Source: an uncultured candidatus Porisulfidus sp. (GTDB taxonomy: Bacteria > Pseudomonadota > Gammaproteobacteria > Poriferisulfidales > Poriferisulfidaceae). From it: DNA of 64,000 nucleotides. This document shows, piece after piece, positions 1-64,000 of this stretch. The number at the start of each line of letters is the position of its first letter. Positions within the stretch are counted from its first letter, which is position 1. A program made the translations under genes and the position numbers. The notes under the pieces are model-generated. The model was not told the origin of the DNA and did not search any database. It saw only the letters and a program-made list of their open reading frames with translations. The DNA lies in contig OY288106.1 of assembly GCA_958431155.1 (NCBI GenBank), positions 629,937-693,936 of the forward strand, given 5' to 3'.

Positions 1-11
1 GTCAATGGAAT

Positions 12-1142
12 ATGGAGACGCAACGCTACACCGGGTTGATTGATCGCTATCGGGACTTCCTGCCGATTGCCCCGGATACGCCTGCGGTCACTTTGTGCGA
101 AGGCGATACCCCGCTCATCGAACTGAAGCAACTTCCCTGCGAGTGGGGGACAGACTGCCGAGTGCTGGCCAAATTCGAGGGACTCAATCCGACTGGTTCG
201 TTCAAAGACCGGGGAATGACGGTAGCGGTGACCCGGGCTTCGGAGGAGGGCAGCCGGGCCATCATCTGCGCCTCCACCGGCAACACCTCGGCCTCTGCCG
301 CAGCCTATGCGACCCGGGCCGGAATGGAATGCTTCGTGCTGATCCCGGAAGGGAACGTGGCACTCGGGAAACTTGCCCAGGCGATCATGCACGGCGCCAC
401 CATCCTGCAGATCAAAGGAAACTTCGATGACGGTATGCGCCTGGTTCGGGAGGTCGGGGAGGAGATGCCGGTGGCCATCGTCAACTCCATCAATCCCTAC
501 CGTCTGCAAGGCCAGAAAACAATTGCCTACGAGACCGTCGGAACACTGGGGGATGCCCCGGACTATCATTGCCTCCCGGTCGGGAATGCCGGCAACATCA
601 GTGCGCATTGGATCGGATACAGCGAACTGGCCGGCCTCGGGTCCGCTGTGACGGAGGCCTGCGAATCTTCTCTGGGTTCAGGCGCCATCGCCGTGCCGAA
701 GCAAGTCGACAAGCGTCCGGCCATGGTGGGGTACCAAGCATCGGGCAGTGCCCCGTTCCTGCGAGGCAAATGGGTGGAGAAGCCGGAGACCCGGGCGACA
801 GCCATCCGCATTGGTCATCCGCAAAGCTGGGATTACGCGTGGGCGGTGCACCGTGAGTCGGGCGGTTGGTTCGACGAATGCACTGATGAGGAAATTCTGG
901 ACATGCAACGGCAACTGGCCAGCCGGGAAGGGATTTTCTGCGAGCCGGCCTCGGCGGTGTCGGTGGCAGGCGCCATGCGCGACATCCGCTCGGGCAAAAT
1001 CGAGAACGGTTGCGTCGTGGTCTGCACCTTGACGGGACACGGGCTGAAAGACCCGAGCGTGGTCGAGGATGTGAAACTGGAGAGTATCGAGCCCACCCTG
1101 GCAAACATCAGGGATGTGATTGGAAACAAGCTGGGCGTCTGA
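12..1142 (+). CDS. thrC: Threonine synthase
   Basis: PLP-dependent enzyme converting O-phospho-L-homoserine to L-threonine, the last step of threonine synthesis in the cytoplasm. The 376-residue protein has the PLP-lysine motif GSFKDRG (residues 62-68, Lys65) and the STGNTSAS phosphate-binding loop near 90, as in the shorter threonine synthases of about 350 residues rather than the 430-residue E. coli form. The start at 12 gives the METQRYTGLIDRYRD opening usual for this subgroup. Only 11 bases lie upstream and the frame is open to the window edge, so an earlier start cannot be excluded. Homoserine dehydrogenase is the usual upstream partner but lies outside the window. Confidence 0.95.
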   Translation: METQRYTGLIDRYRDFLPIAPDTPAVTLCEGDTPLIELKQLPCEWGTDCRVLAKFEGLNPTGSFKDRGMTVAVTRASEEGSRAIICASTGNTSASAAAYATRAGMECFVLIPEGNVALGKLAQAIMHGATILQIKGNFDDGMRLVREVGEEMPVAIVNSINPYRLQGQKTIAYETVGTLGDAPDYHCLPVGNAGNISAHWIGYSELAGLGSAVTEACESSLGSGAIAVPKQVDKRPAMVGYQASGSAPFLRGKWVEKPETRATAIRIGHPQSWDYAWAVHRESGGWFDECTDEEILDMQRQLASREGIFCEPASAVSVAGAMRDIRSGKIENGCVVVCTLTGHGLKDPSVVEDVKLESIEPTLANIRDVIGNKLGV

Positions 1143-1181
1143 GCGGGGGCGCTGTTCCCCGCATCACCGGGTCGGGCAGGT

Positions 1182-2039
1182 TCAGGTATCGAGTTTGATG
1201 CAACCCAGCCGGGTGAAGGGAATCAGGCGGGGCGTCGTCGCCTGGTAGTCAGTGTACGAAGGATAGCGCGACAGGGATATCGATTCGGTCATCCTTGACG
1301 ACCCCAAGAATATGCCGGTCAGCACGATGAACCCAAAAGTGCTCCAGTTCAAAATTTCACCGGTCGCGGCGATGGCGAACAGGTAGAACACCCACCACAT
1401 GCCAAGCTCACAGAAGAAATTCGGATGCCGGGAGAACTGAAACAATCCCGTGGTGATGAACGGGGCATCGATCGGGAGGCCTTGAGCCTGGCGCGCCTTC
1501 TTCTCCTGCTGGAAACGCCACATCTGCTGATCCGCAACCGCTTCTCCGATCCAGAACATGGCGAACAAGGCCGCGGCCAGTGCATCCAGCCAGTTCAGCG
1601 GGGATTCTAGAGCGGTCCAGGCGTGGTGTATGGGCGAAGTGAACAACCAGATGATGAATAGCTGTCCCGGCGCAACGAAGGAAAAGTTTAAAACCTGGAA
1701 CTTGACGGGTCCCATCTTCTCGCGCAAATGCACCCACCGATAATCTTCGCCACCGGGTTGATAGCCTCCTTTTCTTGCGTAGTTGAATGTCAGGCGGACC
1801 GCCCAGAGGCAGATCAGGAGCGTCATTAGATTCAGACGGGGTGATTCGAAGCCGGCGCTCGAAGCGACCTGCAGGCAGAAAACGGCCGGGGCGACCGACC
1901 AGACCCGATCCACCCACGAATACTCGCGCGTGATGACCGACAACAGCCAGCATGTGATCGCCAGGACTATGGCGAGGTCGAGAGCGGCGCCATACGGCAT
2001 GCCCATCAGCGGGTGATCAACAAAGTTCAAATACGACAT
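1182..2039 (-). CDS. DUF1295 / steroid-5-alpha-reductase-like membrane protein
   Basis: Integral membrane protein of 285 residues from the DUF1295 family, which resembles the C-terminal domain of steroid 5-alpha-reductases and isoprenylcysteine methyltransferases. Several hydrophobic segments are visible (for example ALDLAIVLAITCWLLSV near the start), and the family-type C-terminal signature SRHPNFFCELGMWW is present. The start at 2039 (MSYLNFVDHP) is preferred because the longer frame would run into purB, and GAAGAAAG lies just upstream. It follows purB on the same strand by 34 bases, so co-transcription is likely. The substrate is unknown; an NAD(P)H-dependent reductase or methyltransferase role is inferred from the fold only. 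Confidence 0.8.
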   Translation of the reverse strand: MSYLNFVDHPLMGMPYGAALDLAIVLAITCWLLSVITREYSWVDRVWSVAPAVFCLQVASSAGFESPRLNLMTLLICLWAVRLTFNYARKGGYQPGGEDYRWVHLREKMGPVKFQVLNFSFVAPGQLFIIWLFTSPIHHAWTALESPLNWLDALAAALFAMFWIGEAVADQQMWRFQQEKKARQAQGLPIDAPFITTGLFQFSRHPNFFCELGMWWVFYLFAIAATGEILNWSTFGFIVLTGIFLGSSRMTESISLSRYPSYTDYQATTPRLIPFTRLGCIKLDT

Positions 2040-2073
2040 GCTTTCTTCAAAACCTGTCGCAGAAAGGTTCCAG

Positions 2074-3444
2074 TCAGATTTGGCGCGCCAATTCAGCTGC
2101 GGCGCCGATGTAGTCACGTGGCGTCATCGCCAGCAGCCGCTGTCTGGCCTCGTTCGGCAAGTCCAGGCCCGCAATGAACTCGGCCAGGCTCTCCTGGGTG
2201 ATCTCTCGCCCCCGGGTGAACGCCTTGAGTTGTTCATAGGGGTCCGGGAGGCCGTATCGCTTCATCACGGTCTGTACGGCCTCCGCCAGGACCTCGGGGC
2301 AGGCTTCCAGATCGCTTTCCACCCGCTGCGGGTCGACGTCCAGCTTGCCGAGGCCACGCTCCAGCGCCAGATACGCATTGATGCTGCAGGCCAGGGTCGC
2401 ACCCATGTTTCTCAATACGGTGGAATCGCTCAGGTCGCGTTGCAGGCGTGAGATCGGCAACTTGTTCGCATAGTAGTTCAACTCGGCGCAGGCCAGTCCC
2501 AGATTGCCTTCCGCATTCTCGAAATCAATCGGGTTGACCTTGTGCGGCATGGTAGAAGAACCGACCTCGCCGGCTTTTGCCTTCTGCCGGAAATAACCCA
2601 GAGAGATGTACTGCCAGACGTCCCGCGCGCAATCGGTCAACAGATTGTTGATCCGGATCAAGGCATGGAAGAACTCCGCGAATTGATCGTAAGGCTCGAC
2701 CTGGGTCGTATAGGGATTGGAATCCAGCCCGAGCGCGTTCAATACCTTGCCCGAAACCTCATTCCAATCGACTTCCGGATAGGCGGCCAGATGCGCATTG
2801 TAGTTGCCGACGGCACCGTTCATTTTGCCCAGAAAGCGCATGCCACGCAGTGGGCTCAATTGGCGCTGGAGACGAGCCACCGTCACCGCAAGCTCCTTGC
2901 CGACAGTGGTCGGCGAGGCGGGCTGGCCATGCGTGCGCGACAGCATTGGAATGTCGGCGTATTCGTGAGCCATGTTTTGAATCTTCTGCCCAAGGCTCTC
3001 CAGCGCCGGCAGCACGACCTCGGTGCGGGCGCGATCGAGCATCAGGGCATAAGCCGGATGGTTGACATCCCAGGAAGTGCACGCGAAATGGATGAATCCC
3101 TCCAGGCCCGCCAACTCTTCGTCTTCCTTCAGTCTTTCACGCAGGAAATACTCCAAGGCCTTGACGTCGTGGTTGGTCTCCTTTTCGATGTCTTTGACCT
3201 GTTGAGCCTGCTCCGGAGAAAACTCCGCGACCAGCGACTGCAACCGTTTCTTGGCCGCATCGGACAAAGTTGAAACCTCGGGGATACCGGGATGATCGGA
3301 CAAGGCCAGAAGCCACGCGACCTCCACCTCCAGGCGGTGGTGGATCAGGCCGAATTCGGAGAATAACTGACGCAGTCGCGTATTCGTAGTCTTGTAGTAG
3401 CGCCCATCAACCGGCGATAGGGCGGTCAAAGGCGAAAGTTCCAA
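2074..3444 (-). CDS. purB: Adenylosuccinate lyase
   Basis: Catalyses two beta-eliminations releasing fumarate in purine synthesis: SAICAR to AICAR and adenylosuccinate to AMP. The 456-residue protein has the fumarase/aspartase superfamily signature SSTMPHKVNP (296-305) and the RTHGQPASPTT block with the catalytic histidine near 172. Its length and N-terminus (MELSPLTALSPVDGRY) match the E. coli-type enzyme. It is transcribed divergently from fumC, another member of the same superfamily, across a 72-base intergenic region. In E. coli purB sits near mnmA, and that neighbourhood is partly kept here (mnmA at 7.8 kb). Confidence 0.97.
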   Translation of the reverse strand: MELSPLTALSPVDGRYYKTTNTRLRQLFSEFGLIHHRLEVEVAWLLALSDHPGIPEVSTLSDAAKKRLQSLVAEFSPEQAQQVKDIEKETNHDVKALEYFLRERLKEDEELAGLEGFIHFACTSWDVNHPAYALMLDRARTEVVLPALESLGQKIQNMAHEYADIPMLSRTHGQPASPTTVGKELAVTVARLQRQLSPLRGMRFLGKMNGAVGNYNAHLAAYPEVDWNEVSGKVLNALGLDSNPYTTQVEPYDQFAEFFHALIRINNLLTDCARDVWQYISLGYFRQKAKAGEVGSSTMPHKVNPIDFENAEGNLGLACAELNYYANKLPISRLQRDLSDSTVLRNMGATLACSINAYLALERGLGKLDVDPQRVESDLEACPEVLAEAVQTVMKRYGLPDPYEQLKAFTRGREITQESLAEFIAGLDLPNEARQRLLAMTPRDYIGAAAELARQI

Positions 3445-3516
3445 ACGTCGACTCTCAATAATAGTTTCTAGAATTCATTATACTGCCGGTTACAAGTAAC
3501 CGCCCTCATTCATCAA
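3445..3516. promoter_or_regulatory. Divergent purB/fumC promoter region with palindrome
   Basis: This 72-base region separates the divergent genes. Overlapping -10-like hexamers occur on both strands: TATACT (3479-3484) reading towards fumC and TATAAT (3477-3482 on the minus strand) reading towards purB. No good -35 box is seen for either. Immediately on the fumC side is a perfect palindrome, CGGTTAC-AA-GTAACCG (3487-3502), placed where a repressor would block the fumC start region. The assignment as an operator is inference. Confidence 0.45.
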
Positions 3517-4887
3517 ATGGCTTCATATCGCACAGAAAAAGACAGCATGGGAGAAATTCAGGTTCCCCAGGATGCCCGCTACGGTGCACAGACGCAGCGC
3601 GCAGTGGAGAATTTCCCGATCAGTGGGCTGACCATGCCGCGTGCCTTCCTGTACGGACTGGGCCTGGTCAAGCAGGCCTGCGCGGAAGCCAACGCCAGCC
3701 TGGGCCTGCTGGAACGCGAGAAGGCCGAGGCCATCATCGAGGCGGCCCAGCAGGTCGCGAAAGGCCAGCACGACGCGGAATTTCCAGTAGACGTATTCCA
3801 GACTGGTTCCGGAACCAGCACGAACATGAATGCCAATGAAGTCATTGCGCATCTGGCAGGGAAGAGGGTGCACCCCAATGACCACGTCAACATGAGCCAA
3901 AGCTCCAACGACGTAATCCCGACTGTCCTGCATGTCAGCGCCGCATTGGCACTCCATGAGCAATTGCTTCCAGCCTTGCGACACTTGCAGCAGGTGGCAG
4001 GCGCGAAGGCAGCTGACCTGGATCAGCAGGTCAAGACCGGGCGAACTCATTTGATGGATGCGATGCCGGTCAGGATGTCGCAGGAAGTCGGAGCTTGGTC
4101 CAGCCAGATCCGCTATGGAATAGAACGCATTGATGCGGTGTTGCCCCGGCTGCTGGAACTGGCGCAGGGCGGCACAGCCGTAGGCAGTGGCATCAACGCC
4201 CCGAAAGGTTTCGAGGAAGCATTCATCAAAGCTCTCCGAGGCGGCACTTCGCTCGAGTTCCGTTCCAAGCCGGACAAGTTCGAAGGGTTGGCGGCACAGG
4301 ATACGGCCGTGGAACTAAGCGGCCAGCTGCGCACGGTGGCTGTGAGCCTCATGAAGATCGCCAACGACCTGCGCTGGATGAACTCTGGTCCCCTGGCAGG
4401 CCTAGGGGAGATTGCGCTGCCAGCCCTGCAGCCAGGCAGCAGCATCATGCCGGGCAAGGTCAATCCTGTGATACCCGAAGCCACGGCGATGGTGGCGGCC
4501 CAAGTCATGGGCAATGATGCGACGATTTCAGTGGCGGGACAGTCCGGCAACTTCCAGTTGAATGTCATGTTGCCAGTGATTGCCTATAATCTCCTGCAAA
4601 GTATTGAATTATTGACCAATTCATCTAAGCTCCTGGCTGATCAGGCAATTACCGGCTTTACTGTCAATGAGGCGGTGCTACAGAAATCGCTTGAGCGGAA
4701 TCCGATTCTCGTCACTGCACTCAACACCGTGATCGGTTATGAGAAAGGGGCGGCCATCGCGAAACAGGCCTATGCCGAAGGGCGCCCGGTCATCGACGTG
4801 GCCCGCGAACAGACCGACTTATCCGAGGAGGAGTTGAAACGCCTGTTGGACCCTGGCGCGCTGACCCGAGGAGGAGTCCAAAAATAG
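3517..4887 (+). CDS. fumC: Fumarate hydratase, class II
   Basis: Iron-independent fumarase interconverting fumarate and (S)-malate in the TCA cycle. The 456 residues match the usual class II length of about 460. The superfamily signature GSSIMPGKVNP lies at residues 307-317, and the GSGTSTNMNANEV and TGRTHLMDAMP substrate-binding blocks are present. The start MASYRTEKDSMGEIQVP is typical of FumC. No class I fumarase is in the window, so this may be the main enzyme. A strong hairpin terminator follows at 4927-4950. Confidence 0.97.
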   Translation: MASYRTEKDSMGEIQVPQDARYGAQTQRAVENFPISGLTMPRAFLYGLGLVKQACAEANASLGLLEREKAEAIIEAAQQVAKGQHDAEFPVDVFQTGSGTSTNMNANEVIAHLAGKRVHPNDHVNMSQSSNDVIPTVLHVSAALALHEQLLPALRHLQQVAGAKAADLDQQVKTGRTHLMDAMPVRMSQEVGAWSSQIRYGIERIDAVLPRLLELAQGGTAVGSGINAPKGFEEAFIKALRGGTSLEFRSKPDKFEGLAAQDTAVELSGQLRTVAVSLMKIANDLRWMNSGPLAGLGEIALPALQPGSSIMPGKVNPVIPEATAMVAAQVMGNDATISVAGQSGNFQLNVMLPVIAYNLLQSIELLTNSSKLLADQAITGFTVNEAVLQKSLERNPILVTALNTVIGYEKGAAIAKQAYAEGRPVIDVAREQTDLSEEELKRLLDPGALTRGGVQK

Positions 4888-4926
4888 TCGGTGAACTACT
4901 TGCCGGAACATCAAGAACCCCCAGCG

Positions 4927-4950
4927 AAAGAAGCCCATGAGGGCTTCTTT
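4927..4950. terminator. Bidirectional Rho-independent terminator, fumC / acnA
   Basis: A perfect 10-bp stem, AAAGAAGCCC (4927-4936) with GGGCTTCTTT (4941-4950), has a 4-base loop. It lies between the convergent fumC (ends 4887) and acnA (ends 4981) genes. The A-rich and T-rich outer ends let it work in both directions. Confidence 0.85.
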
Positions 4951-4980
4951 CATGCTTCTTCTGAATTGGGCTAGAACCGT

Positions 4981-7653
4981 TTAAGCGGCAAGCTGGCGCA
5001 GGACATAATGCAGGATTCCCCCATGCCGGTAGTACTCCGACTCCTGCGGGGTGTCAATGCGCACGACCACCTCGAACGTTTTGGACACGCCCCCGTTGTC
5101 GACCGAGGTCGCCTGAACTTCCAGCCGTCCGCCAGGCTTACTGGCATCATCGAGTCCCAGAATGTCGAAGACTTCCTCGCCCGTCAAACCCAGTGATTCT
5201 GCATTTTCTCCAGGCTGGAACTGCAACGGCAAGATGCCCATGCCGATCAGATTGGAACGGTGAATCCGTTCGTAACTCTCAGCAATGACGGCACGCACGC
5301 CTTGCAGCCGCGGGCCTTTGGCGGCCCAGTCACGGGAAGAGCCGCAGCCGTATTCCTTGCCAGCCAACACGATCATAGGGATTCCTTCTTCGCGGTATTT
5401 CATGGCCGCGTCGAAGATCGGCATCAGTTCGCCATCCGGCAGGTGCCGGGTCACCCCGCCCTCAACCCCGTTGGCAAGGCGATTGCGCAACCGGATGTTG
5501 GCAAAAGTGCCGCGCATCATCACTTCGTGGTTGCCACGGCGTGATCCGTAGGAATTGAAGTCGATCGGCTCCACCCCACGTTCCATCAGATAGCGTCCGG
5601 CCGGACTGTCTTCGGCGATTGCGCCGGCTGGAGAAATGTGGTCGGTCGTGACCGAATCGCCAAGGTAAGCCAGCACGCGCGCGCGCTGGATGTCCACTGG
5701 ATCCGCCACGTCCATGGAGAGATCCTCGAAGTAGGGTGGGTGTGACACGTAAGTCGATTCGGGCCATTCGTATAAGCCGCTTGTCGCACTCTCAAGTTCT
5801 GCCCAGTGATCATCGCCCTGAAACACGTCTTGGTAGCTTTCACGGAATTGCCCGGCATCCAGTGCGCCATCCATGACTTCGGTGATTTCCTGCTGCGTCG
5901 GCCACAAATCCTTCAGGTAGACCGGCTGGCCCTGCGGCGTCGTAGCCAGCGGTTCCTGGTACAGATCTGCATCCATCCGTCCCGCCAGGGCGTACGCAAC
6001 CACAAGGGGTGGCGAGGCCAGGTAGTTCATTAAAACCTGAGCGTGAATGCGCCCTTCAAAGTTTCGATTACCGGACAACACGGATACGGCGGTCAAGTCA
6101 TGATCGCGGATGATTTGCGAGACCTGTTCCGGCAGGGGGCCGGAATTGCCAATGCAAGTGGTGCAACCATAACCGACCAGGTGAAAACCCAATTGCTTCA
6201 AGGCGCCCATCAGCCCGGCCCTCTCGAGATAGTCCGTCACTACGCGCGAACCTGGAGCCAGCGAGGTCTTGACCCATGGACGGGCTTTCAGTCCCAACTC
6301 CGTCGCCTTTTTTGCTACCAGCCCGGCGGCCACCATGACCGAGGGATTGGACGTATTCGTGCAGGAAGTGATGGCGGCAATGACCACCAGTCCGTCGCCT
6401 ACGGTGCAGGTTTGCCCGTCGATGTCGACCGCCAGGTCGGACTGGGCGGACTTGTTTCGGGCCTGATTGAGTTCTTCAAGGCGGGCCTGAAACTGCGAGG
6501 CCGCCTCGCGCAGCGGCACCCGGTCCTGAGGACGTTTGGGGCCGGCCAGGCTCGGTTCGACTGTGCTGAGATCCAGCTCCAGGGATTCGCTGTATGCGAC
6601 CGGCTCGCTGCCAGCATCGCGCCACATGCCCTGTTCCTTGGCGTAGGCTTCAACCCTCGCGGCCAGATTTTCATCTCGGCCGGTCAGGCGAAGATAACTG
6701 ACCGTTTCGGCATCGATCGGAAACAGCCCGCAGGTTGCTCCGTACTCCGGTGCCATGTTGGCAATGGTGGCACGGTCTCCAATGGACAGTTGATCCAGGC
6801 CGTCTCCGTGGAATTCGACGAATTTCCCGACCACGCCATGCTCTCGAAGCATCTGGACGATTGTGAGCACCAAGTCGGTGCCGGTCGCTCCCTCCGGCAG
6901 GGTTCCGGTCAATTGAAAGCCGACGACCCGAGGAATCAACATGGAAATCGGCTGCCCCAGCATGGAGGCTTCCGCCTCGATCCCGCCCACGCCCCAACCA
7001 AGAACTCCGATGCCATTGATCATCGTCGTGTGGGAATCGGTGCCAACCAGAGTGTCGGGATAGGCTTCCAAGATGCCGTCGCGTTCCTGGGCGAAGATCA
7101 CGCGGGCCAGATATTCGAGGTTGACCTGGTGCACGATGCCGGTGTCCGGAGGCACCACCTTGAAATTGCTGAACGCGCTTTGACCCCATTTGAGGAATTG
7201 ATAACGTTCCCGATTCCGGTCGAATTCAAGCCTCGCGTTGAGATCAAAAGCCTGATCGCTGGCGAATTGGTCGACCTGGACCGAGTGGTCGATGACCAGC
7301 TCGGCCGGCTGTAGAGGGTTGATGCGTTCCGGATTGCCGCCCAAGTTTCCCATGGCTTCACGCATGGCGGCAAGATCGACCACGGCGGGAACCCCGGTGA
7401 AGTCCTGCATCAGCACTCGGGCGGGGCGGAAAGCGATTTCCTGGCTGGCCTCGGCGGAAGGATTCCAGTTCAGCAACGCCTGAATATCGTCCGCAGTGAC
7501 CGTGCGACCGTCTTCGTGCCGCAACAGGTTCTCCAAGAGGATTTTCAGGGAGAACGGGAGGCGGTTGGCTCCCTCTAGGTCGGCCAACCGGTAAATCTGG
7601 TATGTGTCCTCGCCCACCTTGAGCGTGGATTTGGTATTGAAACTATTTCCCAT
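4981..7653 (-). CDS. acnA: Aconitate hydratase (AcnA/IRP type)
   Basis: 4Fe-4S enzyme isomerising citrate to isocitrate via cis-aconitate in the TCA cycle; AcnA-type enzymes are the oxidative-stress-stable form and can bind mRNA when apo. The 890-residue protein is the expected length. Cluster ligands are visible at Cys431 ([11 protein letters not shown]) and Cys497/Cys500 ([12 protein letters not shown]), with the [14 protein letters not shown] substrate loop near 201-214. The C-terminal swivel domain contains [16 protein letters not shown]. It is convergent with fumC over a shared terminator and lies downstream of mnmA on the same strand, 103 bases away, with no clear promoter match in that gap. 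Confidence 0.97.
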
Positions 7654-7756
7654 GTTTTTGTAATCAAATAAACTTTAGTGGTCCGACAAGGTGAATTTGG
7701 GCATCCTGCTAGAACAAATTCGTCGACGGAAGATAGCTATTTTCGCACGAATCCTT

Positions 7757-8854
7757 TTAGGAAGGGTAAGCACTCTCGCGTAGCGCTTTAAGAATAATGC
7801 CTCCGCCAAGGCAGACTTCCCCTAGATAGAACACCACCGATTGGCCCGGGGCGGGGGCCCACTGTGGTGCGGCAAAACTCACCCGATAAATATCCCCGTC
7901 CTGCTCCAGCCGGCAGTCCTGCAAGGGCTGGCGATGTCGGATTCGTGCCTTCAGCGCACGTTCTTCCGGCGGTAGGCCGGCGATCCAGTGAGGAGGTTCG
8001 ATCTCCAGTACGCGAACATTCAGGGCCGGGTGATCCCGATCCTGAGTCACGGTCACCTGACCGCTTTCCATGTCTTTGTCGACGACGTACCACGGGCCTT
8101 CGTTGCTTCCAGAAACCCCACCAATGCCCAGGCCGGTACGCTGGCCGATCGTCTGGAACGCCAACCCCTGATGTTCCCCGAGTTTGCGTCCGGATGAGTC
8201 GACGATGGGGCCGGGTTGGGCTGGGATGTAGTTCGCCAGAAAATCCTGAAAGCGCCGCTCCCCAATGAAACAGATACCGGTGCTGTCCTTCTTGTCATGA
8301 ACCGGGAGGCCGATCCGACGCGCTTGTTCCCGGGTTTCCTGCTTGGTCATGCCTTGCAGGGGAAAGCGCGCGGCTTCAATCTGCTGCTGATCCAGGCGGT
8401 GAAGGAAATAGGTCTGGTCCTTGTCTCGATCCTCGGACTGGATTAGTTCCGGAGCGAGTCCGCGGAACCGGATGCCCGCGTAATGTCCCGTGGCGATACG
8501 TTCTGCACCAAGTGTCTGAGCGTAGTCCAAGAAGGCCCGAAACTTGATTTCGCGATTGCACAGGATGTCGGGATTCGGGGTACGTCCGGCCGAATACTCG
8601 GCCAGGAAGACTTGAAACACGCGATCCCAGTATTCCGAGGAAAAGTTGATGGTGTGTAGCCGCAGGTCGAGCAGGTCGCAGATTACCTGGGCATCCGCGA
8701 GGTCCGCCGCTGCCGCACAATACTCCTCGGTGTCGTCTTCCTCCCAGTTCTTCATGAATACCGCCTCGACATCAATGCCACTTTCGCGAAGCTTCCACGC
8801 GGCAACCGCCGAATCGACGCCACCGGACAGCCCGATCAACACCTGCGCCGTCAT
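7757..8854 (-). CDS. mnmA: tRNA-specific 2-thiouridylase MnmA
   Basis: Adds sulphur to U34 of tRNA-Lys, -Glu and -Gln (wobble s2U), taking it from the Tus relay. The 365-residue protein carries the PP-loop SGGVDSAVAAW near residues 10-20 and the two catalytic cysteine blocks DILCNREIKF and STGICFIGERRF. The start at 8854 (MTAQVLIGLSGGVDS) is chosen because it places the PP-loop at the usual distance; the frame extends further upstream, overlapping nudJ, without conserved sequence. It follows nudJ by 13 bases, the order also seen in E. coli, so the two probably form an operon. One substrate tRNA, tRNA-Glu(UUC), is encoded at 29.2 kb. Confidence 0.96.
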   Translation of the reverse strand: MTAQVLIGLSGGVDSAVAAWKLRESGIDVEAVFMKNWEEDDTEEYCAAAADLADAQVICDLLDLRLHTINFSSEYWDRVFQVFLAEYSAGRTPNPDILCNREIKFRAFLDYAQTLGAERIATGHYAGIRFRGLAPELIQSEDRDKDQTYFLHRLDQQQIEAARFPLQGMTKQETREQARRIGLPVHDKKDSTGICFIGERRFQDFLANYIPAQPGPIVDSSGRKLGEHQGLAFQTIGQRTGLGIGGVSGSNEGPWYVVDKDMESGQVTVTQDRDHPALNVRVLEIEPPHWIAGLPPEERALKARIRHRQPLQDCRLEQDGDIYRVSFAAPQWAPAPGQSVVFYLGEVCLGGGIILKALRESAYPS

Positions 8855-8867
8855 AACGGGAATTCGA

Positions 8868-9311
8868 TCAAGAAGAGATGAGCGAAAGCGGGTGTCGGGC
8901 TCCGGCCAAGTAGTCGTCGACACATTGCAGGACCATCGGGCTGCGCCGCTGGTGTTCCGGCAGGGCGGCAATTTCGTCTCGCGTCATCCACACGGTTCGG
9001 ATGATCGTGTCGTCCAGTTCTCGATCAGGATGTTCCTGAATCAACCGCCCGCAGAAGGCGAAACGAAGGTATACGTGCGACAAGCCGGGCGGGTGGTATT
9101 GATAGACCCCGACCAAGGCTTCCGGACGGAACTCCCAGGCCGCTTCCTCGAGCATCTCGCGGACGCAGCCCTGCATCAGAGATTCGTCGCCGTCCACATG
9201 CCCGGCAGGCTGGTTGATAACCGTCGCGCCGCCGACCTGTTCTTCGACCAGCAGGAACCGGCCGTCTTGCTCTGCGATCGCGGCGACGGTCAGATGTGGT
9301 GTCCAATCCAT
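8868..9311 (-). CDS. nudJ: Nudix hydrolase, NudJ-like phosphatase
   Basis: Predicted Nudix hydrolase of 147 residues. In E. coli the NudJ family hydrolyses hydroxymethylpyrimidine pyrophosphate and nucleoside di- and triphosphates. The Nudix box is visible as GHVDGDESLMQGCVREMLEEA, except that the usual Gly after the REUXEE glutamates is Ala (EEAAWEF). The start MDWTPHLTVAAIAEQDG (9311) matches E. coli NudJ; an in-frame extension upstream reads as non-conserved sequence. It is just upstream of mnmA on the same strand and divergent from clpA. The 187-base gap to clpA holds no recognisable gene. Confidence 0.88.
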   Translation of the reverse strand: MDWTPHLTVAAIAEQDGRFLLVEEQVGGATVINQPAGHVDGDESLMQGCVREMLEEAAWEFRPEALVGVYQYHPPGLSHVYLRFAFCGRLIQEHPDRELDDTIIRTVWMTRDEIAALPEHQRRSPMVLQCVDDYLAGARHPLSLISS

Positions 9312-9498
9312 AGCAAAAGTAGCAAAACCGCCCTGTACTATGAATATGATAGAGTGAAAACCTCTAAAAGACGAACTTCTGGCTGTAGAACCTGATGCCA
9401 ATGCTTCCGACGCAATCTCGGATTTCCGTCCGGACGAGTTTGGCAGACAAGGCGGCTGGGACGCCAAAAGAATCCCACAAATTGCGAGGGAGGATGAG

Positions 9499-11769
9499 AT
9501 GAGCGGCACATTCGGCGAGGAATTCGAACGTGCGCTGTCGGAAGTCTGGCAGTTGGCCCGAAATCGCGGTCACGGCTATGTCACCCTGGAGCACATCGTC
9601 CTTGCGATCCTGAACGAGCCCACCTCACAGGGACTGTTCCGTGAGCATGAGATCGCCCTGTCGGTCTTCCAGGATGAACTGCTCGAGTTCATCGACCGCC
9701 ACACCCCCCGCACCAGCACCACGTCACAGAAGGTGGAGGAGACGCGCAGCGTCAGTCGCGTACAGGCGCGTGCCCAGATGATTTTCGAGATTCCCACCGG
9801 CGTGCATGTGCTGGAAATGCTATTCGAGGAACCGCAGTCGCATGCGGTGCAGCTGCTCCGGAAGCATGGCCTCGACCGCGACCAGGTATCGCAATTCCGG
9901 GTCCGCATGGATCGCGTCCGGTTTGGCGCGCAAGAAACTGCAGGGCGGAAATCATCTCGGCGCGGCGACCCGATGGAAGCCTTGGCGCGCTCCAAGGTCG
10001 TTATGGAGCACTGTGCGATAGATCTGAACGAACGCGTGCGCGCGGGGGCGATTGACGCGCTGATCGGGCGGCAGGACGAAATGAACCAGATGATCCGGAC
10101 TTTGGGACGAAGGCGGAAAAACAACGTGGTGCTGGTTGGCGAGGCGGGAGTCGGCAAGACGGCGCTGGCCGAGGGGCTCGCCTGGAGGATCGTCCAGGGC
10201 GATGTCCCGAAGAATCTGGCCTCGTCGACAGTGCTGTCTCTGAACGTCGGCAACCTGGTGGCCGGGACTCGGTTTCGCGGCGATTTCGAGGAACGCATGA
10301 AGAATTTCCTCAACAGCCTGAAGAAACGTCCGGACACGATCCTGTTCATTGATGAAATTCACATGCTGGTCGGAGCGGGCTCTGCCTCCGGCATGGCGAT
10401 GGATGCGGCCGACCAGCTCAAACCCCTGCTGACGACAGAAGGATTCCGCTGTATCGGAGCCACCACCCACCGCGAATTCCGGCAAATCTTCGAGCAGGAC
10501 TCCGCCTTGGCTCGCCGATTCCGCCGGATTGAGGTGGAAGAGCCTTCCATATCGGAAACCTACCAGATTCTCGAAGGCCTGAAGGAAAGCTATGAAAAGC
10601 ACCACCAGGTCACCTTCGGGGAGGATGTGATCCGGGCGGTCGTGAACCTGTCCGCCAAGTATCTGCATGACCGGCAGCTCCCGGACAAGGCCGTCGACCT
10701 GATGGACGAGACCGGTTCCGGTTGCCGCCTGGAGCCGGACAACCCGATGCCCTATGCCGTGCAGGTCCAGGATGTGGAACGCACCGTGGCGACAATAGCG
10801 CGGATTCCGGAACGCAGCGTCAACACCTCCTCGGCAAAGGCTCTGCTGGATCTGAACCAGAGACTCAAGGCCCTGGTTTTTGGTCAGGACGAAGCTATCG
10901 ATCAACTCGCTCAGGCGATCAAGGTGTCCCGGGCCAGCCTGAAACCGGAACAGCGTCCGATGGGGGCCTTCCTGTTCAGCGGCCCGACCGGGGTCGGCAA
11001 AACGGAAGTTTGCCGCCAACTGGCGGAAGTGATGGCAGTGGAATTGCTGCGCTTTGACATGTCGGAATACATGGAGCGCCAGTCGGTAGCGCGCCTGATC
11101 GGTGCGCCGCCAGGCTATGTAGGCTACGACGAAGGGGGCCTGCTGACTGAGGCGGTCATGCAGCATCCGTACGCGGTGCTGCTGCTGGACGAAGTGGAGA
11201 AAGCGCACCCGGATGTGATGAACGTGCTGTTGCAAGTCATGGATTACGGCAAACTGACCGACAGCAACGGCCGGGCTGTGGATTTCCGGAATCTGCTGCT
11301 AGTGATGACCTGCAATGTCGGGGCAGGCCAGACCAGTCGCGCCAGCATGGGATTCACCCCGCAGGATCACGCCACCGATATCCAGCGGGAAATCGAGCGG
11401 ATCTTCGCACCCGAGTTCCGGAACCGGCTGGACGCGATCGTTCAATTCGCGCCGCTCGACGAACAGAGCATACTGGCGGTGGTCGGCAAGCTCTTGGGCG
11501 AGCTCCAGGATTCTCTGCGTGAACAGGAGATTTGGTTAAAGGCGGACCTCCGTGCCCGGCGTTGGCTGGCCAAGGAGGGATTCGATCCGGTCATGGGGGC
11601 ACGCTGCATGCAGCGAGTTATTAGAGATCAGATCCGTGTCCCGCTGGCTGACAAGATTTTGTGCGGGACCCTGAGCGGGGGTGGGATCGTCCGCCTGACG
11701 GCGAACAAGACCGGGTTGCGCATTACCGTGGAATCGACCGAAGAGGATGTGCCGGCGACGGTGCACTAA
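9499..11769 (+). CDS. clpA: ATP-dependent Clp protease ATP-binding subunit ClpA
   Basis: AAA+ unfoldase that feeds substrates to ClpP. The 756 residues compare with 758 in E. coli. An N-terminal Clp-N double repeat (about 1-145) is followed by AAA module 1 with Walker A GEAGVGKT (214-221) and IDEIH, then AAA module 2 with Walker A GPTGVGKT (495-502) and LLLDEVEKAHPDV. The ClpP-docking loop normally IGL/F reads MGF in the segment RASMGFTPQDHA. The adaptor gene clpS, normally just upstream, is missing: the 187 bases before clpA hold no ClpS-like frame. It converges on infA with 8 bases between. Confidence 0.96.
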   Translation: MSGTFGEEFERALSEVWQLARNRGHGYVTLEHIVLAILNEPTSQGLFREHEIALSVFQDELLEFIDRHTPRTSTTSQKVEETRSVSRVQARAQMIFEIPTGVHVLEMLFEEPQSHAVQLLRKHGLDRDQVSQFRVRMDRVRFGAQETAGRKSSRRGDPMEALARSKVVMEHCAIDLNERVRAGAIDALIGRQDEMNQMIRTLGRRRKNNVVLVGEAGVGKTALAEGLAWRIVQGDVPKNLASSTVLSLNVGNLVAGTRFRGDFEERMKNFLNSLKKRPDTILFIDEIHMLVGAGSASGMAMDAADQLKPLLTTEGFRCIGATTHREFRQIFEQDSALARRFRRIEVEEPSISETYQILEGLKESYEKHHQVTFGEDVIRAVVNLSAKYLHDRQLPDKAVDLMDETGSGCRLEPDNPMPYAVQVQDVERTVATIARIPERSVNTSSAKALLDLNQRLKALVFGQDEAIDQLAQAIKVSRASLKPEQRPMGAFLFSGPTGVGKTEVCRQLAEVMAVELLRFDMSEYMERQSVARLIGAPPGYVGYDEGGLLTEAVMQHPYAVLLLDEVEKAHPDVMNVLLQVMDYGKLTDSNGRAVDFRNLLLVMTCNVGAGQTSRASMGFTPQDHATDIQREIERIFAPEFRNRLDAIVQFAPLDEQSILAVVGKLLGELQDSLREQEIWLKADLRARRWLAKEGFDPVMGARCMQRVIRDQIRVPLADKILCGTLSGGGIVRLTANKTGLRITVESTEEDVPATVH

Positions 11770-11777
11770 GGCCTTAT

Positions 11778-11996
11778 TTATCGGGTGCGGTAAACGATGC
11801 GGCCTTTGCTGAGATCGTATGGGGTCAATGCGACGGTGACCTTGTCGCCGGTCAGGATTCGGATGTAATGCTTCCGCATCCGGCCGGAGATGTGGGCCGT
11901 AACTACGTGCCCGTTTGTCAATTCAACCCGAAACATGGTGTTGGGCAGGGTCTCAATGACGACCCCCTCCATTTCGATATGTTCTTCCTTCGGCAT
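11778..11996 (-). CDS. infA: Translation initiation factor IF-1
   Basis: Small OB-fold protein that binds the 30S A site during initiation. The 72-residue product starting at 11996 ([19 protein letters not shown]) has exactly the family length and ends in [13 protein letters not shown], typical of gammaproteobacterial IF-1. GAAGAAG precedes the chosen ATG. An in-frame upstream start at 12050 would add 18 non-conserved residues and is not favoured. As in E. coli it sits next to clpA; it is divergent from fabD with 74 bases between the starts. Confidence 0.96.
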
Positions 11997-12070
11997 GCTT
12001 CTTCGCTGGGCTGCGGGGGCCTCATTATCAGCCATGTCGAATCGAATCACAAGTTACAGGAAGCGATACG

Positions 12071-13015
12071 GTGACTTTCGCCTGCGTATTCCCAGGGCAG
12101 GGCGCCCAGAAGGTCGGCATGATGGGCGACCTTGCCGCGGCCCACCCCCAAGTTGAAGAGACCTTTGCGGAGGCTTCCGAAGCGCTGGGCGAAGATTTGT
12201 GGAAGCTGGCGGACGAGGGCCCGGCCGAGCAATTGAACCAGACCCGCAATGCCCAGCCGGTGCTGCTGGCGGCAGAGATTTCGATTTGGCGCCTCTGGCA
12301 GCAGCGCGGGGCGCCGTCTCCCGCTTACCTCGCGGGCCACAGTTTCGGAGAATACGCGGCCTTGGTGGCAGCCGGAGCGCTGGAATTTTCCAGCGCGGTG
12401 CCGCTGGTGCGCCGCCGAGGCGATTTGATGCAGCAGGCGGCAGGCGAAGGCATCGGCAGCATGGCGGCGGTGCTCGGCCTTGGGGACGCACAGGTACGCG
12501 AGATCTGCGCGCAGACGTCATCTTCGGACGCAGTGGTCGAGGCTGCCAACTTCAATGCGCCCGGGCAGGTGGTTCTGTCCGGACACCGCGCGGCGGTAGA
12601 GCGGGCAACGGAAGCTTGCCGGGAGGCTGGCGCGCGACGCGCCATGCTGCTGGATGTCAGCGTCCCCGCACATTCCAGCCTGATGCAGGAAGCAGTCAAC
12701 CACTACGCGGAAGCCCTTGAGGCGGCGGAATTCGCAAGTCCGGAAATCCCGGTCATCAATAATGTCGACGTTCAGGCGGAGACTGATCCGGCCTGCATCC
12801 GGGACGCGCTGGAGCGGCAGCTTTACTCGCCGGTGCGCTGGGCAGAAAGTATACTGTGGATGACGAAGCAGGGCGTGAACCTGCAGATCGAAATGGGACC
12901 GGGGAAGATCCTGACGGGGTTGGCCCGACGCATCGACAAGTCGTTGCGCGGCCTGTGCCTGGAGACTCCAGACAACCTGAATCAAGCACTGGAGGAGACC
13001 GCAGATGCAGGATGA
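12071..13015 (+). CDS. fabD: Malonyl-CoA:ACP transacylase
   Basis: Transfers malonyl from CoA to the acyl carrier protein, supplying the extender unit for fatty acid synthesis. The 314-residue protein has the nucleophile elbow GHSFGEY with Ser91 and the DVSVPAHSSLM block with the second catalytic residue (His). The gene starts with GTG at 12071 (FACVFPGQGAQKVGM follows), preceded by AGGAAG. It is the first gene of the fab run here; rpmF, plsX and fabH, which often precede it, are not in this window. It overlaps fabG by 11 bases, suggesting translational coupling. Confidence 0.96.
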   Translation: MTFACVFPGQGAQKVGMMGDLAAAHPQVEETFAEASEALGEDLWKLADEGPAEQLNQTRNAQPVLLAAEISIWRLWQQRGAPSPAYLAGHSFGEYAALVAAGALEFSSAVPLVRRRGDLMQQAAGEGIGSMAAVLGLGDAQVREICAQTSSSDAVVEAANFNAPGQVVLSGHRAAVERATEACREAGARRAMLLDVSVPAHSSLMQEAVNHYAEALEAAEFASPEIPVINNVDVQAETDPACIRDALERQLYSPVRWAESILWMTKQGVNLQIEMGPGKILTGLARRIDKSLRGLCLETPDNLNQALEETADAG

Positions 13016-13742
13016 AAACGCTTTGGTCACCGGTGCCAGCCGGGGAATCGGCCGGGCTATCGCCTTGGCGCTGGCTGAAAACGGCGCGCATGTCACCGGT
13101 ACCGCCACCACGCAGGAAGGGGCGCAGCAAGTCGGCACGCTTCTCAACGAGGCGGGGTTTCAAGGGGCCGGAGAACCTCTCCAGTTGCAGGATCCGGAAT
13201 CCGTGAGTGCGCTGCTCGCGCGACTGGCCGAGCAGGATCGCATGCCGACGATTCTGGTCAACAACGCCGGCATCACCCGCGACAATATCCTGATTCGCAT
13301 GAAAGACGAAGAATGGGACGATGTGCTTAGCACCAACCTCCGAGGAGTCTTTCAACTCACCCGCGGTTGCCTGCGCGGCATGCTCAAGGCGCGGCGCGGG
13401 CGCATCATCAACCTGTCCTCCGTGGTCGCTTTCATTGGCAATCCCGGTCAGACCAACTACGCATCCACCAAAGCCGGCCTGATCGGATTCACCCGGGCGC
13501 TGGCCCAGGAGGTCGGCCTGCGCGGCATTACGGTCAACTGCGTGGCCCCAGGGTTCATCGAGACGGACATGACCCGGGCACTTTCGGACGAGCAGCAAGG
13601 CGAACTGCGGCAGCGAATTCCGCTGCAGCGTCTGGGAACCGCCGAGGATGTTGCGGCAGCGGTCCTCTACCTGGCCGGAGGCGGAGGGGGCTACATCACG
13701 GGGGAGACCCTCCACGTCAATGGAGGCATGTTCATGGGCTGA
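13005..13742 (+). CDS. fabG: 3-oxoacyl-[ACP] reductase
   Basis: NADPH-dependent short-chain dehydrogenase reducing 3-oxoacyl-ACP in each elongation cycle. The 245 residues contain the Rossmann motif TGASRGIGRA (about 9-18), NNAG, the catalytic serine (INLSSVV) and the YASTK Tyr-Lys pair, ending VNGGMFMG as in E. coli FabG (244 residues). The start overlaps the fabD stop by 11 bases (ATGCAGGATGA). It is the second gene of the fab operon; acpP downstream also has its own promoter. Confidence 0.97.
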   Translation: MQDENALVTGASRGIGRAIALALAENGAHVTGTATTQEGAQQVGTLLNEAGFQGAGEPLQLQDPESVSALLARLAEQDRMPTILVNNAGITRDNILIRMKDEEWDDVLSTNLRGVFQLTRGCLRGMLKARRGRIINLSSVVAFIGNPGQTNYASTKAGLIGFTRALAQEVGLRGITVNCVAPGFIETDMTRALSDEQQGELRQRIPLQRLGTAEDVAAAVLYLAGGGGGYITGETLHVNGGMFMG

Positions 13743-13801
13743 GCGGAGGAGGCCGCTTGTTCCCGCCGGTACAACTACACGGATTCCCGCCTCGCCGGTG
13801 T

Positions 13802-13810
13802 TGCTATAAT
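13802..13810 (+). promoter_or_regulatory. Extended -10 promoter for acpP
   Basis: The gap between fabG and acpP contains TGCTATAAT (13802-13810), a perfect -10 hexamer TATAAT (13805-13810) with the TGn extension. No good -35 is seen at the right distance, as often with extended -10 promoters. It lies about 90 bases before the acpP start codon and would boost expression of this very abundant protein, matching the separate acpP promoter known in E. coli. Confidence 0.7.
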
Positions 13811-13901
13811 TGGCTTGGAATGTGGAACAGGGATGCGTTGGCCGCATCACTTACTTTTCAGTCTTCCACGATTCACTTATCAACCTGAGGAAATAATCAT
13901 A

Positions 13902-14144
13902 ATGAGCGACAACATCGAAGAACGTGTTATGAAAGTCGTTTCGGAGCAACTAGGCGTTGACCGGGGCGAAATCTCGCTGTCATCGGCGTTCGTTGCTGAT
14001 CTGGATGCCGACTCCTTAGACACGGTGGAGTTAGTCATGGCCCTGGAAGAGGAATTCGACTTGACCATCCCCGATGAGATGGCCGAGAAAATTACGACCG
14101 TCCAACAGGCAGTGGATTTCATCACGAACGGTTCCAGCGAATAG
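13902..14144 (+). CDS. acpP: Acyl carrier protein
   Basis: Carries growing acyl chains on a 4'-phosphopantetheine arm attached to the serine of the DSL motif ([17 protein letters not shown]). The product is 80 residues, acidic and helical, with the standard opening [17 protein letters not shown]. The ATG at 13902 is chosen over an upstream in-frame start (13815), because family members start here and CTGAGGAAATAATC just upstream supplies the ribosome-binding site. It lies between fabG and fabF with its own likely promoter. Confidence 0.98.
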
Positions 14145-14270
14145 CTCATCTCCCTTCGGATTTCTGATCAGCCCAGAACATCGTCTGCGCAAGAGATTCT
14201 GGTGGATTCCACGGTCATCGGCGCCCAACAGCCCTGTTTCCCATGACCCACTCCCGATTCCGGTTCCCGT

Positions 14271-15512
14271 ATGTCCCGGCGTAGAGTCGTAGTAACCGGC
14301 CTTGGAGTGGTCTCGCCGGTTGGTTCGACAGTTCCCAAGGCTTGGGAGAATCTAACAGCGGGCCGCAGCGGAATCCGACCCATTACCCGTTTTGATGCGA
14401 CTGATTTTTCCGTGCGCATCTGCGGCTCGGTCGTCGACTTCAATGCCGACGACTACATCCCCCCCAAGGAGCAGAAGAAGATGGATGTCTTCATCCACTA
14501 CGGCATTGCCGCCGCCGCAGATGCCATTCGAGATTCGGGGCTGGAGGTCACTGAAGAGAACACGGCGGGCATCGGCGTAGCCATCGGCTCCGGAATCGGT
14601 GGATTGCCGTGCATCGAAAACAACCACGGTTCCTTCTCGGCTTCCGGACCACGCAAGATCTCTCCATTCTTCGTGCCCAGCAGCATCATAAACATGGTTT
14701 CGGGTGATCTGTCCGTCATGTTCAACCTCAAAGGCCCCAACATCGCCGTTGTCTCTGCCTGCGCCACGGGCACGCACAACATCGGATTGGCAGCCCGGGC
14801 GATCACCAACGGTGATGCCGACGTGATGGTGGCAGGTGGAGCCGAAATGGCGACTAGTCCACTTGGTGTCGGTGGCTTTGCCTCAGCGCGGGCCCTCTGC
14901 GCTTCACATAACGATGATCCCGAAAACGCCTCTCGCCCCTGGGACGCCGAGCGAGACGGATTTGTTTTGGGAGAGGGAGCGGGTGTGCTGGTGCTCGAGG
15001 AATATGAATCCGCGAAGGCCCGGGGCGCCCGGATTTATTGCGAAGTGGTGGGGTTCGGAATGAACGGGGATGCTCATCACATGACCCAGCCCGGCCCAGG
15101 CGGGGAAGGGGCCGCCCGTTGCATGCGCCGGGCTCTGGAAGATGCACAGATTTCTCCGGCGGCAGTGGACTACATCAATGCACACGGCACATCGACCCCA
15201 GCCGGGGACAAAGCGGAAACCGAAGCCATCAAGACCGTATTCCAGGAGCACGCCAAAACGGTAGCGATCAGTTCCAACAAATCGATGATCGGACACTTGC
15301 TCGGCGCCGCCGGCGGGGTCGAAGCGGTTTTCAGCGTGTTGACCATCCGCCATCAGGTCATCCCTCCAACCATCAACTACCAGAACCCGGATCCCGACTG
15401 TGATCTCGACTACGTCCCCAACGTGGCCCGCGAAGCACCGGTGGAGGTGATTCTGTCGAATTCATTCGGCTTCGGAGGAACCAATGGCAGCCTGGTCTTC
15501 AGGCGTGTCTGA
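14271..15512 (+). CDS. fabF: 3-oxoacyl-[ACP] synthase II
   Basis: Condensing enzyme (KAS II) elongating acyl-ACP with malonyl-ACP. The 413-residue protein has the active-site cysteine Cys164 in [13 protein letters not shown], and the two catalytic histidines in [11 protein letters not shown] and [14 protein letters not shown], with [12 protein letters not shown] at the C-terminus. The start [18 protein letters not shown] is typical. A 126-base gap after acpP contains a possible weak hairpin (CCAGAA with TTCTGG around 14172-14204) that could lower read-through relative to acpP; this is speculative. Confidence 0.97.
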
Positions 15513-15543
15513 ACGGGGCCAAGTTCCAGATTGAGTCTTGCTC

Positions 15544-16353
15544 ATGATTTTGGTCGATGGCGTCGCACAACCTCAGGTCGACGCGGGGGACCGGGGTCTG
15601 CACTATGGCGACGGGCTATTCGAAACCCTGGCGGTTTTCGCCGGAAAGATCCGCTGTTGGGAGGATCACTGGCGGCGACTCAGCGAAGGATGCCAGCGGC
15701 TGGGTTTGCCCTGTCCCGATCAGGGTTTGCTTGAACGCGAAGTCTCCGAGTTGAGCAAACATGCTCGCCGAAAAGTCGTCAAAATCCTGCTGACTCGCGG
15801 CTCTGGGCCGCGCGGCTACCGAATTTATCCGGAGGCCACTCCCCGCAGGATACTTGTCGCGAGCGATTGGCCGGACTATCCACCGCAACACGCGGAGAAA
15901 GGCGTCCGTGTCCGGCTCTGCCAAACCCGGTTGGGGCATAATTCCGCGCTGGCCGGCCTCAAGCATTGCAACCGGCTGGAGCAGGTACTGGCCCGGCAAG
16001 AGTGGAGGGATGAGGCGGAAGAGGGTCTGATGCTGGATCCGGACGGAAACGTCATCGAGGGAACCATGAGCAACGTGTTCCTGGTGCGCGGAGACACTCT
16101 GGTGACTCCCGATCTGAGCCAATGCGGAGTGGCCGGCGTGACCCGGCAACGAATCATCGACCGATCTCCTCAGCTGGGCATTCCGGTGGAAGTATCCAAA
16201 GTTGGATTGGAGCAAGTGTACGAAGCCCAAGCCCTGTTCCTGTGCAACACGCTGATCGGCCTGTGGCCGATTCGCTCCTTCGAGGACCGCAGCTATCCAC
16301 CCTCAGACCTGCTGCCGACGCTGCGCACGATCGACGGGTTGGAGACATCATGA
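15544..16353 (+). CDS. pabC: Aminodeoxychorismate lyase
   Basis: PLP fold-type IV enzyme converting 4-amino-4-deoxychorismate to p-aminobenzoate and pyruvate for folate. The 269 residues contain the PLP lysine in GLKHCNRLEQV (Lys140) and the DGNVIEGTMSNVF phosphate-binding segment. The position between fabF and mltG is the classical pabC place. The ATG at 15544 (MILVDGVAQPQ) is preferred to a TTG two codons earlier. The stop overlaps the mltG start as ATGA, indicating coupling. A branched-chain or D-amino-acid aminotransferase is the alternative but does not fit the context. Confidence 0.92.
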   Translation: MILVDGVAQPQVDAGDRGLHYGDGLFETLAVFAGKIRCWEDHWRRLSEGCQRLGLPCPDQGLLEREVSELSKHARRKVVKILLTRGSGPRGYRIYPEATPRRILVASDWPDYPPQHAEKGVRVRLCQTRLGHNSALAGLKHCNRLEQVLARQEWRDEAEEGLMLDPDGNVIEGTMSNVFLVRGDTLVTPDLSQCGVAGVTRQRIIDRSPQLGIPVEVSKVGLEQVYEAQALFLCNTLIGLWPIRSFEDRSYPPSDLLPTLRTIDGLETS

Positions 16354-17348
16354 ACTTCCACTATTTGCGCTTGGTCGTCCTGCTAGTGTTCATTTCCGTG
16401 ACGACGCTGGGAGCGCATGTCTGGAATGCCTTGACCCGGCCCGCAATTCCAGCGGAACACGTTATCGCATTCACGATCGACAAGGGCGACAGTTTCTCGC
16501 AAATTACAGACAAGCTGATCCACCACGGAGCGATTTCGGGACAACTGTATGCCCTGGTCGCAGCGAAGTTGCTGAGGGCTGAAACCCGGATCAAGGCGGG
16601 CGAATACATTCTGGTGGGGCCCATGACCACGATGAATATCTTCAGGGAATTGATCGATGGCGGAGGGGTGCTGCACCGGCAGGTCTTCTTTGAAGGCTGG
16701 ACCATTCGCGAGATCCTGGAGTCGTTGCGGAAAAATCCCATCGTGAAGAAGACCGAGAATCCCCTGGCGCGGTTCGGGTACTCCACCGTGGAAGAAGCGG
16801 AGGGGGCATGTCTGCCGGACACCTACAAGTATTATCGGGGCGATCCGGACTATAAGATCCTGGAATTGTGCATCATGGCAATGCGCAAGACCCTGGAAGA
16901 GCTGTGGGCCACGCGCGCCTCGGGGCTGCCCTACGACAGCCCTCGGGATGCCTTGATCCTGGCGTCCATCGTCGAAGCGGAAACTACCTTGCACGAGGAG
17001 CGCCCCGAGGTTGCGGGCGTCATGATTTCCCGCCTGCGCAAGAACATGCGCCTTCAAGCGGATCCGACGGTGATCTATGGCCTCGGACCGGATTTCGACA
17101 ACAACCTGACCCGGAAGCACCTGCGGGAAGACCCTGCGGTTAATCCATACAACACTTACCGAATTTACGGGCTCCCTCCCGGACCAATCTGCAATCCGGG
17201 CCGGCGCTCCCTGGAGGCCGCGCTCCAACCAGACTCGGAAACCGAAAACCTGTACTATGTTGCGGTCGGAGACGGAAGTCATTATTTTTCGAAAACCTAT
17301 GAGGAGCACGTGAAAGCCGTTCGAAAATACCAGCTCGGGAAGAAATGA
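16350..17348 (+). CDS. mltG: Endolytic murein transglycosylase MltG
   Basis: Inner-membrane lytic transglycosylase (YceG family) thought to terminate nascent glycan strands. The 332 residues begin with one membrane anchor (LRLVVLLVFISVTTLGAHV), then a LysM-like region. The catalytic domain has Glu209 in ILASIVEAETTLHEERP, followed by RLQADPTVIYGLG, and ends YNTYRIYGLPPGPICNPG. The true start is the ATG at 16350, overlapping the pabC stop (ATGA). It also overlaps tmk by ATGA. Confidence 0.95.
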   Translation: MNFHYLRLVVLLVFISVTTLGAHVWNALTRPAIPAEHVIAFTIDKGDSFSQITDKLIHHGAISGQLYALVAAKLLRAETRIKAGEYILVGPMTTMNIFRELIDGGGVLHRQVFFEGWTIREILESLRKNPIVKKTENPLARFGYSTVEEAEGACLPDTYKYYRGDPDYKILELCIMAMRKTLEELWATRASGLPYDSPRDALILASIVEAETTLHEERPEVAGVMISRLRKNMRLQADPTVIYGLGPDFDNNLTRKHLREDPAVNPYNTYRIYGLPPGPICNPGRRSLEAALQPDSETENLYYVAVGDGSHYFSKTYEEHVKAVRKYQLGKK

Positions 17349-17974
17349 TGCCGGAGAGAGGCATGTTTATCAGCCTTGAGGGCATCGAGGGGGCCGGAAA
17401 GTCCACTCATATACCGGCTCTCGTGGACTTGCTCGAGTCCCACAAGATTTCCTGCCTGCCGACCCGAGAGCCTGGCGGGACGGAGTTTGGCGAACGCATC
17501 CGGGAAATCCTGCTATCCAAGACCCAGGCACCCTCAAGCGTGGAAGCCGAACTGCTTCTGCTTTTTGCAGCCCGGGCAGAGCACGTTCACACCCGCATCA
17601 AACCGGCTCTGGAGGCCGGCTCATGGGTGCTGACGGATCGTTTCCTCGATGCCAGCTTCGCCTATCAGGGCGCGGGGCAGGGGCTCGGTGTTGACCGGGT
17701 CGGAGAATTAGCGCAATGGCTTCTCCCCGACTTGCGCCCGGACTTGATTCTCGTTCTGGACACCTCGGTGGCCACGGCGTTGGAGCGCGTCCAAAAGCGC
17801 GGACAGAAAAAAGACCGTTACGAAGAAAACGATGTGGAGTTTTTCGCCCGTGCGCGGCAGTATTATCTCGATCAGGCCGCCTCCGAACCTGACCGATACC
17901 GAGTGATCGACGCGGAACGCCCTGTGGATGAGGTTCACCAAGAACTACTGGAAATTCTGCGCGGGCTGATTTGA
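17345..17974 (+). CDS. tmk: Thymidylate kinase
   Basis: Phosphorylates dTMP to dTDP. The protein of up to 209 residues has the P-loop EGIEGAGKST, the DR(F/H) motif (VLTDRFLDASFAYQGAGQG) and REPGGT. Three starts are possible: ATG at 17345 and 17348, overlapping the mltG stop, or ATG at 17363 (MFISLEG), which has GGAGAGAGG directly upstream. The coordinates use the first. It is followed by holB with a 1-base overlap. The tmk-holB order is conserved in many proteobacteria. Confidence 0.96.
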   Translation: MMPERGMFISLEGIEGAGKSTHIPALVDLLESHKISCLPTREPGGTEFGERIREILLSKTQAPSSVEAELLLLFAARAEHVHTRIKPALEAGSWVLTDRFLDASFAYQGAGQGLGVDRVGELAQWLLPDLRPDLILVLDTSVATALERVQKRGQKKDRYEENDVEFFARARQYYLDQAASEPDRYRVIDAERPVDEVHQELLEILRGLI

Positions 17975-18990
17975 TGGCCGTACAGCAGGTACCTACTTGG
18001 CTGGAACCGGTCTGGGAGCAGTGGAGGGCCGCCTACCGGGAAGGGCGGTTGCCACACGCGGTGCTGGTCACCGGGCCGTCCGGAATCGGCAAGCGCTGGC
18101 TTGTCGAGGCATTCGTGCGCGGCGTTCAGTGCCATGCGCCAACGGCACAAGGACTGCCATGCGACGAGTGTCCTTCATGCAAGCAGTACGTGTCATATCG
18201 TCAGCTCGAAAAAAAATCCCACCCCGACATCGACTGGTTGACCATCGCCCGCTACTCCATTGGGATCGGCGACATCCGGGATCAAATCATCCGGAGGCTG
18301 ACCCTCAAAGCCAATTACGGGCGCATGAGGCTTTTGGTGATCGAACCGGCCGAAAGGATGACCCGGGCGGCCTCGAATGCACTCCTGAAAAGTCTTGAAG
18401 AGCCACCCCCAGACACGATGCTTTTTCTGATCAGCCATCAGCCGGGACGCCTGCTGGCGACAATCCGAAGCCGGTGCCAGAGATATGCCTTGCCGGAACC
18501 GAATCCAGAGCAGGGCCGGGCGTGGCTGGCTGGTTTCATGACCCCGGAGCAGGCCGAAGACGCCTTGAAAGCGGGGGACGGCATGCCGATGCGGGCTCTG
18601 AAGATGCAACAGGATAATCAAGTGGACTTCCGGAACACATTCGAACAAAGCTTGTGCGATGTCTTGGAGGGCACGCAGTCAGAAACAGCTTTCGCCAGCA
18701 CATGGAATGTCACCCCTGCCCAAAGCAAAGGGAAAACCCGATCGGGAAGCGAAGAGCCACAAGAGGAGATCTCCATGGATCTGCGTCTGGTCTGGATGAT
18801 TGACCGGGCCGTGGCGGAAATTCGAAAGAAAGTGACCGAAAAAGATTCCATGCAGAATGTCCGGGCAACCCTCAATGCCTATCAAGAACTGCTGGATATT
18901 CGGGCGCGAGAAGCAAGCATCCCTGCATCCCAGTTGAATCTGGAAGCGGCATGCCTGGCTTTGACGGGTACCTCCCTGGGTGTGGACTAG
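17974..18990 (+). CDS. holB: DNA polymerase III delta-prime subunit
   Basis: Clamp-loader subunit that helps load the beta sliding clamp. The 338-residue protein has the four zinc-binding cysteines in QCHAPTAQGLPCDECPSC, a P-loop-like GPSGIGKRW that is not a standard Walker A, and the SRC arginine-finger motif (IRSRCQRYALPEP). The ATG at 17974 overlaps the tmk stop (TGATG). Its stop codon and that of the convergent aminotransferase gene share the bases CTAG at 18987-18990. Confidence 0.93.
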   Translation: MAVQQVPTWLEPVWEQWRAAYREGRLPHAVLVTGPSGIGKRWLVEAFVRGVQCHAPTAQGLPCDECPSCKQYVSYRQLEKKSHPDIDWLTIARYSIGIGDIRDQIIRRLTLKANYGRMRLLVIEPAERMTRAASNALLKSLEEPPPDTMLFLISHQPGRLLATIRSRCQRYALPEPNPEQGRAWLAGFMTPEQAEDALKAGDGMPMRALKMQQDNQVDFRNTFEQSLCDVLEGTQSETAFASTWNVTPAQSKGKTRSGSEEPQEEISMDLRLVWMIDRAVAEIRKKVTEKDSMQNVRATLNAYQELLDIRAREASIPASQLNLEAACLALTGTSLGVD

Positions 18991-20126
18991 GGACCGCTGT
19001 CGAGAATCTCCTGCAAGGCCTCAAGCGCAAACTGCAAGGCGTTCGCTGGAGTATAAAAGTGAGGGGAGAAGCGGATGCCGCCACCGCGTGCCGCACAGAG
19101 AATACCTCGCTCCATTAGCTGCTCGTACACTTTCCCGCTCTCCTGCCGGGAAGGAGAGAAGGTCAGGATTCCTGCACGCCGGTCAGGTTCCGAGGGGGTC
19201 AGGATCCGGCAGTCCAAGGCACGCAGGGATTGGTCGAGTTGCTGGATCCGATCCGCGATTCGCTCCTCAACATCAATCATGCCGACCTGGTGCAGCAGGT
19301 CTAGGCTTGCGCGCAAGGCATAGATGCCGAGAGTATTCAGGCTCCCGCATTCAAACCTGCGAGCATCGGGAGCCACTTCCCAAGTCGCTTCATCGTATTG
19401 CCCGGCTCGGGCGACCATATGCCAGCCGTATTGGGAGAGATTCAGCCGTTCATACAATTCCGGGCGAACCCAGAACAGTGCGATGCCTTCCGGTCCCAGC
19501 ATCCACTTGTGAGAATCCGCGGCCAGAAAATCGATCTTGCTTTCGCGCACACTGAGCGAGTGCGCGCCCAAACTTTGGATCGCATCAACGCAGAATAGGG
19601 TAGGAGTGTCGTGCAAAGCCTGGCCCAGCAAGGGAAGATTCATCTTGAGCCCCGAGGCATAGTGGACTGAACTGGTCGTTAGGACCCGAGTGCGCGAGTC
19701 AACCTGTTCGAGAAGCGCGTGTTCCGGAGTTTCCGTCGCATTGACATCCACCCAGCGAATCTCGGCCGAATACCGTTCAGCCACGGCTTCCCAAGGAATC
19801 CGGTTCGAAGGGAACTCCTCTTGCGCCAAGACGATGTTGTCCCCAGCTTGCCAATCCAGTCCGAACGCCACGGAGGAAATCCCCTCGGAAGTATTTTTTA
19901 GGAAGGCAATCTCGTCCTTCGATTCTGCGTCCACCAGCCAGCGGCCAAGCTCACGCAATTCCTGCTCCTCATGCAGCCACGTGTCGTAACGGCGGGTACT
20001 CCAGCTTGCATTCTCGTAAGCGAACTGAGTCACGGCCTTGACCGTGGCTCTTGGCCAAGGGGCAACTCCGGCATGGTTCAAGTGAACCAAATTTGGATTC
20101 AATTCAAATAAATCACTGTAAGACAT
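18987..20126 (-). CDS. Class V aminotransferase, cysteine desulfurase-like
   Basis: PLP enzyme of the SufS/NifS/isopenicillin-epimerase superfamily, 379 residues. The PLP lysine is in DFLAADSHKWMLGPEGIALF. HLNHAGVAPWP near the N-terminus resembles the substrate-binding HNNAAT/AP loop of this group, and the C-terminal RGGGIRFSPHFY segment carries the conserved arginine. No catalytic persulfide cysteine in a standard SufS/IscS loop is clear, so cysteine desulfurase activity is not assured. The start MSYSDLFELNPNLVHLNHAG (20126) is used; the frame continues upstream without conservation. It is convergent with holB and divergent from the L,D-transpeptidase gene. The substrate cannot be read from the sequence. 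Confidence 0.8.
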   Translation of the reverse strand: MSYSDLFELNPNLVHLNHAGVAPWPRATVKAVTQFAYENASWSTRRYDTWLHEEQELRELGRWLVDAESKDEIAFLKNTSEGISSVAFGLDWQAGDNIVLAQEEFPSNRIPWEAVAERYSAEIRWVDVNATETPEHALLEQVDSRTRVLTTSSVHYASGLKMNLPLLGQALHDTPTLFCVDAIQSLGAHSLSVRESKIDFLAADSHKWMLGPEGIALFWVRPELYERLNLSQYGWHMVARAGQYDEATWEVAPDARRFECGSLNTLGIYALRASLDLLHQVGMIDVEERIADRIQQLDQSLRALDCRILTPSEPDRRAGILTFSPSRQESGKVYEQLMERGILCAARGGGIRFSPHFYTPANALQFALEALQEILDSGP

Positions 20127-20176
20127 GGATAACTCGGTTACAATTCGATTGTCAACACACTGATTTATTCGCAGGC

Positions 20177-21199
20177 ATGTCGGGCGGATTCTTTCGGAAA
20201 AACCTTTGGGGCGGGGCGGCATTTGCCCTGAGCCTGCCTATGGCGAGCGCCGAACTCCTTGATCTGCCTGAAAACGGAGATTCGGTGCTGGGGGCTTCCT
20301 ATAACATCACGACACGCTACGGCGAAACAACGCCGATGTTGGCTCAGATGCATCAGATTGGGTACCATGAACTGCTGTCTGCCAATCCGAATATGCATAC
20401 CTGGATGCCCGGTGAAGGCGCCCAGATGCACATACCCAGACAATACATTCTACCGGGAAAGATTCGTACTGGCCTAGTGCTGAACCTTGCGGAATTGCGA
20501 CTCTACTACTTTGACGCCAATCCCGACGGAAATCCCCAAGTCCGAACCTATCCGGTCAGCGCGGGACGAATCGATTGGGTGACACCCATAGGATCAACCC
20601 GGGTTTTGGACCGCCTCGAGAACCCGAACTGGTACCCGCCGAAGTCGGTCATTCTTGAGCATGAAGCGATGGGCCAGGAGTTGCCCAAGGTGGTCCCTCC
20701 GGGCGCAGACAACCCTCTTGGGCGCTACGCCCTGATGCTCGAGGCGGACGGGTATTTCATTCATGGAACGAACCGAGAGCAGGGCATTGGTATGAGAGTG
20801 ACACATGGGTGCATCCGGCTACGTTCCAACGATATCGCCGAGCTGGTCCACCGAGTACCCATCGACACACCGGTCGAGATCACGTCGATGCCGCTCAAGA
20901 TCGGACTGCTGAACGGCATCGTCTACATGGAAGCGCACGCCAAGCCGCTGGAAGAGTTTCCGATGCCGGAAAAGAATCCCGTGTTCACCGAAACGGATGT
21001 CCTGCAACCGATCTTCGCCCTTGAAGAGCAGCTACCGGCAGGGAATTACGTAATCTACTGGGAGCAGGTGATGGAGGTTGCGCGGCAGCGACTCGGAGTG
21101 CCCGTCGCAGTGGGTTGGGATCGCGAAGTGCAGATGGCCGTACCGGAAGGAAGGCCGGAATTGCTTTGGAAGTTGGACAAGTCCGCTGATTCCAGTTAA
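20177..21199 (+). CDS. L,D-transpeptidase, ErfK/YbiS/YcfS/YnhG family
   Basis: Periplasmic cysteine transpeptidase that in E. coli forms 3-3 crosslinks or anchors Braun lipoprotein to peptidoglycan. The 340 residues open with a signal peptide (AAFALSLPMASA, cleavage near residue 25), then a LysM-like segment (about 41-92). The YkuD catalytic domain has His196 (FIHGTNR) and Cys212 in THGCIRLRSNDI. The ATG at 20177 is chosen because it gives the signal peptide. The neighbour across a shared terminator is a small alanine-rich lipoprotein ending in lysine, so a lipoprotein-anchoring role is plausible. Confidence 0.92.
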   Translation: MSGGFFRKNLWGGAAFALSLPMASAELLDLPENGDSVLGASYNITTRYGETTPMLAQMHQIGYHELLSANPNMHTWMPGEGAQMHIPRQYILPGKIRTGLVLNLAELRLYYFDANPDGNPQVRTYPVSAGRIDWVTPIGSTRVLDRLENPNWYPPKSVILEHEAMGQELPKVVPPGADNPLGRYALMLEADGYFIHGTNREQGIGMRVTHGCIRLRSNDIAELVHRVPIDTPVEITSMPLKIGLLNGIVYMEAHAKPLEEFPMPEKNPVFTETDVLQPIFALEEQLPAGNYVIYWEQVMEVARQRLGVPVAVGWDREVQMAVPEGRPELLWKLDKSADSS

Positions 21200-21231
21200 A
21201 GAAAAAGAGCCCGAAACAGGCTCTTTTTCTT
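21199..21231. terminator. Bidirectional Rho-independent terminator, ldt / lipoprotein
   Basis: A 13-bp stem (21199-21211 with 21219-21231), centred on GAGCC...GGCTC and flanked by A5/T5 runs, has a 7-base loop. It begins at the stop codon of the L,D-transpeptidase and ends 20 bases from the stop of the convergent lipoprotein gene, so it can terminate both. Confidence 0.9.
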
Positions 21232-21251
21232 GACGATTCAATTGCTGAAGA

Positions 21252-21548
21252 TTACTTCTTCTGCATGTTATGCATCATCGTATTGAGGCGGTGAGAATTT
21301 GCATCGCAGCAGGAAATTGCCATACGGGCCAATTCGTCAGCTGTTTTCGCCATCTCATTGGCTTGGAATGCGATGTGGTCTGCCGCTTTGGCCATGCGCA
21401 ATGCTTCATCCGCAGTCGACTGAGCCGCAGCAACTTGGGAATCCAACGTTGCAAGGTGATCCATGACCGCCTGAGGAACGCCGCATCCAGTGAGGAAGGC
21501 ACCACTCAATATAGCCCCGAGGGCCAATGCCTTTACTTTTTTATCCAT
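21252..21548 (-). CDS. Lpp/OprI-like alanine-rich lipoprotein
   Basis: Small outer-membrane lipoprotein of 98 residues. The signal peptide (MDKKVKALALGAILSGAF) ends in the lipobox LTGC, with lipidated Cys22. The mature part is an Ala-rich heptad coiled coil (about 35-78), as in Lpp/OprI trimers. The C-terminus is NMQKK, a terminal lysine like the one by which Braun lipoprotein is linked to peptidoglycan. Unusually it carries a Cys80-Cys81 pair after the helix. CTGGAG lies 6 bases before the ATG at 21548. An L,D-transpeptidase gene faces it across a shared terminator. Peptidoglycan linkage is inferred. Confidence 0.85.
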   Translation of the reverse strand: MDKKVKALALGAILSGAFLTGCGVPQAVMDHLATLDSQVAAAQSTADEALRMAKAADHIAFQANEMAKTADELARMAISCCDANSHRLNTMMHNMQKK

Positions 21549-21718
21549 ATCAACTCCAGAGTTGTTGTGTTTTGTTTTTTTAGTGCACTTTTTGCGGCGC
21601 GCACTGCCAGCAAGGTTACCAAGCATTGAGCACCGTCGCATCGATTGTACAGATTTTATTGTAATAATTCAACTAGCGTAAAATTTTCATTTCCCCCTTA
21701 TCTTCGCAATTATCAGAC

Positions 21719-22492
21719 ATGCCGTGTTTCGCTGTGAATGTGTTGTGCCGGAAAGATTCAATAATTCACGCGGCCTTCATCTTTTTTCTTGGGGCAGTGG
21801 CGGCTTCGACACCAGTTTCAGCCCAAGCCTGGAATGCGTTCAATGTCCAGTATCTTTATGGATCAAACTACGAGCTGGAACCCGAACAGGTTGATATTCT
21901 CACTCTTGAGTGGGCCAACGGCTGGGCCTACGGAGATAATTTTGTATTCGTCGACATTACGAACTTCGTCCAGGGCGATAACACTGTCTACGGTGAATGG
22001 GCGCCACGGCTGAGCTTATCCAAGATTACCGGCAAAAGTTTTTCCGCGGGGTCGATTCAAGATGTATACCTCTCCGCCACGATCGAGTTGGGTGAAGGCA
22101 TTTCCAATTACCTGATTGGAGGAGCGATCGATCTCGCGATGCCAGGCTTCAATTTTTTCCAGATCAATGGGTATCTAAGGGAAAACTCCGAATTGTCAGG
22201 ATCCACGTGGCAGGCGACCGCGGTTTGGAATTCCGATTTTGAGATTGGCCAGACGCGTTGGAACTTCTCAGGCTTTATTGACTGGGCCGGATCCGAAGGA
22301 AGGCCTGGAACATTTGCCTATTCGAAGCGCAATCTCCACGCCCAGCCGCAGTTGCTGTTGGATTTGGGCCATTTACTGGATCGACCAGGGAGAATCTATG
22401 CCGGCGTGGAATGGCTTTACTGGCATAACAGGTATGGGATCCCTGGGGTCACTGAATCAGTAGCTCAAGCAATGATCAAGATAATTTTATAA
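21719..22492 (+). CDS. Tsx/OmpK-like outer-membrane channel protein
   Basis: Predicted outer-membrane beta-barrel of 257 residues resembling nucleoside-specific channel Tsx and Vibrio OmpK. A signal peptide (ending VAASTPVSAQA) precedes the family-like segments FNVQYLYGSNYE, ANGWAYGDNFVFVDITNF and YGEWAPRLSLSKITG. Alternating hydrophobic/polar strands continue to the end, but the C-terminus (AMIKIIL) lacks the usual terminal Phe. Base composition is more AT-rich than in neighbouring housekeeping genes. An earlier or later start inside the signal region is possible. Nucleoside transport is a family-based guess. Confidence 0.75.
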   Translation: MPCFAVNVLCRKDSIIHAAFIFFLGAVAASTPVSAQAWNAFNVQYLYGSNYELEPEQVDILTLEWANGWAYGDNFVFVDITNFVQGDNTVYGEWAPRLSLSKITGKSFSAGSIQDVYLSATIELGEGISNYLIGGAIDLAMPGFNFFQINGYLRENSELSGSTWQATAVWNSDFEIGQTRWNFSGFIDWAGSEGRPGTFAYSKRNLHAQPQLLLDLGHLLDRPGRIYAGVEWLYWHNRYGIPGVTESVAQAMIKIIL

Positions 22493-22678
22493 ATTATTAT
22501 TTTTACTAGCTATTTAGATAAAAAACTGGCTTTTAGCCGTCTTTTTACCTAGCGGGGCACCGTTTAATTTGCCAAACCTTCTACTTCGCATAAGGAATAT
22601 TATGTAAAGTTTTATGTTTATCAAGGTATGCCAAGATCCTGTTCGGCGGTACGATAAGGCCTGAAACAGGCCCAAACC

Positions 22679-23467
22679 ATGCGCATTTCCCTACTGTCCG
22701 ATACCCACCATAACTTCGGGGATTCCAGCGAATGGCCGTATCCACTGCCGGATCACGACATTCTGGTTCTCGCCGGGGACATCTCGGAGTACGTCGGCAG
22801 CCCGGCAAACCTCACCGAAGTCCTCGCGCACTACCGTTCGCGAACGGACCGCCCAATCCTTTATCTGCCTGGAAATCACGAGTTTTACCGCCATGACTAC
22901 CACCAGACACTGGGTCGAATCCGGCGCGACACCGACCAATTCAACATCGAATTGCTGAACTGCCGCTGTATCCGCTACGGTGATATCGCATTCCACGGGT
23001 GCACGCTATGGTCTGATTTCACGCTGTTTGGGGCCAAACAAGCCGATTTGTATGGACTGTACGCCGAACGGTCAGTCAGCGATTTCTACGTAATTAGCTT
23101 TGAAAACAGGGCTTTTCGCCACACCGACTGCGCAGATCTGCATCGCCAGGAGCGCACCTGGCTTGAAGAATCACTGGCCTCGTCAGACGCCCCGTACAAC
23201 GTGGTCATCACACATTTCGCGCCGATTGCGCGGTGCATCGCCGAGCGTTATCAAGGTGATCGGCTGAACCCTTACTTTGTTGCGGGCTGTGAGAGCTTGG
23301 TGGAACAATACGAGCCTGATCTTTGGCTGTACGGCCATACGCACCAGGCAGAAGACTTCGTGCTAGGAGGAACTAGATTCGTTAATAATGCCCGTGGTTA
23401 TCCTAATGAAAAATCAGAAATTGATTTCAGGGCCGACAAGATTATCGAGGTCGGGTGTGAAGCCTAG
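22679..23467 (+). CDS. Calcineurin-like metallophosphoesterase
   Basis: Predicted dinuclear-metal phosphoesterase of 262 residues. All family motifs are visible: SDTHHN near the start, LAGDISEY, LPGNHEFY, VITHFAP and YGHTHQAED. The natural substrate is not predictable. The 186 bases before it are AT-rich, with a weak hairpin around 22520-22550 that might end the Tsx-like transcript. Its stop codon shares CTAG with the stop of the convergent FAA-hydrolase gene (23464-23467). Confidence 0.85.
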   Translation: MRISLLSDTHHNFGDSSEWPYPLPDHDILVLAGDISEYVGSPANLTEVLAHYRSRTDRPILYLPGNHEFYRHDYHQTLGRIRRDTDQFNIELLNCRCIRYGDIAFHGCTLWSDFTLFGAKQADLYGLYAERSVSDFYVISFENRAFRHTDCADLHRQERTWLEESLASSDAPYNVVITHFAPIARCIAERYQGDRLNPYFVAGCESLVEQYEPDLWLYGHTHQAEDFVLGGTRFVNNARGYPNEKSEIDFRADKIIEVGCEA

Positions 23468-24231
23468 CGGTACTCGTTTCGCAGGCATCCGATTCCTTCG
23501 ATTTCGACTTCCACTGTACAGCCGCGCGGCATAGGACCAAGTCCCACCGAGGTCCCGCAGCAGATCACATCTCCCGGGCACAGGGTCATATTCGCGGACA
23601 GCTTCGAGACCGTTTCCATCGGCGACATCATCATGTCCGAAGCCGGATAACGCTGTTTTTCCTCGCCATCGACGCGCGTTACGATCTCCAAATCCCGATA
23701 ATCCAGCCCGGTCGCGACGACTGGCCCGAATACTCCGAACGTATCGAATCCTTTTGACCGTGTCCATTGGTCAAATCCCGCATATTCCTTCAATAAACTG
23801 AACGCGGTCACGTCGTTGATGCAGGTATAGCCGAAAATGGCCCGTTCCGCTTCATTCGGGGAGGCCTCGCTGACGGTCTGTCCAATAACAATCCCGAGTT
23901 CGCCTTCGTAAAACACATCTTCCGTGACCGAGGCTGGATGCCTGATCACCTCGCCAGTCGCCAGGAACGAGGAATTGGCCTTGAACAGGTATAGCGGAGT
24001 TTCTGGATACTGCAGCCCCTTCTCGTCGGCCAAAGCCCGGTAATTGTTCCAAAGCGCCGGCATCTTGTTCGGCATGGTCGGAGTCAACACACGAACCTCG
24101 CCCAATGGAACCGTCCGATCAGTTAACACGGGCGCTGCGAACATATCGCCTTCGTACACCAGAATGGTGGAATCTTTCAACTGACCGAAACGCACCCGGC
24201 CGTCGTGCTCGAAACGAATCCAGTGCGTCAT
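23464..24231 (-). CDS. Fumarylacetoacetate hydrolase-family protein
   Basis: FAH-family C-C hydrolase or decarboxylase of 255 residues. The metal-binding segment FYEGELGIVIG and GYTCINDVTAF, SKGFDTFGVFGP and CPGDVICCGTSVGLGPMP are the usual landmarks, closest in form to YcgM-type acylpyruvate hydrolases. The start at 24231 (MTHWIRFEHDG) overlaps the dusA stop as ATGA; a longer in-frame version would lie inside dusA. It is probably co-translated with dusA. The exact substrate (acylpyruvate, oxaloacetate or similar) is undetermined. Confidence 0.88.
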   Translation of the reverse strand: MTHWIRFEHDGRVRFGQLKDSTILVYEGDMFAAPVLTDRTVPLGEVRVLTPTMPNKMPALWNNYRALADEKGLQYPETPLYLFKANSSFLATGEVIRHPASVTEDVFYEGELGIVIGQTVSEASPNEAERAIFGYTCINDVTAFSLLKEYAGFDQWTRSKGFDTFGVFGPVVATGLDYRDLEIVTRVDGEEKQRYPASDMMMSPMETVSKLSANMTLCPGDVICCGTSVGLGPMPRGCTVEVEIEGIGCLRNEYR

Positions 24232-25193
24232 GCGTACGCAACCCGGCAGGCAGTCTCCCGCAAAGCCTGGAGCGCCGATACAGAAGAATCCGGGCAGGCA
24301 GCGGCCTGCCTCCAGCCTTTTGCGCCCGGACACCCCCGGAATAGTCCTGTGATATGACGCGTCATGCGAGCCAGCGGCACCCCTGCCCTGCACTGCTCTT
24401 CCAGGTACGGTAAATAGGCATCAAACGCTTCCAGCGGTGTTTCTGGGACTTGTGAATCCGGAAACAGGACTCTCTCAATCTGGCGGATGGCCCAGTGATC
24501 CTCGCATGCCAACCTCCCAACCATCACGCCGTCGACCTGGGCCAAGTGCTGCTGCACTTCCTCGACCGAACGAATGCCGCCATTGATCACAATGGTCAGA
24601 TGCGGGAATTCGCGCTTAAGTGCCCATACACGCTCGTAATTCAAGGGAGGAATCGTGCGATTCTGCTTTGGGCTAAGCCCGGACAACATAGCGATTCGCG
24701 CATGTACATAAAACGTTCGGCAGCCGGCATCTGCGACGGTCTGGACGAATTCCGTCAAGACCTCCTCCGCATCCTGTCGATCCACGCCGATGCGGCACTT
24801 TACCGTTACCGGAATGCGGACTTTTGCCTGCATCGCCGCTACACAACCCGCAACCCGGAGAGGTTCTTTCATCAAGCAGGCTCCGAAACGCCCTGCTGAG
24901 ACGCGGCTGCTTGGACACCCGACGTTCAGGTTCACCTCGCCATAGCCGAAATCTTGTGCAATGGCGGCACAACGAGCCAAATCGTCCGGGTCGCTGCCAC
25001 CGAGCTGGAGTGCAACCGGCTGTTCGGCCGGATCGAATCCAAGCAGGGATTCGGCATCTCCATGCAAAACTGCTCCCGACGCCACCATTTCGGTAAACAG
25101 CCAAGCATGCGGCGACAGAACTCTCAGGAAATACCGGAAATGACGGTCCGTATGGTCCATCATCGGGGCAATGCAGAAAATTCGCTTGGGCAT
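24228..25193 (-). CDS. dusA: tRNA-dihydrouridine synthase A
   Basis: FMN-dependent enzyme reducing uridines 20/20a in the tRNA D-loop. The 321-residue protein opens MPKRIFCIAPMMDHTDRHFR, has the catalytic cysteine in NLNVGCPSSRV, and the flavin-phosphate site INGGIRSVEE with VMVGRLACEDHW, all DusA-like. The start at 25193 is taken because the preceding in-frame sequence is not conserved. The gene is divergent from the ABC transporter and overlaps the downstream FAH-family gene by ATGA. Confidence 0.94.
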   Translation of the reverse strand: MPKRIFCIAPMMDHTDRHFRYFLRVLSPHAWLFTEMVASGAVLHGDAESLLGFDPAEQPVALQLGGSDPDDLARCAAIAQDFGYGEVNLNVGCPSSRVSAGRFGACLMKEPLRVAGCVAAMQAKVRIPVTVKCRIGVDRQDAEEVLTEFVQTVADAGCRTFYVHARIAMLSGLSPKQNRTIPPLNYERVWALKREFPHLTIVINGGIRSVEEVQQHLAQVDGVMVGRLACEDHWAIRQIERVLFPDSQVPETPLEAFDAYLPYLEEQCRAGVPLARMTRHITGLFRGCPGAKGWRQAAACPDSSVSALQALRETACRVAYA

Positions 25194-25283
25194 AAGACGC
25201 CTCAGGCGTTCATTGTAAATCAACAAGATAAGCCTGTCCTCTACCTTGGGGGTGTTTTTTGACGCTATAGTAGTGAGCCGCGT

Positions 25284-26231
25284 ATGGCCTTGGCCGCAAT
25301 GATTCCGTCTCCGACTCCCGCGCTCCAAATCAAAGGGCTCAAGAAAACCTATGCCACTGGCGTAGAGGCACTACATGGAATCGACCTGGAAGTACAGCAT
25401 GGAGACTTCTTTGCGCTCCTCGGGCCCAATGGAGCCGGAAAATCAACCGCCATTGGCATTATTTCTTCGCTAGTGACGTTTTCGGAAGGTTCGGTCACGA
25501 TCTTCGGGCACGACATCGTGAATGACTATGCCGCCGCCCGGGCCTGCCTTGGCCTAGTGCCACAGGAATTCAACTTCAACCAATTCGACCCGGTTTGCGA
25601 AATCCTCATGCACCAAGCCGGGTATTACGGCATCCGCCGCCAGGACGCCGCCAAGCGAGCACAAAGGCTTTTAGAACAGTTCGATTTGTGGGAAAAGCGT
25701 TCGGTCATGGCCCGCGAACTGTCGGGGGGCATGAAACGCCGATTGATGATCGCACGGGCCATGATCCACGACCCTCAACTTCTGATCCTGGACGAACCCA
25801 CCGCGGGAGTAGATCTTGAAATCCGGCACAACCTCTGGCATTACCTCAAGGAAATCAATTCCCAAGGCACGACCATCATCCTGACCACTCACTACCTAGA
25901 AGAAGCAGAGCAATTGTGCCGGACCATCGCGATCATTTCCAACGGACGAATCCGCGCCGACACCACGATGCGGGAACTACTGGATCAACTCGACTCGGAA
26001 CACTTTGTCCTTTACTTGAAAAACCCCCTACTCCACTGCCCGAAGATTGACGGCTACGCCCTGCACTGCCCAGATTCGCGGACACTGGAGGCCACGGTCA
26101 GCAAAGGCGCCGACTTGAACCACCTGTTCGACGAACTCAATGCCCAAGGCATCGACATCGTCAGCATGAAAAACAAGACCAACCGATTGGAAAAACTTTT
26201 TCTGCAATTGGTCGGACACCGTTTTGACTGA
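25284..26231 (+). CDS. yadG: ABC transporter ATP-binding protein (YadG-like)
   Basis: ATPase of an ABC-2 type exporter. The 315 residues contain Walker A GPNGAGKST, the Q-loop VPQEFNFNQFDP, signature LSGGMKRR, Walker B LLILDEPTAGVD and the H-loop TTHYLEEAEQ. It matches E. coli YadG in length and motifs. The ATG at 25284 or 25299 may start it. The permease gene follows after 6 bases. The substrate is unknown. Confidence 0.9.
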   Translation: MALAAMIPSPTPALQIKGLKKTYATGVEALHGIDLEVQHGDFFALLGPNGAGKSTAIGIISSLVTFSEGSVTIFGHDIVNDYAAARACLGLVPQEFNFNQFDPVCEILMHQAGYYGIRRQDAAKRAQRLLEQFDLWEKRSVMARELSGGMKRRLMIARAMIHDPQLLILDEPTAGVDLEIRHNLWHYLKEINSQGTTIILTTHYLEEAEQLCRTIAIISNGRIRADTTMRELLDQLDSEHFVLYLKNPLLHCPKIDGYALHCPDSRTLEATVSKGADLNHLFDELNAQGIDIVSMKNKTNRLEKLFLQLVGHRFD

Positions 26232-26237
26232 AGCATC

Positions 26238-27011
26238 ATGTCATTGAAGCAACAACTCGTCGCTCTCCAGAGCATGCTGATCCGGGAGTATCTGCGCTTC
26301 ATACGCATCTGGGTCCAGACTCTCTTGCCGCCAGCAATTACGACGGTCCTGTACTTCATCATCTTCGGAGAACTGATCGGCTCCCAACTGGCCGACATCG
26401 GCGGCTATCGCTACATGGACTACATCGCCCCCGGCCTTGTTTTGATGTCCGTCATCACCAACGCCTATGCCAATGTCGTCTCCTCGTTCTATAGCTCAAA
26501 ATTCCAGCGACATATCGAGGAATTGCTGGTTTCCCCGGTATCGAATTTCGTCATCCTGACCGGTTTCGTCGGCGGCGGCGTCATGCGTGGATTGTCCGTC
26601 GGACTGACAGTCACGGCGGTGACCGTCTTTTTTGCCGAGATCCCGCTCTCCCACCTTGCCCTGACATTAGGAGTCGCCGTCCTGACCTGCATCCTGTTCT
26701 CTCTTGCCGGATTCATCAACGGCATCTACGCGAAAAGTTTTGACGACATCTCGATCATTCCGACTTTCGTGTTGACCCCTTTGACTTACCTGGGGGGCAT
26801 TTTCTACTCCTTAGACATGCTCTCACCTTTCTGGCAGCAAGTCTCCCTGTTCAACCCGATCCTGCATATGATCGGGTTGTTCCGCTATGGCTGGATGGGA
26901 ATTCAGGAAGTGGACACGGTCAATTCCCTGCTTCTGATTATCGCGGTCATCGTCATGCTGACTTACGTCTGCCTACGGCTACTCAAGCGGGGTACCGGCA
27001 TTCGGCCTTAG
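26238..27011 (+). CDS. yadH: ABC-2 type transporter permease (YadH-like)
   Basis: Six-helix ABC-2 membrane subunit of 257 residues, partner of the preceding ATPase. Hydrophobic segments include ALTLGVAVLTCILFSLAGF and LLLIIAVIVMLTYVCLRLL; the family region around SIIPTFVLTPLTYLGGIFYS is well kept. It is probably an exporter of unknown substrate. It is the last gene before the AT-richer islet. Confidence 0.9.
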   Translation: MSLKQQLVALQSMLIREYLRFIRIWVQTLLPPAITTVLYFIIFGELIGSQLADIGGYRYMDYIAPGLVLMSVITNAYANVVSSFYSSKFQRHIEELLVSPVSNFVILTGFVGGGVMRGLSVGLTVTAVTVFFAEIPLSHLALTLGVAVLTCILFSLAGFINGIYAKSFDDISIIPTFVLTPLTYLGGIFYSLDMLSPFWQQVSLFNPILHMIGLFRYGWMGIQEVDTVNSLLLIIAVIVMLTYVCLRLLKRGTGIRP

Positions 27012-27013
27012 AT

Positions 27014-27033
27014 CATACTTTCAACATAGTATG
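27014..27033. other. Hairpin after yadH
   Basis: CATACT (27014-27019) and AGTATG (27028-27033) form a 6-bp inverted repeat with an 8-base loop directly after the yadH stop. It lacks a T-run, so it is a weak terminator candidate or an islet-boundary feature. Confidence 0.3.
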
Positions 27034-27120
27034 GGGCAGAATCCTTTAAAATCTTCGAATCAGCAATATTCTTGGCCCGAGAGTAAAGTCACAACATTGG
27101 GAAATAGAGAGGTTTACTAA

Positions 27121-28029
27121 ATGCAAAAAGCTTTTACTATGCGCATTTTCGTTCCAAGCGGCGATCCAGAGGGGCTCCGTCTTATTGATCGAATGAACTG
27201 GACGGGCTTGGGTTTGGCTTTTCCTAGAATCGAGTGGCCAAAAATTAAACAACGTGATCAGTTTGCTCGTACAGGCATCTACATTCTTGTCGGCTACGAA
27301 GGAGAGAGTCAGGATGATGACCTTCCCACGATCTATGTCGGCCAAGCGGGTAGTGTACACGATCGCATAGATTCCCACATTCAACATAAAGATTTCTGGG
27401 ATCGCGGGATAGTTTTCGTTTCAACGAGTGGGGGTCTTAATAGTGCCCATGTTTCCTGGCTTGAATATGCTCTGATTGCTCGTGCCACTAAAGCTAAGCG
27501 ATGTCACCTTGACAATAATAATGAACCTAATGAACCGACTCTAACAGAAGCTGAAAAAGCTGATGTTCAGAGTTTTCTGGAGGAAATCCTCCAAATTGTC
27601 CCTCTCGTTGGCCTTCGTGTCTTCGACCTCCCGAAGCCAATTGCAACATCAGAAATCACAACTATGCCCGAACCTCCATCGGATCAGCGCGATACTGTAA
27701 TCGTTCCAGCCAAACCGGAAGGTTTTGAAGAAGTATTTCTCGGTGAGGGTTGCTGGTACGCGATTCGTATCTCTGGGAGCATGCTAACAAAAATTAAACA
27801 TATTGCGGCATATCAAATTCACCCTATATCTGCTATAACTCATTACGCCCCTATCGAACGAATAGAGCCATACGGCGAAAGTGGCAAATACAAACTAATC
27901 TTTTCGAAACCCGCACAAAAACTCAAGGAGAAAATCCCTCTTGGAAATGCCCCAATGGGAGCCATGCAAGGGCCACGCTATACGACTTTTGACAAACTAA
28001 CGACGGCTAAAAGCGTCAATGACATATAG
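27121..28029 (+). CDS. GIY-YIG nuclease-family protein with extra C-terminal domain
   Basis: Predicted nuclease of 302 residues. An N-terminal segment with VPSGDPEGLRLID (about 11-23) precedes a GIY-YIG domain with GIY at 52-54, YVG at 72-74, Arg82 (HDRIDSHI) and a candidate metal-binding Glu115 (SWLEYALIARA). A proline-rich linker (about 175-192) leads to a C-terminal domain (about 193-302) with WYAIRISGSM, IKHIAAYQIHPISAITHYAP and GPRYTTF; this looks like a small beta-rich module, perhaps PUA/EVE-like, but I do not recognise it securely. AGAGAGG 8 bases before the ATG supports the start. The HEPN-like gene follows after 9 bases. A restriction or phage-defence role is inference from context. 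Confidence 0.72.
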   Translation: MQKAFTMRIFVPSGDPEGLRLIDRMNWTGLGLAFPRIEWPKIKQRDQFARTGIYILVGYEGESQDDDLPTIYVGQAGSVHDRIDSHIQHKDFWDRGIVFVSTSGGLNSAHVSWLEYALIARATKAKRCHLDNNNEPNEPTLTEAEKADVQSFLEEILQIVPLVGLRVFDLPKPIATSEITTMPEPPSDQRDTVIVPAKPEGFEEVFLGEGCWYAIRISGSMLTKIKHIAAYQIHPISAITHYAPIERIEPYGESGKYKLIFSKPAQKLKEKIPLGNAPMGAMQGPRYTTFDKLTTAKSVNDI

Positions 28030-28038
28030 GGGAAAAAA

Positions 28039-28560
28039 TTGGATAATATTTCTGGTCTGGATAAAGCCATTGAGATTTTGAGACCGCATTGGCAAGAATT
28101 CCGAGAACATTTCAATAGCGAAAATACAAAACACAAAGAGCTTTTACGAGCGAACCCTACTATTTTAGGAAGAGTAATTAAGTGCCATCTGATATCTGAA
28201 CTCTATATTGACAACTATCTACGCGAAAAATTGGCCATCGCAAACATTGCTGATGCTCGCTTATCCTACTATCAGAAAGCAAAATTGCTTCCTGATCAAG
28301 GGTTACCTCCAATGTTTGTCAAACCAGGACTTCTAAAGCTTCATCAAATAAGAAACAAAGTCGCACATAATCTAGGCTCTGATGTGCTTCTAAAAGATCT
28401 TCAGTCCATGATTGCGATCATGCGCCTGATGGGTCGGGAAATAGAGGGCCTAGGTCCGGTTGAAATAATTGAGTCGTTTACGACACTAGCCTGCACTTTT
28501 CTCATCGTTACACCGCCTCACTTAGAAGATACATTTGTGGAAGCTATTGAAAAACTATAA
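28039..28560 (+). CDS. HEPN-like protein with RX4H motif
   Basis: Helical protein of 173 residues with the sequence QIRNKVAHNLG containing Arg105 and His110, an RX4H motif like that of HEPN ribonucleases. The surroundings (VIKCHLISELYIDNYLREKL upstream of it) fit a HEPN four-helix bundle. It starts with TTG at 28039, supported by AGGGGA (28028-28033) with a 5-base spacer; no ATG is available near the start. It lies 9 bases after the GIY-YIG gene, so the two are likely one operon. RNA cleavage, toxin or defence function is inferred from the family; a non-catalytic HEPN fold cannot be ruled out. Confidence 0.62.
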   Translation: MDNISGLDKAIEILRPHWQEFREHFNSENTKHKELLRANPTILGRVIKCHLISELYIDNYLREKLAIANIADARLSYYQKAKLLPDQGLPPMFVKPGLLKLHQIRNKVAHNLGSDVLLKDLQSMIAIMRLMGREIEGLGPVEIIESFTTLACTFLIVTPPHLEDTFVEAIEKL

Positions 28561-28688
28561 TAAATGTAGTGGACGGGAAAATATCCGAGTTACCAATAAG
28601 TCGCCACCGGAAAATGAACATTGAATTTCAGTTTTTAGGCATGTGGCCCCTCAAGACTCTATACATGCACTAGGGGTACGTTAACCTT

Positions 28689-29150
28689 ATGGAACAAGTG
28701 GCGACACTAGCATCAGTAGTTGCGGGCGCTATTATTGCGCTGGCAGGCACTGTATTGCAGCACTGGCTTGATCGCGGTGATCGAAAAAAACGACTTTTAC
28801 AACAAAAACTAGAGCATCTTTTGCTTCTCGTATTTTCTTTAAAGACTTTGACTAGTGAAATGGACAATCAAGCTCTTGGTCTCTCTGATGCAATTGATCT
28901 CGACGAGCCTATAGGAGAGATCCAGGTAATTTCAAACCTTTACTTTCCTAGTCTAGTTTCTTTTGTAGACCGAGTACTAGTTGCATCTCTTGAGTACAAG
29001 ACAGTTACGCTGAAATTCAAGAAAAATAGACTTAATAACAATATAACTATGGATTATTCTGACCTAATAAAAGAACCATATCAAAAATTGATTTATGAAA
29101 TTGAGAGCTTATTGAAAAAGACGCAAAGTTTAGCAAAAGACTTTACTTGA
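28689..29150 (+). CDS. Membrane-anchored hypothetical protein
   Basis: Unrecognised 153-residue protein. An N-terminal transmembrane helix (about residues 6-24, ASVVAGAIIALAGTVLQHW) is followed by a basic stretch (RGDRKKR), then a helical, partly coiled-coil cytoplasmic part that is Lys-rich at the end. The layout of one helix plus a cytoplasmic helical tail is common in orphan proteins near phage-defence and mobile genes, but no function can be assigned. The gene is AT-rich and its ribosome-binding site is weak. The 128 bases before it contain no recognisable element. Confidence 0.55.
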   Translation: MEQVATLASVVAGAIIALAGTVLQHWLDRGDRKKRLLQQKLEHLLLLVFSLKTLTSEMDNQALGLSDAIDLDEPIGEIQVISNLYFPSLVSFVDRVLVASLEYKTVTLKFKKNRLNNNITMDYSDLIKEPYQKLIYEIESLLKKTQSLAKDFT

Positions 29151-29227
29151 ACCCATGTTGTCGCCCTATGACTATCTAATATCGTAGGGCCTCTCAAGGA
29201 CGTATTAGAACTGCTGCAACATGTAAC

Positions 29228-29303
29228 TGGCGTCCCCAAGGGGATTCGAACCCCTGTTGCCGCCGTGAAAGGGCAGTGTCCTAGGCCTCTAGACGATGGG
29301 GAC
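29228..29303 (-). tRNA. tRNA-Glu (anticodon TTC)
   Basis: On the minus strand the sequence folds as a complete cloverleaf of 76 bases including encoded CCA. The acceptor GTCCCCA pairs with TGGGGAC, the anticodon loop CTTTCAC carries TTC, and the T-loop is GGTTCGAATCC. It closely matches E. coli tRNA-Glu. It lies 48 bases downstream of gltX in the same direction, so synthetase and cognate tRNA may share a transcript. Its 3' end marks the edge of the AT-richer islet. Confidence 0.98.
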
Positions 29304-29351
29304 TATACAGTCGGATGCGCACTCTAAGTCAAAAGTGCCCTATTCGTCAAA

Positions 29352-30752
29352 TTATGCACTTGGAATCGCATTCCGTAAACGTTGCATCGCACGTTCCTTC
29401 CCGAGCAAAACCAGAGTGTCCTCAATGGAGGGCGAGACCGTCCCCCCGGTCACGGCGACGCGCAGCGGCTGCGCGACCTTGCCGGGCTTGACCTGATGGC
29501 GTTCGCAGGCGGCGCTGAGCAAATTCGCCAAGGATTCAGCATCCCAGTCAGCCTGTTCCATCTCGTCTGCCAGTTCCTGCAGGATCGCGAGAGCCTTTGG
29601 GGTAAGAAACTTTTCTCGCGCCGACTCGTCCATTCCCGGATCTTCCAACAGCAGCCAGCGGCTCTGGGTGGCCATGTCCGCCACGTTGCGGCAACGTTTG
29701 CGTTGCACTTCAATGAGTGCGTTCCGATCCGAGGAATCCAAGGCATTGGAGTTCAGGCCTAGACGGGAGCAATGCCAATCGAATTCGGCATTGACCTCAC
29801 TTTCAGACACCCGGTCCATCTGTTGCTGATTGACCCAGGCCATTTTCTTGGGATCGATCCGGCTTGCAGCTGAGTTCAGCCCAGAAAGGTCGAATTGCTG
29901 AATCAGCGCTTCGACCGAAAACAGTTCGTCGTCTCCATGGGCCCAGCCCAGGCGCGCCAAGATGTTCATCAAGGCTGTGGGCAGATACCCCTGCTCGCGG
30001 TACTGTGCCATGTCGGCGGAATCTTTCCGTTTGGACATTTTGCGTCCATCCTCGTCTAGGACCATCGGCAGGTGCGTATAACCAGGCGCATCCGCACCCA
30101 GTGCAGAAAGGATGTGAACCTGACGCGGCGTGTTGTTGAGATGGTCGTCTCCCCGGATGATGTGCGTGACACCCGCATCCATGTCGTCCACCACGACGGC
30201 CAAGTGATAGGTTGCGCTCCCATCCGCCCGGGCAATCACCAGATCGTCCAGTTCGGAGCTGGAAAAGCATACCTCCCCTTTCAGGCTGTCTCGGACAACC
30301 ACGTCACCTTCAAGCGGGGTTTTGAACCGGATTACCGATTGTGCCGACGGAAGATTGCCCCGGTCGCGACAATGACGGTCGTAGCGTGGCTTGAGTTTCG
30401 CCGCCGTCTGCTCCTTGCGTAATTGTTCCAGGCGTTCCGGAGGGCAGTCGCAATAGTAGGCCTTCCCTTGGGCGACCAGTTCCTGGATAATTCCCCGATG
30501 ACGCTCCGCCCTTTGCGACTGGTAGACCACCTCGCCATCCCAGTCCATACCCATCCACTGCAGCATGGACATGATTTGCTGGCAATGCTCGTCCTTGGAA
30601 CGTTCCCGATCGGTGTCTTCGATGCGCAGGAAGAATTGTCCACCGCAATGCCGTGCGTAAAGCCAGTTGTACAAAGCCGTGCGGGCTCCCCCCAAGTGCA
30701 AAGCACCCGTCGGGCTTGGAGCAAACCGGGTTCGGACTGCGGAGTTGGACAT
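29352..30752 (-). CDS. gltX: Glutamyl-tRNA synthetase
   Basis: Class I aminoacyl-tRNA synthetase charging tRNA-Glu. The 466 residues carry the HIGH-equivalent in RFAPSPTGALHLGGARTALYN (residues about 7-27) and the KMSKS-equivalent KMSKRKDSADM. The length fits the E. coli enzyme (471). The start MSNSAVRTRFAPSPTG places the first motif normally. tRNA-Glu(UUC) lies 48 bases downstream in the same orientation; zapE is divergent upstream. Confidence 0.96.
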   Translation of the reverse strand: MSNSAVRTRFAPSPTGALHLGGARTALYNWLYARHCGGQFFLRIEDTDRERSKDEHCQQIMSMLQWMGMDWDGEVVYQSQRAERHRGIIQELVAQGKAYYCDCPPERLEQLRKEQTAAKLKPRYDRHCRDRGNLPSAQSVIRFKTPLEGDVVVRDSLKGEVCFSSSELDDLVIARADGSATYHLAVVVDDMDAGVTHIIRGDDHLNNTPRQVHILSALGADAPGYTHLPMVLDEDGRKMSKRKDSADMAQYREQGYLPTALMNILARLGWAHGDDELFSVEALIQQFDLSGLNSAASRIDPKKMAWVNQQQMDRVSESEVNAEFDWHCSRLGLNSNALDSSDRNALIEVQRKRCRNVADMATQSRWLLLEDPGMDESAREKFLTPKALAILQELADEMEQADWDAESLANLLSAACERHQVKPGKVAQPLRVAVTGGTVSPSIEDTLVLLGKERAMQRLRNAIPSA

Positions 30753-30888
30753 TTCGGGCGGGAAGCAAATGCAGAATAAGGAAAACCTATCTTACAGTTT
30801 GAGCGCTGATTCTGGTCGAACTGAACGCCGATTCACTCGGTGCGTCTATGTAGAATAGAAGTTCGGTTTTGCGGCCACGCATGTCTTT

Positions 30889-31983
30889 ATGTTCATTGAT
30901 GCTTACGAAGCGCAAATTGCCCGGAGGCATTTCACGGCCGACCCGTCGCAATATCAGGCCGCTCAACAGTTCCAACTTATCTTTGACCACTTGACTCGGC
31001 ACTCGCGTGCCAAGGCGCTTATCCACGACCGGCTGCGCCGCTTGAAATCCAACTCGCCTGCACAAATGTCCGGCCTGTGGCTGTGGGGCTCGGTCGGGAG
31101 TGGCAAAACTTACCTGATGGACCTGTTCTTCCATTCCCTTCCCCTGCACAAGAAGCGACGCATGCATTTCCATCGCTTCATGCGCCACATACATTACAAG
31201 CTCAAGCGCCTCCAGGACCGGCGTGATCCTATCGACCTCATTGCCGCCCACATGGCGAAAAAATACAAGGTGATCTGCATCGACGAATTTTTCGTTTCAG
31301 ACATCACGGACGCCATGATCCTGGCTGGCCTCCTGGAAGGCCTGTTCCGGCGCCGGGTCACATTGGTCGCAACCTCCAATTGCTCCCCGGACAAACTCTA
31401 CGAGGGAGGGTTGCAGCGAGAACGGTTTCTGCCTGCGATCGAAATGATCAAGAAACACATGACGGTGTTCGAACTGGCGACATCTTGCGACTACCGTCTG
31501 CAGCATCTGGACCAAACCGAAACCTATTGCCTCAGCGGCAACGGGACCGCTGAACCGATTCTTCAGGATCATTTCCAGTACCTGGCATCGGATCTGGATC
31601 GAAAAGAGACGACCATTGAAGTCGAAGGCCGCGCCATTCCAGTCAAGCGCCTGTCGCATGACGCAATCTGGTTCGATTTCGATGACCTGTGCCAATCGCC
31701 CCGCTGCGTTAACGACTACATCGCAATTGCACGTTGCTTCCACACCGTGCTGGTCTCGGGCATCCCGGTCCTCGATTCGTCGACGGACGACAGCGCGCGG
31801 CGCTTCATCGAAATGATCGACGAATTCTATGATCGCAATGTGACGCTGATCGTCTCCGCAGCGGCCGAGCCGGACCAGCTATACCAAGGAAAACGCCTGA
31901 AGCGGGAATTCGAGCGAACCGCGAGCCGCCTGCACGAGATGCGGAGCCAAGCCTACCTGGGACGGTCGCATCGCCTCCATTGA
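30889..31983 (+). CDS. zapE: AFG1-family ATPase ZapE
   Basis: P-loop ATPase of the AFG1/LACE1 family; in E. coli ZapE is a division-ring-associated ATPase. The 364 residues have Walker A GSVGSGKT (67-74), Walker B CIDEFFVSDITDAM and the family block LVATSNCSPDKLYEGGLQRERFLPAIEMI. The start at 30889 is MFIDAYEAQIARR. It is divergent from gltX and precedes mdh by about 40 bases on the same strand. Confidence 0.92.
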   Translation: MFIDAYEAQIARRHFTADPSQYQAAQQFQLIFDHLTRHSRAKALIHDRLRRLKSNSPAQMSGLWLWGSVGSGKTYLMDLFFHSLPLHKKRRMHFHRFMRHIHYKLKRLQDRRDPIDLIAAHMAKKYKVICIDEFFVSDITDAMILAGLLEGLFRRRVTLVATSNCSPDKLYEGGLQRERFLPAIEMIKKHMTVFELATSCDYRLQHLDQTETYCLSGNGTAEPILQDHFQYLASDLDRKETTIEVEGRAIPVKRLSHDAIWFDFDDLCQSPRCVNDYIAIARCFHTVLVSGIPVLDSSTDDSARRFIEMIDEFYDRNVTLIVSAAAEPDQLYQGKRLKREFERTASRLHEMRSQAYLGRSHRLH

Positions 31984-32025
31984 TTCCCTGCTTATATCAT
32001 TCCATCCCATCAGAAGAACCCAACC

Positions 32026-33009
32026 ATGACCAATCCACCGAAGCGAGTCGCCATCACCGGCGCGGCTGGCAATATCGCATACCAAGCCATGTTTCGTATC
32101 GCGGCTGGCGAATTCCTGGGTGACCAGCAACCCGTCGCCCTGAACCTGATCGACATCCCCCCGGCCATGCCGTCACTCGGCGGAACCGCGATGGAACTGG
32201 AGGACTGCGCCTTTCCCCTGCTGCGCGACGTCCTTCTGAGCGATGATCTGGAGAAAGGCTTTGGGGATGCGGACTATGTGTTCATGTTCGGAGCACGCCC
32301 GCGCGGGAAAGGCATGGAGCGCAGCGACCTGATTCAGGAAAACGGCAAGATTTTTGGCCCCCAAGGCAAGGCCATTAATGATTTTTCGCGTCGTGACGTC
32401 CGGGTTCTCGTCATTGGAAATCCGGCCAACACCAACGCGCTGATTGCCCTGCACCACGCCCCGGACCTTGAGCCCCGCCAATTCTCCGCGATGACCCGCC
32501 TCGATCACGAACGATCCCGTTCGCAGTTGGCAAATCAGACCGGCGGACCGGTCGCCAACATCGCCCGTATGACGATCTGGGGGAACCACTCTCCGAAAAT
32601 GTTCCCCGATATCGGCTACTGCACAGCTTCCGGCACTCCGGTCAGAGAACTAGTGGACGCGGGCTGGTACCGGGAAGAGTTCATCCCGGGGATCCAGCAA
32701 CGCGGCGCCAAGGTGATCGAGGCACGCGGCGCCTCTTCCGCAGCCTCGGCCGCCAACGCGGCCATCCTGCACATGCGCGACTGGGTTCAGGGAACGGCCA
32801 AGAACGATTGGGTCAGCATGAGCGTATTTTCGGACGGCTCGTACGGGGTGGCGGAGGGCATCGTTTTCTCCTTCCCCTGCCAATGCTCGGAATCCGACTA
32901 TTCCATCGTGCCCCAGCTGGAACTGGATGCCTTTGGGCGCGAACAGATCAAAGCCAACGAAACCGAACTGCTGAGCGAACGCGACACGATTGCCGACCTG
33001 CTCTCCTGA
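32026..33009 (+). CDS. mdh: Malate dehydrogenase
   Basis: NAD-dependent oxidation of malate to oxaloacetate in the TCA cycle. The 327 residues start with the Rossmann loop [19 protein letters not shown] and contain [16 protein letters not shown], the substrate arginines in [14 protein letters not shown], and the active-site histidine in [12 protein letters not shown]. This is the longer cytosolic/actinobacterial-type MDH, not the 312-residue E. coli type. It sits after zapE and converges on the NCS2 permease gene. Confidence 0.95.
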
Positions 33010-33022
33010 CGAGAAACCGAAT

Positions 33023-34786
33023 TCAGGCCTGTTCGCCGGAGGCCGGAATCGGGACTTCCACCCGCACGGTTACGATATCCGTGTCATAGTATTGCTGGTG
33101 GTAGACCGAGGACGCCAAATGCCGCAGCAGCCGCAAGGAGACCTCGCGCTCGACTGAAGCTGAAATGGATTGCTTGCCAAGCAAGGCGATCCGATCCTGA
33201 AGGTTCTCTTCTCCCGTCGCGGCAACGAATTCGAGGACGGCTCCGTCGTCTTCCCGGCGCGCGGTCAGGAGCAGGCGGCGCTCCTCGCCTACCCCGCCGC
33301 TTTGCTTCTCGTGGAGCGTCAGCAAGGTCTCTTCGGTGGCGGCATAAAGGCGATTCGCCATCGCCAGATCCCAGCCGTGTCCGGATGTGAACTTGTGGAG
33401 GAATTCCTCGATCTTTGGCAGAATTGAAACGTCGAGAACCACCTCGAGCTGGTGGCGGCGGGGTTTCGTCAATTCCATGAACAGGGTCATGAAGATGGCT
33501 ACGAGGCCCCCAGCCGTAATCCCGTTGCTCAGAAGGCCCCCCGCGAATTCAGAAACATATTCGGGGTAGATCCATCCGTTCTGGAGTCCCACTCCGATCC
33601 AGAATGAAATTCCAACGATCAACCCCGTCCGATAGTCGATGCCATCCTGAATCGTCACTCTCATGCCGACCACGAAAAGCAATGACAGCAAAACGCCGAT
33701 GTAAGCCCCGGCAACCGGACCGGGTATCGCCAAAATGACGGCAAGCGCCTTGGGGAGAAACGCCAGAACAAGGAAAACCACCCCGAGGGCAACCCCGACC
33801 TTGCGGGACCCGACCCCGGTCAGCTCGGCAACGGAGATGCTGGTCGAATAGGTCGTGTTCGGCACGGTTCCCAAAAGACCGGACAACAGGTTGCCCACTC
33901 CATCCGCTGCTACCGTACCTTGAACCGCGCGGAAATCCACTGCCCGAGGACGGCGCCAGGCGACGCGCTGAATGGCGACGGAGTCCCCGACGGTCTCCAC
34001 GGCCCCAACCAAGGTCACGAACACGAATGCCGGCAAAAGTGTCCAGAATACTGGTCCGAAGTTAAGGTCGTAGCCTGGCCATCCGGCCTCCGGGAAGCCC
34101 AGCCACGAAGCTTCGACAACGCGGCTCACTTCATAAAGCCCGGAGAACCCGGCCACGACCGAACCGACGACGACTCCGATGACCGGAGCCCAGAGACGCA
34201 ATATGCCGGTCGCCTTCAAGGCAATGCCACCAATGGCCAGCAGGGTCGCACTGGCACTCAGTGCGGCGGCCGACGTGGGGGTTCCTTCGGGCACGGATGT
34301 CAGCAAGTCAAAGACGATCGGCATGACGGTGACCGGCACCAGCATGATGACCGTACCCGCCACGGCCGGGGTCAGGATCCTCCGGAACAGCGAAAGCCGT
34401 GCGGAAAGCGCGAACTGGAAGAACGACGAGAGGATGACCAGAGTCGCCAGCATAGCCGGCCCTCCTTCCGCGATGGCGGTGATACAGATCGCGATGAACG
34501 CCCCGGACGGACCCATGGCGAGCGTGTAACCGGCACCGATCCGGCCGACCCGGACCGCCTGCAGGATCGTGGTAACGCCGCTGACGGCGACGGCGGCAAA
34601 TACAATCCAAGACAGGAAGATTTCGGTTCCTCCGGCCGCTCGGGCGACAATCGCCGGCGTCAGGACGATGCCGGAGATGCAGAGGATGGCCAGTTGCAGG
34701 CCAAGGCCGAACGCGAGGGGCGTCGGCGGGTTTTCGTCAGGCTGGTAGCGGACGCTCGTGCGTCGGACAGAACTTTCGGTGTCTAT
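33023..34786 (-). CDS. NCS2-family nucleobase permease with ATPase-like tail; probable AUA start
   Basis: Membrane transporter of the xanthine/uracil (NCS2) family. From the proposed start the protein is 587 residues. The conserved first helix (LAFGLGLQLAILCISGIVLTP) and second segment lie upstream of the first ATG (34516), and the frame has no ATG, GTG or TTG between the upstream stop (34817-34819) and 34516. An ATA at 34784-34786, 4 bases after GGGAGGGGG, is the best start. The core contains GNLLSGLLGTVPNTTYSTSI. The last ~150 residues (from about RRHQLEVVLDVSI) form an extra domain resembling a degenerate histidine-kinase/RsbW-type ATPase (NRLYAATEETLLTL, DTDIVTVRVEV). Substrate unknown; it could also be a start-codon mutant or sequencing error. 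Confidence 0.75.
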   Translation of the reverse strand: MDTESSVRRTSVRYQPDENPPTPLAFGLGLQLAILCISGIVLTPAIVARAAGGTEIFLSWIVFAAVAVSGVTTILQAVRVGRIGAGYTLAMGPSGAFIAICITAIAEGGPAMLATLVILSSFFQFALSARLSLFRRILTPAVAGTVIMLVPVTVMPIVFDLLTSVPEGTPTSAAALSASATLLAIGGIALKATGILRLWAPVIGVVVGSVVAGFSGLYEVSRVVEASWLGFPEAGWPGYDLNFGPVFWTLLPAFVFVTLVGAVETVGDSVAIQRVAWRRPRAVDFRAVQGTVAADGVGNLLSGLLGTVPNTTYSTSISVAELTGVGSRKVGVALGVVFLVLAFLPKALAVILAIPGPVAGAYIGVLLSLLFVVGMRVTIQDGIDYRTGLIVGISFWIGVGLQNGWIYPEYVSEFAGGLLSNGITAGGLVAIFMTLFMELTKPRRHQLEVVLDVSILPKIEEFLHKFTSGHGWDLAMANRLYAATEETLLTLHEKQSGGVGEERRLLLTARREDDGAVLEFVAATGEENLQDRIALLGKQSISASVEREVSLRLLRHLASSVYHQQYYDTDIVTVRVEVPIPASGEQA

Positions 34787-34818
34787 GGCGCCCCCTCCCG
34801 TCCCTGATTCACGAAACT

Positions 34819-34846
34819 ACCGGGAGGCAAGCCATGGCCTCCCGGT
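34819..34846 (-). promoter_or_regulatory. Leader hairpin before NCS2 gene, can compete for its ribosome-binding site
   Basis: A perfect 10-bp stem (34837-34846 with 34819-34828) has an 8-base loop and lies 32 bases upstream of the NCS2 start. Its distal arm contains CCTCCCG on the transcript, which is complementary both to CGGGAGG in its own proximal arm (34838-34844) and to an identical CGGGAGG (34794-34800) that forms the NCS2 ribosome-binding site. The T-run is poor, so it may act as a translational switch rather than a terminator. This is inference. Confidence 0.5.
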
Positions 34847-34868
34847 CTGTCTTCCGCAGCCAAAACAC

Positions 34869-34900
34869 GGATTTTCGCTCCTGTATCGGAGCAAAAATCC
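34869..34900 (-). terminator. Rho-independent terminator of the alpha/beta hydrolase gene
   Basis: A 13-bp stem with one wobble pair (GGATTTTCGCTCC at 34869-34881 with GGAGCAAAAATCC at 34888-34900) and a 6-base loop begins inside the hydrolase stop codon. On the minus strand it is followed by GTGTTTTGG. Confidence 0.65.
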
Positions 34901-35778
34901 TAGCTTTTCAGAGTGACGCCATCCACGTTGGCCCATTCGGTCACGAAGTCGTCGATTAGATCGACAACTGCGTCCGGACGGTCTTCCAGCACATAGTGTC
35001 CGGCCCGTTCGATGATCTCGAACCGCGTCGGCCCCGAGATGGCATCTTTCAGCCGGCGTCCCGATTCGACCGGCATCCAGGCATCGTGCAACGCCCAGCA
35101 CACCATGGTCGGGCAGGTGATCTTGCTGTGATCCACGCTCATGGTCTCTTCGTTGCTCGGCTCCGAGCAAACATGGATCAGCGACTTGAAGCCGGTGAAT
35201 CCCGGTCCGCGGGCCCAGAACGAGAGATAGTTTTCCTTGACGTTCTTGTCGCTGAACGCGATCTTGTCATGGCTGCCCATGAGCAGGAGCCCGTGAAAGC
35301 CTGCTGCCGCCTGAGCCATGGCCTGTCCCAGAACCTCGTCCGGGGCGCCGACCAAGCCATTGAAGGCTTCCACTTCCAGCACCGGCCAGTAGTCCCAAGC
35401 AACCGGATTGATCAGGACCAGCCGGCTGATGTGGTCGACGTACTTCGAGGCGAAGATCTGGCAGGCTCCGCCGCCGTGATCGTGGCCAACCAGGATGACG
35501 TTCCCTGTGAGGCCCAGCCCTTCAATCACCGCTTTGATGGCCTCGGCCTGATTCGTCAGGGAGTGAGTGAATTTGTCGAGAGGCATGCTCGACTGACCGT
35601 AGCCAACCATGTCCATTGCATAGGTCTGGTAGCGGTCGGACAAACTTTCCTGCGCATGGCGCCACAGCCGGCTGTTTGTCGGAATTCCGTGCACCATCAG
35701 CAGTGCCGGACCGCTGTCGCCCTTCTGCTCGATATGGATTTCGAGATCCAAGCCTCCAACATTGATCGGTTGTTTCAT
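34900..35778 (-). CDS. Alpha/beta hydrolase with Asp nucleophile (epoxide hydrolase / dehalogenase-like)
   Basis: Cytoplasmic alpha/beta-fold hydrolase of 292 residues. The oxyanion motif HGIPTNSRLW and nucleophile elbow VGHDHGGG, with Asp where lipases have Ser, point to the epoxide hydrolase / haloalkane or haloacetate dehalogenase group. The acid (ALHDAWMPVESG) and histidine (ERAGHYVLEDRP) complete the triad. AAGGAGGA sits 7 bases before the ATG, one of the strongest ribosome-binding sites in the window. A hairpin terminator starts in the stop codon. It is divergent from the J-domain gene. The substrate is not predictable. Confidence 0.85.
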   Translation of the reverse strand: MKQPINVGGLDLEIHIEQKGDSGPALLMVHGIPTNSRLWRHAQESLSDRYQTYAMDMVGYGQSSMPLDKFTHSLTNQAEAIKAVIEGLGLTGNVILVGHDHGGGACQIFASKYVDHISRLVLINPVAWDYWPVLEVEAFNGLVGAPDEVLGQAMAQAAAGFHGLLLMGSHDKIAFSDKNVKENYLSFWARGPGFTGFKSLIHVCSEPSNEETMSVDHSKITCPTMVCWALHDAWMPVESGRRLKDAISGPTRFEIIERAGHYVLEDRPDAVVDLIDDFVTEWANVDGVTLKS

Positions 35779-35882
35779 GGGACTTCCTCCTTATGATTAT
35801 TCTTGAGGGCGGTTCCCCTACCCTTGATATTTAACATTATCATACACCTGCTGTCCCTTGCACCCATGACGACTTTGCTTCG

Positions 35883-36587
35883 ATGAGATTCCTGCTAATC
35901 GCCCTGATATTGTTCGGACTATTCCTGTTCTTGCGATGGCAGTACCGGCAGTCCCCCCGGCGGTTGTACCAGTGGCTTGCCGCCTTGGCCGGCATCGGCC
36001 TGATTGCGCTAGTCCTGACCGGGCGCGCCCACTGGATCGTCGGCGTGGTCGGTGGAATCCTTCCTTTCCTCGGCAAAGCCGCGATCCTGCTGCGCTGGCT
36101 TCCATTCCTGTCCTGGGCGCGCCGCACCTATGGTTCCGCCTCCATCCACCTGCAGACCGCATGGCTGGATGTGACCATCGACCGGGCGACCGGCGCAATT
36201 GACGGGAGTGTACGTCAGGGCGAATTCACCGGGCAGCGACTGTCCCAGCTTGATCTTTCACAGCTGGAGCTCCTGCTGCATGCCTGCCAAGGCGACCCGC
36301 AGTCGGTCGCCTTGCTGCGCACCTACCTGTCGCGAACCCATGCCGGCTGGGGGGGGAGTGGACCCGGGAGAAGCACGGATTCAGACGATTTCGAGGATTC
36401 CACCATGTCGGTAGAAACCGCCGCCCAGATTTTGGGCGTGCCACCCAGGGCATCGGAATCCGAAATCCGAGCCGCGCACCGCTCTCTGGCGCAGAAGCTT
36501 CATCCGGACCGCGGGGGTAATGATTACCTGACTCGGAAAATCAACCAGGCAAGAGATATTCTGCTTAAGAAATCCCGGGTGCGCTGA
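35883..36587 (+). CDS. Membrane-anchored J-domain protein
   Basis: Putative DnaK co-chaperone of 234 residues. Two or three hydrophobic segments fill the first 80 residues (FLLIALILFGLFLFLRW; LAALAGIGLIALVLTG; VGVVGGILPFLGKAAILL). A soluble middle region and a C-terminal J domain follow (about 172-234), with the HPD motif in AQKLHPDRGGND. The topology, with the J domain at the C-terminus, resembles DjlA- or Tim14-like proteins rather than DnaJ. It overlaps the convergent msrQ gene by 23 bases. Confidence 0.82.
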   Translation: MRFLLIALILFGLFLFLRWQYRQSPRRLYQWLAALAGIGLIALVLTGRAHWIVGVVGGILPFLGKAAILLRWLPFLSWARRTYGSASIHLQTAWLDVTIDRATGAIDGSVRQGEFTGQRLSQLDLSQLELLLHACQGDPQSVALLRTYLSRTHAGWGGSGPGRSTDSDDFEDSTMSVETAAQILGVPPRASESEIRAAHRSLAQKLHPDRGGNDYLTRKINQARDILLKKSRVR

Positions 36588-37170
36588 CCGCGGTCGGCTT
36601 CCGGATCCTGGCCAGCATCAGCGCCCCGAAGATGGAGGCGTAGATGATTGGCTCCAGGTAGTCCGCCTTGACCAGCCAGAAATAATGCAGAAGTCCGGCA
36701 GTCGTCGCGACATAGATCAAGCGGTGCAGCCGGTTCCAGGCATGGGCGAGCGCCCGCTGGGCGCGCCGGGTCGAGGTCAATGCCAGCGGCACCAACAAAA
36801 CAAAGGCCGTCATGCCTGCGGTGATGAACAGGCGATCCTGGATGTCCAGCCAGATCTCCTGCCAGTCAAAGAACTTGTCGAACCAGAGATAGGTACCCAG
36901 ATGAATCGAGACATAGAAGAACGCGAACAGCCCGAGCATCCGGCGGTAGCGCAGCAACACCGGTGCCTTCATCAGGCGAATCAAAGGCGTGACCAGTAGC
37001 GTCAGCAGCAGGAACCGCAGGGTCCATGTTCCTGTTGATCGGGTCAGGGTCTCCAGCGGGTTGACCCCCAGGGTATTGGTCCAGGCGCCATGCGCCAAGT
37101 CAATCGCCGGAACGAGGCAAAGCAGGAAAAGCGCGGGTTTGATCCACCCCGCGGCTGTGGGCGCGCGCAT
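36565..37170 (-). CDS. msrQ: Heme-containing membrane subunit MsrQ
   Basis: Inner-membrane b-type cytochrome (YedZ) passing quinol electrons to periplasmic MsrP for repair of oxidised methionines. The 201 residues have about six helices and the histidines typical of ferric-reductase-like proteins (FFYVSIHLGTYLWFD, WNRLHRLIYVATTAGLLHYFW). The start MRAPTAAGWIKPALF (37170) lies 1 base after the msrP stop, so it is translated with msrP. Confidence 0.93.
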   Translation of the reverse strand: MRAPTAAGWIKPALFLLCLVPAIDLAHGAWTNTLGVNPLETLTRSTGTWTLRFLLLTLLVTPLIRLMKAPVLLRYRRMLGLFAFFYVSIHLGTYLWFDKFFDWQEIWLDIQDRLFITAGMTAFVLLVPLALTSTRRAQRALAHAWNRLHRLIYVATTAGLLHYFWLVKADYLEPIIYASIFGALMLARIRKPTAVSAPGIS

Positions 37171-37171
37171 G

Positions 37172-38122
37172 CTAAAAGTATTTGTGCAGATCCATCCCGC
37201 TGTAGAGATGTGCGACTTCCTCGGCATAGCCGTTGAACATCAGCGTCTTCCGCTTGCGGAATTCCCCGATCCGACGCTCGCGCCGCTGGCTCCAACGCGG
37301 ATGGTTGACCTCGGGATTCACATTGGAGTAGAAGCCGTATTCATGCGGCGTAGCTTGGTTCCACGCCGTCGGAGGCTGTTCTTCGACGAACCGGATTTTC
37401 ACGATGGACTTGATGCTCTTGAAACCATACTTCCAAGGAACCACGATCCGGATGGGGGCTCCGTTCTGGTTCGGCAGCACCTGCCCGTACATGCCGACAG
37501 TCAGCAGCGTCAACGGGTGCATCGCCTCGTCCATCCGCAAGCCCTCGACGTAAGGCCAGTCCAACACGTCGCGACGCTGCCCCGGCAGATTCTCCGGATC
37601 CAGGATCGTCTGGAAGGCCACGTAGCGGGCCTGCGAGGTTGGCCTCAGTTTCTTCAGCGCGGTCGCCAGCGGGACGCCCAACCATGGAATCACCATCGAC
37701 CAGGCCTCGACGCAGCGCAGCCGGTAAATCCGTTCCTCCAGTTGATCCACCGGCACCAGATCCTCGACCGCATAGGTTCCCGGGTTCTCGCAATATCCCT
37801 CCACCTCGACGGTCCAGGGCTCGGTCTGCAGAGCCGCCGCATTGCGCGAGGGATCCTCTTTTTTGTAGCCCAGTTCGTAGAAGTTGTTGTAGTGGGTCGC
37901 CGCATGCATGGACGTGATTTCTTCGTCGGTCGAGTACGGGCTCGACTGCACCGCCCCAATGGTCAGCCCGGCTCGGGCCTGCCCGCCCACCAGCAAACTG
38001 CCCGCCAAGCCCGCAACCCCGGCCGCGCACTGTTGCATGAAGATGCGGCGCTGTCGGTAGATCTCCGGATCCGTCACCGCGGATTCCTTCTCGTCCGAAC
38101 GCCTGGAAACTCGAATCAGCAT
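37172..38122 (-). CDS. msrP: Protein-methionine-sulfoxide reductase catalytic subunit MsrP
   Basis: Periplasmic molybdoenzyme (YedY) reducing methionine sulfoxide in proteins. The 316 residues start [16 protein letters not shown], carry a twin-arginine signal ([18 protein letters not shown], cleavage after GGQARA), and have the molybdenum-ligand cysteine in [15 protein letters not shown]. The start at 38122 is chosen for the Tat signal; further upstream the frame runs inside moeB. It is in an operon with msrQ and lies 10 bases after moeB. Confidence 0.95.
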
Positions 38123-38132
38123 GCCGTCTTTT

Positions 38133-38897
38133 TCACCTGCGAATGGAACTACAAATGGGACATTGTTCGTCCGCCACGAGTTCCACCATCCGCCATTGTG
38201 CCTCCCTCGCATCATAAAGCAACAACTGATTGTACAGGGGGTTCCCGATGGACAGCAGGCACTTGATCGCCTCGACCGCCTGTACACTGGCGACAACCCC
38301 TGCGACGGGGCCCAGCACACCGGTTTCGGAACAGCCTTCTTCCGGCACGGGCTCGGCGCCGAACAGGCATTGGTAGCAGGCATCTCCCTTCTGCCGGTTG
38401 CGGAAGACCGCCACCTGCCCTTCCATCCGAATCACGGCCCCGGAGACCAGCGGCGTGGCAGATTCGACACAGGCCCGGTTGATCGCCAAGCGGGTCTCGA
38501 AATTATCCGTGGCATCCACAACCAAGTCTGCCGCCTGAACCTGCTCCCACAGCAAGTCGTCCTTCAGGTATTCGGCGACGGTCTCGACGCAGATCTCAGG
38601 GTTCAGTTCCTCCACGACCCGCTGGGCTTCCTCGGTCTTGGCCCGACCCAGGCTGGAGGTCCCGTACAGGATTTGGCGCTGGAGGTTCGCCAGTTCCACG
38701 CGGTCAGGGTCGGCCAGTGTCAGCCGGCCCACACCGCAAGTCGCCAGATACATGGCAAGCGGAGAACCCAGGCCTCCCAGGCCAATCAGCAGAACGTGAG
38801 ACTGAAGCAGGTGCTGCTGCCCCTCGATACCGATGTCCGACAGGACAATCTGCCGGTTATAGCGTAAGAGTTGCGGGTCGCCCAGTTCCGCGCCCAT
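38133..38897 (-). CDS. moeB: Molybdopterin-synthase adenylyltransferase MoeB
   Basis: E1-like enzyme adenylating the C-terminus of the MoaD sulphur carrier in molybdopterin synthesis (ThiF/HesA/MoeB family). The 254 residues have the nucleotide loop [13 protein letters not shown], the adenylate-site DNFETR and two zinc pairs, CYQC and CPIC. No C-terminal rhodanese domain is present. The upstream position beside msrP and the nearby mobAB favour MoeB over ThiF, though either could serve both pathways. Confidence 0.88.
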
Positions 38898-38903
38898 GAT
38901 GGA

Positions 38904-39227
38904 TCAGGATGCCTGCTTGGCCTTTTCTCTGGCCTCGAATGCCGCCATTTGCTCCGGGGTGGCCTCTTTCTGGTACTGGGATTTCCATTCGGCATACGGC
39001 ATGCCGTAGACGATTTCCCGGGCGGTGTCGTAATCCAGTGCGACACCCCGCTCCTCTGCCGCGGCCACATACCATTTGGACAGGCAGTTCCGGCAGAAAT
39101 CCGCCAGGTTCATCAAGTCGATATTCTGGACTTCAGGCTTGTTCCTCAGGTGTTCGACGAGACGCCGGTAGACGGCCGCCTCGATCTCTTCGCGCTGGTT
39201 CTCGGGGATGTCCGACATTGTGCTCAT
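38904..39227 (-). CDS. DUF1244 family protein
   Basis: Small conserved protein of 107 residues with the family hallmark DFCRNCLSKWY and MPYAEWKSQYQ. The family's function is not known to me; the Cys-x2-Cys pair suggests metal or redox chemistry. The start at 39227 (MSTMSDIPENQREEIEAAVY) or 39218 fits known members; the frame reaches 39278 without conservation. It ends 6 bases before moeB, so it probably belongs to the moeB-msrP-msrQ transcript. Confidence 0.8.
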   Translation of the reverse strand: MSTMSDIPENQREEIEAAVYRRLVEHLRNKPEVQNIDLMNLADFCRNCLSKWYVAAAEERGVALDYDTAREIVYGMPYAEWKSQYQKEATPEQMAAFEAREKAKQAS

Positions 39228-39309
39228 GGCCCTGACGAATTCGTTTTCGGCAGGATTCCAGTATACCCGCACGCCCAAGCCTCCCCTTACAATGCACTAG
39301 TCCCGGCAG

Positions 39310-39909
39310 ATGTTTGATGACGCCATGCCTGTACCTCCAGCCCACTCCCCGCCACTGACCGGCATGATCCTTGCCGGCGGCAAGGCACGCCGCATGGGCG
39401 GACAGGACAAGGGGTTGGTTTCCTACCAAGGGCGCCCTCTCATCGCGCATGTCCTTGAGCGTCTCGAACCGCAGGTCCACTCTGTGCTGATCAACGCCAA
39501 TCGCAGCCACGACCGGTACGCGCAATTCGGCCACCCCGTGATCGCGGACGCGGAGGACGGCTTCCTGGGGCCGCTCGCCGGCATTCTTGCCGGGTTGCGT
39601 GCCGCGCGAACGGAGCTGCTGCTGTGCGTGCCCTGCGACAGCCCGGAGATCAGCCTGGATCTGGCGGAAAGGCTGGCCTCCCCTTTTGTCCAAGAGGAGA
39701 CCCGGGTCGCCGTCGCGAGCTGCGCCGGGCGCTTGCAACCGGTCTTCGCCATGCTGCACACCGGCCTTTCTGAGGCTTTGGATGACTTTCTCCGCCACGG
39801 CGGGCGTAAAATCGACGAGTTCTATGGCGCACAGGGCTTCGAGGAAATCCCTTTCGAAAATTCCGATGAGTTCCGAAACATCAACACCCACGAGGAATTG
39901 ACGCTCTGA
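39310..39909 (+). CDS. mobA: Molybdenum cofactor guanylyltransferase
   Basis: Links GMP to molybdopterin to make the guanine dinucleotide cofactor. The 199 residues have the nucleotidyltransferase motif LAGGKARRMGGQDKGL, then GPLAGILAGL and VPCDSPEI. Start at 39310 (MFDDAMPV) or 39325 (MPVPPAH) is undecided. The stop overlaps the mobB start by one base (TGATG). Note that MsrP itself uses the form without guanine, so another molybdoenzyme elsewhere is likely. Confidence 0.93.
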   Translation: MFDDAMPVPPAHSPPLTGMILAGGKARRMGGQDKGLVSYQGRPLIAHVLERLEPQVHSVLINANRSHDRYAQFGHPVIADAEDGFLGPLAGILAGLRAARTELLLCVPCDSPEISLDLAERLASPFVQEETRVAVASCAGRLQPVFAMLHTGLSEALDDFLRHGGRKIDEFYGAQGFEEIPFENSDEFRNINTHEELTL

Positions 39910-40424
39910 TGGGCTCCCGATCTCCTACCCTGCTGGGTTTCGCCGCATTCAGCGGAACCGGAAAGACTGAACTCCTGACCCAGCTGATTCCGATACTAGC
40001 CGAGCAGGGATTGCGTATCGGCATGGTCAAGCACGCCCACCATGCGTTTGACGTGGACCAGCCGGGGAAAGACAGTTACCGGTTGCGCAAGGCCGGCGCC
40101 AGAGAAATGCTGATTTCTTCAGGCCGCCGCTGGGCTTTGATGCATGAATTGGGCGCAGAGGAAGAGGAAATGACCCTCGCGCAGCTTCTACCGAAGCTGG
40201 ACACGGCATCACTCGATCTGATCCTGGTGGAAGGCTTCAAGCACGAATCTTTCCCGAAAATCGAGCTGTCCCGGCCGGATCTGGGGCATTCGTACCTGTA
40301 CCCGGATGATCCCAACATCCTTGCCTTGGCGACCGACGCGCCTCCTCCGCCCGGGCTGACACTGCCACACCTCGACCTGAACGACCCCCCAGCCATTGCA
40401 GCCTTTATTCGAACACTACTGTAA
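39909..40424 (+). CDS. mobB: Molybdopterin-guanine dinucleotide biosynthesis adaptor MobB
   Basis: GTP-binding partner of MobA. The 171 residues have the P-loop GFAAFSGTGKTELL and the family segments MVKHAHHAFDVDQPGKDSYR and LILVEGFKHESFPKIE. It is translationally coupled to mobA. It is followed by a 164-base gap before gltA that has AT-rich hexamers but no confident promoter match. Confidence 0.93.
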   Translation: MGSRSPTLLGFAAFSGTGKTELLTQLIPILAEQGLRIGMVKHAHHAFDVDQPGKDSYRLRKAGAREMLISSGRRWALMHELGAEEEEMTLAQLLPKLDTASLDLILVEGFKHESFPKIELSRPDLGHSYLYPDDPNILALATDAPPPPGLTLPHLDLNDPPAIAAFIRTLL

Positions 40425-40588
40425 AAAGCCTGATTTGACGGCTTATTCCACATAATCGAATCCCCTCGCACGATGGGTCCCCAACAAAACTGTAGCACCT
40501 TACGTGTAAAATATCTTATTCCAAAAATTCCCGTCCTGAAATTCACGCAGGTTGATGATGCGTGGAAGGTGTCGGATTGAGAACGTTT

Positions 40589-41875
40589 ATGCCCGAGCGG
40601 AAAATCAAACTGGTTAACGGCGGGAAGGAAGTCGAGTTGCCGATCGCCGAATCGACCGAAGGGCCGGCAGCGGTCAACATCAGCAATCTGTACAAAAAAC
40701 GGGGCTACTTCTCGCTGGATCCTGGGTTCGTCTCCACGGCCAGTTGCAAAAGCCAGATCACTTACATCGACGGAGACCTCGGCCTGCTTCGTTACCGCGG
40801 CTACCCAATTGAGCAGCTTGCAGAATTCGGCAATCACATCGAATCCGCTTATCTGCTCTTGAGTGGCGAGCTTCCGACACAAGATCAGCTAGACATTTTT
40901 ACTAAGGAAATCAAATCAGAAACAAAGATTCCCAAGGGTTCATGGGAACTAATGCAAGCGTTCGAAAAAGACGCTCACCCAATGGCCATGCTGATGGCCG
41001 GGCTCGCTCATCTGGCCTCGATCTACCACTCTGAATTGAATGTGCGCGACAAAGCGTACCGCCAGCGAATGGCGCGGCGACTGATCGCTCAGGTCCCGGT
41101 TTTGGCGGCCCTCGGATATCGTTACCGGACAGGCCAGTCTCCGGTCGATCTCGACCTGGAACTCGACTTCACGTCCAATTTCCTTCACATGATGTTCGGT
41201 GCAAAACCGGATCCCTTTTTCTCGCATGCCATGGACATTCTGTTCCTCCTGCACGCCGACCATGAGCAGAATGCGTCCACCTCCACGGTCCGACTGTCCG
41301 GCAGCTCCGAGACCAGCCCGGTGGCCGCCGTCGCCGCAGGCGTGGCAACGCTTTGGGGACCGTCGCACGGCGGGGCCAACGAAGCCGTGATCCAGATGCT
41401 GGAAGAGATCCATGCCTCAGACATCTCCGTCGAGGAATACGTCGAACAAACCAAGAGCAAGAGAAGCCATGCCCGGCTGATGGGCTTCGGGCATCGAGTC
41501 TACAAGAATTACGATCCGCGCGCGAAACTGATTCAGAAAATCTGCTACGACCTGCTGGAGAAGCACGGGGAAGGCAATCCGAACTGTCCTCTCCTGGAGA
41601 CCGCCATGGCCTTGGAACAAGCGGCCCTGAACGATGAATATTTCGTGGTTCGAAAACTGTACCCGAACGTCGATTTCTATTCGGGCATCATCCTCAGGAC
41701 CATGGGAATTCCCCTGGACATGTTCACGGTCATTTTCGCCATTGCCCGGACGTCGGGCTGGGTTGCACACTGGCTTGAGATGATGGCGGACAAGCAGTTC
41801 CGAATCGGCCGCCCCCGCCAGTTATATACCGGGCACACCCAGCGAGACTACGTCGCACTCGACCGGCGCGGCTGA
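40589..41875 (+). CDS. gltA: Citrate synthase
   Basis: Condenses oxaloacetate and acetyl-CoA to citrate. The 428 residues match the hexameric type II enzyme of gammaproteobacteria (427 in E. coli). Catalytic residues are visible in LLHADHEQNAST, MGFGHRVYKNYDPRA and NVDFYSGIILRTMG. The start MPERKIKLVNGGKEVELP (40589) is preferred over an upstream in-frame GTG at 40562. The gene converges on metX with 7 bases between stops. Confidence 0.97.
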   Translation: MPERKIKLVNGGKEVELPIAESTEGPAAVNISNLYKKRGYFSLDPGFVSTASCKSQITYIDGDLGLLRYRGYPIEQLAEFGNHIESAYLLLSGELPTQDQLDIFTKEIKSETKIPKGSWELMQAFEKDAHPMAMLMAGLAHLASIYHSELNVRDKAYRQRMARRLIAQVPVLAALGYRYRTGQSPVDLDLELDFTSNFLHMMFGAKPDPFFSHAMDILFLLHADHEQNASTSTVRLSGSSETSPVAAVAAGVATLWGPSHGGANEAVIQMLEEIHASDISVEEYVEQTKSKRSHARLMGFGHRVYKNYDPRAKLIQKICYDLLEKHGEGNPNCPLLETAMALEQAALNDEYFVVRKLYPNVDFYSGIILRTMGIPLDMFTVIFAIARTSGWVAHWLEMMADKQFRIGRPRQLYTGHTQRDYVALDRRG

Positions 41876-41882
41876 TCTCGGC

Positions 41883-43034
41883 TCAGATCTGAGCAAAAAA
41901 TTCCTGAACGACAGGCGAGAATCGTTCTGCGTCGACCAGGAACGAATCGTGACCCTGGATGGACGGGAGCACGACCAATTCGGCTTCGCGTCCGGCCTTG
42001 TGCAGTCCGGCGACGATTTCTTTTTGCTGCTCAAGCGGGAAGAGGATGTCGCTCTCCACTCCGATCACCAAGGTTCGGCGTACATGAATCCGGGCCAGCC
42101 CGGCATTGACCGTGCCTCCGTGCTCGGCGACATCGAACAGATCCATGGCCCGTGAAAGATACAGGTAGCTGTTCGCGTCGAACGTGCCGATGAATTTTTT
42201 CGCGTTGTACTCCAGGTAGGATTCCACTTCGAATTCGATGCCGAACATCTCGTCCGAAGCCCGGTGCGGCGGAACCCGGGCGCGGTTGAAACGCTGCCGC
42301 CATTCCTGGGCCGCCCGGTAGGACATCAGGCCAAGCTTCCGCGCCAACCGCATACCGCAGAGCGGTTCGGCATCCAGTTCGTAGTCTCCCCCCTTCCAGC
42401 CCGGGTCGCAGCGGATGATTTCCCGCTGCAACGATCGAACCGCGATCGTGAACGGCAAAGCCCGGCAGGCGGCTGAAATCACCAGGAGGTGATCCAGTTC
42501 GTCCGGGTACTGCAAGGCGTAGGCCAATGCGGACATGCCGCCCATGGACGGCCCGATGACCGTGTGGACATGGTCCACGCCCAATTCGCGCATGGCGTGG
42601 TGTCCGGCTTTCGCAATGTCTTCGATCGACAGTTCCGGAAAACTCCCCCCGTAGGGCTTGCCGGTTGTCGGGTCGCACGACGAGGGTCCTGTCGAACCAA
42701 AGCAGCTGCCCAGGGAATTGATGCAGACGACAAAGAACCGATCGGTGTCGATTGCCTTGCCGGGCCCGACCATGTATTCCCACCAGCCTGTCGCATCGTC
42801 TTCCTCATTGGAGGCGGCATGGGCGGTCGGGGACAGCCCCGTGAAAATCAGGACCGCATTGTCCTGGTTTCGCGACAAGGTCCCCCAAGTCTCATAGCCG
42901 ATCTGGACCTGGGCCAGGCGCCCACCGAGGCGCATTACAAAATCGGTTTGTCCATAGTCCCCCGGCAGATTTATGATCCGGGTGGCCGGCGGCGTACGGT
43001 TATACGTGCAGGGCTGGAAATCGGGATGAGTCAT
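41883..43034 (-). CDS. metX: Homoserine O-acyltransferase MetX
   Basis: Alpha/beta-fold enzyme activating homoserine for methionine synthesis. The 383 residues have the nucleophile motif GPSMGGMSALAYALQYPDELD and the catalytic Asp/His in VESDILFPLEQQ and LPSIQGHDSFLVD. Some MetX enzymes of gammaproteobacteria use succinyl-CoA rather than acetyl-CoA; the sequence as read here does not settle which. The start at 43034 overlaps the stop of the DUF1249 gene as ATGA. metW, its frequent partner, is absent. Confidence 0.93.
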   Translation of the reverse strand: MTHPDFQPCTYNRTPPATRIINLPGDYGQTDFVMRLGGRLAQVQIGYETWGTLSRNQDNAVLIFTGLSPTAHAASNEEDDATGWWEYMVGPGKAIDTDRFFVVCINSLGSCFGSTGPSSCDPTTGKPYGGSFPELSIEDIAKAGHHAMRELGVDHVHTVIGPSMGGMSALAYALQYPDELDHLLVISAACRALPFTIAVRSLQREIIRCDPGWKGGDYELDAEPLCGMRLARKLGLMSYRAAQEWRQRFNRARVPPHRASDEMFGIEFEVESYLEYNAKKFIGTFDANSYLYLSRAMDLFDVAEHGGTVNAGLARIHVRRTLVIGVESDILFPLEQQKEIVAGLHKAGREAELVVLPSIQGHDSFLVDAERFSPVVQEFFAQI

Positions 43035-43528
43035 GACGTGCGACCGGAATCCTTCGCGAGATGATAGCCTTGCCGGAGGCAGTACCGCAACCAGTTGAAC
43101 AGGAACCGATTCCCAGCATGGCGGCGATGCAGCCATTCCACCTGAAGGCTCCCCTCCGGAAGCCTGCCTGAAATCAGGGGAAATCCGCGATGGCCGAGCA
43201 GTTCGGCCTGCCGGGAGTCCCGGTACAACCGCACCTGAACATCCGGCAGGAGATCCGCCTTCTCCGCATCGTCCCAGCGGCAGGCCAGGCCGAAAGTAGC
43301 CGTGTGCCGGGTGTGATCGTGGAACTCCAATTGCAGTGTCGGCATGTCGGGCAGAGAGTCGTCGAGGTACTGATGAATTTGCAAAGCGGGATTCCGCAGC
43401 GAGGGGCACAGCGCGAGCAAGCAGTGGTAGTTGGCGTCATACAGTTCCATCAGTGCCGCATGATCCGGCAAATGCCGGTTTTCGGCAGGCCGTGGAACGG
43501 CGGACAGGATGGCAGACGATTCAGTCAC
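43031..43528 (-). CDS. DUF1249 family protein (YqiB-like)
   Basis: Conserved protein of 165 residues related to E. coli YqiB; function unknown. Family-like segments are LMELYDANYHCLLALCP, DVQVRLYRDSRQAELLG and FLFNWLRYCLRQGYHL. GTG at 43528 is taken as start because it overlaps the sdhE stop (GTGACTGA); an ATG at 43561 would lie deeper in sdhE. It is coupled to metX by an ATGA overlap. Confidence 0.78.
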   Translation of the reverse strand: MTESSAILSAVPRPAENRHLPDHAALMELYDANYHCLLALCPSLRNPALQIHQYLDDSLPDMPTLQLEFHDHTRHTATFGLACRWDDAEKADLLPDVQVRLYRDSRQAELLGHRGFPLISGRLPEGSLQVEWLHRRHAGNRFLFNWLRYCLRQGYHLAKDSGRTS

Positions 43529-43769
43529 GGTCGGGCGTACCTGCGCGAATTTTCCGGGCAACGGATTCCATGTCCGGATCCGGGGCGGCCTGCACCCCCA
43601 GGAACATTTCCTGGAGACTGGGGTCCGTGCATTCCAGCAACCGCGCGAACGCCGCGCGCTCGGCAGGAGACGCTTGGGAATATTCGCAATCCAGATACCG
43701 CATCAGCATGAGATCCAGCTCCCGAGTTCCACGCCGGCAACGCCAGCGCAACCGGTCCTGCTCAGACAT
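43521..43769 (-). CDS. sdhE: FAD assembly factor SdhE
   Basis: Small protein (82 residues) needed for covalent flavinylation of SdhA. The family motif RGTREL is present in RWRCRRGTRELDLML. The start MSEQDRLRWRC (43769) is 1 base after the sdhB stop. The position directly after sdhB fits its role in building succinate dehydrogenase. Confidence 0.93.
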   Translation of the reverse strand: MSEQDRLRWRCRRGTRELDLMLMRYLDCEYSQASPAERAAFARLLECTDPSLQEMFLGVQAAPDPDMESVARKIRAGTPDRD

Positions 43770-43770
43770 G

Positions 43771-44553
43771 TCAGGAGCTGCGCAAGGCCACCATTTTCTT
43801 GATTTCAGCAATGGCCCGGGCAGGGTTCAGCCCTTTAGGACAGGTCTGGGTGCAATTCATGATCGTGTGGCAGCGATACAGTTTGAAAGAATCTTCCAGA
43901 TACTCGAGCCGCTCGTCCGTCGCCTGATCGCGACTGTCCGCGAGCCAGCGCCATGCCTGCAGCAAGGCCGCCGGCCCCAGGTACTTGTCCGGATTCCACC
44001 AGTAGCTTGGGCAACTGGTGGAACAGCAGGCGCACAGGATGCATTCTTCCAGGCCGTCCAGGCGCGCGCGTTCTTCCTTCTGCTGCAGGCGTTCGCGTTC
44101 CGGTTCGTCCGCACCGTTCTTCAACCATGGCTCCACGGCGGCATATTGCCGATAAAAGCCCGACAAGTCCGTCACCAGATCCCGAACCACCGGCATGTGC
44201 GGCAGAGGATAAATCCGGATGTCTCCCTTGAACTGACCCACCCCGCAAGTGCACGCCAGGGTGTTCCGGCCGTTGATGTTCATGGAGCAGGAACCGCAGA
44301 TCCCTTCCCGGCAGGAGCGGCGGAACGACAGGGTCGGGTCGATTTCATTCTTGATCTTGATGAGCACATCGAGGATCATCGGACCGCACTGCTCCAGATC
44401 CACTTCGTAGCTGTCCAGCCTCGGATTCTCGCCTTCATCCGGCTCGTAGCGATATACCTGGAACGTCTGCACATCGCCCGCATCTGGAGGCGCCGCGTAC
44501 TGGTTGCCCTGCTTGCGGACTACCGCGTTGGCCGGGAGAGTGAATTGAGCCAT
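43771..44553 (-). CDS. sdhB: Succinate dehydrogenase iron-sulfur subunit
   Basis: Electron-transfer subunit of complex II with three clusters. The 260 residues show the 2Fe-2S ligands in [22 protein letters not shown]-type spacing (read as CREGICGSC and LAC), and the 4Fe-4S/3Fe-4S ligands in [18 protein letters not shown] and [17 protein letters not shown]. It lies 21 bases after sdhA and 1 base before sdhE. Confidence 0.97.
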
Positions 44554-44574
44554 GGTCCGATTGATTGTTTGCGA

Positions 44575-46365
44575 TCAGTATACGCGGGCTTTCGGCGGAA
44601 CCACTTCCACCTCGTCGTCCAGAGTGTACATATGGACATCCCGGTAATCAATCCGGCACGCCCCCTGCTCGTCGGTCCAGCAGACGGTGTGTTTCATCCA
44701 TTCGTTGTCGTTCCGCTCCGGGTAATCTTCCCGGGCATGGGCGCCCCGGCTCTCCAGGCGGTTGAGCGCCGACTCCAGCGTCGCCACGCCCTGCGGTAAG
44801 AGGTTTTGCAATTCCAGAGTTTCAACCAAGTCGGTATTCCAGATCATGGACCGGTCGCTGACGCGGATGTCGCTGAAGGCCCGGTCGGCGACCCGGACCT
44901 GTTCCAGGCCCTCCCTCAGGGTTTCTCCGGTCCGGAATACCGCCGCGTGTTTCTGCATGGCACGCTGTAGTTGCAGACGGAGTTCCGCGGTCGGGATCTC
45001 GCCACTGGCATGGCGGAGCTTGTCGAACTGATCCAGGATCCGTTCGATCGATGCGGCCGGCGCTTCCGGATGCGCTCTCCCCGGCGTAACCAGTTCGGTC
45101 GCCCGCATGGCCGCCGCTCGTCCAAAGACCACCAAGTCCAGCAAGGAGTTCGAGCCCAAGCGATTCGCCCCATGCACCGAGACGCAAGCCGCTTCCCCAA
45201 TGGCCATCAGGCCGGGCACCACCGCGTCCGGGTTCCCGTCCCGCACCGTTACCGCCTCACCGTGGTGGTTGGTCGGAATGCCGCCCATGGTGTAGTGCAC
45301 GGTCGGCAGGACCGGGATTGGTTCACGGGTCACGTCGGCCCCGGCGAAGATGCGCGCCGACTCCGCGATGCCGGGCAGGCGTTCCTTGATCACCTCGGCG
45401 CCGAGATGCTCCAGATGCAAGTGGATATGATCCGCTTCGGGCCCGCAGCCCCTCCCCTCGTTGATCTCGATAGTCATCGAGCGGCTCACCACGTCGCGCG
45501 ATGCCAAGTCCTTGGCATTCGGCGCGTACCGCTCCATGAAGCGCTCGCCCTTGCTGTTGGTCAGGTAGCCTCCTTCTCCCCTCACGCCTTCCGTAATCAG
45601 GCAGCCGGCGCCATAGATGCCGGTCGGGTGGAACTGCACGAACTCCATGTCCTGCAAGGGCAACCCGGCGCGCTGCACCATGCCGTTGCCGTCTCCCGTG
45701 CAGGTATGCGCGGAAGTGCAGGAGAAATAGGCACGTCCATAGCCCCCCGTCGCCAGCAGGACCGTGTGGGCGTGGAAGTGGTGCAGTTCTCCGGTTGCGA
45801 GATCCCAGGCCACCACGCCACAGCACCGGCCCTCGTCGTCCATGACCAGATCCATGGCGAAGTACTCAATGAAGAACTTGGCGTGGTGCTTGAGGGATTG
45901 TTGGTACAGCGTGTGCAGAATGGCGTGGCCGGTACGGTCGGCGGCAGCGCAGGTGCGTTGCGCGATCCCCTCGCCGAAATGAGTCGTCATCCCGCCGAAA
46001 GGACGTTGGTAGATCTTGCCTTCGTCTGTCCGTGAAAACGGGACGCCGTAGTGTTCCAGTTCGATAATCGCCGGAATGGCCTCGCGGCACATGTATTGGA
46101 TGGCATCCTGATCTCCCAGCCAGTCCGAACCCTTGACCGTGTCGTACATGTGCCAGCGCCAATCATCCGGGCCCATGTTCCCGAGCGCGGCGCTGACCCC
46201 GCCTTGCGCGGCCACCGTGTGGCTGCGGGTGGGAAATACCTTCGTGATGCAGGCGGTCGACAAGCCTTTCACCGCCATGCCCAGGGTTGCCCGCAGGCCG
46301 GCCCCGCCGGCGCCCACGACCACGACATCGTAGTGATGCTCGATCAACTTGTATGCAGCGGTCAT
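44575..46365 (-). CDS. sdhA: Succinate dehydrogenase flavoprotein subunit
   Basis: Oxidises succinate to fumarate using covalently bound FAD. The 596 residues start [20 protein letters not shown]; the FAD-binding loop is [12 protein letters not shown] and the histidine for covalent FAD is in [12 protein letters not shown]. The substrate region [15 protein letters not shown] and C-terminal [18 protein letters not shown] are typical. The start at 46365 overlaps the sdhD stop as ATGA; the open frame extends upstream through sdhD without conservation. Confidence 0.98.
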
Positions 46366-46700
46366 GTCAGGAAATGCGACAACCCCGCGAGGGCGGCGAC
46401 GAGAGAAAGGAGAAGGACCAGTTGCGCGATCCGGTGCGCTGCTCGATTCCAGGCCGGGTCGCCGACGTAGTCGTCGACGATGACCCCAAGTCCGAGTTTG
46501 GCGTGGTAGAGCGACGCCAGGAAAAACAGGCTCAGCCAGATGACTGTATCGGTCTGCCCGACCCACTGCTCGAAATGAACCCGCTCCGACAGGCTCTGGC
46601 TGCCCAGGGCATGGATGAGCCAGACCGACAGGGGAATCAGCGCGGCCGAAGTGATCCGCTCCAGCCACCAGTGCCGCCGGGCCTTGTCGGAACCGCTCAT
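46362..46700 (-). CDS. sdhD: Succinate dehydrogenase membrane anchor SdhD
   Basis: Membrane anchor of 112 residues with three helices. The segment [17 protein letters not shown] contains the family's heme/quinone-site histidine and Asp-Tyr. The start [17 protein letters not shown] (46700) overlaps the sdhC stop as ATGA. Confidence 0.93.
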
Positions 46701-47074
46701 GCCCAAATCCAGGCCCAGACGGTGATCGTCAGCGTGGTAGAGCCCGCGAGAACCAGCCAGTTGCTCGCCTGCACCGCCGGCATACTGAGGCCGATGCAGG
46801 CATCCCAGACCAGATGCCGAATCCCAGTGCACAAGTGAAACGCCAACGCGAAGGTCCAGGCAATCAGCAGGATCTGCCCCAGAGGATGCTGCAACACGGA
46901 CATGGCGGCTTGCCAGAGGCCAGGCACGTAGGCCGCCGCCGCGATCAGAAAGGCCAGCACCACCGCAGCGGCCGTCAGCAAGACGCCCGTAATGCGATGG
47001 CTGATCGACAGGAGCGCTGCCAGCGGCAGGCGATAGATCTGCAAGTGAGGCGATAGGGGATGCTCGGGCGACAT
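46697..47074 (-). CDS. sdhC: Succinate dehydrogenase cytochrome b556 subunit
   Basis: Membrane subunit of 125 residues binding heme b and ubiquinone with SdhD. The N-terminal signature [23 protein letters not shown] and the heme histidine region [15 protein letters not shown] are visible. It is the first gene of sdhCDAB-sdhE-DUF1249-metX. The 123 bases between it and the upstream tRNA-Ala show no clear terminator. Confidence 0.96.
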
Positions 47075-47197
47075 CGTGCGCGGAAGAGTGGGGAGCGGCA
47101 GACAGGCAAATCTCGCGTTATTATGCCAAACCCCGGCGATGCGCAGAATTCGGCCCTACACCGTCAAGCGAGCGGGTTCGATTCTTTCGGAAGGAGT

Positions 47198-47273
<76 letters not shown>

Positions 47274-47348
47274 GTCACCATGGCACGCTATTTTCCCTGT
47301 TCGACGGAAAGGTGTCAATGCAACAGATAAGGTAGAATCCGTTCAATC

Positions 47349-47888
47349 ATGCAGGTCGCTTTACGCCACTCGGGTATATGGATCGCCATCGGGCTGGTCC
47401 TCATGATCGTCCTGTCCCGGCTCGTCCCGCATCCCCCGAATTTCACCCCCGTTCTAGCAGCAGCACTCTTTTGCGGCGTTCTATACGCACGTCCCTCTCA
47501 CGCTCTCTTAATCCCGCTACTTGGCATGGCCGCTGGCGATCTAGTCCTGGGGCTTCATGACCAGATCTGGGCCGTCTACCTGGCGGTTGCCCTGTGCGTC
47601 GGCCTGGGCCGCTGGATGCTGAACCCTCCCGGCGTCCTGACTACCGTGGCAGCCAGTGTTTCCGGATCCGTGCTGTTCTTCCTGCTGACGAACCTTGCAG
47701 TCTGGCTGCAGGGCGACCTGTACCCGCTGACCGCGACCGGGCTTCTCGCCTGCTACGTCGCCGCAATTCCGTTCTTCCACCACACGCTGATCGCCACCCT
47801 GCTATTCGGAATCGCCTTACTCGGCCTCGCCCGGCTACTTCAAGGCAGCCAGGCCACCGGCGACCTGCTTCCTCTACAGCACCGCTGA
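47349..47888 (+). CDS. DUF6580-like integral membrane protein
   Basis: Hydrophobic protein of 179 residues with about five helices. The N-terminal segment RLVPHPPNFTPVLAAALFCG is typical of a family of putative ECF-transporter S-component-like proteins (DUF6580). It ends with a 1-base overlap (TGATG) with the next gene, so the two are likely co-expressed. Transport of a vitamin or metal is only a family-level guess. Confidence 0.7.
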   Translation: MQVALRHSGIWIAIGLVLMIVLSRLVPHPPNFTPVLAAALFCGVLYARPSHALLIPLLGMAAGDLVLGLHDQIWAVYLAVALCVGLGRWMLNPPGVLTTVAASVSGSVLFFLLTNLAVWLQGDLYPLTATGLLACYVAAIPFFHHTLIATLLFGIALLGLARLLQGSQATGDLLPLQHR

Positions 47889-48613
47889 TGCCCAGAAAGT
47901 CATTCGCCTGGTGCGGCCTTGTACTTGCCACAAGCCTTTCTTCTATTGCCACGGGCGACTCCGCGCCACAGGTCCTGGACGGGCTGTGGAGTGGCGAGTT
48001 CGATATCAACGAACGAGGCCCGCACGATTTCACCGCCTTGTATCTCGGCGGAGTCGTTTCGGCCTACAGCGTGAGCTCCAACGTGGTCTATCGCGGAACC
48101 GTAGCCGGTGACGAGCAGCAGTATCAATCCGACATGTCCATGTTTATCCGCGACGGCTCCCAGTTCGGGACCGTGCAGTTGAGCGGGGCGGTAAGCGAGC
48201 AAGCCACCATGATTACGGCGCGCTACCTGACCACAGGCAAGGACACCGGCACGTTGACTTTGCGCTACGACCCGCTATTCGAGCGGGAGGTCGACCCCTC
48301 CGAGCTCACGGGGTTATGGGAGTATGCCTCGGACCGGCTCAGCATCAGCTTTAACGTGATGCCGGCGGGCGAGGTCAAAGGAACGGATAGCCTCGGCTGC
48401 AACTACTACGGCACCATCGAGAAGATCAGGCCCGGCATCAACGCCTTGAGCGTGAATCTGGAGATGGCCTCCTGCGGCACGGCGGACGGCCACTATGCCG
48501 GAATGGCCCATGTCGCAGACACCAAGGCCAGCAACGACACCCTGCACCTTCACGTCACCAGCGACCATTTCGGCCTGTACTATCCCCTGCAGAGGATTGT
48601 GTTACTGCAGTAA
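47888..48613 (+). CDS. Secreted protein of unknown function
   Basis: I do not recognise this 241-residue protein. A signal peptide (FAWCGLVLATSLSSIATGDSA) is followed by a beta-rich, slightly acidic region in two similar-looking halves: DGLWSGEFDINERG and later TGLWEYASDRLSIS both open with a Gly-Leu-Trp strand, suggesting an internal duplication or a barrel-like fold. Two cysteines (SLGCNYYG, MASCGTADG) could form a disulfide. The start overlaps the DUF6580-like stop. It converges on the dienelactone-hydrolase-like gene, both stop codons lying in the palindrome TTACTGCAGTAA (48602-48613). Confidence 0.68.
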   Translation: MPRKSFAWCGLVLATSLSSIATGDSAPQVLDGLWSGEFDINERGPHDFTALYLGGVVSAYSVSSNVVYRGTVAGDEQQYQSDMSMFIRDGSQFGTVQLSGAVSEQATMITARYLTTGKDTGTLTLRYDPLFEREVDPSELTGLWEYASDRLSISFNVMPAGEVKGTDSLGCNYYGTIEKIRPGINALSVNLEMASCGTADGHYAGMAHVADTKASNDTLHLHVTSDHFGLYYPLQRIVLLQ

Positions 48614-49408
48614 CCCACCCCGGCGCAGGTCCGCCCGCACTCTCTGCCTGAAAAACTCGCGCGCGCGGCGCACCGCATTCCGTGCGGCTTGGGCATCGTA
48701 GGCGACCCGCTGCCCCAGATAGATGCTGTCGACCCCCGGAGCATCGAAACTATGGAAAGCGTTTTCATAGACGACCAAGTCCACCCGCTCGGGCCGGACT
48801 GAGATCATCACCCGGCAACGCTGCGCCGGCGTCCACCGGTCCTGCCCACCGATCAGGATCAACAAGTCCGTGTGGGAGTTGCCGAGCTGATCCAGGCACC
48901 AGGGTGCGACCGCGATGGCACCGGCGAAAGGCTGCTCTGCATTCATGTCGTCGTGCAAGGCCAGCAGGGTCGTCGTCGCCCCATGCGAGAACCCGGTGAG
49001 ATAGATTTCTTGCTCGGCCACCCAAGGCTGAGCCATCAGCCAGCGCTTTGCCGCATGGGCATCCCGCGCCCGGTGCCAAGTCGGAACGGCGAACAGGCTG
49101 CCGCAAATGTCGTCTTTTCCTCGCGGGCCGAAACTGTCGACTTGCAGCACCGCGAGACCCCAGTCGAGATAGTTTTCATACCAGAGTTTCGAGCGGATCG
49201 GCCAGATCCCATTGCAGCCGTGCAGATCCACGATAGCCGGATGCGGGCCTGCCCCTTCCGGTCGGTACAGGTAGGCAGTCAACTCGATCGTGTCTTCGGA
49301 CTGGTACACCGGCGCGGTGAACGCGATTTCCTGCGGCGGCGGCAAGGCTTCGACCGCAACGGCGCAAAGCCACAGGACCGCGGCAAGCCCGTATCGGGAT
49401 CTACGCAT
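48602..49408 (-). CDS. Secreted dienelactone-hydrolase-like protein
   Basis: Alpha/beta hydrolase of 268 residues with a signal peptide (YGLAAVLWLCAVAVEA). VDLHGCNG is the oxyanion segment, GFSHGATTTLL the nucleophile elbow, GGQDRWTP the acid and ENAFHSFDAPG the histidine region, the usual dienelactone hydrolase order. The start at 49408 (or 49414) overlaps the end of the Mug gene. The substrate is unknown; an exported esterase is plausible. Confidence 0.8.
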   Translation of the reverse strand: MRRSRYGLAAVLWLCAVAVEALPPPQEIAFTAPVYQSEDTIELTAYLYRPEGAGPHPAIVDLHGCNGIWPIRSKLWYENYLDWGLAVLQVDSFGPRGKDDICGSLFAVPTWHRARDAHAAKRWLMAQPWVAEQEIYLTGFSHGATTTLLALHDDMNAEQPFAGAIAVAPWCLDQLGNSHTDLLILIGGQDRWTPAQRCRVMISVRPERVDLVVYENAFHSFDAPGVDSIYLGQRVAYDAQAARNAVRRAREFFRQRVRADLRRGGLLQ

Positions 49409-49946
49409 TGACATGACGCGCCAAGCGACGGTACCAGCGCCGGAGGTCGGCAAGCGAGTAGACGGCATTGGCCGGGCTCGGGTTGGGCGTGACATACACC
49501 CGTGCTCCTCCGACCACCCGCGGCTGCATGCCCCAGCGGATTTCCTTGGGAGATGCGTCCAATCCGTATTTCAAGAAGTGTCGATATGCCTGCTTACCGT
49601 GAAACCAGGCCCAGGCTGGTCGGATTTTTTCGATCAGTTGCAGAAGCCGCGGTGCATCGCGCCAGAAATCCTCAGCCCGCAATTCGTGCCCCTGCCGGCT
49701 CGGACGCTTCACGACATCGGTGAACCCGATTCGATCCTGTTCCAGAAGAATCCGATGACGCAGCCGCGAGGGCTCACCTTGGGATTCGGCCAACCCGGAC
49801 CCGTCAAAAGCCCTCCAGAAGCGGTTCCTCGGGTTGGCGAAATAGAAGCCTGCGCGAACCGAAACGACAGAAGGATTCAATCCCACGGACAAGACGCGCA
49901 GACCAGGGTCCACGTAATCCGGAAGTGTCGTGCGGGGTGAAGCCAT
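49401..49946 (-). CDS. mug: G/U mismatch-specific DNA glycosylase (Mug/TDG)
   Basis: Removes uracil or ethenocytosine opposite guanine. The 181 residues contain the active-site block VGLNPSVVSVRAGFYF followed by NPRNRFW, and the DNA-intercalating TPNPSPANAVY loop, matching the Mug/TDG family. The ATG at 49946 is used, with AAGGCGG 8 bases before it; a GTG nine bases upstream is possible. It lies 15 bases after the radical SAM gene on the same strand. Confidence 0.87.
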   Translation of the reverse strand: MASPRTTLPDYVDPGLRVLSVGLNPSVVSVRAGFYFANPRNRFWRAFDGSGLAESQGEPSRLRHRILLEQDRIGFTDVVKRPSRQGHELRAEDFWRDAPRLLQLIEKIRPAWAWFHGKQAYRHFLKYGLDASPKEIRWGMQPRVVGGARVYVTPNPSPANAVYSLADLRRWYRRLARHVNA

Positions 49947-49961
49947 GAGTTGCACCGCCTT

Positions 49962-51080
49962 CTATTCGAACAACTCCGCCTGATCGGACGGGGCGCGAAA
50001 CCGGTCGGTCCGCAAGGGACGGCGCTGTCCATTCAACCCATGCCGCTTGCAGGCCAGCGTGAAACGCTGCCGCAGCAACTGTGCGAATTCCCCCTGCCCG
50101 CTCAGGCGACGCCCGAACTCGGGACTGTAGTCGACCCCACCATGCAGGCTTCGGACCACGTTCATGATTCTGTCGGCGCGCTCCGGGACGTGCTGTTCGA
50201 GCCACTCCCGGAACAGTTGTTTCAGTTCGTGCGGCAGGCGCAGGATCACGTATCCGGCACAGTAGGCCCCTTGTTCCGCCACGGTTTTAATGATGTCTTC
50301 CAACTCTCCGTCATTCAGGAACGGGATCACCGGAGCCGCCAGGACGCCCACCGGGATTCCTGCCTGCGACAATGTCCGCACCAGTGCGACCCGGGAGTGA
50401 GGTGCTCCGGCACGGGGTTCGAGGATCCGACTGAGACCTGCATCCAGCGTGGTGACGGACACAATCACCTCCGCAAGATCGTCGCGGGCCAGATCCTGCA
50501 GGATATCCAAATCCCGCTCGAGCAGCCCCGATTTGGTGATTACCGAAACCGGATGATGGAACTCCCGCAAGACCTCGAGGATCGAGCGGGTGATCTCGAG
50601 TCGCCGCTCGATCGGCTGGTAGGCGTCCGTGTTGTAGCCAAGGCCAATCGTCGCGCACCGGTAGCGGGGAACACGCAACTCGCGCGTTAGGACTTCCGCG
50701 GCATTCGTCTTGCAGAAGATCTGGGTCTCGAAGTCCAGCCCGGGCGATAACCCGAGGTAGGCGTGGTTGGGCCGTGCAAAACAATACGCGCAGCCGTGCT
50801 CGCAACCGCGATAGGGGTTGATGGAGCGATCCAGCGCGATATCGGGCGACTGGTTGTAGTTGATGAGGCTTTTTGCGGGGGCATCGAAGTAGCGCGTCTC
50901 CAAGGCCTCTTCCTCGTACTCGCGGCCATCATGCTGGAACTCGATTTGTTCCAGTTCGTAGCGGCCCGACGGGTTGCTGATGGCTCCTCGGCCTTTTCGG
51001 TAGGTCCACTGGACGGGGTTTTCAGTCGGGTCCACGGCAATCGCTGCATAGAATCGAAAAACTGACAGTGATGGTATCAC
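49962..51080 (-). CDS. PA0069-family radical SAM protein
   Basis: Radical SAM enzyme of 372 residues related to spore photoproduct lyase-like proteins. The cluster motif CEHGCAYC has Cys93, Cys97 and Cys100 (Cx3Cx2C). Upstream are the family segments KGRGAISNPSGRYE and DIALDRSINPYRG. The adjacent mug gene on the same strand makes a DNA-repair link tempting, but the reaction is not known. The start could be later than 51080, since the first 27 residues are not conserved in type. Confidence 0.83.
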   Translation of the reverse strand: MIPSLSVFRFYAAIAVDPTENPVQWTYRKGRGAISNPSGRYELEQIEFQHDGREYEEEALETRYFDAPAKSLINYNQSPDIALDRSINPYRGCEHGCAYCFARPNHAYLGLSPGLDFETQIFCKTNAAEVLTRELRVPRYRCATIGLGYNTDAYQPIERRLEITRSILEVLREFHHPVSVITKSGLLERDLDILQDLARDDLAEVIVSVTTLDAGLSRILEPRAGAPHSRVALVRTLSQAGIPVGVLAAPVIPFLNDGELEDIIKTVAEQGAYCAGYVILRLPHELKQLFREWLEQHVPERADRIMNVVRSLHGGVDYSPEFGRRLSGQGEFAQLLRQRFTLACKRHGLNGQRRPLRTDRFRAPSDQAELFE

Positions 51081-51269
51081 CAGCCAGTGACAAGAGCATC
51101 CGGAACAATAACCCCCGTTCGGAAGAGAACGTTGTCTTTTTACACTTCCACTTTTTGCTATCTATGTTTCGGCGACAGCTTGGTTATTAAAAATAGTTTT
51201 ATTTCAATATATTATAGATAATTTATAAAAATTATATTGCATCTCAGACCTTTCCTCGCGCTGTGCAAT
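51081..51269. promoter_or_regulatory. AT-rich intergenic region before the radical SAM gene
   Basis: A 189-base gap between pgpA (ending) and the radical SAM gene (starting), both on the minus strand. Its half nearer pgpA (about 51175-51240) is almost pure A+T, in sharp contrast to the surroundings, and contains several TATAAT/TATAGA-like hexamers. It probably carries the radical SAM promoter with an UP-like AT tract; no single promoter can be picked. Confidence 0.4.
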
Positions 51270-51740
51270 TCAAGCGGCCAACAGCGCCCATTCGGCCACA
51301 CCGAGCACGAACAGCGTTAAGATCCCGGCTAACAAGTCGTCCAGCATGATGCCGACCCCTCCGCCGAACCGGCGATCCGCCCAACCCACAGGCCCTGGTT
51401 TGATGATATCGAACAGCCGGAAAAGCACAAACCCTGCAGCCGCCCAGGCGAGGCTACGTGGGGCTGCCGCCATGGCAATCAAGTAGCCGGTCATCTCATC
51501 CCAGACGACTTCCTTGGGATCCGGGTCCCCGAAAGACTCCGCCGCCTGTTCGCACAACCAGACCCCCGCCACCAGCATGATTCCTAGAGTAAGCACGTAG
51601 AGAGACCAAGGATGCGTTGATAATCCGAAATAGAGCACAGCCCCGAGCAAGGTCCCAACGGTACCCGGGATCTTCGGACAATAGCCAACCCCGAAGCCTG
51701 TCGCCAGGAAAACGGTCAAACCTTGCCACGTAACACGCAT
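51270..51740 (-). CDS. pgpA: Phosphatidylglycerophosphatase A
   Basis: Inner-membrane phosphatase making phosphatidylglycerol. The 156 residues show the family blocks GFGVGYCPKIPGTVGTLLG, VVWDEMTGYLIAM and GIMLDDLLAGI, with acidic metal-binding residues between four hydrophobic segments. It is the last gene of the rib-nusB-thiL operon, 5 bases after thiL, the usual place. Confidence 0.95.
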   Translation of the reverse strand: MRVTWQGLTVFLATGFGVGYCPKIPGTVGTLLGAVLYFGLSTHPWSLYVLTLGIMLVAGVWLCEQAAESFGDPDPKEVVWDEMTGYLIAMAAAPRSLAWAAAGFVLFRLFDIIKPGPVGWADRRFGGGVGIMLDDLLAGILTLFVLGVAEWALLAA

Positions 51741-51745
51741 GCTTG

Positions 51746-52693
51746 TCAGGTACTCTTGAAATGATCGTAGCCCAGCTGCGACGGCAGTGGAACCGGTTCG
51801 TTTCCTTGGGTTAGATTCAATTCACTGCCCGCGTCTACCGTCCCGATGCCACTGACCGGCACGCCGAGCTGCCGCCCGATCTCCTGGATTGCCTCCCACT
51901 CGGATTCCGGCACAGTGAACACCAGTTCGTAATCCTCGCCCCCACCCAAAACCGTGAACCAGTCCCCGGTCTTCGCCCGTTCTTCAGCAACTGGTTCAGA
52001 CAGCGGGATGTCTGCCAATTCCACTGACGCGCCCTTCCCGCTAGCCTTGAGCAGCCTCCCCAAGTCTTTCAGGACACCGTCCGAGATGTCCATCGCCGCA
52101 TGCGCATGGCCGCGAATGCGACGTCCGAATTCAACCCTCGGCTGAGGGCGGTAGAGCCGCTTGCGGCAATCTTCCAGCCCGGCCCGGCCCGGGTAGAGAC
52201 GAGCCAATGCGGCATCCCCGACGGTCCCGGTCACTCCGATCCTGTCTCCGGCCACCGCCGCGTCGCGCCGCAGGGCCGGCGCCTCTCCTTCCAGCGTCCC
52301 GATGACCGTAATGCAGACGCCAAGTTCTCCCCGCGACAAGTCACCTCCGGCCAGCACGATTCCGTGCTCCCGGGCCAGACCCTTGACCCCTTCGCTGAAG
52401 CCGGCAATCCAGTCTTCGTCGATACGTGGCATGGCGAGACCTAATGTAAAGCACACCGGAGTGGCGCCCATCGCGGCCAAATCGCTGAGGTTGACCGCCA
52501 ATGCCTTGTGGCCGAGATCGACAGGGTCGTCTCCCGGATCGAAGTGAGCCCCTTGCAGAAACAGGTCGGTGCTGATCGCGCAATCTTCGGGCGGCAGCGT
52601 CAGCAGCGCCGCATCATCTCCGGGTCCCCGGATCAGGGCCGGCGAATCCGCATCAAAGCTGAAGTATCGCTGGATCAGCGTGTCCTCGTCCAT
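51746..52693 (-). CDS. thiL: Thiamine-monophosphate kinase
   Basis: Phosphorylates thiamine monophosphate to the pyrophosphate cofactor. The 315 residues have GPGDDAALL near the start, STDLFLQGAHF, the AVNLSDLAAMGATP loop and GGGEDYELVFT. The start MDEDTLIQRYF (52693) has GGAGG 13 bases upstream; the frame extends further without conservation. It lies 54 bases after nusB. Confidence 0.95.
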   Translation of the reverse strand: MDEDTLIQRYFSFDADSPALIRGPGDDAALLTLPPEDCAISTDLFLQGAHFDPGDDPVDLGHKALAVNLSDLAAMGATPVCFTLGLAMPRIDEDWIAGFSEGVKGLAREHGIVLAGGDLSRGELGVCITVIGTLEGEAPALRRDAAVAGDRIGVTGTVGDAALARLYPGRAGLEDCRKRLYRPQPRVEFGRRIRGHAHAAMDISDGVLKDLGRLLKASGKGASVELADIPLSEPVAEERAKTGDWFTVLGGGEDYELVFTVPESEWEAIQEIGRQLGVPVSGIGTVDAGSELNLTQGNEPVPLPSQLGYDHFKST

Positions 52694-52747
52694 TCTCGAG
52701 GTCCTCCCCCGCGCCGTGGCGGAATTCCGGCTCAACCCACCCGGAAA

Positions 52748-53206
52748 TCAAGCGGCGCAGGCTTTGCGCAGACTGATCGCCACCCGGTCCAGCACTGCAT
52801 TGACGTACTTGCTGCCCTTGTCCGTGCCGAACTTCCCGGCCAGCCGGGTGGCTTCGGACAGGATCACGGCGGTCGGCACCTCCCGGCAATGCAGCAACTC
52901 ATAGCAGGCAAAACGCAAGACCGTCCGTTCCACTGGATCGAGGCGCCTCATGGGCCGGTCGAGAGCCGGAGTCAGTTGTTTGTGAAGATCTTCTTCGTGA
53001 TCCACGACACCACGCACCAGTTGTTCGAAATACCGTGCATTGGCACGCAGAATGTCATCCTTGCGCGAAAACTGCTCAAGCAACCCGGAAACGTCTCCTC
53101 CTGACACGTCCCATTGGTAGAGGGCCTGCAATGCAAGGCGGCGAGCCCAATGTCGCCCACGGTATTCGGCACGGTCTTTCTCCGACGACGAGGAAGCCTC
53201 AGTCAT
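52748..53206 (-). CDS. nusB: Transcription antitermination factor NusB
   Basis: Binds boxA with NusE (S10) in rRNA antitermination. The 152 residues contain ARRLALQALYQWDVSG, YFEQLVRGV, LRFACYELLHCREVPTAVILSEA and the C-terminal KYVNAVLDRV block. Three in-frame ATGs (53221, 53212, 53206) all lie in the GAC/GAT repeat that encodes the RibH tail; the last overlaps the ribH stop by 8 bases and is used here. No ribosome-binding site is seen, so it probably depends on ribH translation. Confidence 0.94.
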   Translation of the reverse strand: MTEASSSSEKDRAEYRGRHWARRLALQALYQWDVSGGDVSGLLEQFSRKDDILRANARYFEQLVRGVVDHEEDLHKQLTPALDRPMRRLDPVERTVLRFACYELLHCREVPTAVILSEATRLAGKFGTDKGSKYVNAVLDRVAISLRKACAA

Positions 53207-53780
53207 CGTCATCGTCGTCATCGTCGTCGATATCTTCCATTATCTCGGCGAATACTTCGATCATCTCCAATGCTGCCACGGCCGCTTCCGCTCCCTTGTT
53301 GCTGACTTTCCGATCGCCTTCCACCCTAGGCGCCGGATCTTGCCAATCATCGAACAGGACCGACCGCTGCTCGGCCTGCTCCCGGGTATCGGTCGTCAGC
53401 ACGCCGAAGAGAATCGGCACGTCCTCTCTCCGGGCCAAGCGGGCGAGGTTGCGTGCGCATTCGGAGGCTACGTAGTCGAAATGAGGGGTTTCCCCACGGA
53501 TTACACAACCTAGCGCAATGATGGCGTCGTACATCCCTGTGTCCGCGCACAGCCGCGCCGCGGCGGGCAGCTCGAAAGCGCCCGGGACGCGAATCAGGTC
53601 GATGTTCTTGACATTGGCGCCGCGTGCCACCAGCGTGGCAGTCGCACCTTCGACCAGGCGATTGACAACCGGCTCGTTGAAGCGAGATGCAACCAGTGCG
53701 AAATCCATGCCCCGGTCGGCCAGCGCACGCTTTTCATCCGGGTCGCGAATCTGTTGGTAGCGAGGTAAGGAATCCGTCAT
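53199..53780 (-). CDS. ribH: 6,7-dimethyl-8-ribityllumazine synthase
   Basis: Makes the riboflavin precursor from the pyrimidinedione and dihydroxybutanone phosphate. The 193-residue protein has the family motifs ASRFNEPVVNRLVEGA, VPGAFELPAAARL, ALGCVIRGETPHFDYVA and FGVLTTDT. The usual length is about 155: here a 20-residue N-terminal lead and a tail ending in Ile followed by nine aspartates extend it. The start overlaps the ribBA stop as ATGA and the end overlaps nusB. Confidence 0.95.
   Translation of the reverse strand: MTDSLPRYQQIRDPDEKRALADRGMDFALVASRFNEPVVNRLVEGATATLVARGANVKNIDLIRVPGAFELPAAARLCADTGMYDAIIALGCVIRGETPHFDYVASECARNLARLARREDVPILFGVLTTDTREQAEQRSVLFDDWQDPAPRVEGDRKVSNKGAEAAVAALEMIEVFAEIMEDIDDDDDDDDD
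53202..53228 (-). repeat. GAC/GAT trinucleotide repeat encoding the RibH Asp tail
   Basis: Nine consecutive GAC or GAT codons form a short imperfect microsatellite at the 3' end of ribH. In a shifted frame the same bases provide the candidate ATG starts of nusB. Such tracts can change length by slippage. Confidence 0.8.
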
Positions 53781-54880
53781 TGTTCAATGTGCTCTACGAC
53801 TTCAAGTCCGAACCCGCCCAGGCCATGGAACACCTGAGGCGCGCTCATCAACCGCATCCGGCGAACCCCGATGTCGGCTAGGATCTGCGAGCCCGCTCCC
53901 AGTACCCGCCGGTCTGTCGGGGCAGTCCGGCCACGAACTGGCTCTGGACTATTGTGCAACATCCGGACACGTTCCAGCAAACGCTGCGGAGATTCCGGCC
54001 AGCGCAGAATCACCGCCACCCCCCGACCCTCGGAGGCGATCCGCTGCAGCGCGTCGCGCAGTGGCCAACCCAGATCCGGCGCCGTGGCCATGGCCACATC
54101 GCCGAGGGTATTTTGCACATGCACACGTACCAGGGTCGCTTCCTGCGAGTCCGGGGTCCCGGCAACCAGCGCCAGATGCACCGTATCGACCGTCAGGTCT
54201 TCGTAGGCGATCAACTCGAACTCCCCGTACTCAGTCGTCAAGTGGCAACTGGCACCGCGGCGCACGGTCGGCTCACGTTCGACCCGATAGCGGATCAGGT
54301 CCTCAATCGTGCCTATCTTGAGTTCATGCTCCTGAGCCAATTCTTCCAACTGCGGGCGCCGTGCCATCGTGCCATCTTCGTTCAGAATCTCCACAATGAC
54401 GGCGGCAGGCTCCAAGCCGGCGAGATGCGCCAAGTCGCATCCCCCTTCGGTATGTCCGGCACGGGTCAGGACCCCCCCGGGCTGCTGCATCAGGCATTGC
54501 AGATGGCCAGGCTGGAGGATATCGCCCGGGCGGGCGTCCGCCGCGACGGCCGCCTGGATCGTGGTCGCTCGGTCCTGTGCCGACACTCCGGTGGTGATGC
54601 CCTCGTGCGCGTCGATGGTAAAGGTGAAATTCGTACGGTGCGCCTCGTCCGTGGTCGGATCCATCAGAGGCAGATTCAATTGCTGGCACCGCTCCCGGGT
54701 CATGGCTAAACACAGCAGGCCGCGGCCGTGACGGGTCATGAAGTTAATATGCTCCGGCGTCGTCAGCGAAGCTGCCACAACCAGATCCCCTTCGTTCTCG
54801 CGAGCCTCGTCATCGGCCAGCACGATCATCCGGCCAGCCCTCAATTCCTGGATCAACTCCTCGGTCGTGTTGAAGTTCAT
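53777..54880 (-). CDS. ribBA: 3,4-dihydroxy-2-butanone 4-phosphate synthase with degenerate GTP cyclohydrolase II-like domain
   Basis: The N-terminal half (about 1-200) is a full RibB: DDEARENEGDLV, the FMTRHGRGLLCLAMT loop, DAHEGITTGVSAQDRATT and AGHTEGGCDLAHLAGL. The C-terminal half resembles RibA, but where RibA has the zinc cysteines (ECLTGD...CDCG) this protein reads VHVQNTLGDVAMATAPD, so GTP cyclohydrolase II activity is unlikely (the RibBX type). A separate ribA should exist elsewhere. It is coupled to ribE and ribH by ATGA overlaps. Confidence 0.93.
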   Translation of the reverse strand: MNFNTTEELIQELRAGRMIVLADDEARENEGDLVVAASLTTPEHINFMTRHGRGLLCLAMTRERCQQLNLPLMDPTTDEAHRTNFTFTIDAHEGITTGVSAQDRATTIQAAVAADARPGDILQPGHLQCLMQQPGGVLTRAGHTEGGCDLAHLAGLEPAAVIVEILNEDGTMARRPQLEELAQEHELKIGTIEDLIRYRVEREPTVRRGASCHLTTEYGEFELIAYEDLTVDTVHLALVAGTPDSQEATLVRVHVQNTLGDVAMATAPDLGWPLRDALQRIASEGRGVAVILRWPESPQRLLERVRMLHNSPEPVRGRTAPTDRRVLGAGSQILADIGVRRMRLMSAPQVFHGLGGFGLEVVEHIEQ

Positions 54881-55482
54881 GTCTCGCTGCGCTCCTCAAG
54901 AAGGCGTTCCAGATATCTCGCCAGCATATCAACTTCCAGATTAACCCGCCGGCCCGCACGGTAGTCGCCCGCCAAACTGACAGCACGGGTATGCGGGACC
55001 AGCGTGACCCCGAATCTGCCCGCCCCAACTCCGGTAACAGTCAAACTTATACCATCCACACAGACCGAGCCACGCGGGACCAAGTAGCGGTGGACTTCCG
55101 GCGGGGCCTCTACTTCCATTCGGCAGCAATCCCCTTCCGGCTCAAGGGAAGCAATTGTGCCGACCGCATCGACATGCCCGCTTACAAGATGTCCACCCAA
55201 CGGTTCGCCGACGCGCAGTGCCGGCTCTAAGTTGACGTCGTTCCCAACTTCCAGGCCACCCAGCGTGGTGAGCTCAAGTGTCGTGTCGCTCAAATCCGCA
55301 TCGAAACTCCCCGTCTCTGCCACGCAAGCGGTCAGGCAGACCCCATTGACGGCAATGCTGTCGCCGGCCCGCACTTCCTGCAGACGGCCCTGCCCCGGAT
55401 GCTGGATGCGCACGCGCCGACCTGAATCCGTAGCCTCTGCGGACACAACTCGGCCTCGCGCTTCGATGATTCCCGTAAACAT
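54877..55482 (-). CDS. ribE: Riboflavin synthase alpha chain
   Basis: Dismutates two lumazine molecules to riboflavin. The 201 residues show the two repeated lumazine-binding halves: MFTGIIEARGRV...NGVCLTAC and GHLVSGHVDAVG...DGISLTVTG. The start overlaps the ribD stop by one base (TGATG), and the stop overlaps ribBA by ATGA. Confidence 0.96.
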   Translation of the reverse strand: MFTGIIEARGRVVSAEATDSGRRVRIQHPGQGRLQEVRAGDSIAVNGVCLTACVAETGSFDADLSDTTLELTTLGGLEVGNDVNLEPALRVGEPLGGHLVSGHVDAVGTIASLEPEGDCCRMEVEAPPEVHRYLVPRGSVCVDGISLTVTGVGAGRFGVTLVPHTRAVSLAGDYRAGRRVNLEVDMLARYLERLLEERSET

Positions 55483-56597
55483 CAGCGATTCCGGTAGTAG
55501 GTCACGCGAACGTCAGGCTCCAGCGCATGAACGTCCTGCAACATCCAATCCAAATGCTCCGGCAGACCTTCGACCGGCGGCAACTCCGCCAAAGGCGCCG
55601 CGTTTGCGCCCAACAGGCGGGGCGCGATATAGACCTTCAACTCGTCGACCAAGTCTTCCTTGAGCAGGGCGCCGACGAATTTTGCGCCGGCCTCGACCAG
55701 CACATCGTTGATTTCGTAGTCGGCCGCCAATCCCGACAGCACCTCTTTCAGGTCCAGCCCCTTCCCCGCCGCCCGCACTGTTCGAACCTCCGTCTCGCCT
55801 GGAACCTCCGCACGGAGCCTTGGTGCATGTTCACCCAGGGTATAGACCACGCAGGAGCCCGGCACCGACCACAGAGCGAGGCGCTCCGAGAGTTCGCCTT
55901 TCCGGTCCATGATCACCCGCAGCGGCTGCCGGACCTGGCCCACGCCCATCTCTTCCGCACCCAGACGAACGTTGAGTCGGGCATCATCCCGGCGCACGGT
56001 AGCGGCCGTCGACAGCACGGCACCGCTTCGAGCCCGCTGCCACTGCACATCGGTGCGTGCCTTCTGGCCTGTAATCCATTGGCTGCTTCCATCGGCCAGC
56101 GCCGTTTTGCCATCCAGGCTCATCGCCTGCTTGACGCAAACCCAGGGCCGACCCGTCGTCATACGTTTCCAGAATCCCTGATTCAGTGCCCGCGCCCGTT
56201 CGGCCCCGGTGCCGACCGCACATTCGATGCCCGCCTCTTCCAACAGGCCGTGGCCCCGTCCGGCCACCTGGGGGTTGGGATCCTCGCAGGCCGAGACGAC
56301 CCGCTTGACCCCGGCGGCGATGATGTCCGGCACGCACGGGGCCGTTCGCCCCTGGTGTGCGCAGGGTTCGAGTGTCACGTACATCGTGGCCCCGTGCGCC
56401 TGGCTGCCCGCCTGCGCCAAGGCCTGAGGCTCGGCATGAGGTTCCCCGGCTCGGCGATGGAAGCCTCGCCCGACCACCGTGCCATCGGCCACCACCAGGC
56501 AGCCGACACAGGGATTAGGCGGGGCGGTATAGCGGCCTCGCTCGGCCAGGTCCAGGGCTTCTTCCATGAAGCGTGCATCCATGTCCCGCACCGTCAT
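55482..56597 (-). CDS. ribD: Bifunctional riboflavin deaminase/reductase RibD
   Basis: Deaminates and then reduces the pyrimidine intermediate of riboflavin synthesis. The 371 residues have a zinc deaminase domain with PHAEPQAL and TLEPCAHQGRTAPC, followed by a NADPH reductase domain (SLDGKTALADGSSQWITG). The start at 56597 overlaps the nrdR stop as ATGA; 56582 is a shorter option. Confidence 0.96.
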   Translation of the reverse strand: MTVRDMDARFMEEALDLAERGRYTAPPNPCVGCLVVADGTVVGRGFHRRAGEPHAEPQALAQAGSQAHGATMYVTLEPCAHQGRTAPCVPDIIAAGVKRVVSACEDPNPQVAGRGHGLLEEAGIECAVGTGAERARALNQGFWKRMTTGRPWVCVKQAMSLDGKTALADGSSQWITGQKARTDVQWQRARSGAVLSTAATVRRDDARLNVRLGAEEMGVGQVRQPLRVIMDRKGELSERLALWSVPGSCVVYTLGEHAPRLRAEVPGETEVRTVRAAGKGLDLKEVLSGLAADYEINDVLVEAGAKFVGALLKEDLVDELKVYIAPRLLGANAAPLAELPPVEGLPEHLDWMLQDVHALEPDVRVTYYRNR

Positions 56598-57130
56598 GGC
56601 GAACGGTCGTCCGGAGCTTCCCCTCCACTCAGCAGGTCCATCTGTTTGCGCCGCGCCGATTCCGGCAACGCATTGGCTTCGCGCTCCAGCAGCTGCCGCC
56701 ACTGTTCGATGGTGGTGATCTCCTCGAACACCGAGGCATACAGGATGCAGGCGATCTGATCACGCTCGCGCAACTCGTCGATCACCCACCTCCCCAGGGT
56801 TCGGCTCGGGATGCTCTTGCCCGCATAGGAACGCGCCCGGTCGCACACGTTCTGGACCATCTCCTCGACCGTGTCCGGGCTGACCGGCCGGTTGCGCAGC
56901 GCCATCTCGATGCTCCAGATCAGCTTCTCGGTATCGAACGCCTGCAGGACCGCCTGTCCCTTCTTGTCGACATCCGGAAGCTTCAGCTTCGGCCGCTCGT
57001 AGGTGGTGAACCGTTTCTGCTCGCAATTCGGATTCAGGCATTGGCGACGGCGGCGCACCTGGTCGCCCCCGCCCACGGGCCGGGAATCCAGTACCTGGGT
57101 GTTGGCGTTTTTGCAGAACGGGCAGCGCAC
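56594..57130 (-). CDS. nrdR: Transcriptional repressor NrdR
   Basis: Zinc-ribbon/ATP-cone repressor of ribonucleotide reductase genes. The 178 residues begin MRCPFCKNANTQVLDSR with Cys pairs CPFC and CLNPNC, then RFTTYER and an ATP-cone (about 48-140). The C-terminal part runs slightly past the usual 150 residues. No NrdR box was identified in the window. It lies 39 bases after glyA and is coupled to ribD. Confidence 0.96.
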   Translation of the reverse strand: MRCPFCKNANTQVLDSRPVGGGDQVRRRRQCLNPNCEQKRFTTYERPKLKLPDVDKKGQAVLQAFDTEKLIWSIEMALRNRPVSPDTVEEMVQNVCDRARSYAGKSIPSRTLGRWVIDELRERDQIACILYASVFEEITTIEQWRQLLEREANALPESARRKQMDLLSGGEAPDDRSP

Positions 57131-57169
57131 GATCTCCTCGTCAGTGCCCTGCTCTCCGGTCCGGACCGG

Positions 57170-58429
57170 TTAGTCGGCCTCGTACACCGGATAACGCGCG
57201 CAAATCTCCCGCACCTGTTCACGCACGCGATCGATTACGGACTCGTCGCCCAGGCCATCGATGATGTCGCACATCCAGCCGGCCAGCGTGCGGCATTCGT
57301 CTTCCTTGAAGCCCCGGGTGGTGACGGCAGGCGTGCCGACCCGGATGCCACTGGTGACGAACGGTGACTTCGGGTCGTTGGGCACGGTGTTCTTGTTCAC
57401 CGTAATGTACGCCCGCCCCAGCGCGGCATCGACTTCCTTGCCCGTCAGCTCCTGAGCGATGAAGTCGACCAGGAACAGGTGGTCGTCGGTCCCGCCGGAG
57501 ACAACCTTGTAGTTGCGCGAGATGAACACGTCGGCCATGGCCTTGGCGTTGGCCAGCACCTGGAGCTGGTACTCCTTGAACTCGGGCTGGGCGGCTTCGC
57601 GGAACGCCACCGCCTTGCCCGCGATGACGTGCATCAGCGGGCCGCCCTGCATGCCGGGGAAGACCATGGAATTGATCTTCTTGGTGATTTCTTCGTTTTC
57701 GCGGGCGATGATGAAGCCGCTGCGCGGGCCGCGCAGGGTCTTGTGGGTGGTGGACGTCACCACGTCGGCGACCGGCACCGGGTTTGGATAGAGATCCGCC
57801 GCGATCAGTCCCGAGACATGCGCCATATCGACCATCAGCAAGGCCCCGACGGAATCGCTGATGTCGCGGAAACGCTGCCAGTCCATAACGCGCGAATACG
57901 CGGAAAACCCGGCCACGATCATCTTCGGGCGGTGCTCGGCAGCCAGCTGTTCCACCTGATCGTAATCCACCTCGCCGGTTTCCGGGTTCAGACCGTACTG
58001 GACCGCGTTGTAGTTCTGTCCGGAAAAATTGACGTGCGAACCGTGCGTCAGATGTCCGCCATGGGCGAGCGCCATGCCGAGCAGGGTGTCGCCCGGCTTC
58101 AGCAGCGCGGTGTAGACTGCGGCATTCGCCTGCGATCCGGCATGCGGCTGCACGTTGGCATAGTCCGCCTTGTACAACTCGCAGGCGCGGTCGATCGCCA
58201 GCTGCTCAACCACGTCCACGTGCTCGCAACCTCCGTAGTAGCGCTTGGCGGGATAGCCTTCCGCGTACTTGTTGGTCAGCACCGATCCCTGGGCCTCCAA
58301 GATCCGGGGGCTGGTGTAGTTCTCGGAAGCAATCAGTTCGATATGCTCCTCCTGCCGAAGGCGCTCCGCTTCCATCGCTGCAGCAATTTCCGGGTCGAAT
58401 CCGGCAATAGTCAAGTCGTTCTTGAACAT
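57170..58429 (-). CDS. glyA: Serine hydroxymethyltransferase
   Basis: PLP enzyme interconverting serine and glycine with tetrahydrofolate, the main one-carbon source. The 419 residues start [15 protein letters not shown], with the PLP lysine in [16 protein letters not shown] and the substrate loops [10 protein letters not shown] and [10 protein letters not shown]. The ATG at 58429 is preferred to one five codons upstream. It is the first gene of the glyA-nrdR-rib operon. Confidence 0.97.
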
Positions 58430-58480
58430 GGGCAGTCCTATCAACGTGTCGGACGCGGCATTATAAGGGTTACACCTACC

Positions 58481-58864
58481 TCAGGCAGGGTTGCCCTTCG
58501 CCAGCCGCAGCAGCAACTCGGGCAAGCTCGCTTCTGCGCCCAAATGTTCGCACAGGCAGATCGTGGCGTGCGGATACCGTTCGCGAGCCTGATCCAGAAG
58601 CGCCGGAACATCGTCGCGGACGTGACGGCCCGCCGCCAGAAAATACGGCAAGACCCACAACTGCGTCGCGCCCTGCGCAACGCAGACACCAATGCCGGTC
58701 GGAATGTCCGGCTCGGCGATCTCGAGAAAGGCATGCGTGATGATTTCGAACCGGGCGCCCGAGGCCTCGCGCAGCCGCTCCGTGAGCTGGGCCACTTCGG
58801 CATTGGCCTCCGGCAGGCGCGAGCCATGCGCAACCAGCAACAGCGCACGCTTGCCGGTATTCAT
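58481..58864 (-). CDS. cbiX: Small CbiX/SirB-type chelatase
   Basis: Single-domain sirohydrochlorin chelatase (127 residues) inserting cobalt or iron into sirohydrochlorin. The metal-binding histidines are in LLVAHGSRLPEAN and PYFLAAGRHVRDD. The start overlaps the kdsB stop by ATGA, although the pathway is unrelated to KDO. Whether it serves siroheme or cobalamin cannot be read from the sequence. Confidence 0.87.
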   Translation of the reverse strand: MNTGKRALLLVAHGSRLPEANAEVAQLTERLREASGARFEIITHAFLEIAEPDIPTGIGVCVAQGATQLWVLPYFLAAGRHVRDDVPALLDQARERYPHATICLCEHLGAEASLPELLLRLAKGNPA

Positions 58865-59589
58865 GCCAAGGCCTCCATCGCGGTGCGCACGCGCGCCAAA
58901 TCCTCGGGGGTGTCCACACCCGGCGGCGTTGCCTCAACGCCCGTCTCGACATGAACGCGAAGGCCGTGGTGGAGTATCCGGCACTGTTCCAGCGATTCTT
59001 CCAGCTCCTGCGGCGCCGGCGGCAGTCCGACATACCGGGCAAGCCCGCCTGCCCGGTAAGCGTAGATTCCCAGGTGGCGCTGACAACGCACCTCCTCCAC
59101 CTGCTGCGGGGATCGACTGAAACCCTCGGCGTACCCCTCCTCATCCCGCCAGACCTTGACCACCTGGGGGCGATCCCAGTCCCCTGCCTCAAGAGGCTCG
59201 CTCAAGGTTGCCGCAAAGGCTTCCTTTCGCGCAGACAGGTTCCCGGCCACCTGGGCGATCAGAGCAGGCGGGAGCATCGGCTCGTCGGCCTGCACGTTGA
59301 CCACAATCGCATCCGCACCCCAATCCAGATACTCCAGCAACTCGCCCAGGCGAGCCGTGCCGTTGGGGTGGTCCGGACGCGTCATCCAGACAGGGGCGCC
59401 AAACGAACGGGCGCAGCCGGCCACGGCCTCGTCCGCTGCCGCAATCACGACGGAAGCAGCTCCGCTCTGCTGGGCGTGTTCAAAAACCCAGTGCAGCATC
59501 GGTCGCCCGCCGATTTCAAGCAGTGGCTTGTTCGGCAGCCGGCTTGAGGCACTCCGTGCCGGAATCGCCACGTGAAAGGATTCCGTCAT
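58861..59589 (-). CDS. kdsB: 3-deoxy-manno-octulosonate cytidylyltransferase
   Basis: Activates KDO as CMP-KDO for the LPS core. The 242 residues show [22 protein letters not shown], the metal aspartate region [13 protein letters not shown] and [10 protein letters not shown]. Its position in a block with msbA, lpxK and the Trm112-like gene is the usual order. It is coupled by ATGA overlaps on both sides. Confidence 0.95.
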
Positions 59590-59783
59590 GAGTCATGCCG
59601 GTAGTTCTGGCACTCCTCTTCCGTCAGTCCGCGTGCCTCTTCTTCCAATAGCACCGGGATATCGTCGCGGACCGGGTAGGCCAGGCGTCCCGACAGTGAA
59701 ATCAGCTCCTGCCGCTCACGGTCGTACAGCAGCGGTCCCTTGGTCACCGGGCAGACGAGAATATCCAGCAGCCTTTTATCCAT
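59586..59783 (-). CDS. ycaR: Trm112-like protein (YcaR)
   Basis: Small protein of 65 residues opening [18 protein letters not shown], with [20 protein letters not shown], the standard YcaR/Trm112 pattern; only one cysteine of the zinc site is kept. It lies between lpxK and kdsB as in E. coli and Pseudomonas. Its role in this operon is not established. Confidence 0.92.
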
Positions 59784-59801
59784 TCTGTATCCACCTCTTG
59801 C

Positions 59802-62654
59802 TCATGTCCCTGCTTCGGGGTTCCGGGACTCCAGTGTCCTGGCCTTTCGGTCGTCCTCAATGGCGCGTTGCACGCTACCGACGATTTCCTTGCCGATCTC
59901 TGGACCCAGTGCCACATCGACCTCCAAAGAATACCACTGTTCGCGCGCAAAACGCTCGCACTTGATCGCGTCCTTGGGGGTCATGACCACCGCATGCCCG
60001 TCCGCAAAGTCGAGTTCCTCGATCCGGAAAGGATGGTGGTCCTCGTAGATATGCGCAATCGCATCGATGCCCGCGCGCGCCAACGATTCCAGGAACCGGT
60101 GCGGGTTGCCGACCCCGCAGACCGCGTGCACGGTCTGCCCGGCAAGGCTGGACAACGGCATCGTGCTTCCGTCGAGTAGCAAGCGCAAATACCGCACCCG
60201 CAGATCGAAGCGGTGCTCTCCCGGCTGTGGCTCTCCCCCATGCACCAGGATCCAGTCGGCCGAACGCGCGCGTTTCAGGGGTTCCCGCAACGGTCCGGCG
60301 GGCAGGCACAGGCCGTTGCCGTACCTGCGTCTGCCGTCCACCACCAGGATCTCCAGCTGCCGTGCCAGGCCCAGATGTTGCAACCCATCGTCCGAAAGGA
60401 TGATACTGACGGGATGCTGGTCGCAAAGCGCCCGGGCGGCGACGGCCCGGTTGGGTCCGGCAAACACGGGGCAGCCTGTCTGTGTCGCGATCAGAACCGC
60501 CTCTTCTCCGACTTCCTCCGGGCAAGTCGACGCAGTAACCTCGCGAGGCCAGGCCGGGCTGTCGCCCCGGTAGCCCCGGCACACGATTCCCACCAAAACT
60601 CCCAGATCCCGAAGCTGGAGCGCAAGCCAGACCACCAGAGGGGTTTTCCCCGTGCCCCCGACGCTCAGGTTGCCGATCACCACCACCGGCACCGGCAGTG
60701 AAAGAGGCCGGTTCAGCCAGCGGCGCCAGACCCGCCGCAAAAACACGCCCGTCCGGTACAGCCAACTCAGCGGTCGCAAGGCCCAGACCCAGCGGCTGTC
60801 TTCGTACCAGACGGACTCGGCAAAGCCCGTGGCCCAAGTCTGATGCTGGGTTTTCTCCTTTTCCAGCAACTCCCCGCGCCTGGGAGGCTGCTCCTCGACG
60901 TCTCCTACATCATGGAACTGATGCTGGTAAAGCTTTCTGTAGGCCTGGTTTCTCTGGATAAGCTCGGCATGCGTGCCCTGCTCCACGATCTCGCCATGCT
61001 CCAGGACGACGATCCGGTCCGCGCGCTCGACCGTCGATAGGCGGTGCGCGATGATCAGGGTCGTGGACACCTCCATGATCTTGTCCAACGCTTCCTGCAC
61101 GTACCGTTCGGATTCGCTGTCCAGCGACGAAGTCGCCTCGTCCAGGATCAGGATCGGCGCCCGCTTGTACAGGGCCCGGGCCAAGGCCAAGCGCTGCCGC
61201 TGGCCTCCAGACAACTGCACGCCCCCTTCTCCGATGACGGTTTCCAGTCCCTGCGGCAGGCGGTCCACGAATTCGTCCACATGTGCGCTACGCAGTGCAA
61301 GGTCCAGGTCGTGCTGCTGGTCCGGATCGACCCCGTAGGTGATGTTGTTGCGCACCGTGTCGTTGAACAGAACCACGTTCTGCCCCACATAGCTGATCAA
61401 TCCGCGAAGGTCGTCCAAGCGCAAGTCGTTGATCGGGATGCCGTCGATCCGGATTTCTCCGCTCTCCGGCGTATAGAAGCGCGGCAAGAGGTTGGCCAGC
61501 GAGGTCTTGCCGGAGCCGGAGCGCCCGACCAGGGCGACGGTCTCTCCCCGCCGAACCGTCAGCGAGACGTCGTGCAGCGCATCGCGGTCCGCATTGCGGT
61601 AGCGCAAGCTGATTCGGTCGTAGACGATCGACTCCTGCAGATCCTGCTTGGCATGTTCGCCCTGATCTTGCTCCACCGGGGCGTCAATCATCTGGAAGAC
61701 CTGCTGGCCGGCGGCAATGCTCTGCTGCAGCCGGGTATTGACCTGCACCAGGTTGCGCGCGGGCGCGAGCAACATCAGCATGGCAAACATGAACGACACG
61801 AACCCGCCAACCGTAATGGTCTCCAGCACGCCCTCCAGCGTCACCAGGTAGACGATCCCAGCCCAGGCCAGCCCGACCAGAAGCATGATGATGGAAGACA
61901 CCAGGGCCGCCATCTGCTGTGTACGCACCTGCCGCTTCCGGAAATACTCGGTGGTGTCATCGAAGCGTTTCTTCTCCAGATCTTCGGCCTGAAACACCTT
62001 CACAACCCGGTAGCCCTGGATCACCTCCTGGGTGTTCTGCACGGTCTGGGTCAGCGCTTCCATCATGCGATGGCTGAGTTTCCGGACTCGCCGGTTGCTG
62101 CTCGGGATCAGCCAAGCAAACACCGGCACGGCCGCCAGAAACGCGAGGGTCAGAACCCAGCTGACGTAAAGCATCCAGCCGATCAGGCCGATCACCATCA
62201 GGCTGTCCCGGATCAGGATGGTGAGGCTCTTCGACGCGGCTGTCGTGACGCCCTCGACGTGACTGGTGATTCGCGCCAGGAAATCGCTGGATGCGGTGTG
62301 ATCGTGGGTCTCGGCCGGAATGTCGAGCAGCCGCGCGAACATCTTGCGCCGCAGGTCCCGCACCAACCGCGAGCCGATCTGCGCCATGCAAGACGCGCTG
62401 AGGTACGAGCCGACCGCCCGCAGCACGAAGATCCCGATCAGGGCCAGCGGCACCCAGCGAATGACGTCCGGCTGCTGCTCGACGATCGCGCCGTCCAGGA
62501 TCGGCTTCATCAGCGCCGACAGCGCCGGGCCCGTCGCGGCTTCCATCGCCATTCCGAGAACTGCCAGAGCCAGAATGCTGGACTGACCTTGCAGGGCCAA
62601 GCGCAGAAGTTGCCGGTATATGTCCTTACCGGTGCGGCGCGAGATCTCGTTCAC
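59802..62654 (-). CDS. msbA-lpxK: MsbA-LpxK fusion: lipid A flippase joined to tetraacyldisaccharide 4'-kinase
   Basis: One uninterrupted 950-residue frame. Residues about 1-590 are MsbA: a transmembrane domain (about 15-300), Walker A GRSGSGKT (378-385 region), signature LSGGQRQR (481-488) and Walker B ILILDEATSS. A charged linker (about 581-606) leads into LpxK (about 607-935), with WLYRTGVF, the P-loop GNLSVGGTGKTP (661-672), SDDGLQHLGLAR and GPLREPLKRA. No stop and no ATG occur in the linker; a TTG (residue 597) is the only possible internal start. In most relatives these are adjacent separate genes. The fusion would join LpxK's lipid A kinase with the flippase that exports core-lipid A. 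Coupled to exbD by ATGA. Confidence 0.9.
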   Translation of the reverse strand: MNEISRRTGKDIYRQLLRLALQGQSSILALAVLGMAMEAATGPALSALMKPILDGAIVEQQPDVIRWVPLALIGIFVLRAVGSYLSASCMAQIGSRLVRDLRRKMFARLLDIPAETHDHTASSDFLARITSHVEGVTTAASKSLTILIRDSLMVIGLIGWMLYVSWVLTLAFLAAVPVFAWLIPSSNRRVRKLSHRMMEALTQTVQNTQEVIQGYRVVKVFQAEDLEKKRFDDTTEYFRKRQVRTQQMAALVSSIIMLLVGLAWAGIVYLVTLEGVLETITVGGFVSFMFAMLMLLAPARNLVQVNTRLQQSIAAGQQVFQMIDAPVEQDQGEHAKQDLQESIVYDRISLRYRNADRDALHDVSLTVRRGETVALVGRSGSGKTSLANLLPRFYTPESGEIRIDGIPINDLRLDDLRGLISYVGQNVVLFNDTVRNNITYGVDPDQQHDLDLALRSAHVDEFVDRLPQGLETVIGEGGVQLSGGQRQRLALARALYKRAPILILDEATSSLDSESERYVQEALDKIMEVSTTLIIAHRLSTVERADRIVVLEHGEIVEQGTHAELIQRNQAYRKLYQHQFHDVGDVEEQPPRRGELLEKEKTQHQTWATGFAESVWYEDSRWVWALRPLSWLYRTGVFLRRVWRRWLNRPLSLPVPVVVIGNLSVGGTGKTPLVVWLALQLRDLGVLVGIVCRGYRGDSPAWPREVTASTCPEEVGEEAVLIATQTGCPVFAGPNRAVAARALCDQHPVSIILSDDGLQHLGLARQLEILVVDGRRRYGNGLCLPAGPLREPLKRARSADWILVHGGEPQPGEHRFDLRVRYLRLLLDGSTMPLSSLAGQTVHAVCGVGNPHRFLESLARAGIDAIAHIYEDHHPFRIEELDFADGHAVVMTPKDAIKCERFAREQWYSLEVDVALGPEIGKEIVGSVQRAIEDDRKARTLESRNPEAGT

Positions 62655-63064
62655 GGCAGACGCTCGCCCAGTGTTGCAACCCGGAGTTGCTGGACGCCCT
62701 GCTCCCGGGCCTGCGCCATCAGGCGCACCACCGACTGGTGCGGAGTCAGCGCATGAGCGTAGATGTAGACCACCGCGCCCGGCTGCGCCTCAAGCGCGTT
62801 TTGGAGTCGTTCCGTGAGAGCCTCGGATTCGTCCGGCAGAGGCTGGCCATTCAGGTAATAGTCTCCCATCGCATCGATAGCCAGATTAATGCGCACCTCG
62901 GCACCTGCCGTCTCGGCGTTGCCCTGCGGCAACTGAATCTTCAGGAAATCAAGTTGGCTGAACGTGGTGGTCAGCATGAAAAACAGCAACAGCAGGAACA
63001 CCACGTCGATCAGTGGCGTCAGCGGAATCGAGAGGCCGTCCTCCCGGCGAACCTGGAATCTCAT
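62651..63064 (-). CDS. exbD: ExbD/TolR-family biopolymer transport protein
   Basis: Single-pass membrane protein of 137 residues with the proton-path aspartate in LTPLIDVVFLLLLFFML and a periplasmic domain ending TLGERLP. It forms a motor subunit with ExbB. This exbBD pair heads the msbA/lpxK/kdsB block, as in Pseudomonas. ATGA overlaps join it to exbB and msbA. Confidence 0.93.
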   Translation of the reverse strand: MRFQVRREDGLSIPLTPLIDVVFLLLLFFMLTTTFSQLDFLKIQLPQGNAETAGAEVRINLAIDAMGDYYLNGQPLPDESEALTERLQNALEAQPGAVVYIYAHALTPHQSVVRLMAQAREQGVQQLRVATLGERLP

Positions 63065-63678
63065 GATGCCCCTTGCTCGCGTTGCTGCAGCACATCCATC
63101 AACTGGTGTGCCACCGCTTCCATTTGCGAGACCAGCACAGAGACCCGGCGCTGAAAATAGCGGTGAAAGATCACGGCCGGAATCGCGACCGCCAGCCCGG
63201 CAGCGGTGGTGATCAACGCCTGCGCGATGCCGCCAGCCAGGTCCGAAGGTTGGCCCAGCCCGGTCGTGGTGATCTGGTCGAACACCACGATGAGCCCCCA
63301 GACCGTCCCGAGCAGCCCCAGCAAGGGAGAAATCATCGCGATGGTGCCGAGTGCCGCCAGAAAATGCTCCAGCTCAACCGCACCCCGGCGGCCCGCGTCC
63401 TCAATTGCCGTCTTGCGTTCATCCAGCGTCTGACAGTGCGGACTCAATCCAGGTGCCAGTATGCGGCCCAACTGCGAACTGTTGCGCAGTGCATCCAGAC
63501 GTTCCGCATCCAGCGCGCCCTGCTGCAACCAGGCGCGGACCTTCTCCAGCAGCCCGTCCGGCATCACTTGGGTCTGGCGCAAAGCCCAGCTACGCTCCAG
63601 AATAATGGCGAGCGCCAAGATGGAACACAGCAGGATAGGCACCATCACCCAGCCTCCGGCCTGTACTAGCTCCAGCAT
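63061..63678 (-). CDS. exbB: ExbB/TolQ/MotA-family proton channel protein
   Basis: Proton channel subunit of 205 residues. The start MLELVQAGGWVMVPILLCS (63678) is used; the frame extends to 63789 without conservation. Helix landmarks are PILLCSILALAIILERSW, ISPLLGLLGTVWGLIVVF and ALITTAAGLAVAIPAVIFHRYF. It may energise an outer-membrane or envelope process; its partner TonB-like protein is not here. Confidence 0.93.
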   Translation of the reverse strand: MLELVQAGGWVMVPILLCSILALAIILERSWALRQTQVMPDGLLEKVRAWLQQGALDAERLDALRNSSQLGRILAPGLSPHCQTLDERKTAIEDAGRRGAVELEHFLAALGTIAMISPLLGLLGTVWGLIVVFDQITTTGLGQPSDLAGGIAQALITTAAGLAVAIPAVIFHRYFQRRVSVLVSQMEAVAHQLMDVLQQREQGAS

Positions 63679-63722
63679 TAATGGGTGGTAAATCAGCGAA
63701 AGTAAAGAATTTATTGTAGAGT

Positions 63723-64000
63723 ATGGAGCATTCCTCACTTGCCCTGCAACCGCCGATGGCACGCAAGGTTCTACAGAAATATCTGCCACACTTCCACCGG
63801 GTCAGGGAGCATCAAACGCTTCGCCTGTTCGGCTCGGCGGCACTGAAGGACAATCTGTGGCACCTCAACCGGCGTTCGGTAGCGCGTGCGTTCTCGATCG
63901 GCGTGTTCTGCGCGCTCCTGCCCATACCCGGGCAAATGGTCGTGGCGGCCGCGCTGGCCATCCTGTTCGCCGCCAACCTGCCACTGGCCATCCTGCTGGT
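63723..64000 (+). CDS. DUF2062 membrane protein (partial, runs off window end)
   Basis: The open frame from ATG 63723 continues to the window edge. It contains RRSVARAFSIGVFCALLPIPGQ and a hydrophobic stretch AAALAILFAANLPLAILL, typical of DUF2062 membrane proteins, which often lie near exbBD and comEC. It is divergent from exbB with 44 bases between. Function unknown; a later ATG at 63756 is also possible. Confidence 0.72.
   Translation, partial: MEHSSLALQPPMARKVLQKYLPHFHRVREHQTLRLFGSAALKDNLWHLNRRSVARAFSIGVFCALLPIPGQMVVAAALAILFAANLPLAILL

Follow-up and report, generated by a model that had tools for sequence, protein, structure and literature searches.

The NCS2-type permease gene on the minus strand of the window (the whole 64,000-nucleotide stretch of DNA analysed here, from a bacterial symbiont of sponges) appears to be initiated with fMet at a near-cognate AUA codon, giving low and probably IF3-sensitive synthesis, a reading to which we assign a probability of about 0.88 from sequence comparison. 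The position of the putative start, the ATA at 34786-34784, is strongly supported by the alignments described below. The features of the locus, in window coordinates, are as follows.

33023..34786, minus: NCS2/NAT-type permease CDS read from the putative AUA; 587 codons plus stop; PF00860 match at 5.1e-46; unassigned C-terminal domain
34514..34516, minus: first canonical in-frame start, an ATG, inside the conserved protein (sequence)
34553..34723, minus: transmembrane helices 1 and 2 (residues 22-78), ahead of any canonical start (model, pLDDT about 88-98)
34784..34786, minus: putative AUA start codon (sequence; ATA in four of five genus members)
34791..34799, minus: Shine-Dalgarno GGGAGGGGG, core GGAGG 34794-34798, 7 nt ahead of the ATA; duplex energy with the anti-Shine-Dalgarno -11.2 kcal/mol
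34817..34819, minus: in-frame stop TAG bounding the frame upstream (sequence)
34819..34846, minus: leader hairpin 2 (CCGGGAGGCC...GCCTCCCGG), immediately ahead of the Shine-Dalgarno; its conservation is confined to the genus
34869..34900, minus: leader hairpin 1, resembling a terminator, where the upstream alpha/beta-hydrolase gene ends; conserved in the genus

The open permease frame runs for 597 codons from the TAG at 34819-34817 to a stop at 33023, and its first ATG, GTG or TTG is the ATG at 34516-34514, 90 codons past the ATA. The original prediction had placed no canonical initiator between the upstream stop and this ATG, and a full in-frame codon listing agrees; the range it gave, 34516-34800, is the correct stretch, the gene proper being 33023-34786. 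With NTG making up 7.2% of the codons of this ORF, the chance of 90 NTG-free codons is ~0.001. When ATH codons are counted together with NTG, the ATA at 34786-34784 is followed by none before 34699, whilst from the CTG at 34699 (codon 29, within helix 1) onward CTG, ATC and ATT codons occur in frame. No canonical in-frame start is able to yield the conserved protein.

The product is a putative nucleobase transporter of the NCS2 family. The match to Pfam PF00860 (Xan_ur_permease) scored 157.6 bits against a gathering score of 27, and covered residues 38-411 of the stop-to-stop frame and positions 6-383 of the 389 in the profile. The NCBIfam profiles TIGR00801 (ncs2) and TIGR03173 (pbuX) matched under their curated cut-offs, the latter with 192.1 bits against 414.15, which does not support a place in the PbuX xanthine permease subfamily. 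Foldseek returned UapA (5i6c, 2.1e-17), UraA (7.7e-15) and SVCT1, which identifies the NAT/NCS2 fold. In the AlphaFold model (built from 33 sequences; mean pLDDT 82) the first helices span residues 22-50 and 55-78 and so precede residue 91, encoded by the ATG at 34516, as had been proposed for the first helices from the sequence; a start at that ATG would lose both. Gene finders limited to ATG, GTG and TTG would therefore shorten the transporter by 90 residues.

The last ~145 residues (33026-33460, minus) gave no Pfam match. This C-terminal domain carries the motifs EETLLTL, LEFVAATGEEN and LLRHLASSVxHQQY, conserved across phyla, and is modelled as a mixture of helix and strand, partly at low confidence; from pattern alone we would guess at a Bergerat-type ATPase-like fold. 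In one sister genome (G072; L140/L141) the permease falls into two frames close to this domain, the match breaking at about residue 474, and the gene there appears broken by frameshift, error or decay.

Where coding constraint begins was assessed in a set of five genus members, comprising the window and four relatives found at 88-92% identity (G001, G002, G003 and G004). The genus comprises Candidatus Porisulfidus and MAGs, one member being Candidatus Porisulfidus sp. TsSOB from a sponge and the others gammaproteobacterial MAGs. In codons -10 to -1 the differences were distributed 24, 16 and 17 over the three codon positions, with third-position bias absent and 4 synonymous versus 34 non-synonymous changes, whilst in codons 10-28 they were distributed 14, 6 and 42, with 39 synonymous versus 10 non-synonymous. 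Codons 1-9 show little conservation and an intermediate substitution pattern. The coding signature, comprising third-position changes and the conserved SVRYQPDENPP, extends to within ~10 codons of the ATA and is absent ahead of it. When the sister clade was included, codons 8-28 showed 82% amino-acid identity, with 187 third-position differences versus 44 and 32 at the other two positions, and this region is conserved among relatives of many phyla. By itself, constraint appears to bracket the start between about -10 and +9. The substitution pattern indicates that coding begins at or just after the ATA, where the window has no other initiator-like codon; since codons 1-9 are poorly conserved, assignment of the exact start codon relies on AUH conservation and Shine-Dalgarno spacing.

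These data bear directly on two ways in which the AUA might be dispensed with. Initiation further downstream, at the CTG at 34699 or the ATG at 34516, would yield a shorter protein and could draw on the in-frame CTG, ATC and ATT codons present from 34699 on, but codons 8-28 lie ahead of that CTG and are strongly constrained, both among genus members and in comparison with the sister clade, and use of the ATG would remove helices 1 and 2, making this reading highly improbable. A pseudogene whose start has been lost would account for the missing canonical initiator, yet the long frame is open in all five genus members and codons 100-429 carry 885 synonymous versus 195 non-synonymous codon differences between them, so that decay is scarcely credible.

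The aligned start codon is ATA in the window, G001, G003 and G004, and ATG in G002. In the sister clade it is ATC in four members and ATA in one, with no in-frame NTG start in any: L013, L014 and L015 (76% identity) have ATC and lack an NTG start, their frame being closed by a stop three codons upstream, and a search of the sister family added G073 (ATA) and G072 (ATC). The original prediction of AUA initiation had called for comparison of this codon in relatives and had taken ATG there as evidence against it; ATG was found in one relative only, G002, and the tree makes it a nested reversion. The mixture of ATA and ATG within the genus is as expected of a true start codon drifting among AUN. 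A sequencing or assembly error at 34784 has a negligible likelihood, for whilst one G to A change would account for the window alone, ATA is present in three further independently assembled species and ATC or ATA occupies the same site in five relatives.

A wider comparison retrieved 80 relatives, the majority of which carry ATG at the aligned site or close to it (TTG in L018, GTG in L022). Among 73 relatives with a recognisable N-terminal motif, the 30 codons ahead of this motif were free of NTG in eight only, and likewise in the window, all in one clade. Across the ten clade members the aligned site holds AUH in nine and AUG in one; its first two bases are AT in all ten, the third being A, C or G, and among codons -8 to +7 this codon alone has invariant first two bases. 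Codon -1 is AUC or AUU in eight of the ten and GCC in the window and G004, so that its use as a start is possible outside these two, whilst Shine-Dalgarno spacing favours position 0. One Arenicellales sequence (L025, near 4995), with TTG then ATA at the start site and a weak Shine-Dalgarno, was left unscored.

The ATA was also proposed to be well placed for ribosome binding, and the GGAGG at 34798-34794 does lie 7 nt ahead of it. A GAGG or GGAGG core is found 7-8 nt upstream of the start codon in all ten clade members. In four genus members this stretch is predicted to pair very strongly with the anti-Shine-Dalgarno (-11.2 to -11.4 kcal/mol), whilst predicted pairing is moderate for G004 (-8.4) and the sister clade (-6 to -7). 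The window's Shine-Dalgarno is stronger than ~99% of 416 first-NTG sites from sampled genome stretches, a rank that is approximate as this set contains wrong starts.

Spacing also bears on the idea that translation begins at a canonical codon upstream in another frame and then shifts into the permease frame. Four sister-clade sequences (L013, L014, L015 and L138) do have an out-of-frame NTG at -7 or -13, opening an ORF of 5-7 codons that overlaps the AUH codon; at -7, the ORF of five codons is opened by ATG in L015 and L138 and by TTG in L013 and L014. However, the NTG at -7 lies directly against the GAGG core, too near for normal initiation, all three frames of the window and of G003 are free of NTG between -20 and +30, and no shared slippery site was seen, leaving such a frameshift very unlikely. 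Two related candidates were rejected: a leader peptide or frameshift from the window's short ORFs upstream of the AUA, as these lack conservation in the genus, and translational coupling through an ATAG overlap (GTG 34812 to TAG), as that ORF is not preserved in relatives.

The leader itself (34819-34900, minus) contains two strong hairpins with a fold z-score of -5.2, kept in all five genus members and persisting even in G001, whose sequence just upstream differs. A two-sided change was found in one leader pair only, in hairpin 1. The 3' arm of hairpin 2 (GCCTCCCGG) could pair with the Shine-Dalgarno too. Hairpin 2 was not evident by eye in the leaders of the sister clade, and sequestering of the Shine-Dalgarno by it was set aside on this ground, on that of the lone two-sided change, and because the hairpins may be features of the upstream gene's end. 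An Rfam search of 34500-35000 found no known RNA element, and we claim no riboswitch.

In the maximum-likelihood tree the NTG-lacking sequences and G002 form one clade of ten (bootstrap 99, SH-aLRT 98). Start-codon states on the tree are explained by two changes, a count that is itself directionless; since canonical starts surround the clade, the simplest history would be that AUG was lost once, that AUA and AUC replaced one another, and that AUG returned once, in G002. On this evidence the rare weak start appears to be an old inherited trait. Between the genus and the sister lineages the permease is 76% identical versus 65% for IF3, and outside the genus the subfamily, at 51-76% identity, is found in MAGs of many phyla (L009-L088), those assigned including Latescibacterota, Spirochaetota, Chloroflexi, Acidobacteriota and Alphaproteobacteria. 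Because of this excess identity and the spread over phyla, the gene may have moved horizontally together with its start, which is suggestive only as MAG binning errors are possible. The spread of the subfamily suggests either exchange within host-associated communities or such binning errors.

Within the genome the case is rare. A survey of genome stretches shared with G002 and G003, covering 174 genes validated by substitution pattern, returned the permease as the sole convincing instance of coding ahead of the first canonical start. Four other ORFs that the survey flagged were rejected by inspection: 3779 has an upstream canonical start in a relative and no third-position excess, 2979 has an ATG start (MATIN...) behind a conserved leader and is probably S12, and 1061 and 1803 are low-complexity shadow frames. 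Outside this survey, the infC gene (L089 in this genome; L129-L132) shows GGAGG, 7 nt and AUC in all five genus members, and GGAG then AUU in three sister genomes (L133-L135), with an in-frame TTG, lying two codons further upstream in the genus and five in the sister clade, that abuts or overlaps the Shine-Dalgarno core. As for infC elsewhere, its start is probably AUC in all five genus members, whilst the three sister genomes probably use AUU, and these lineages thus seem to use AUH starts.

In the mechanism that we propose, the unusually strong Shine-Dalgarno 7 nt upstream would position the ribosome at the AUA (34786-34784), where initiator fMet-tRNA would pair with the A and U and tolerate the third-position A, giving a predicted N-terminus of fMet-Asp-Thr-Glu. 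Low, IF3-dependent output would be expected because IF3 discriminates against near-cognate codons, and output should rise as IF3 activity falls, as for infC, where the AUH start against which IF3 discriminates is used for autoregulation (PMC5472188). In vitro, rising IF3 disfavours weaker third-position pairs whilst Watson-Crick pairing is required at the first two positions (PMC10158994), and the invariant AT and free third base of the permease start match these rules. In S. aureus in poor medium the AUA and AUU starts of ccpN, citZ and cvfC1 give ~10% of AUG output, and extended Shine-Dalgarno sequences are reported at non-canonical start sites (PMC13009471); a weak start limiting permease expression would fit such published values from other genes. 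Translation at the AUA, fMet insertion, low expression and modulation by IF3 level are what we infer for the permease.

The AUH codon may be an inherited regulatory part of the permease subfamily, through which the uptake of nucleobases would follow IF3 activity, and so growth or the state of the ribosomes, alongside infC, with AUA and AUC freely exchanged and the start perhaps having moved between lineages with the gene, a proposal we hold tentatively. Drift with compensation is a serious rival to selection for low output, and quite plausible if short of even odds: the AUA/AUC start would be real and without regulatory role, a mildly harmful mutation of AUG having been fixed in small symbiont populations, compensated by the Shine-Dalgarno and kept by inertia. 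The small genomes of these host-associated MAGs, the strong Shine-Dalgarno of the genus and the return of G002 to AUG with no visible Shine-Dalgarno change all point this way. Yet only one of the 174 checked genes is affected, so there is no general decay of starts, and AUH has survived in two lineages at about 76% protein identity, though one base change restores AUG. Switches from AUG to AUU, AUA or AUC are moreover extremely rare, with one to AUU among 61,358 ancestral AUG starts (PMC5622118).

A transporter whose start stays non-AUG across two lineages offers a natural setting in which to ask if selection favours weak starts as a means of capping or tuning expression. To our knowledge, few bacterial genes have conserved AUH starts, and most of these encode regulators or translation factors. 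No report of a membrane transporter with a conserved AUH start, with AUA and AUC exchanged between clades, was found in the literature searched; conserved AUH starts are already known, and what is new is a membrane transporter among them and the exchange of AUA and AUC between clades.

The closest parallel is infC, with its AUU, AUC or AUA start (PMC5472188, PMC13009471), which like the permease combines a conserved AUH subject to turnover, a strong Shine-Dalgarno and expected discrimination by IF3; infC encodes the discriminating factor and so closes a feedback loop, whereas for the permease no such feedback on IF3 is obvious. The S. aureus/B. subtilis genes ccpN (AUA), citZ (AUA) and cvfC1 (AUU) are non-IF3 genes with an AUH start and an extended Shine-Dalgarno, conserved for ccpN and cvfC1 (PMC13009471), and ccpN and citZ share AUA with the window gene. 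They are, however, Firmicutes regulators or enzymes proven by ribosome profiling, whilst the window gene encodes a gammaproteobacterial membrane transporter known from sequence. Streptomyces sigR likewise has a conserved non-canonical start (GUC, with GUU as the minority form in some species) after a strong Shine-Dalgarno, but differs in its codon, in being a regulator gene and in that its repression by IF3 was shown experimentally (PMC5472188). The AUU start of Yersinia pestis RcsD-Hpt is also an AUH start with its own ribosome-binding site, though an internal one in a frameshifted gene and tested by mutation (PMC10191623). As for the product, the NCS2/NAT permeases UapA, UraA and PbuX share its fold and sequence family, whereas the window's subfamily differs from them in its extra C-terminal domain of ~145 residues.
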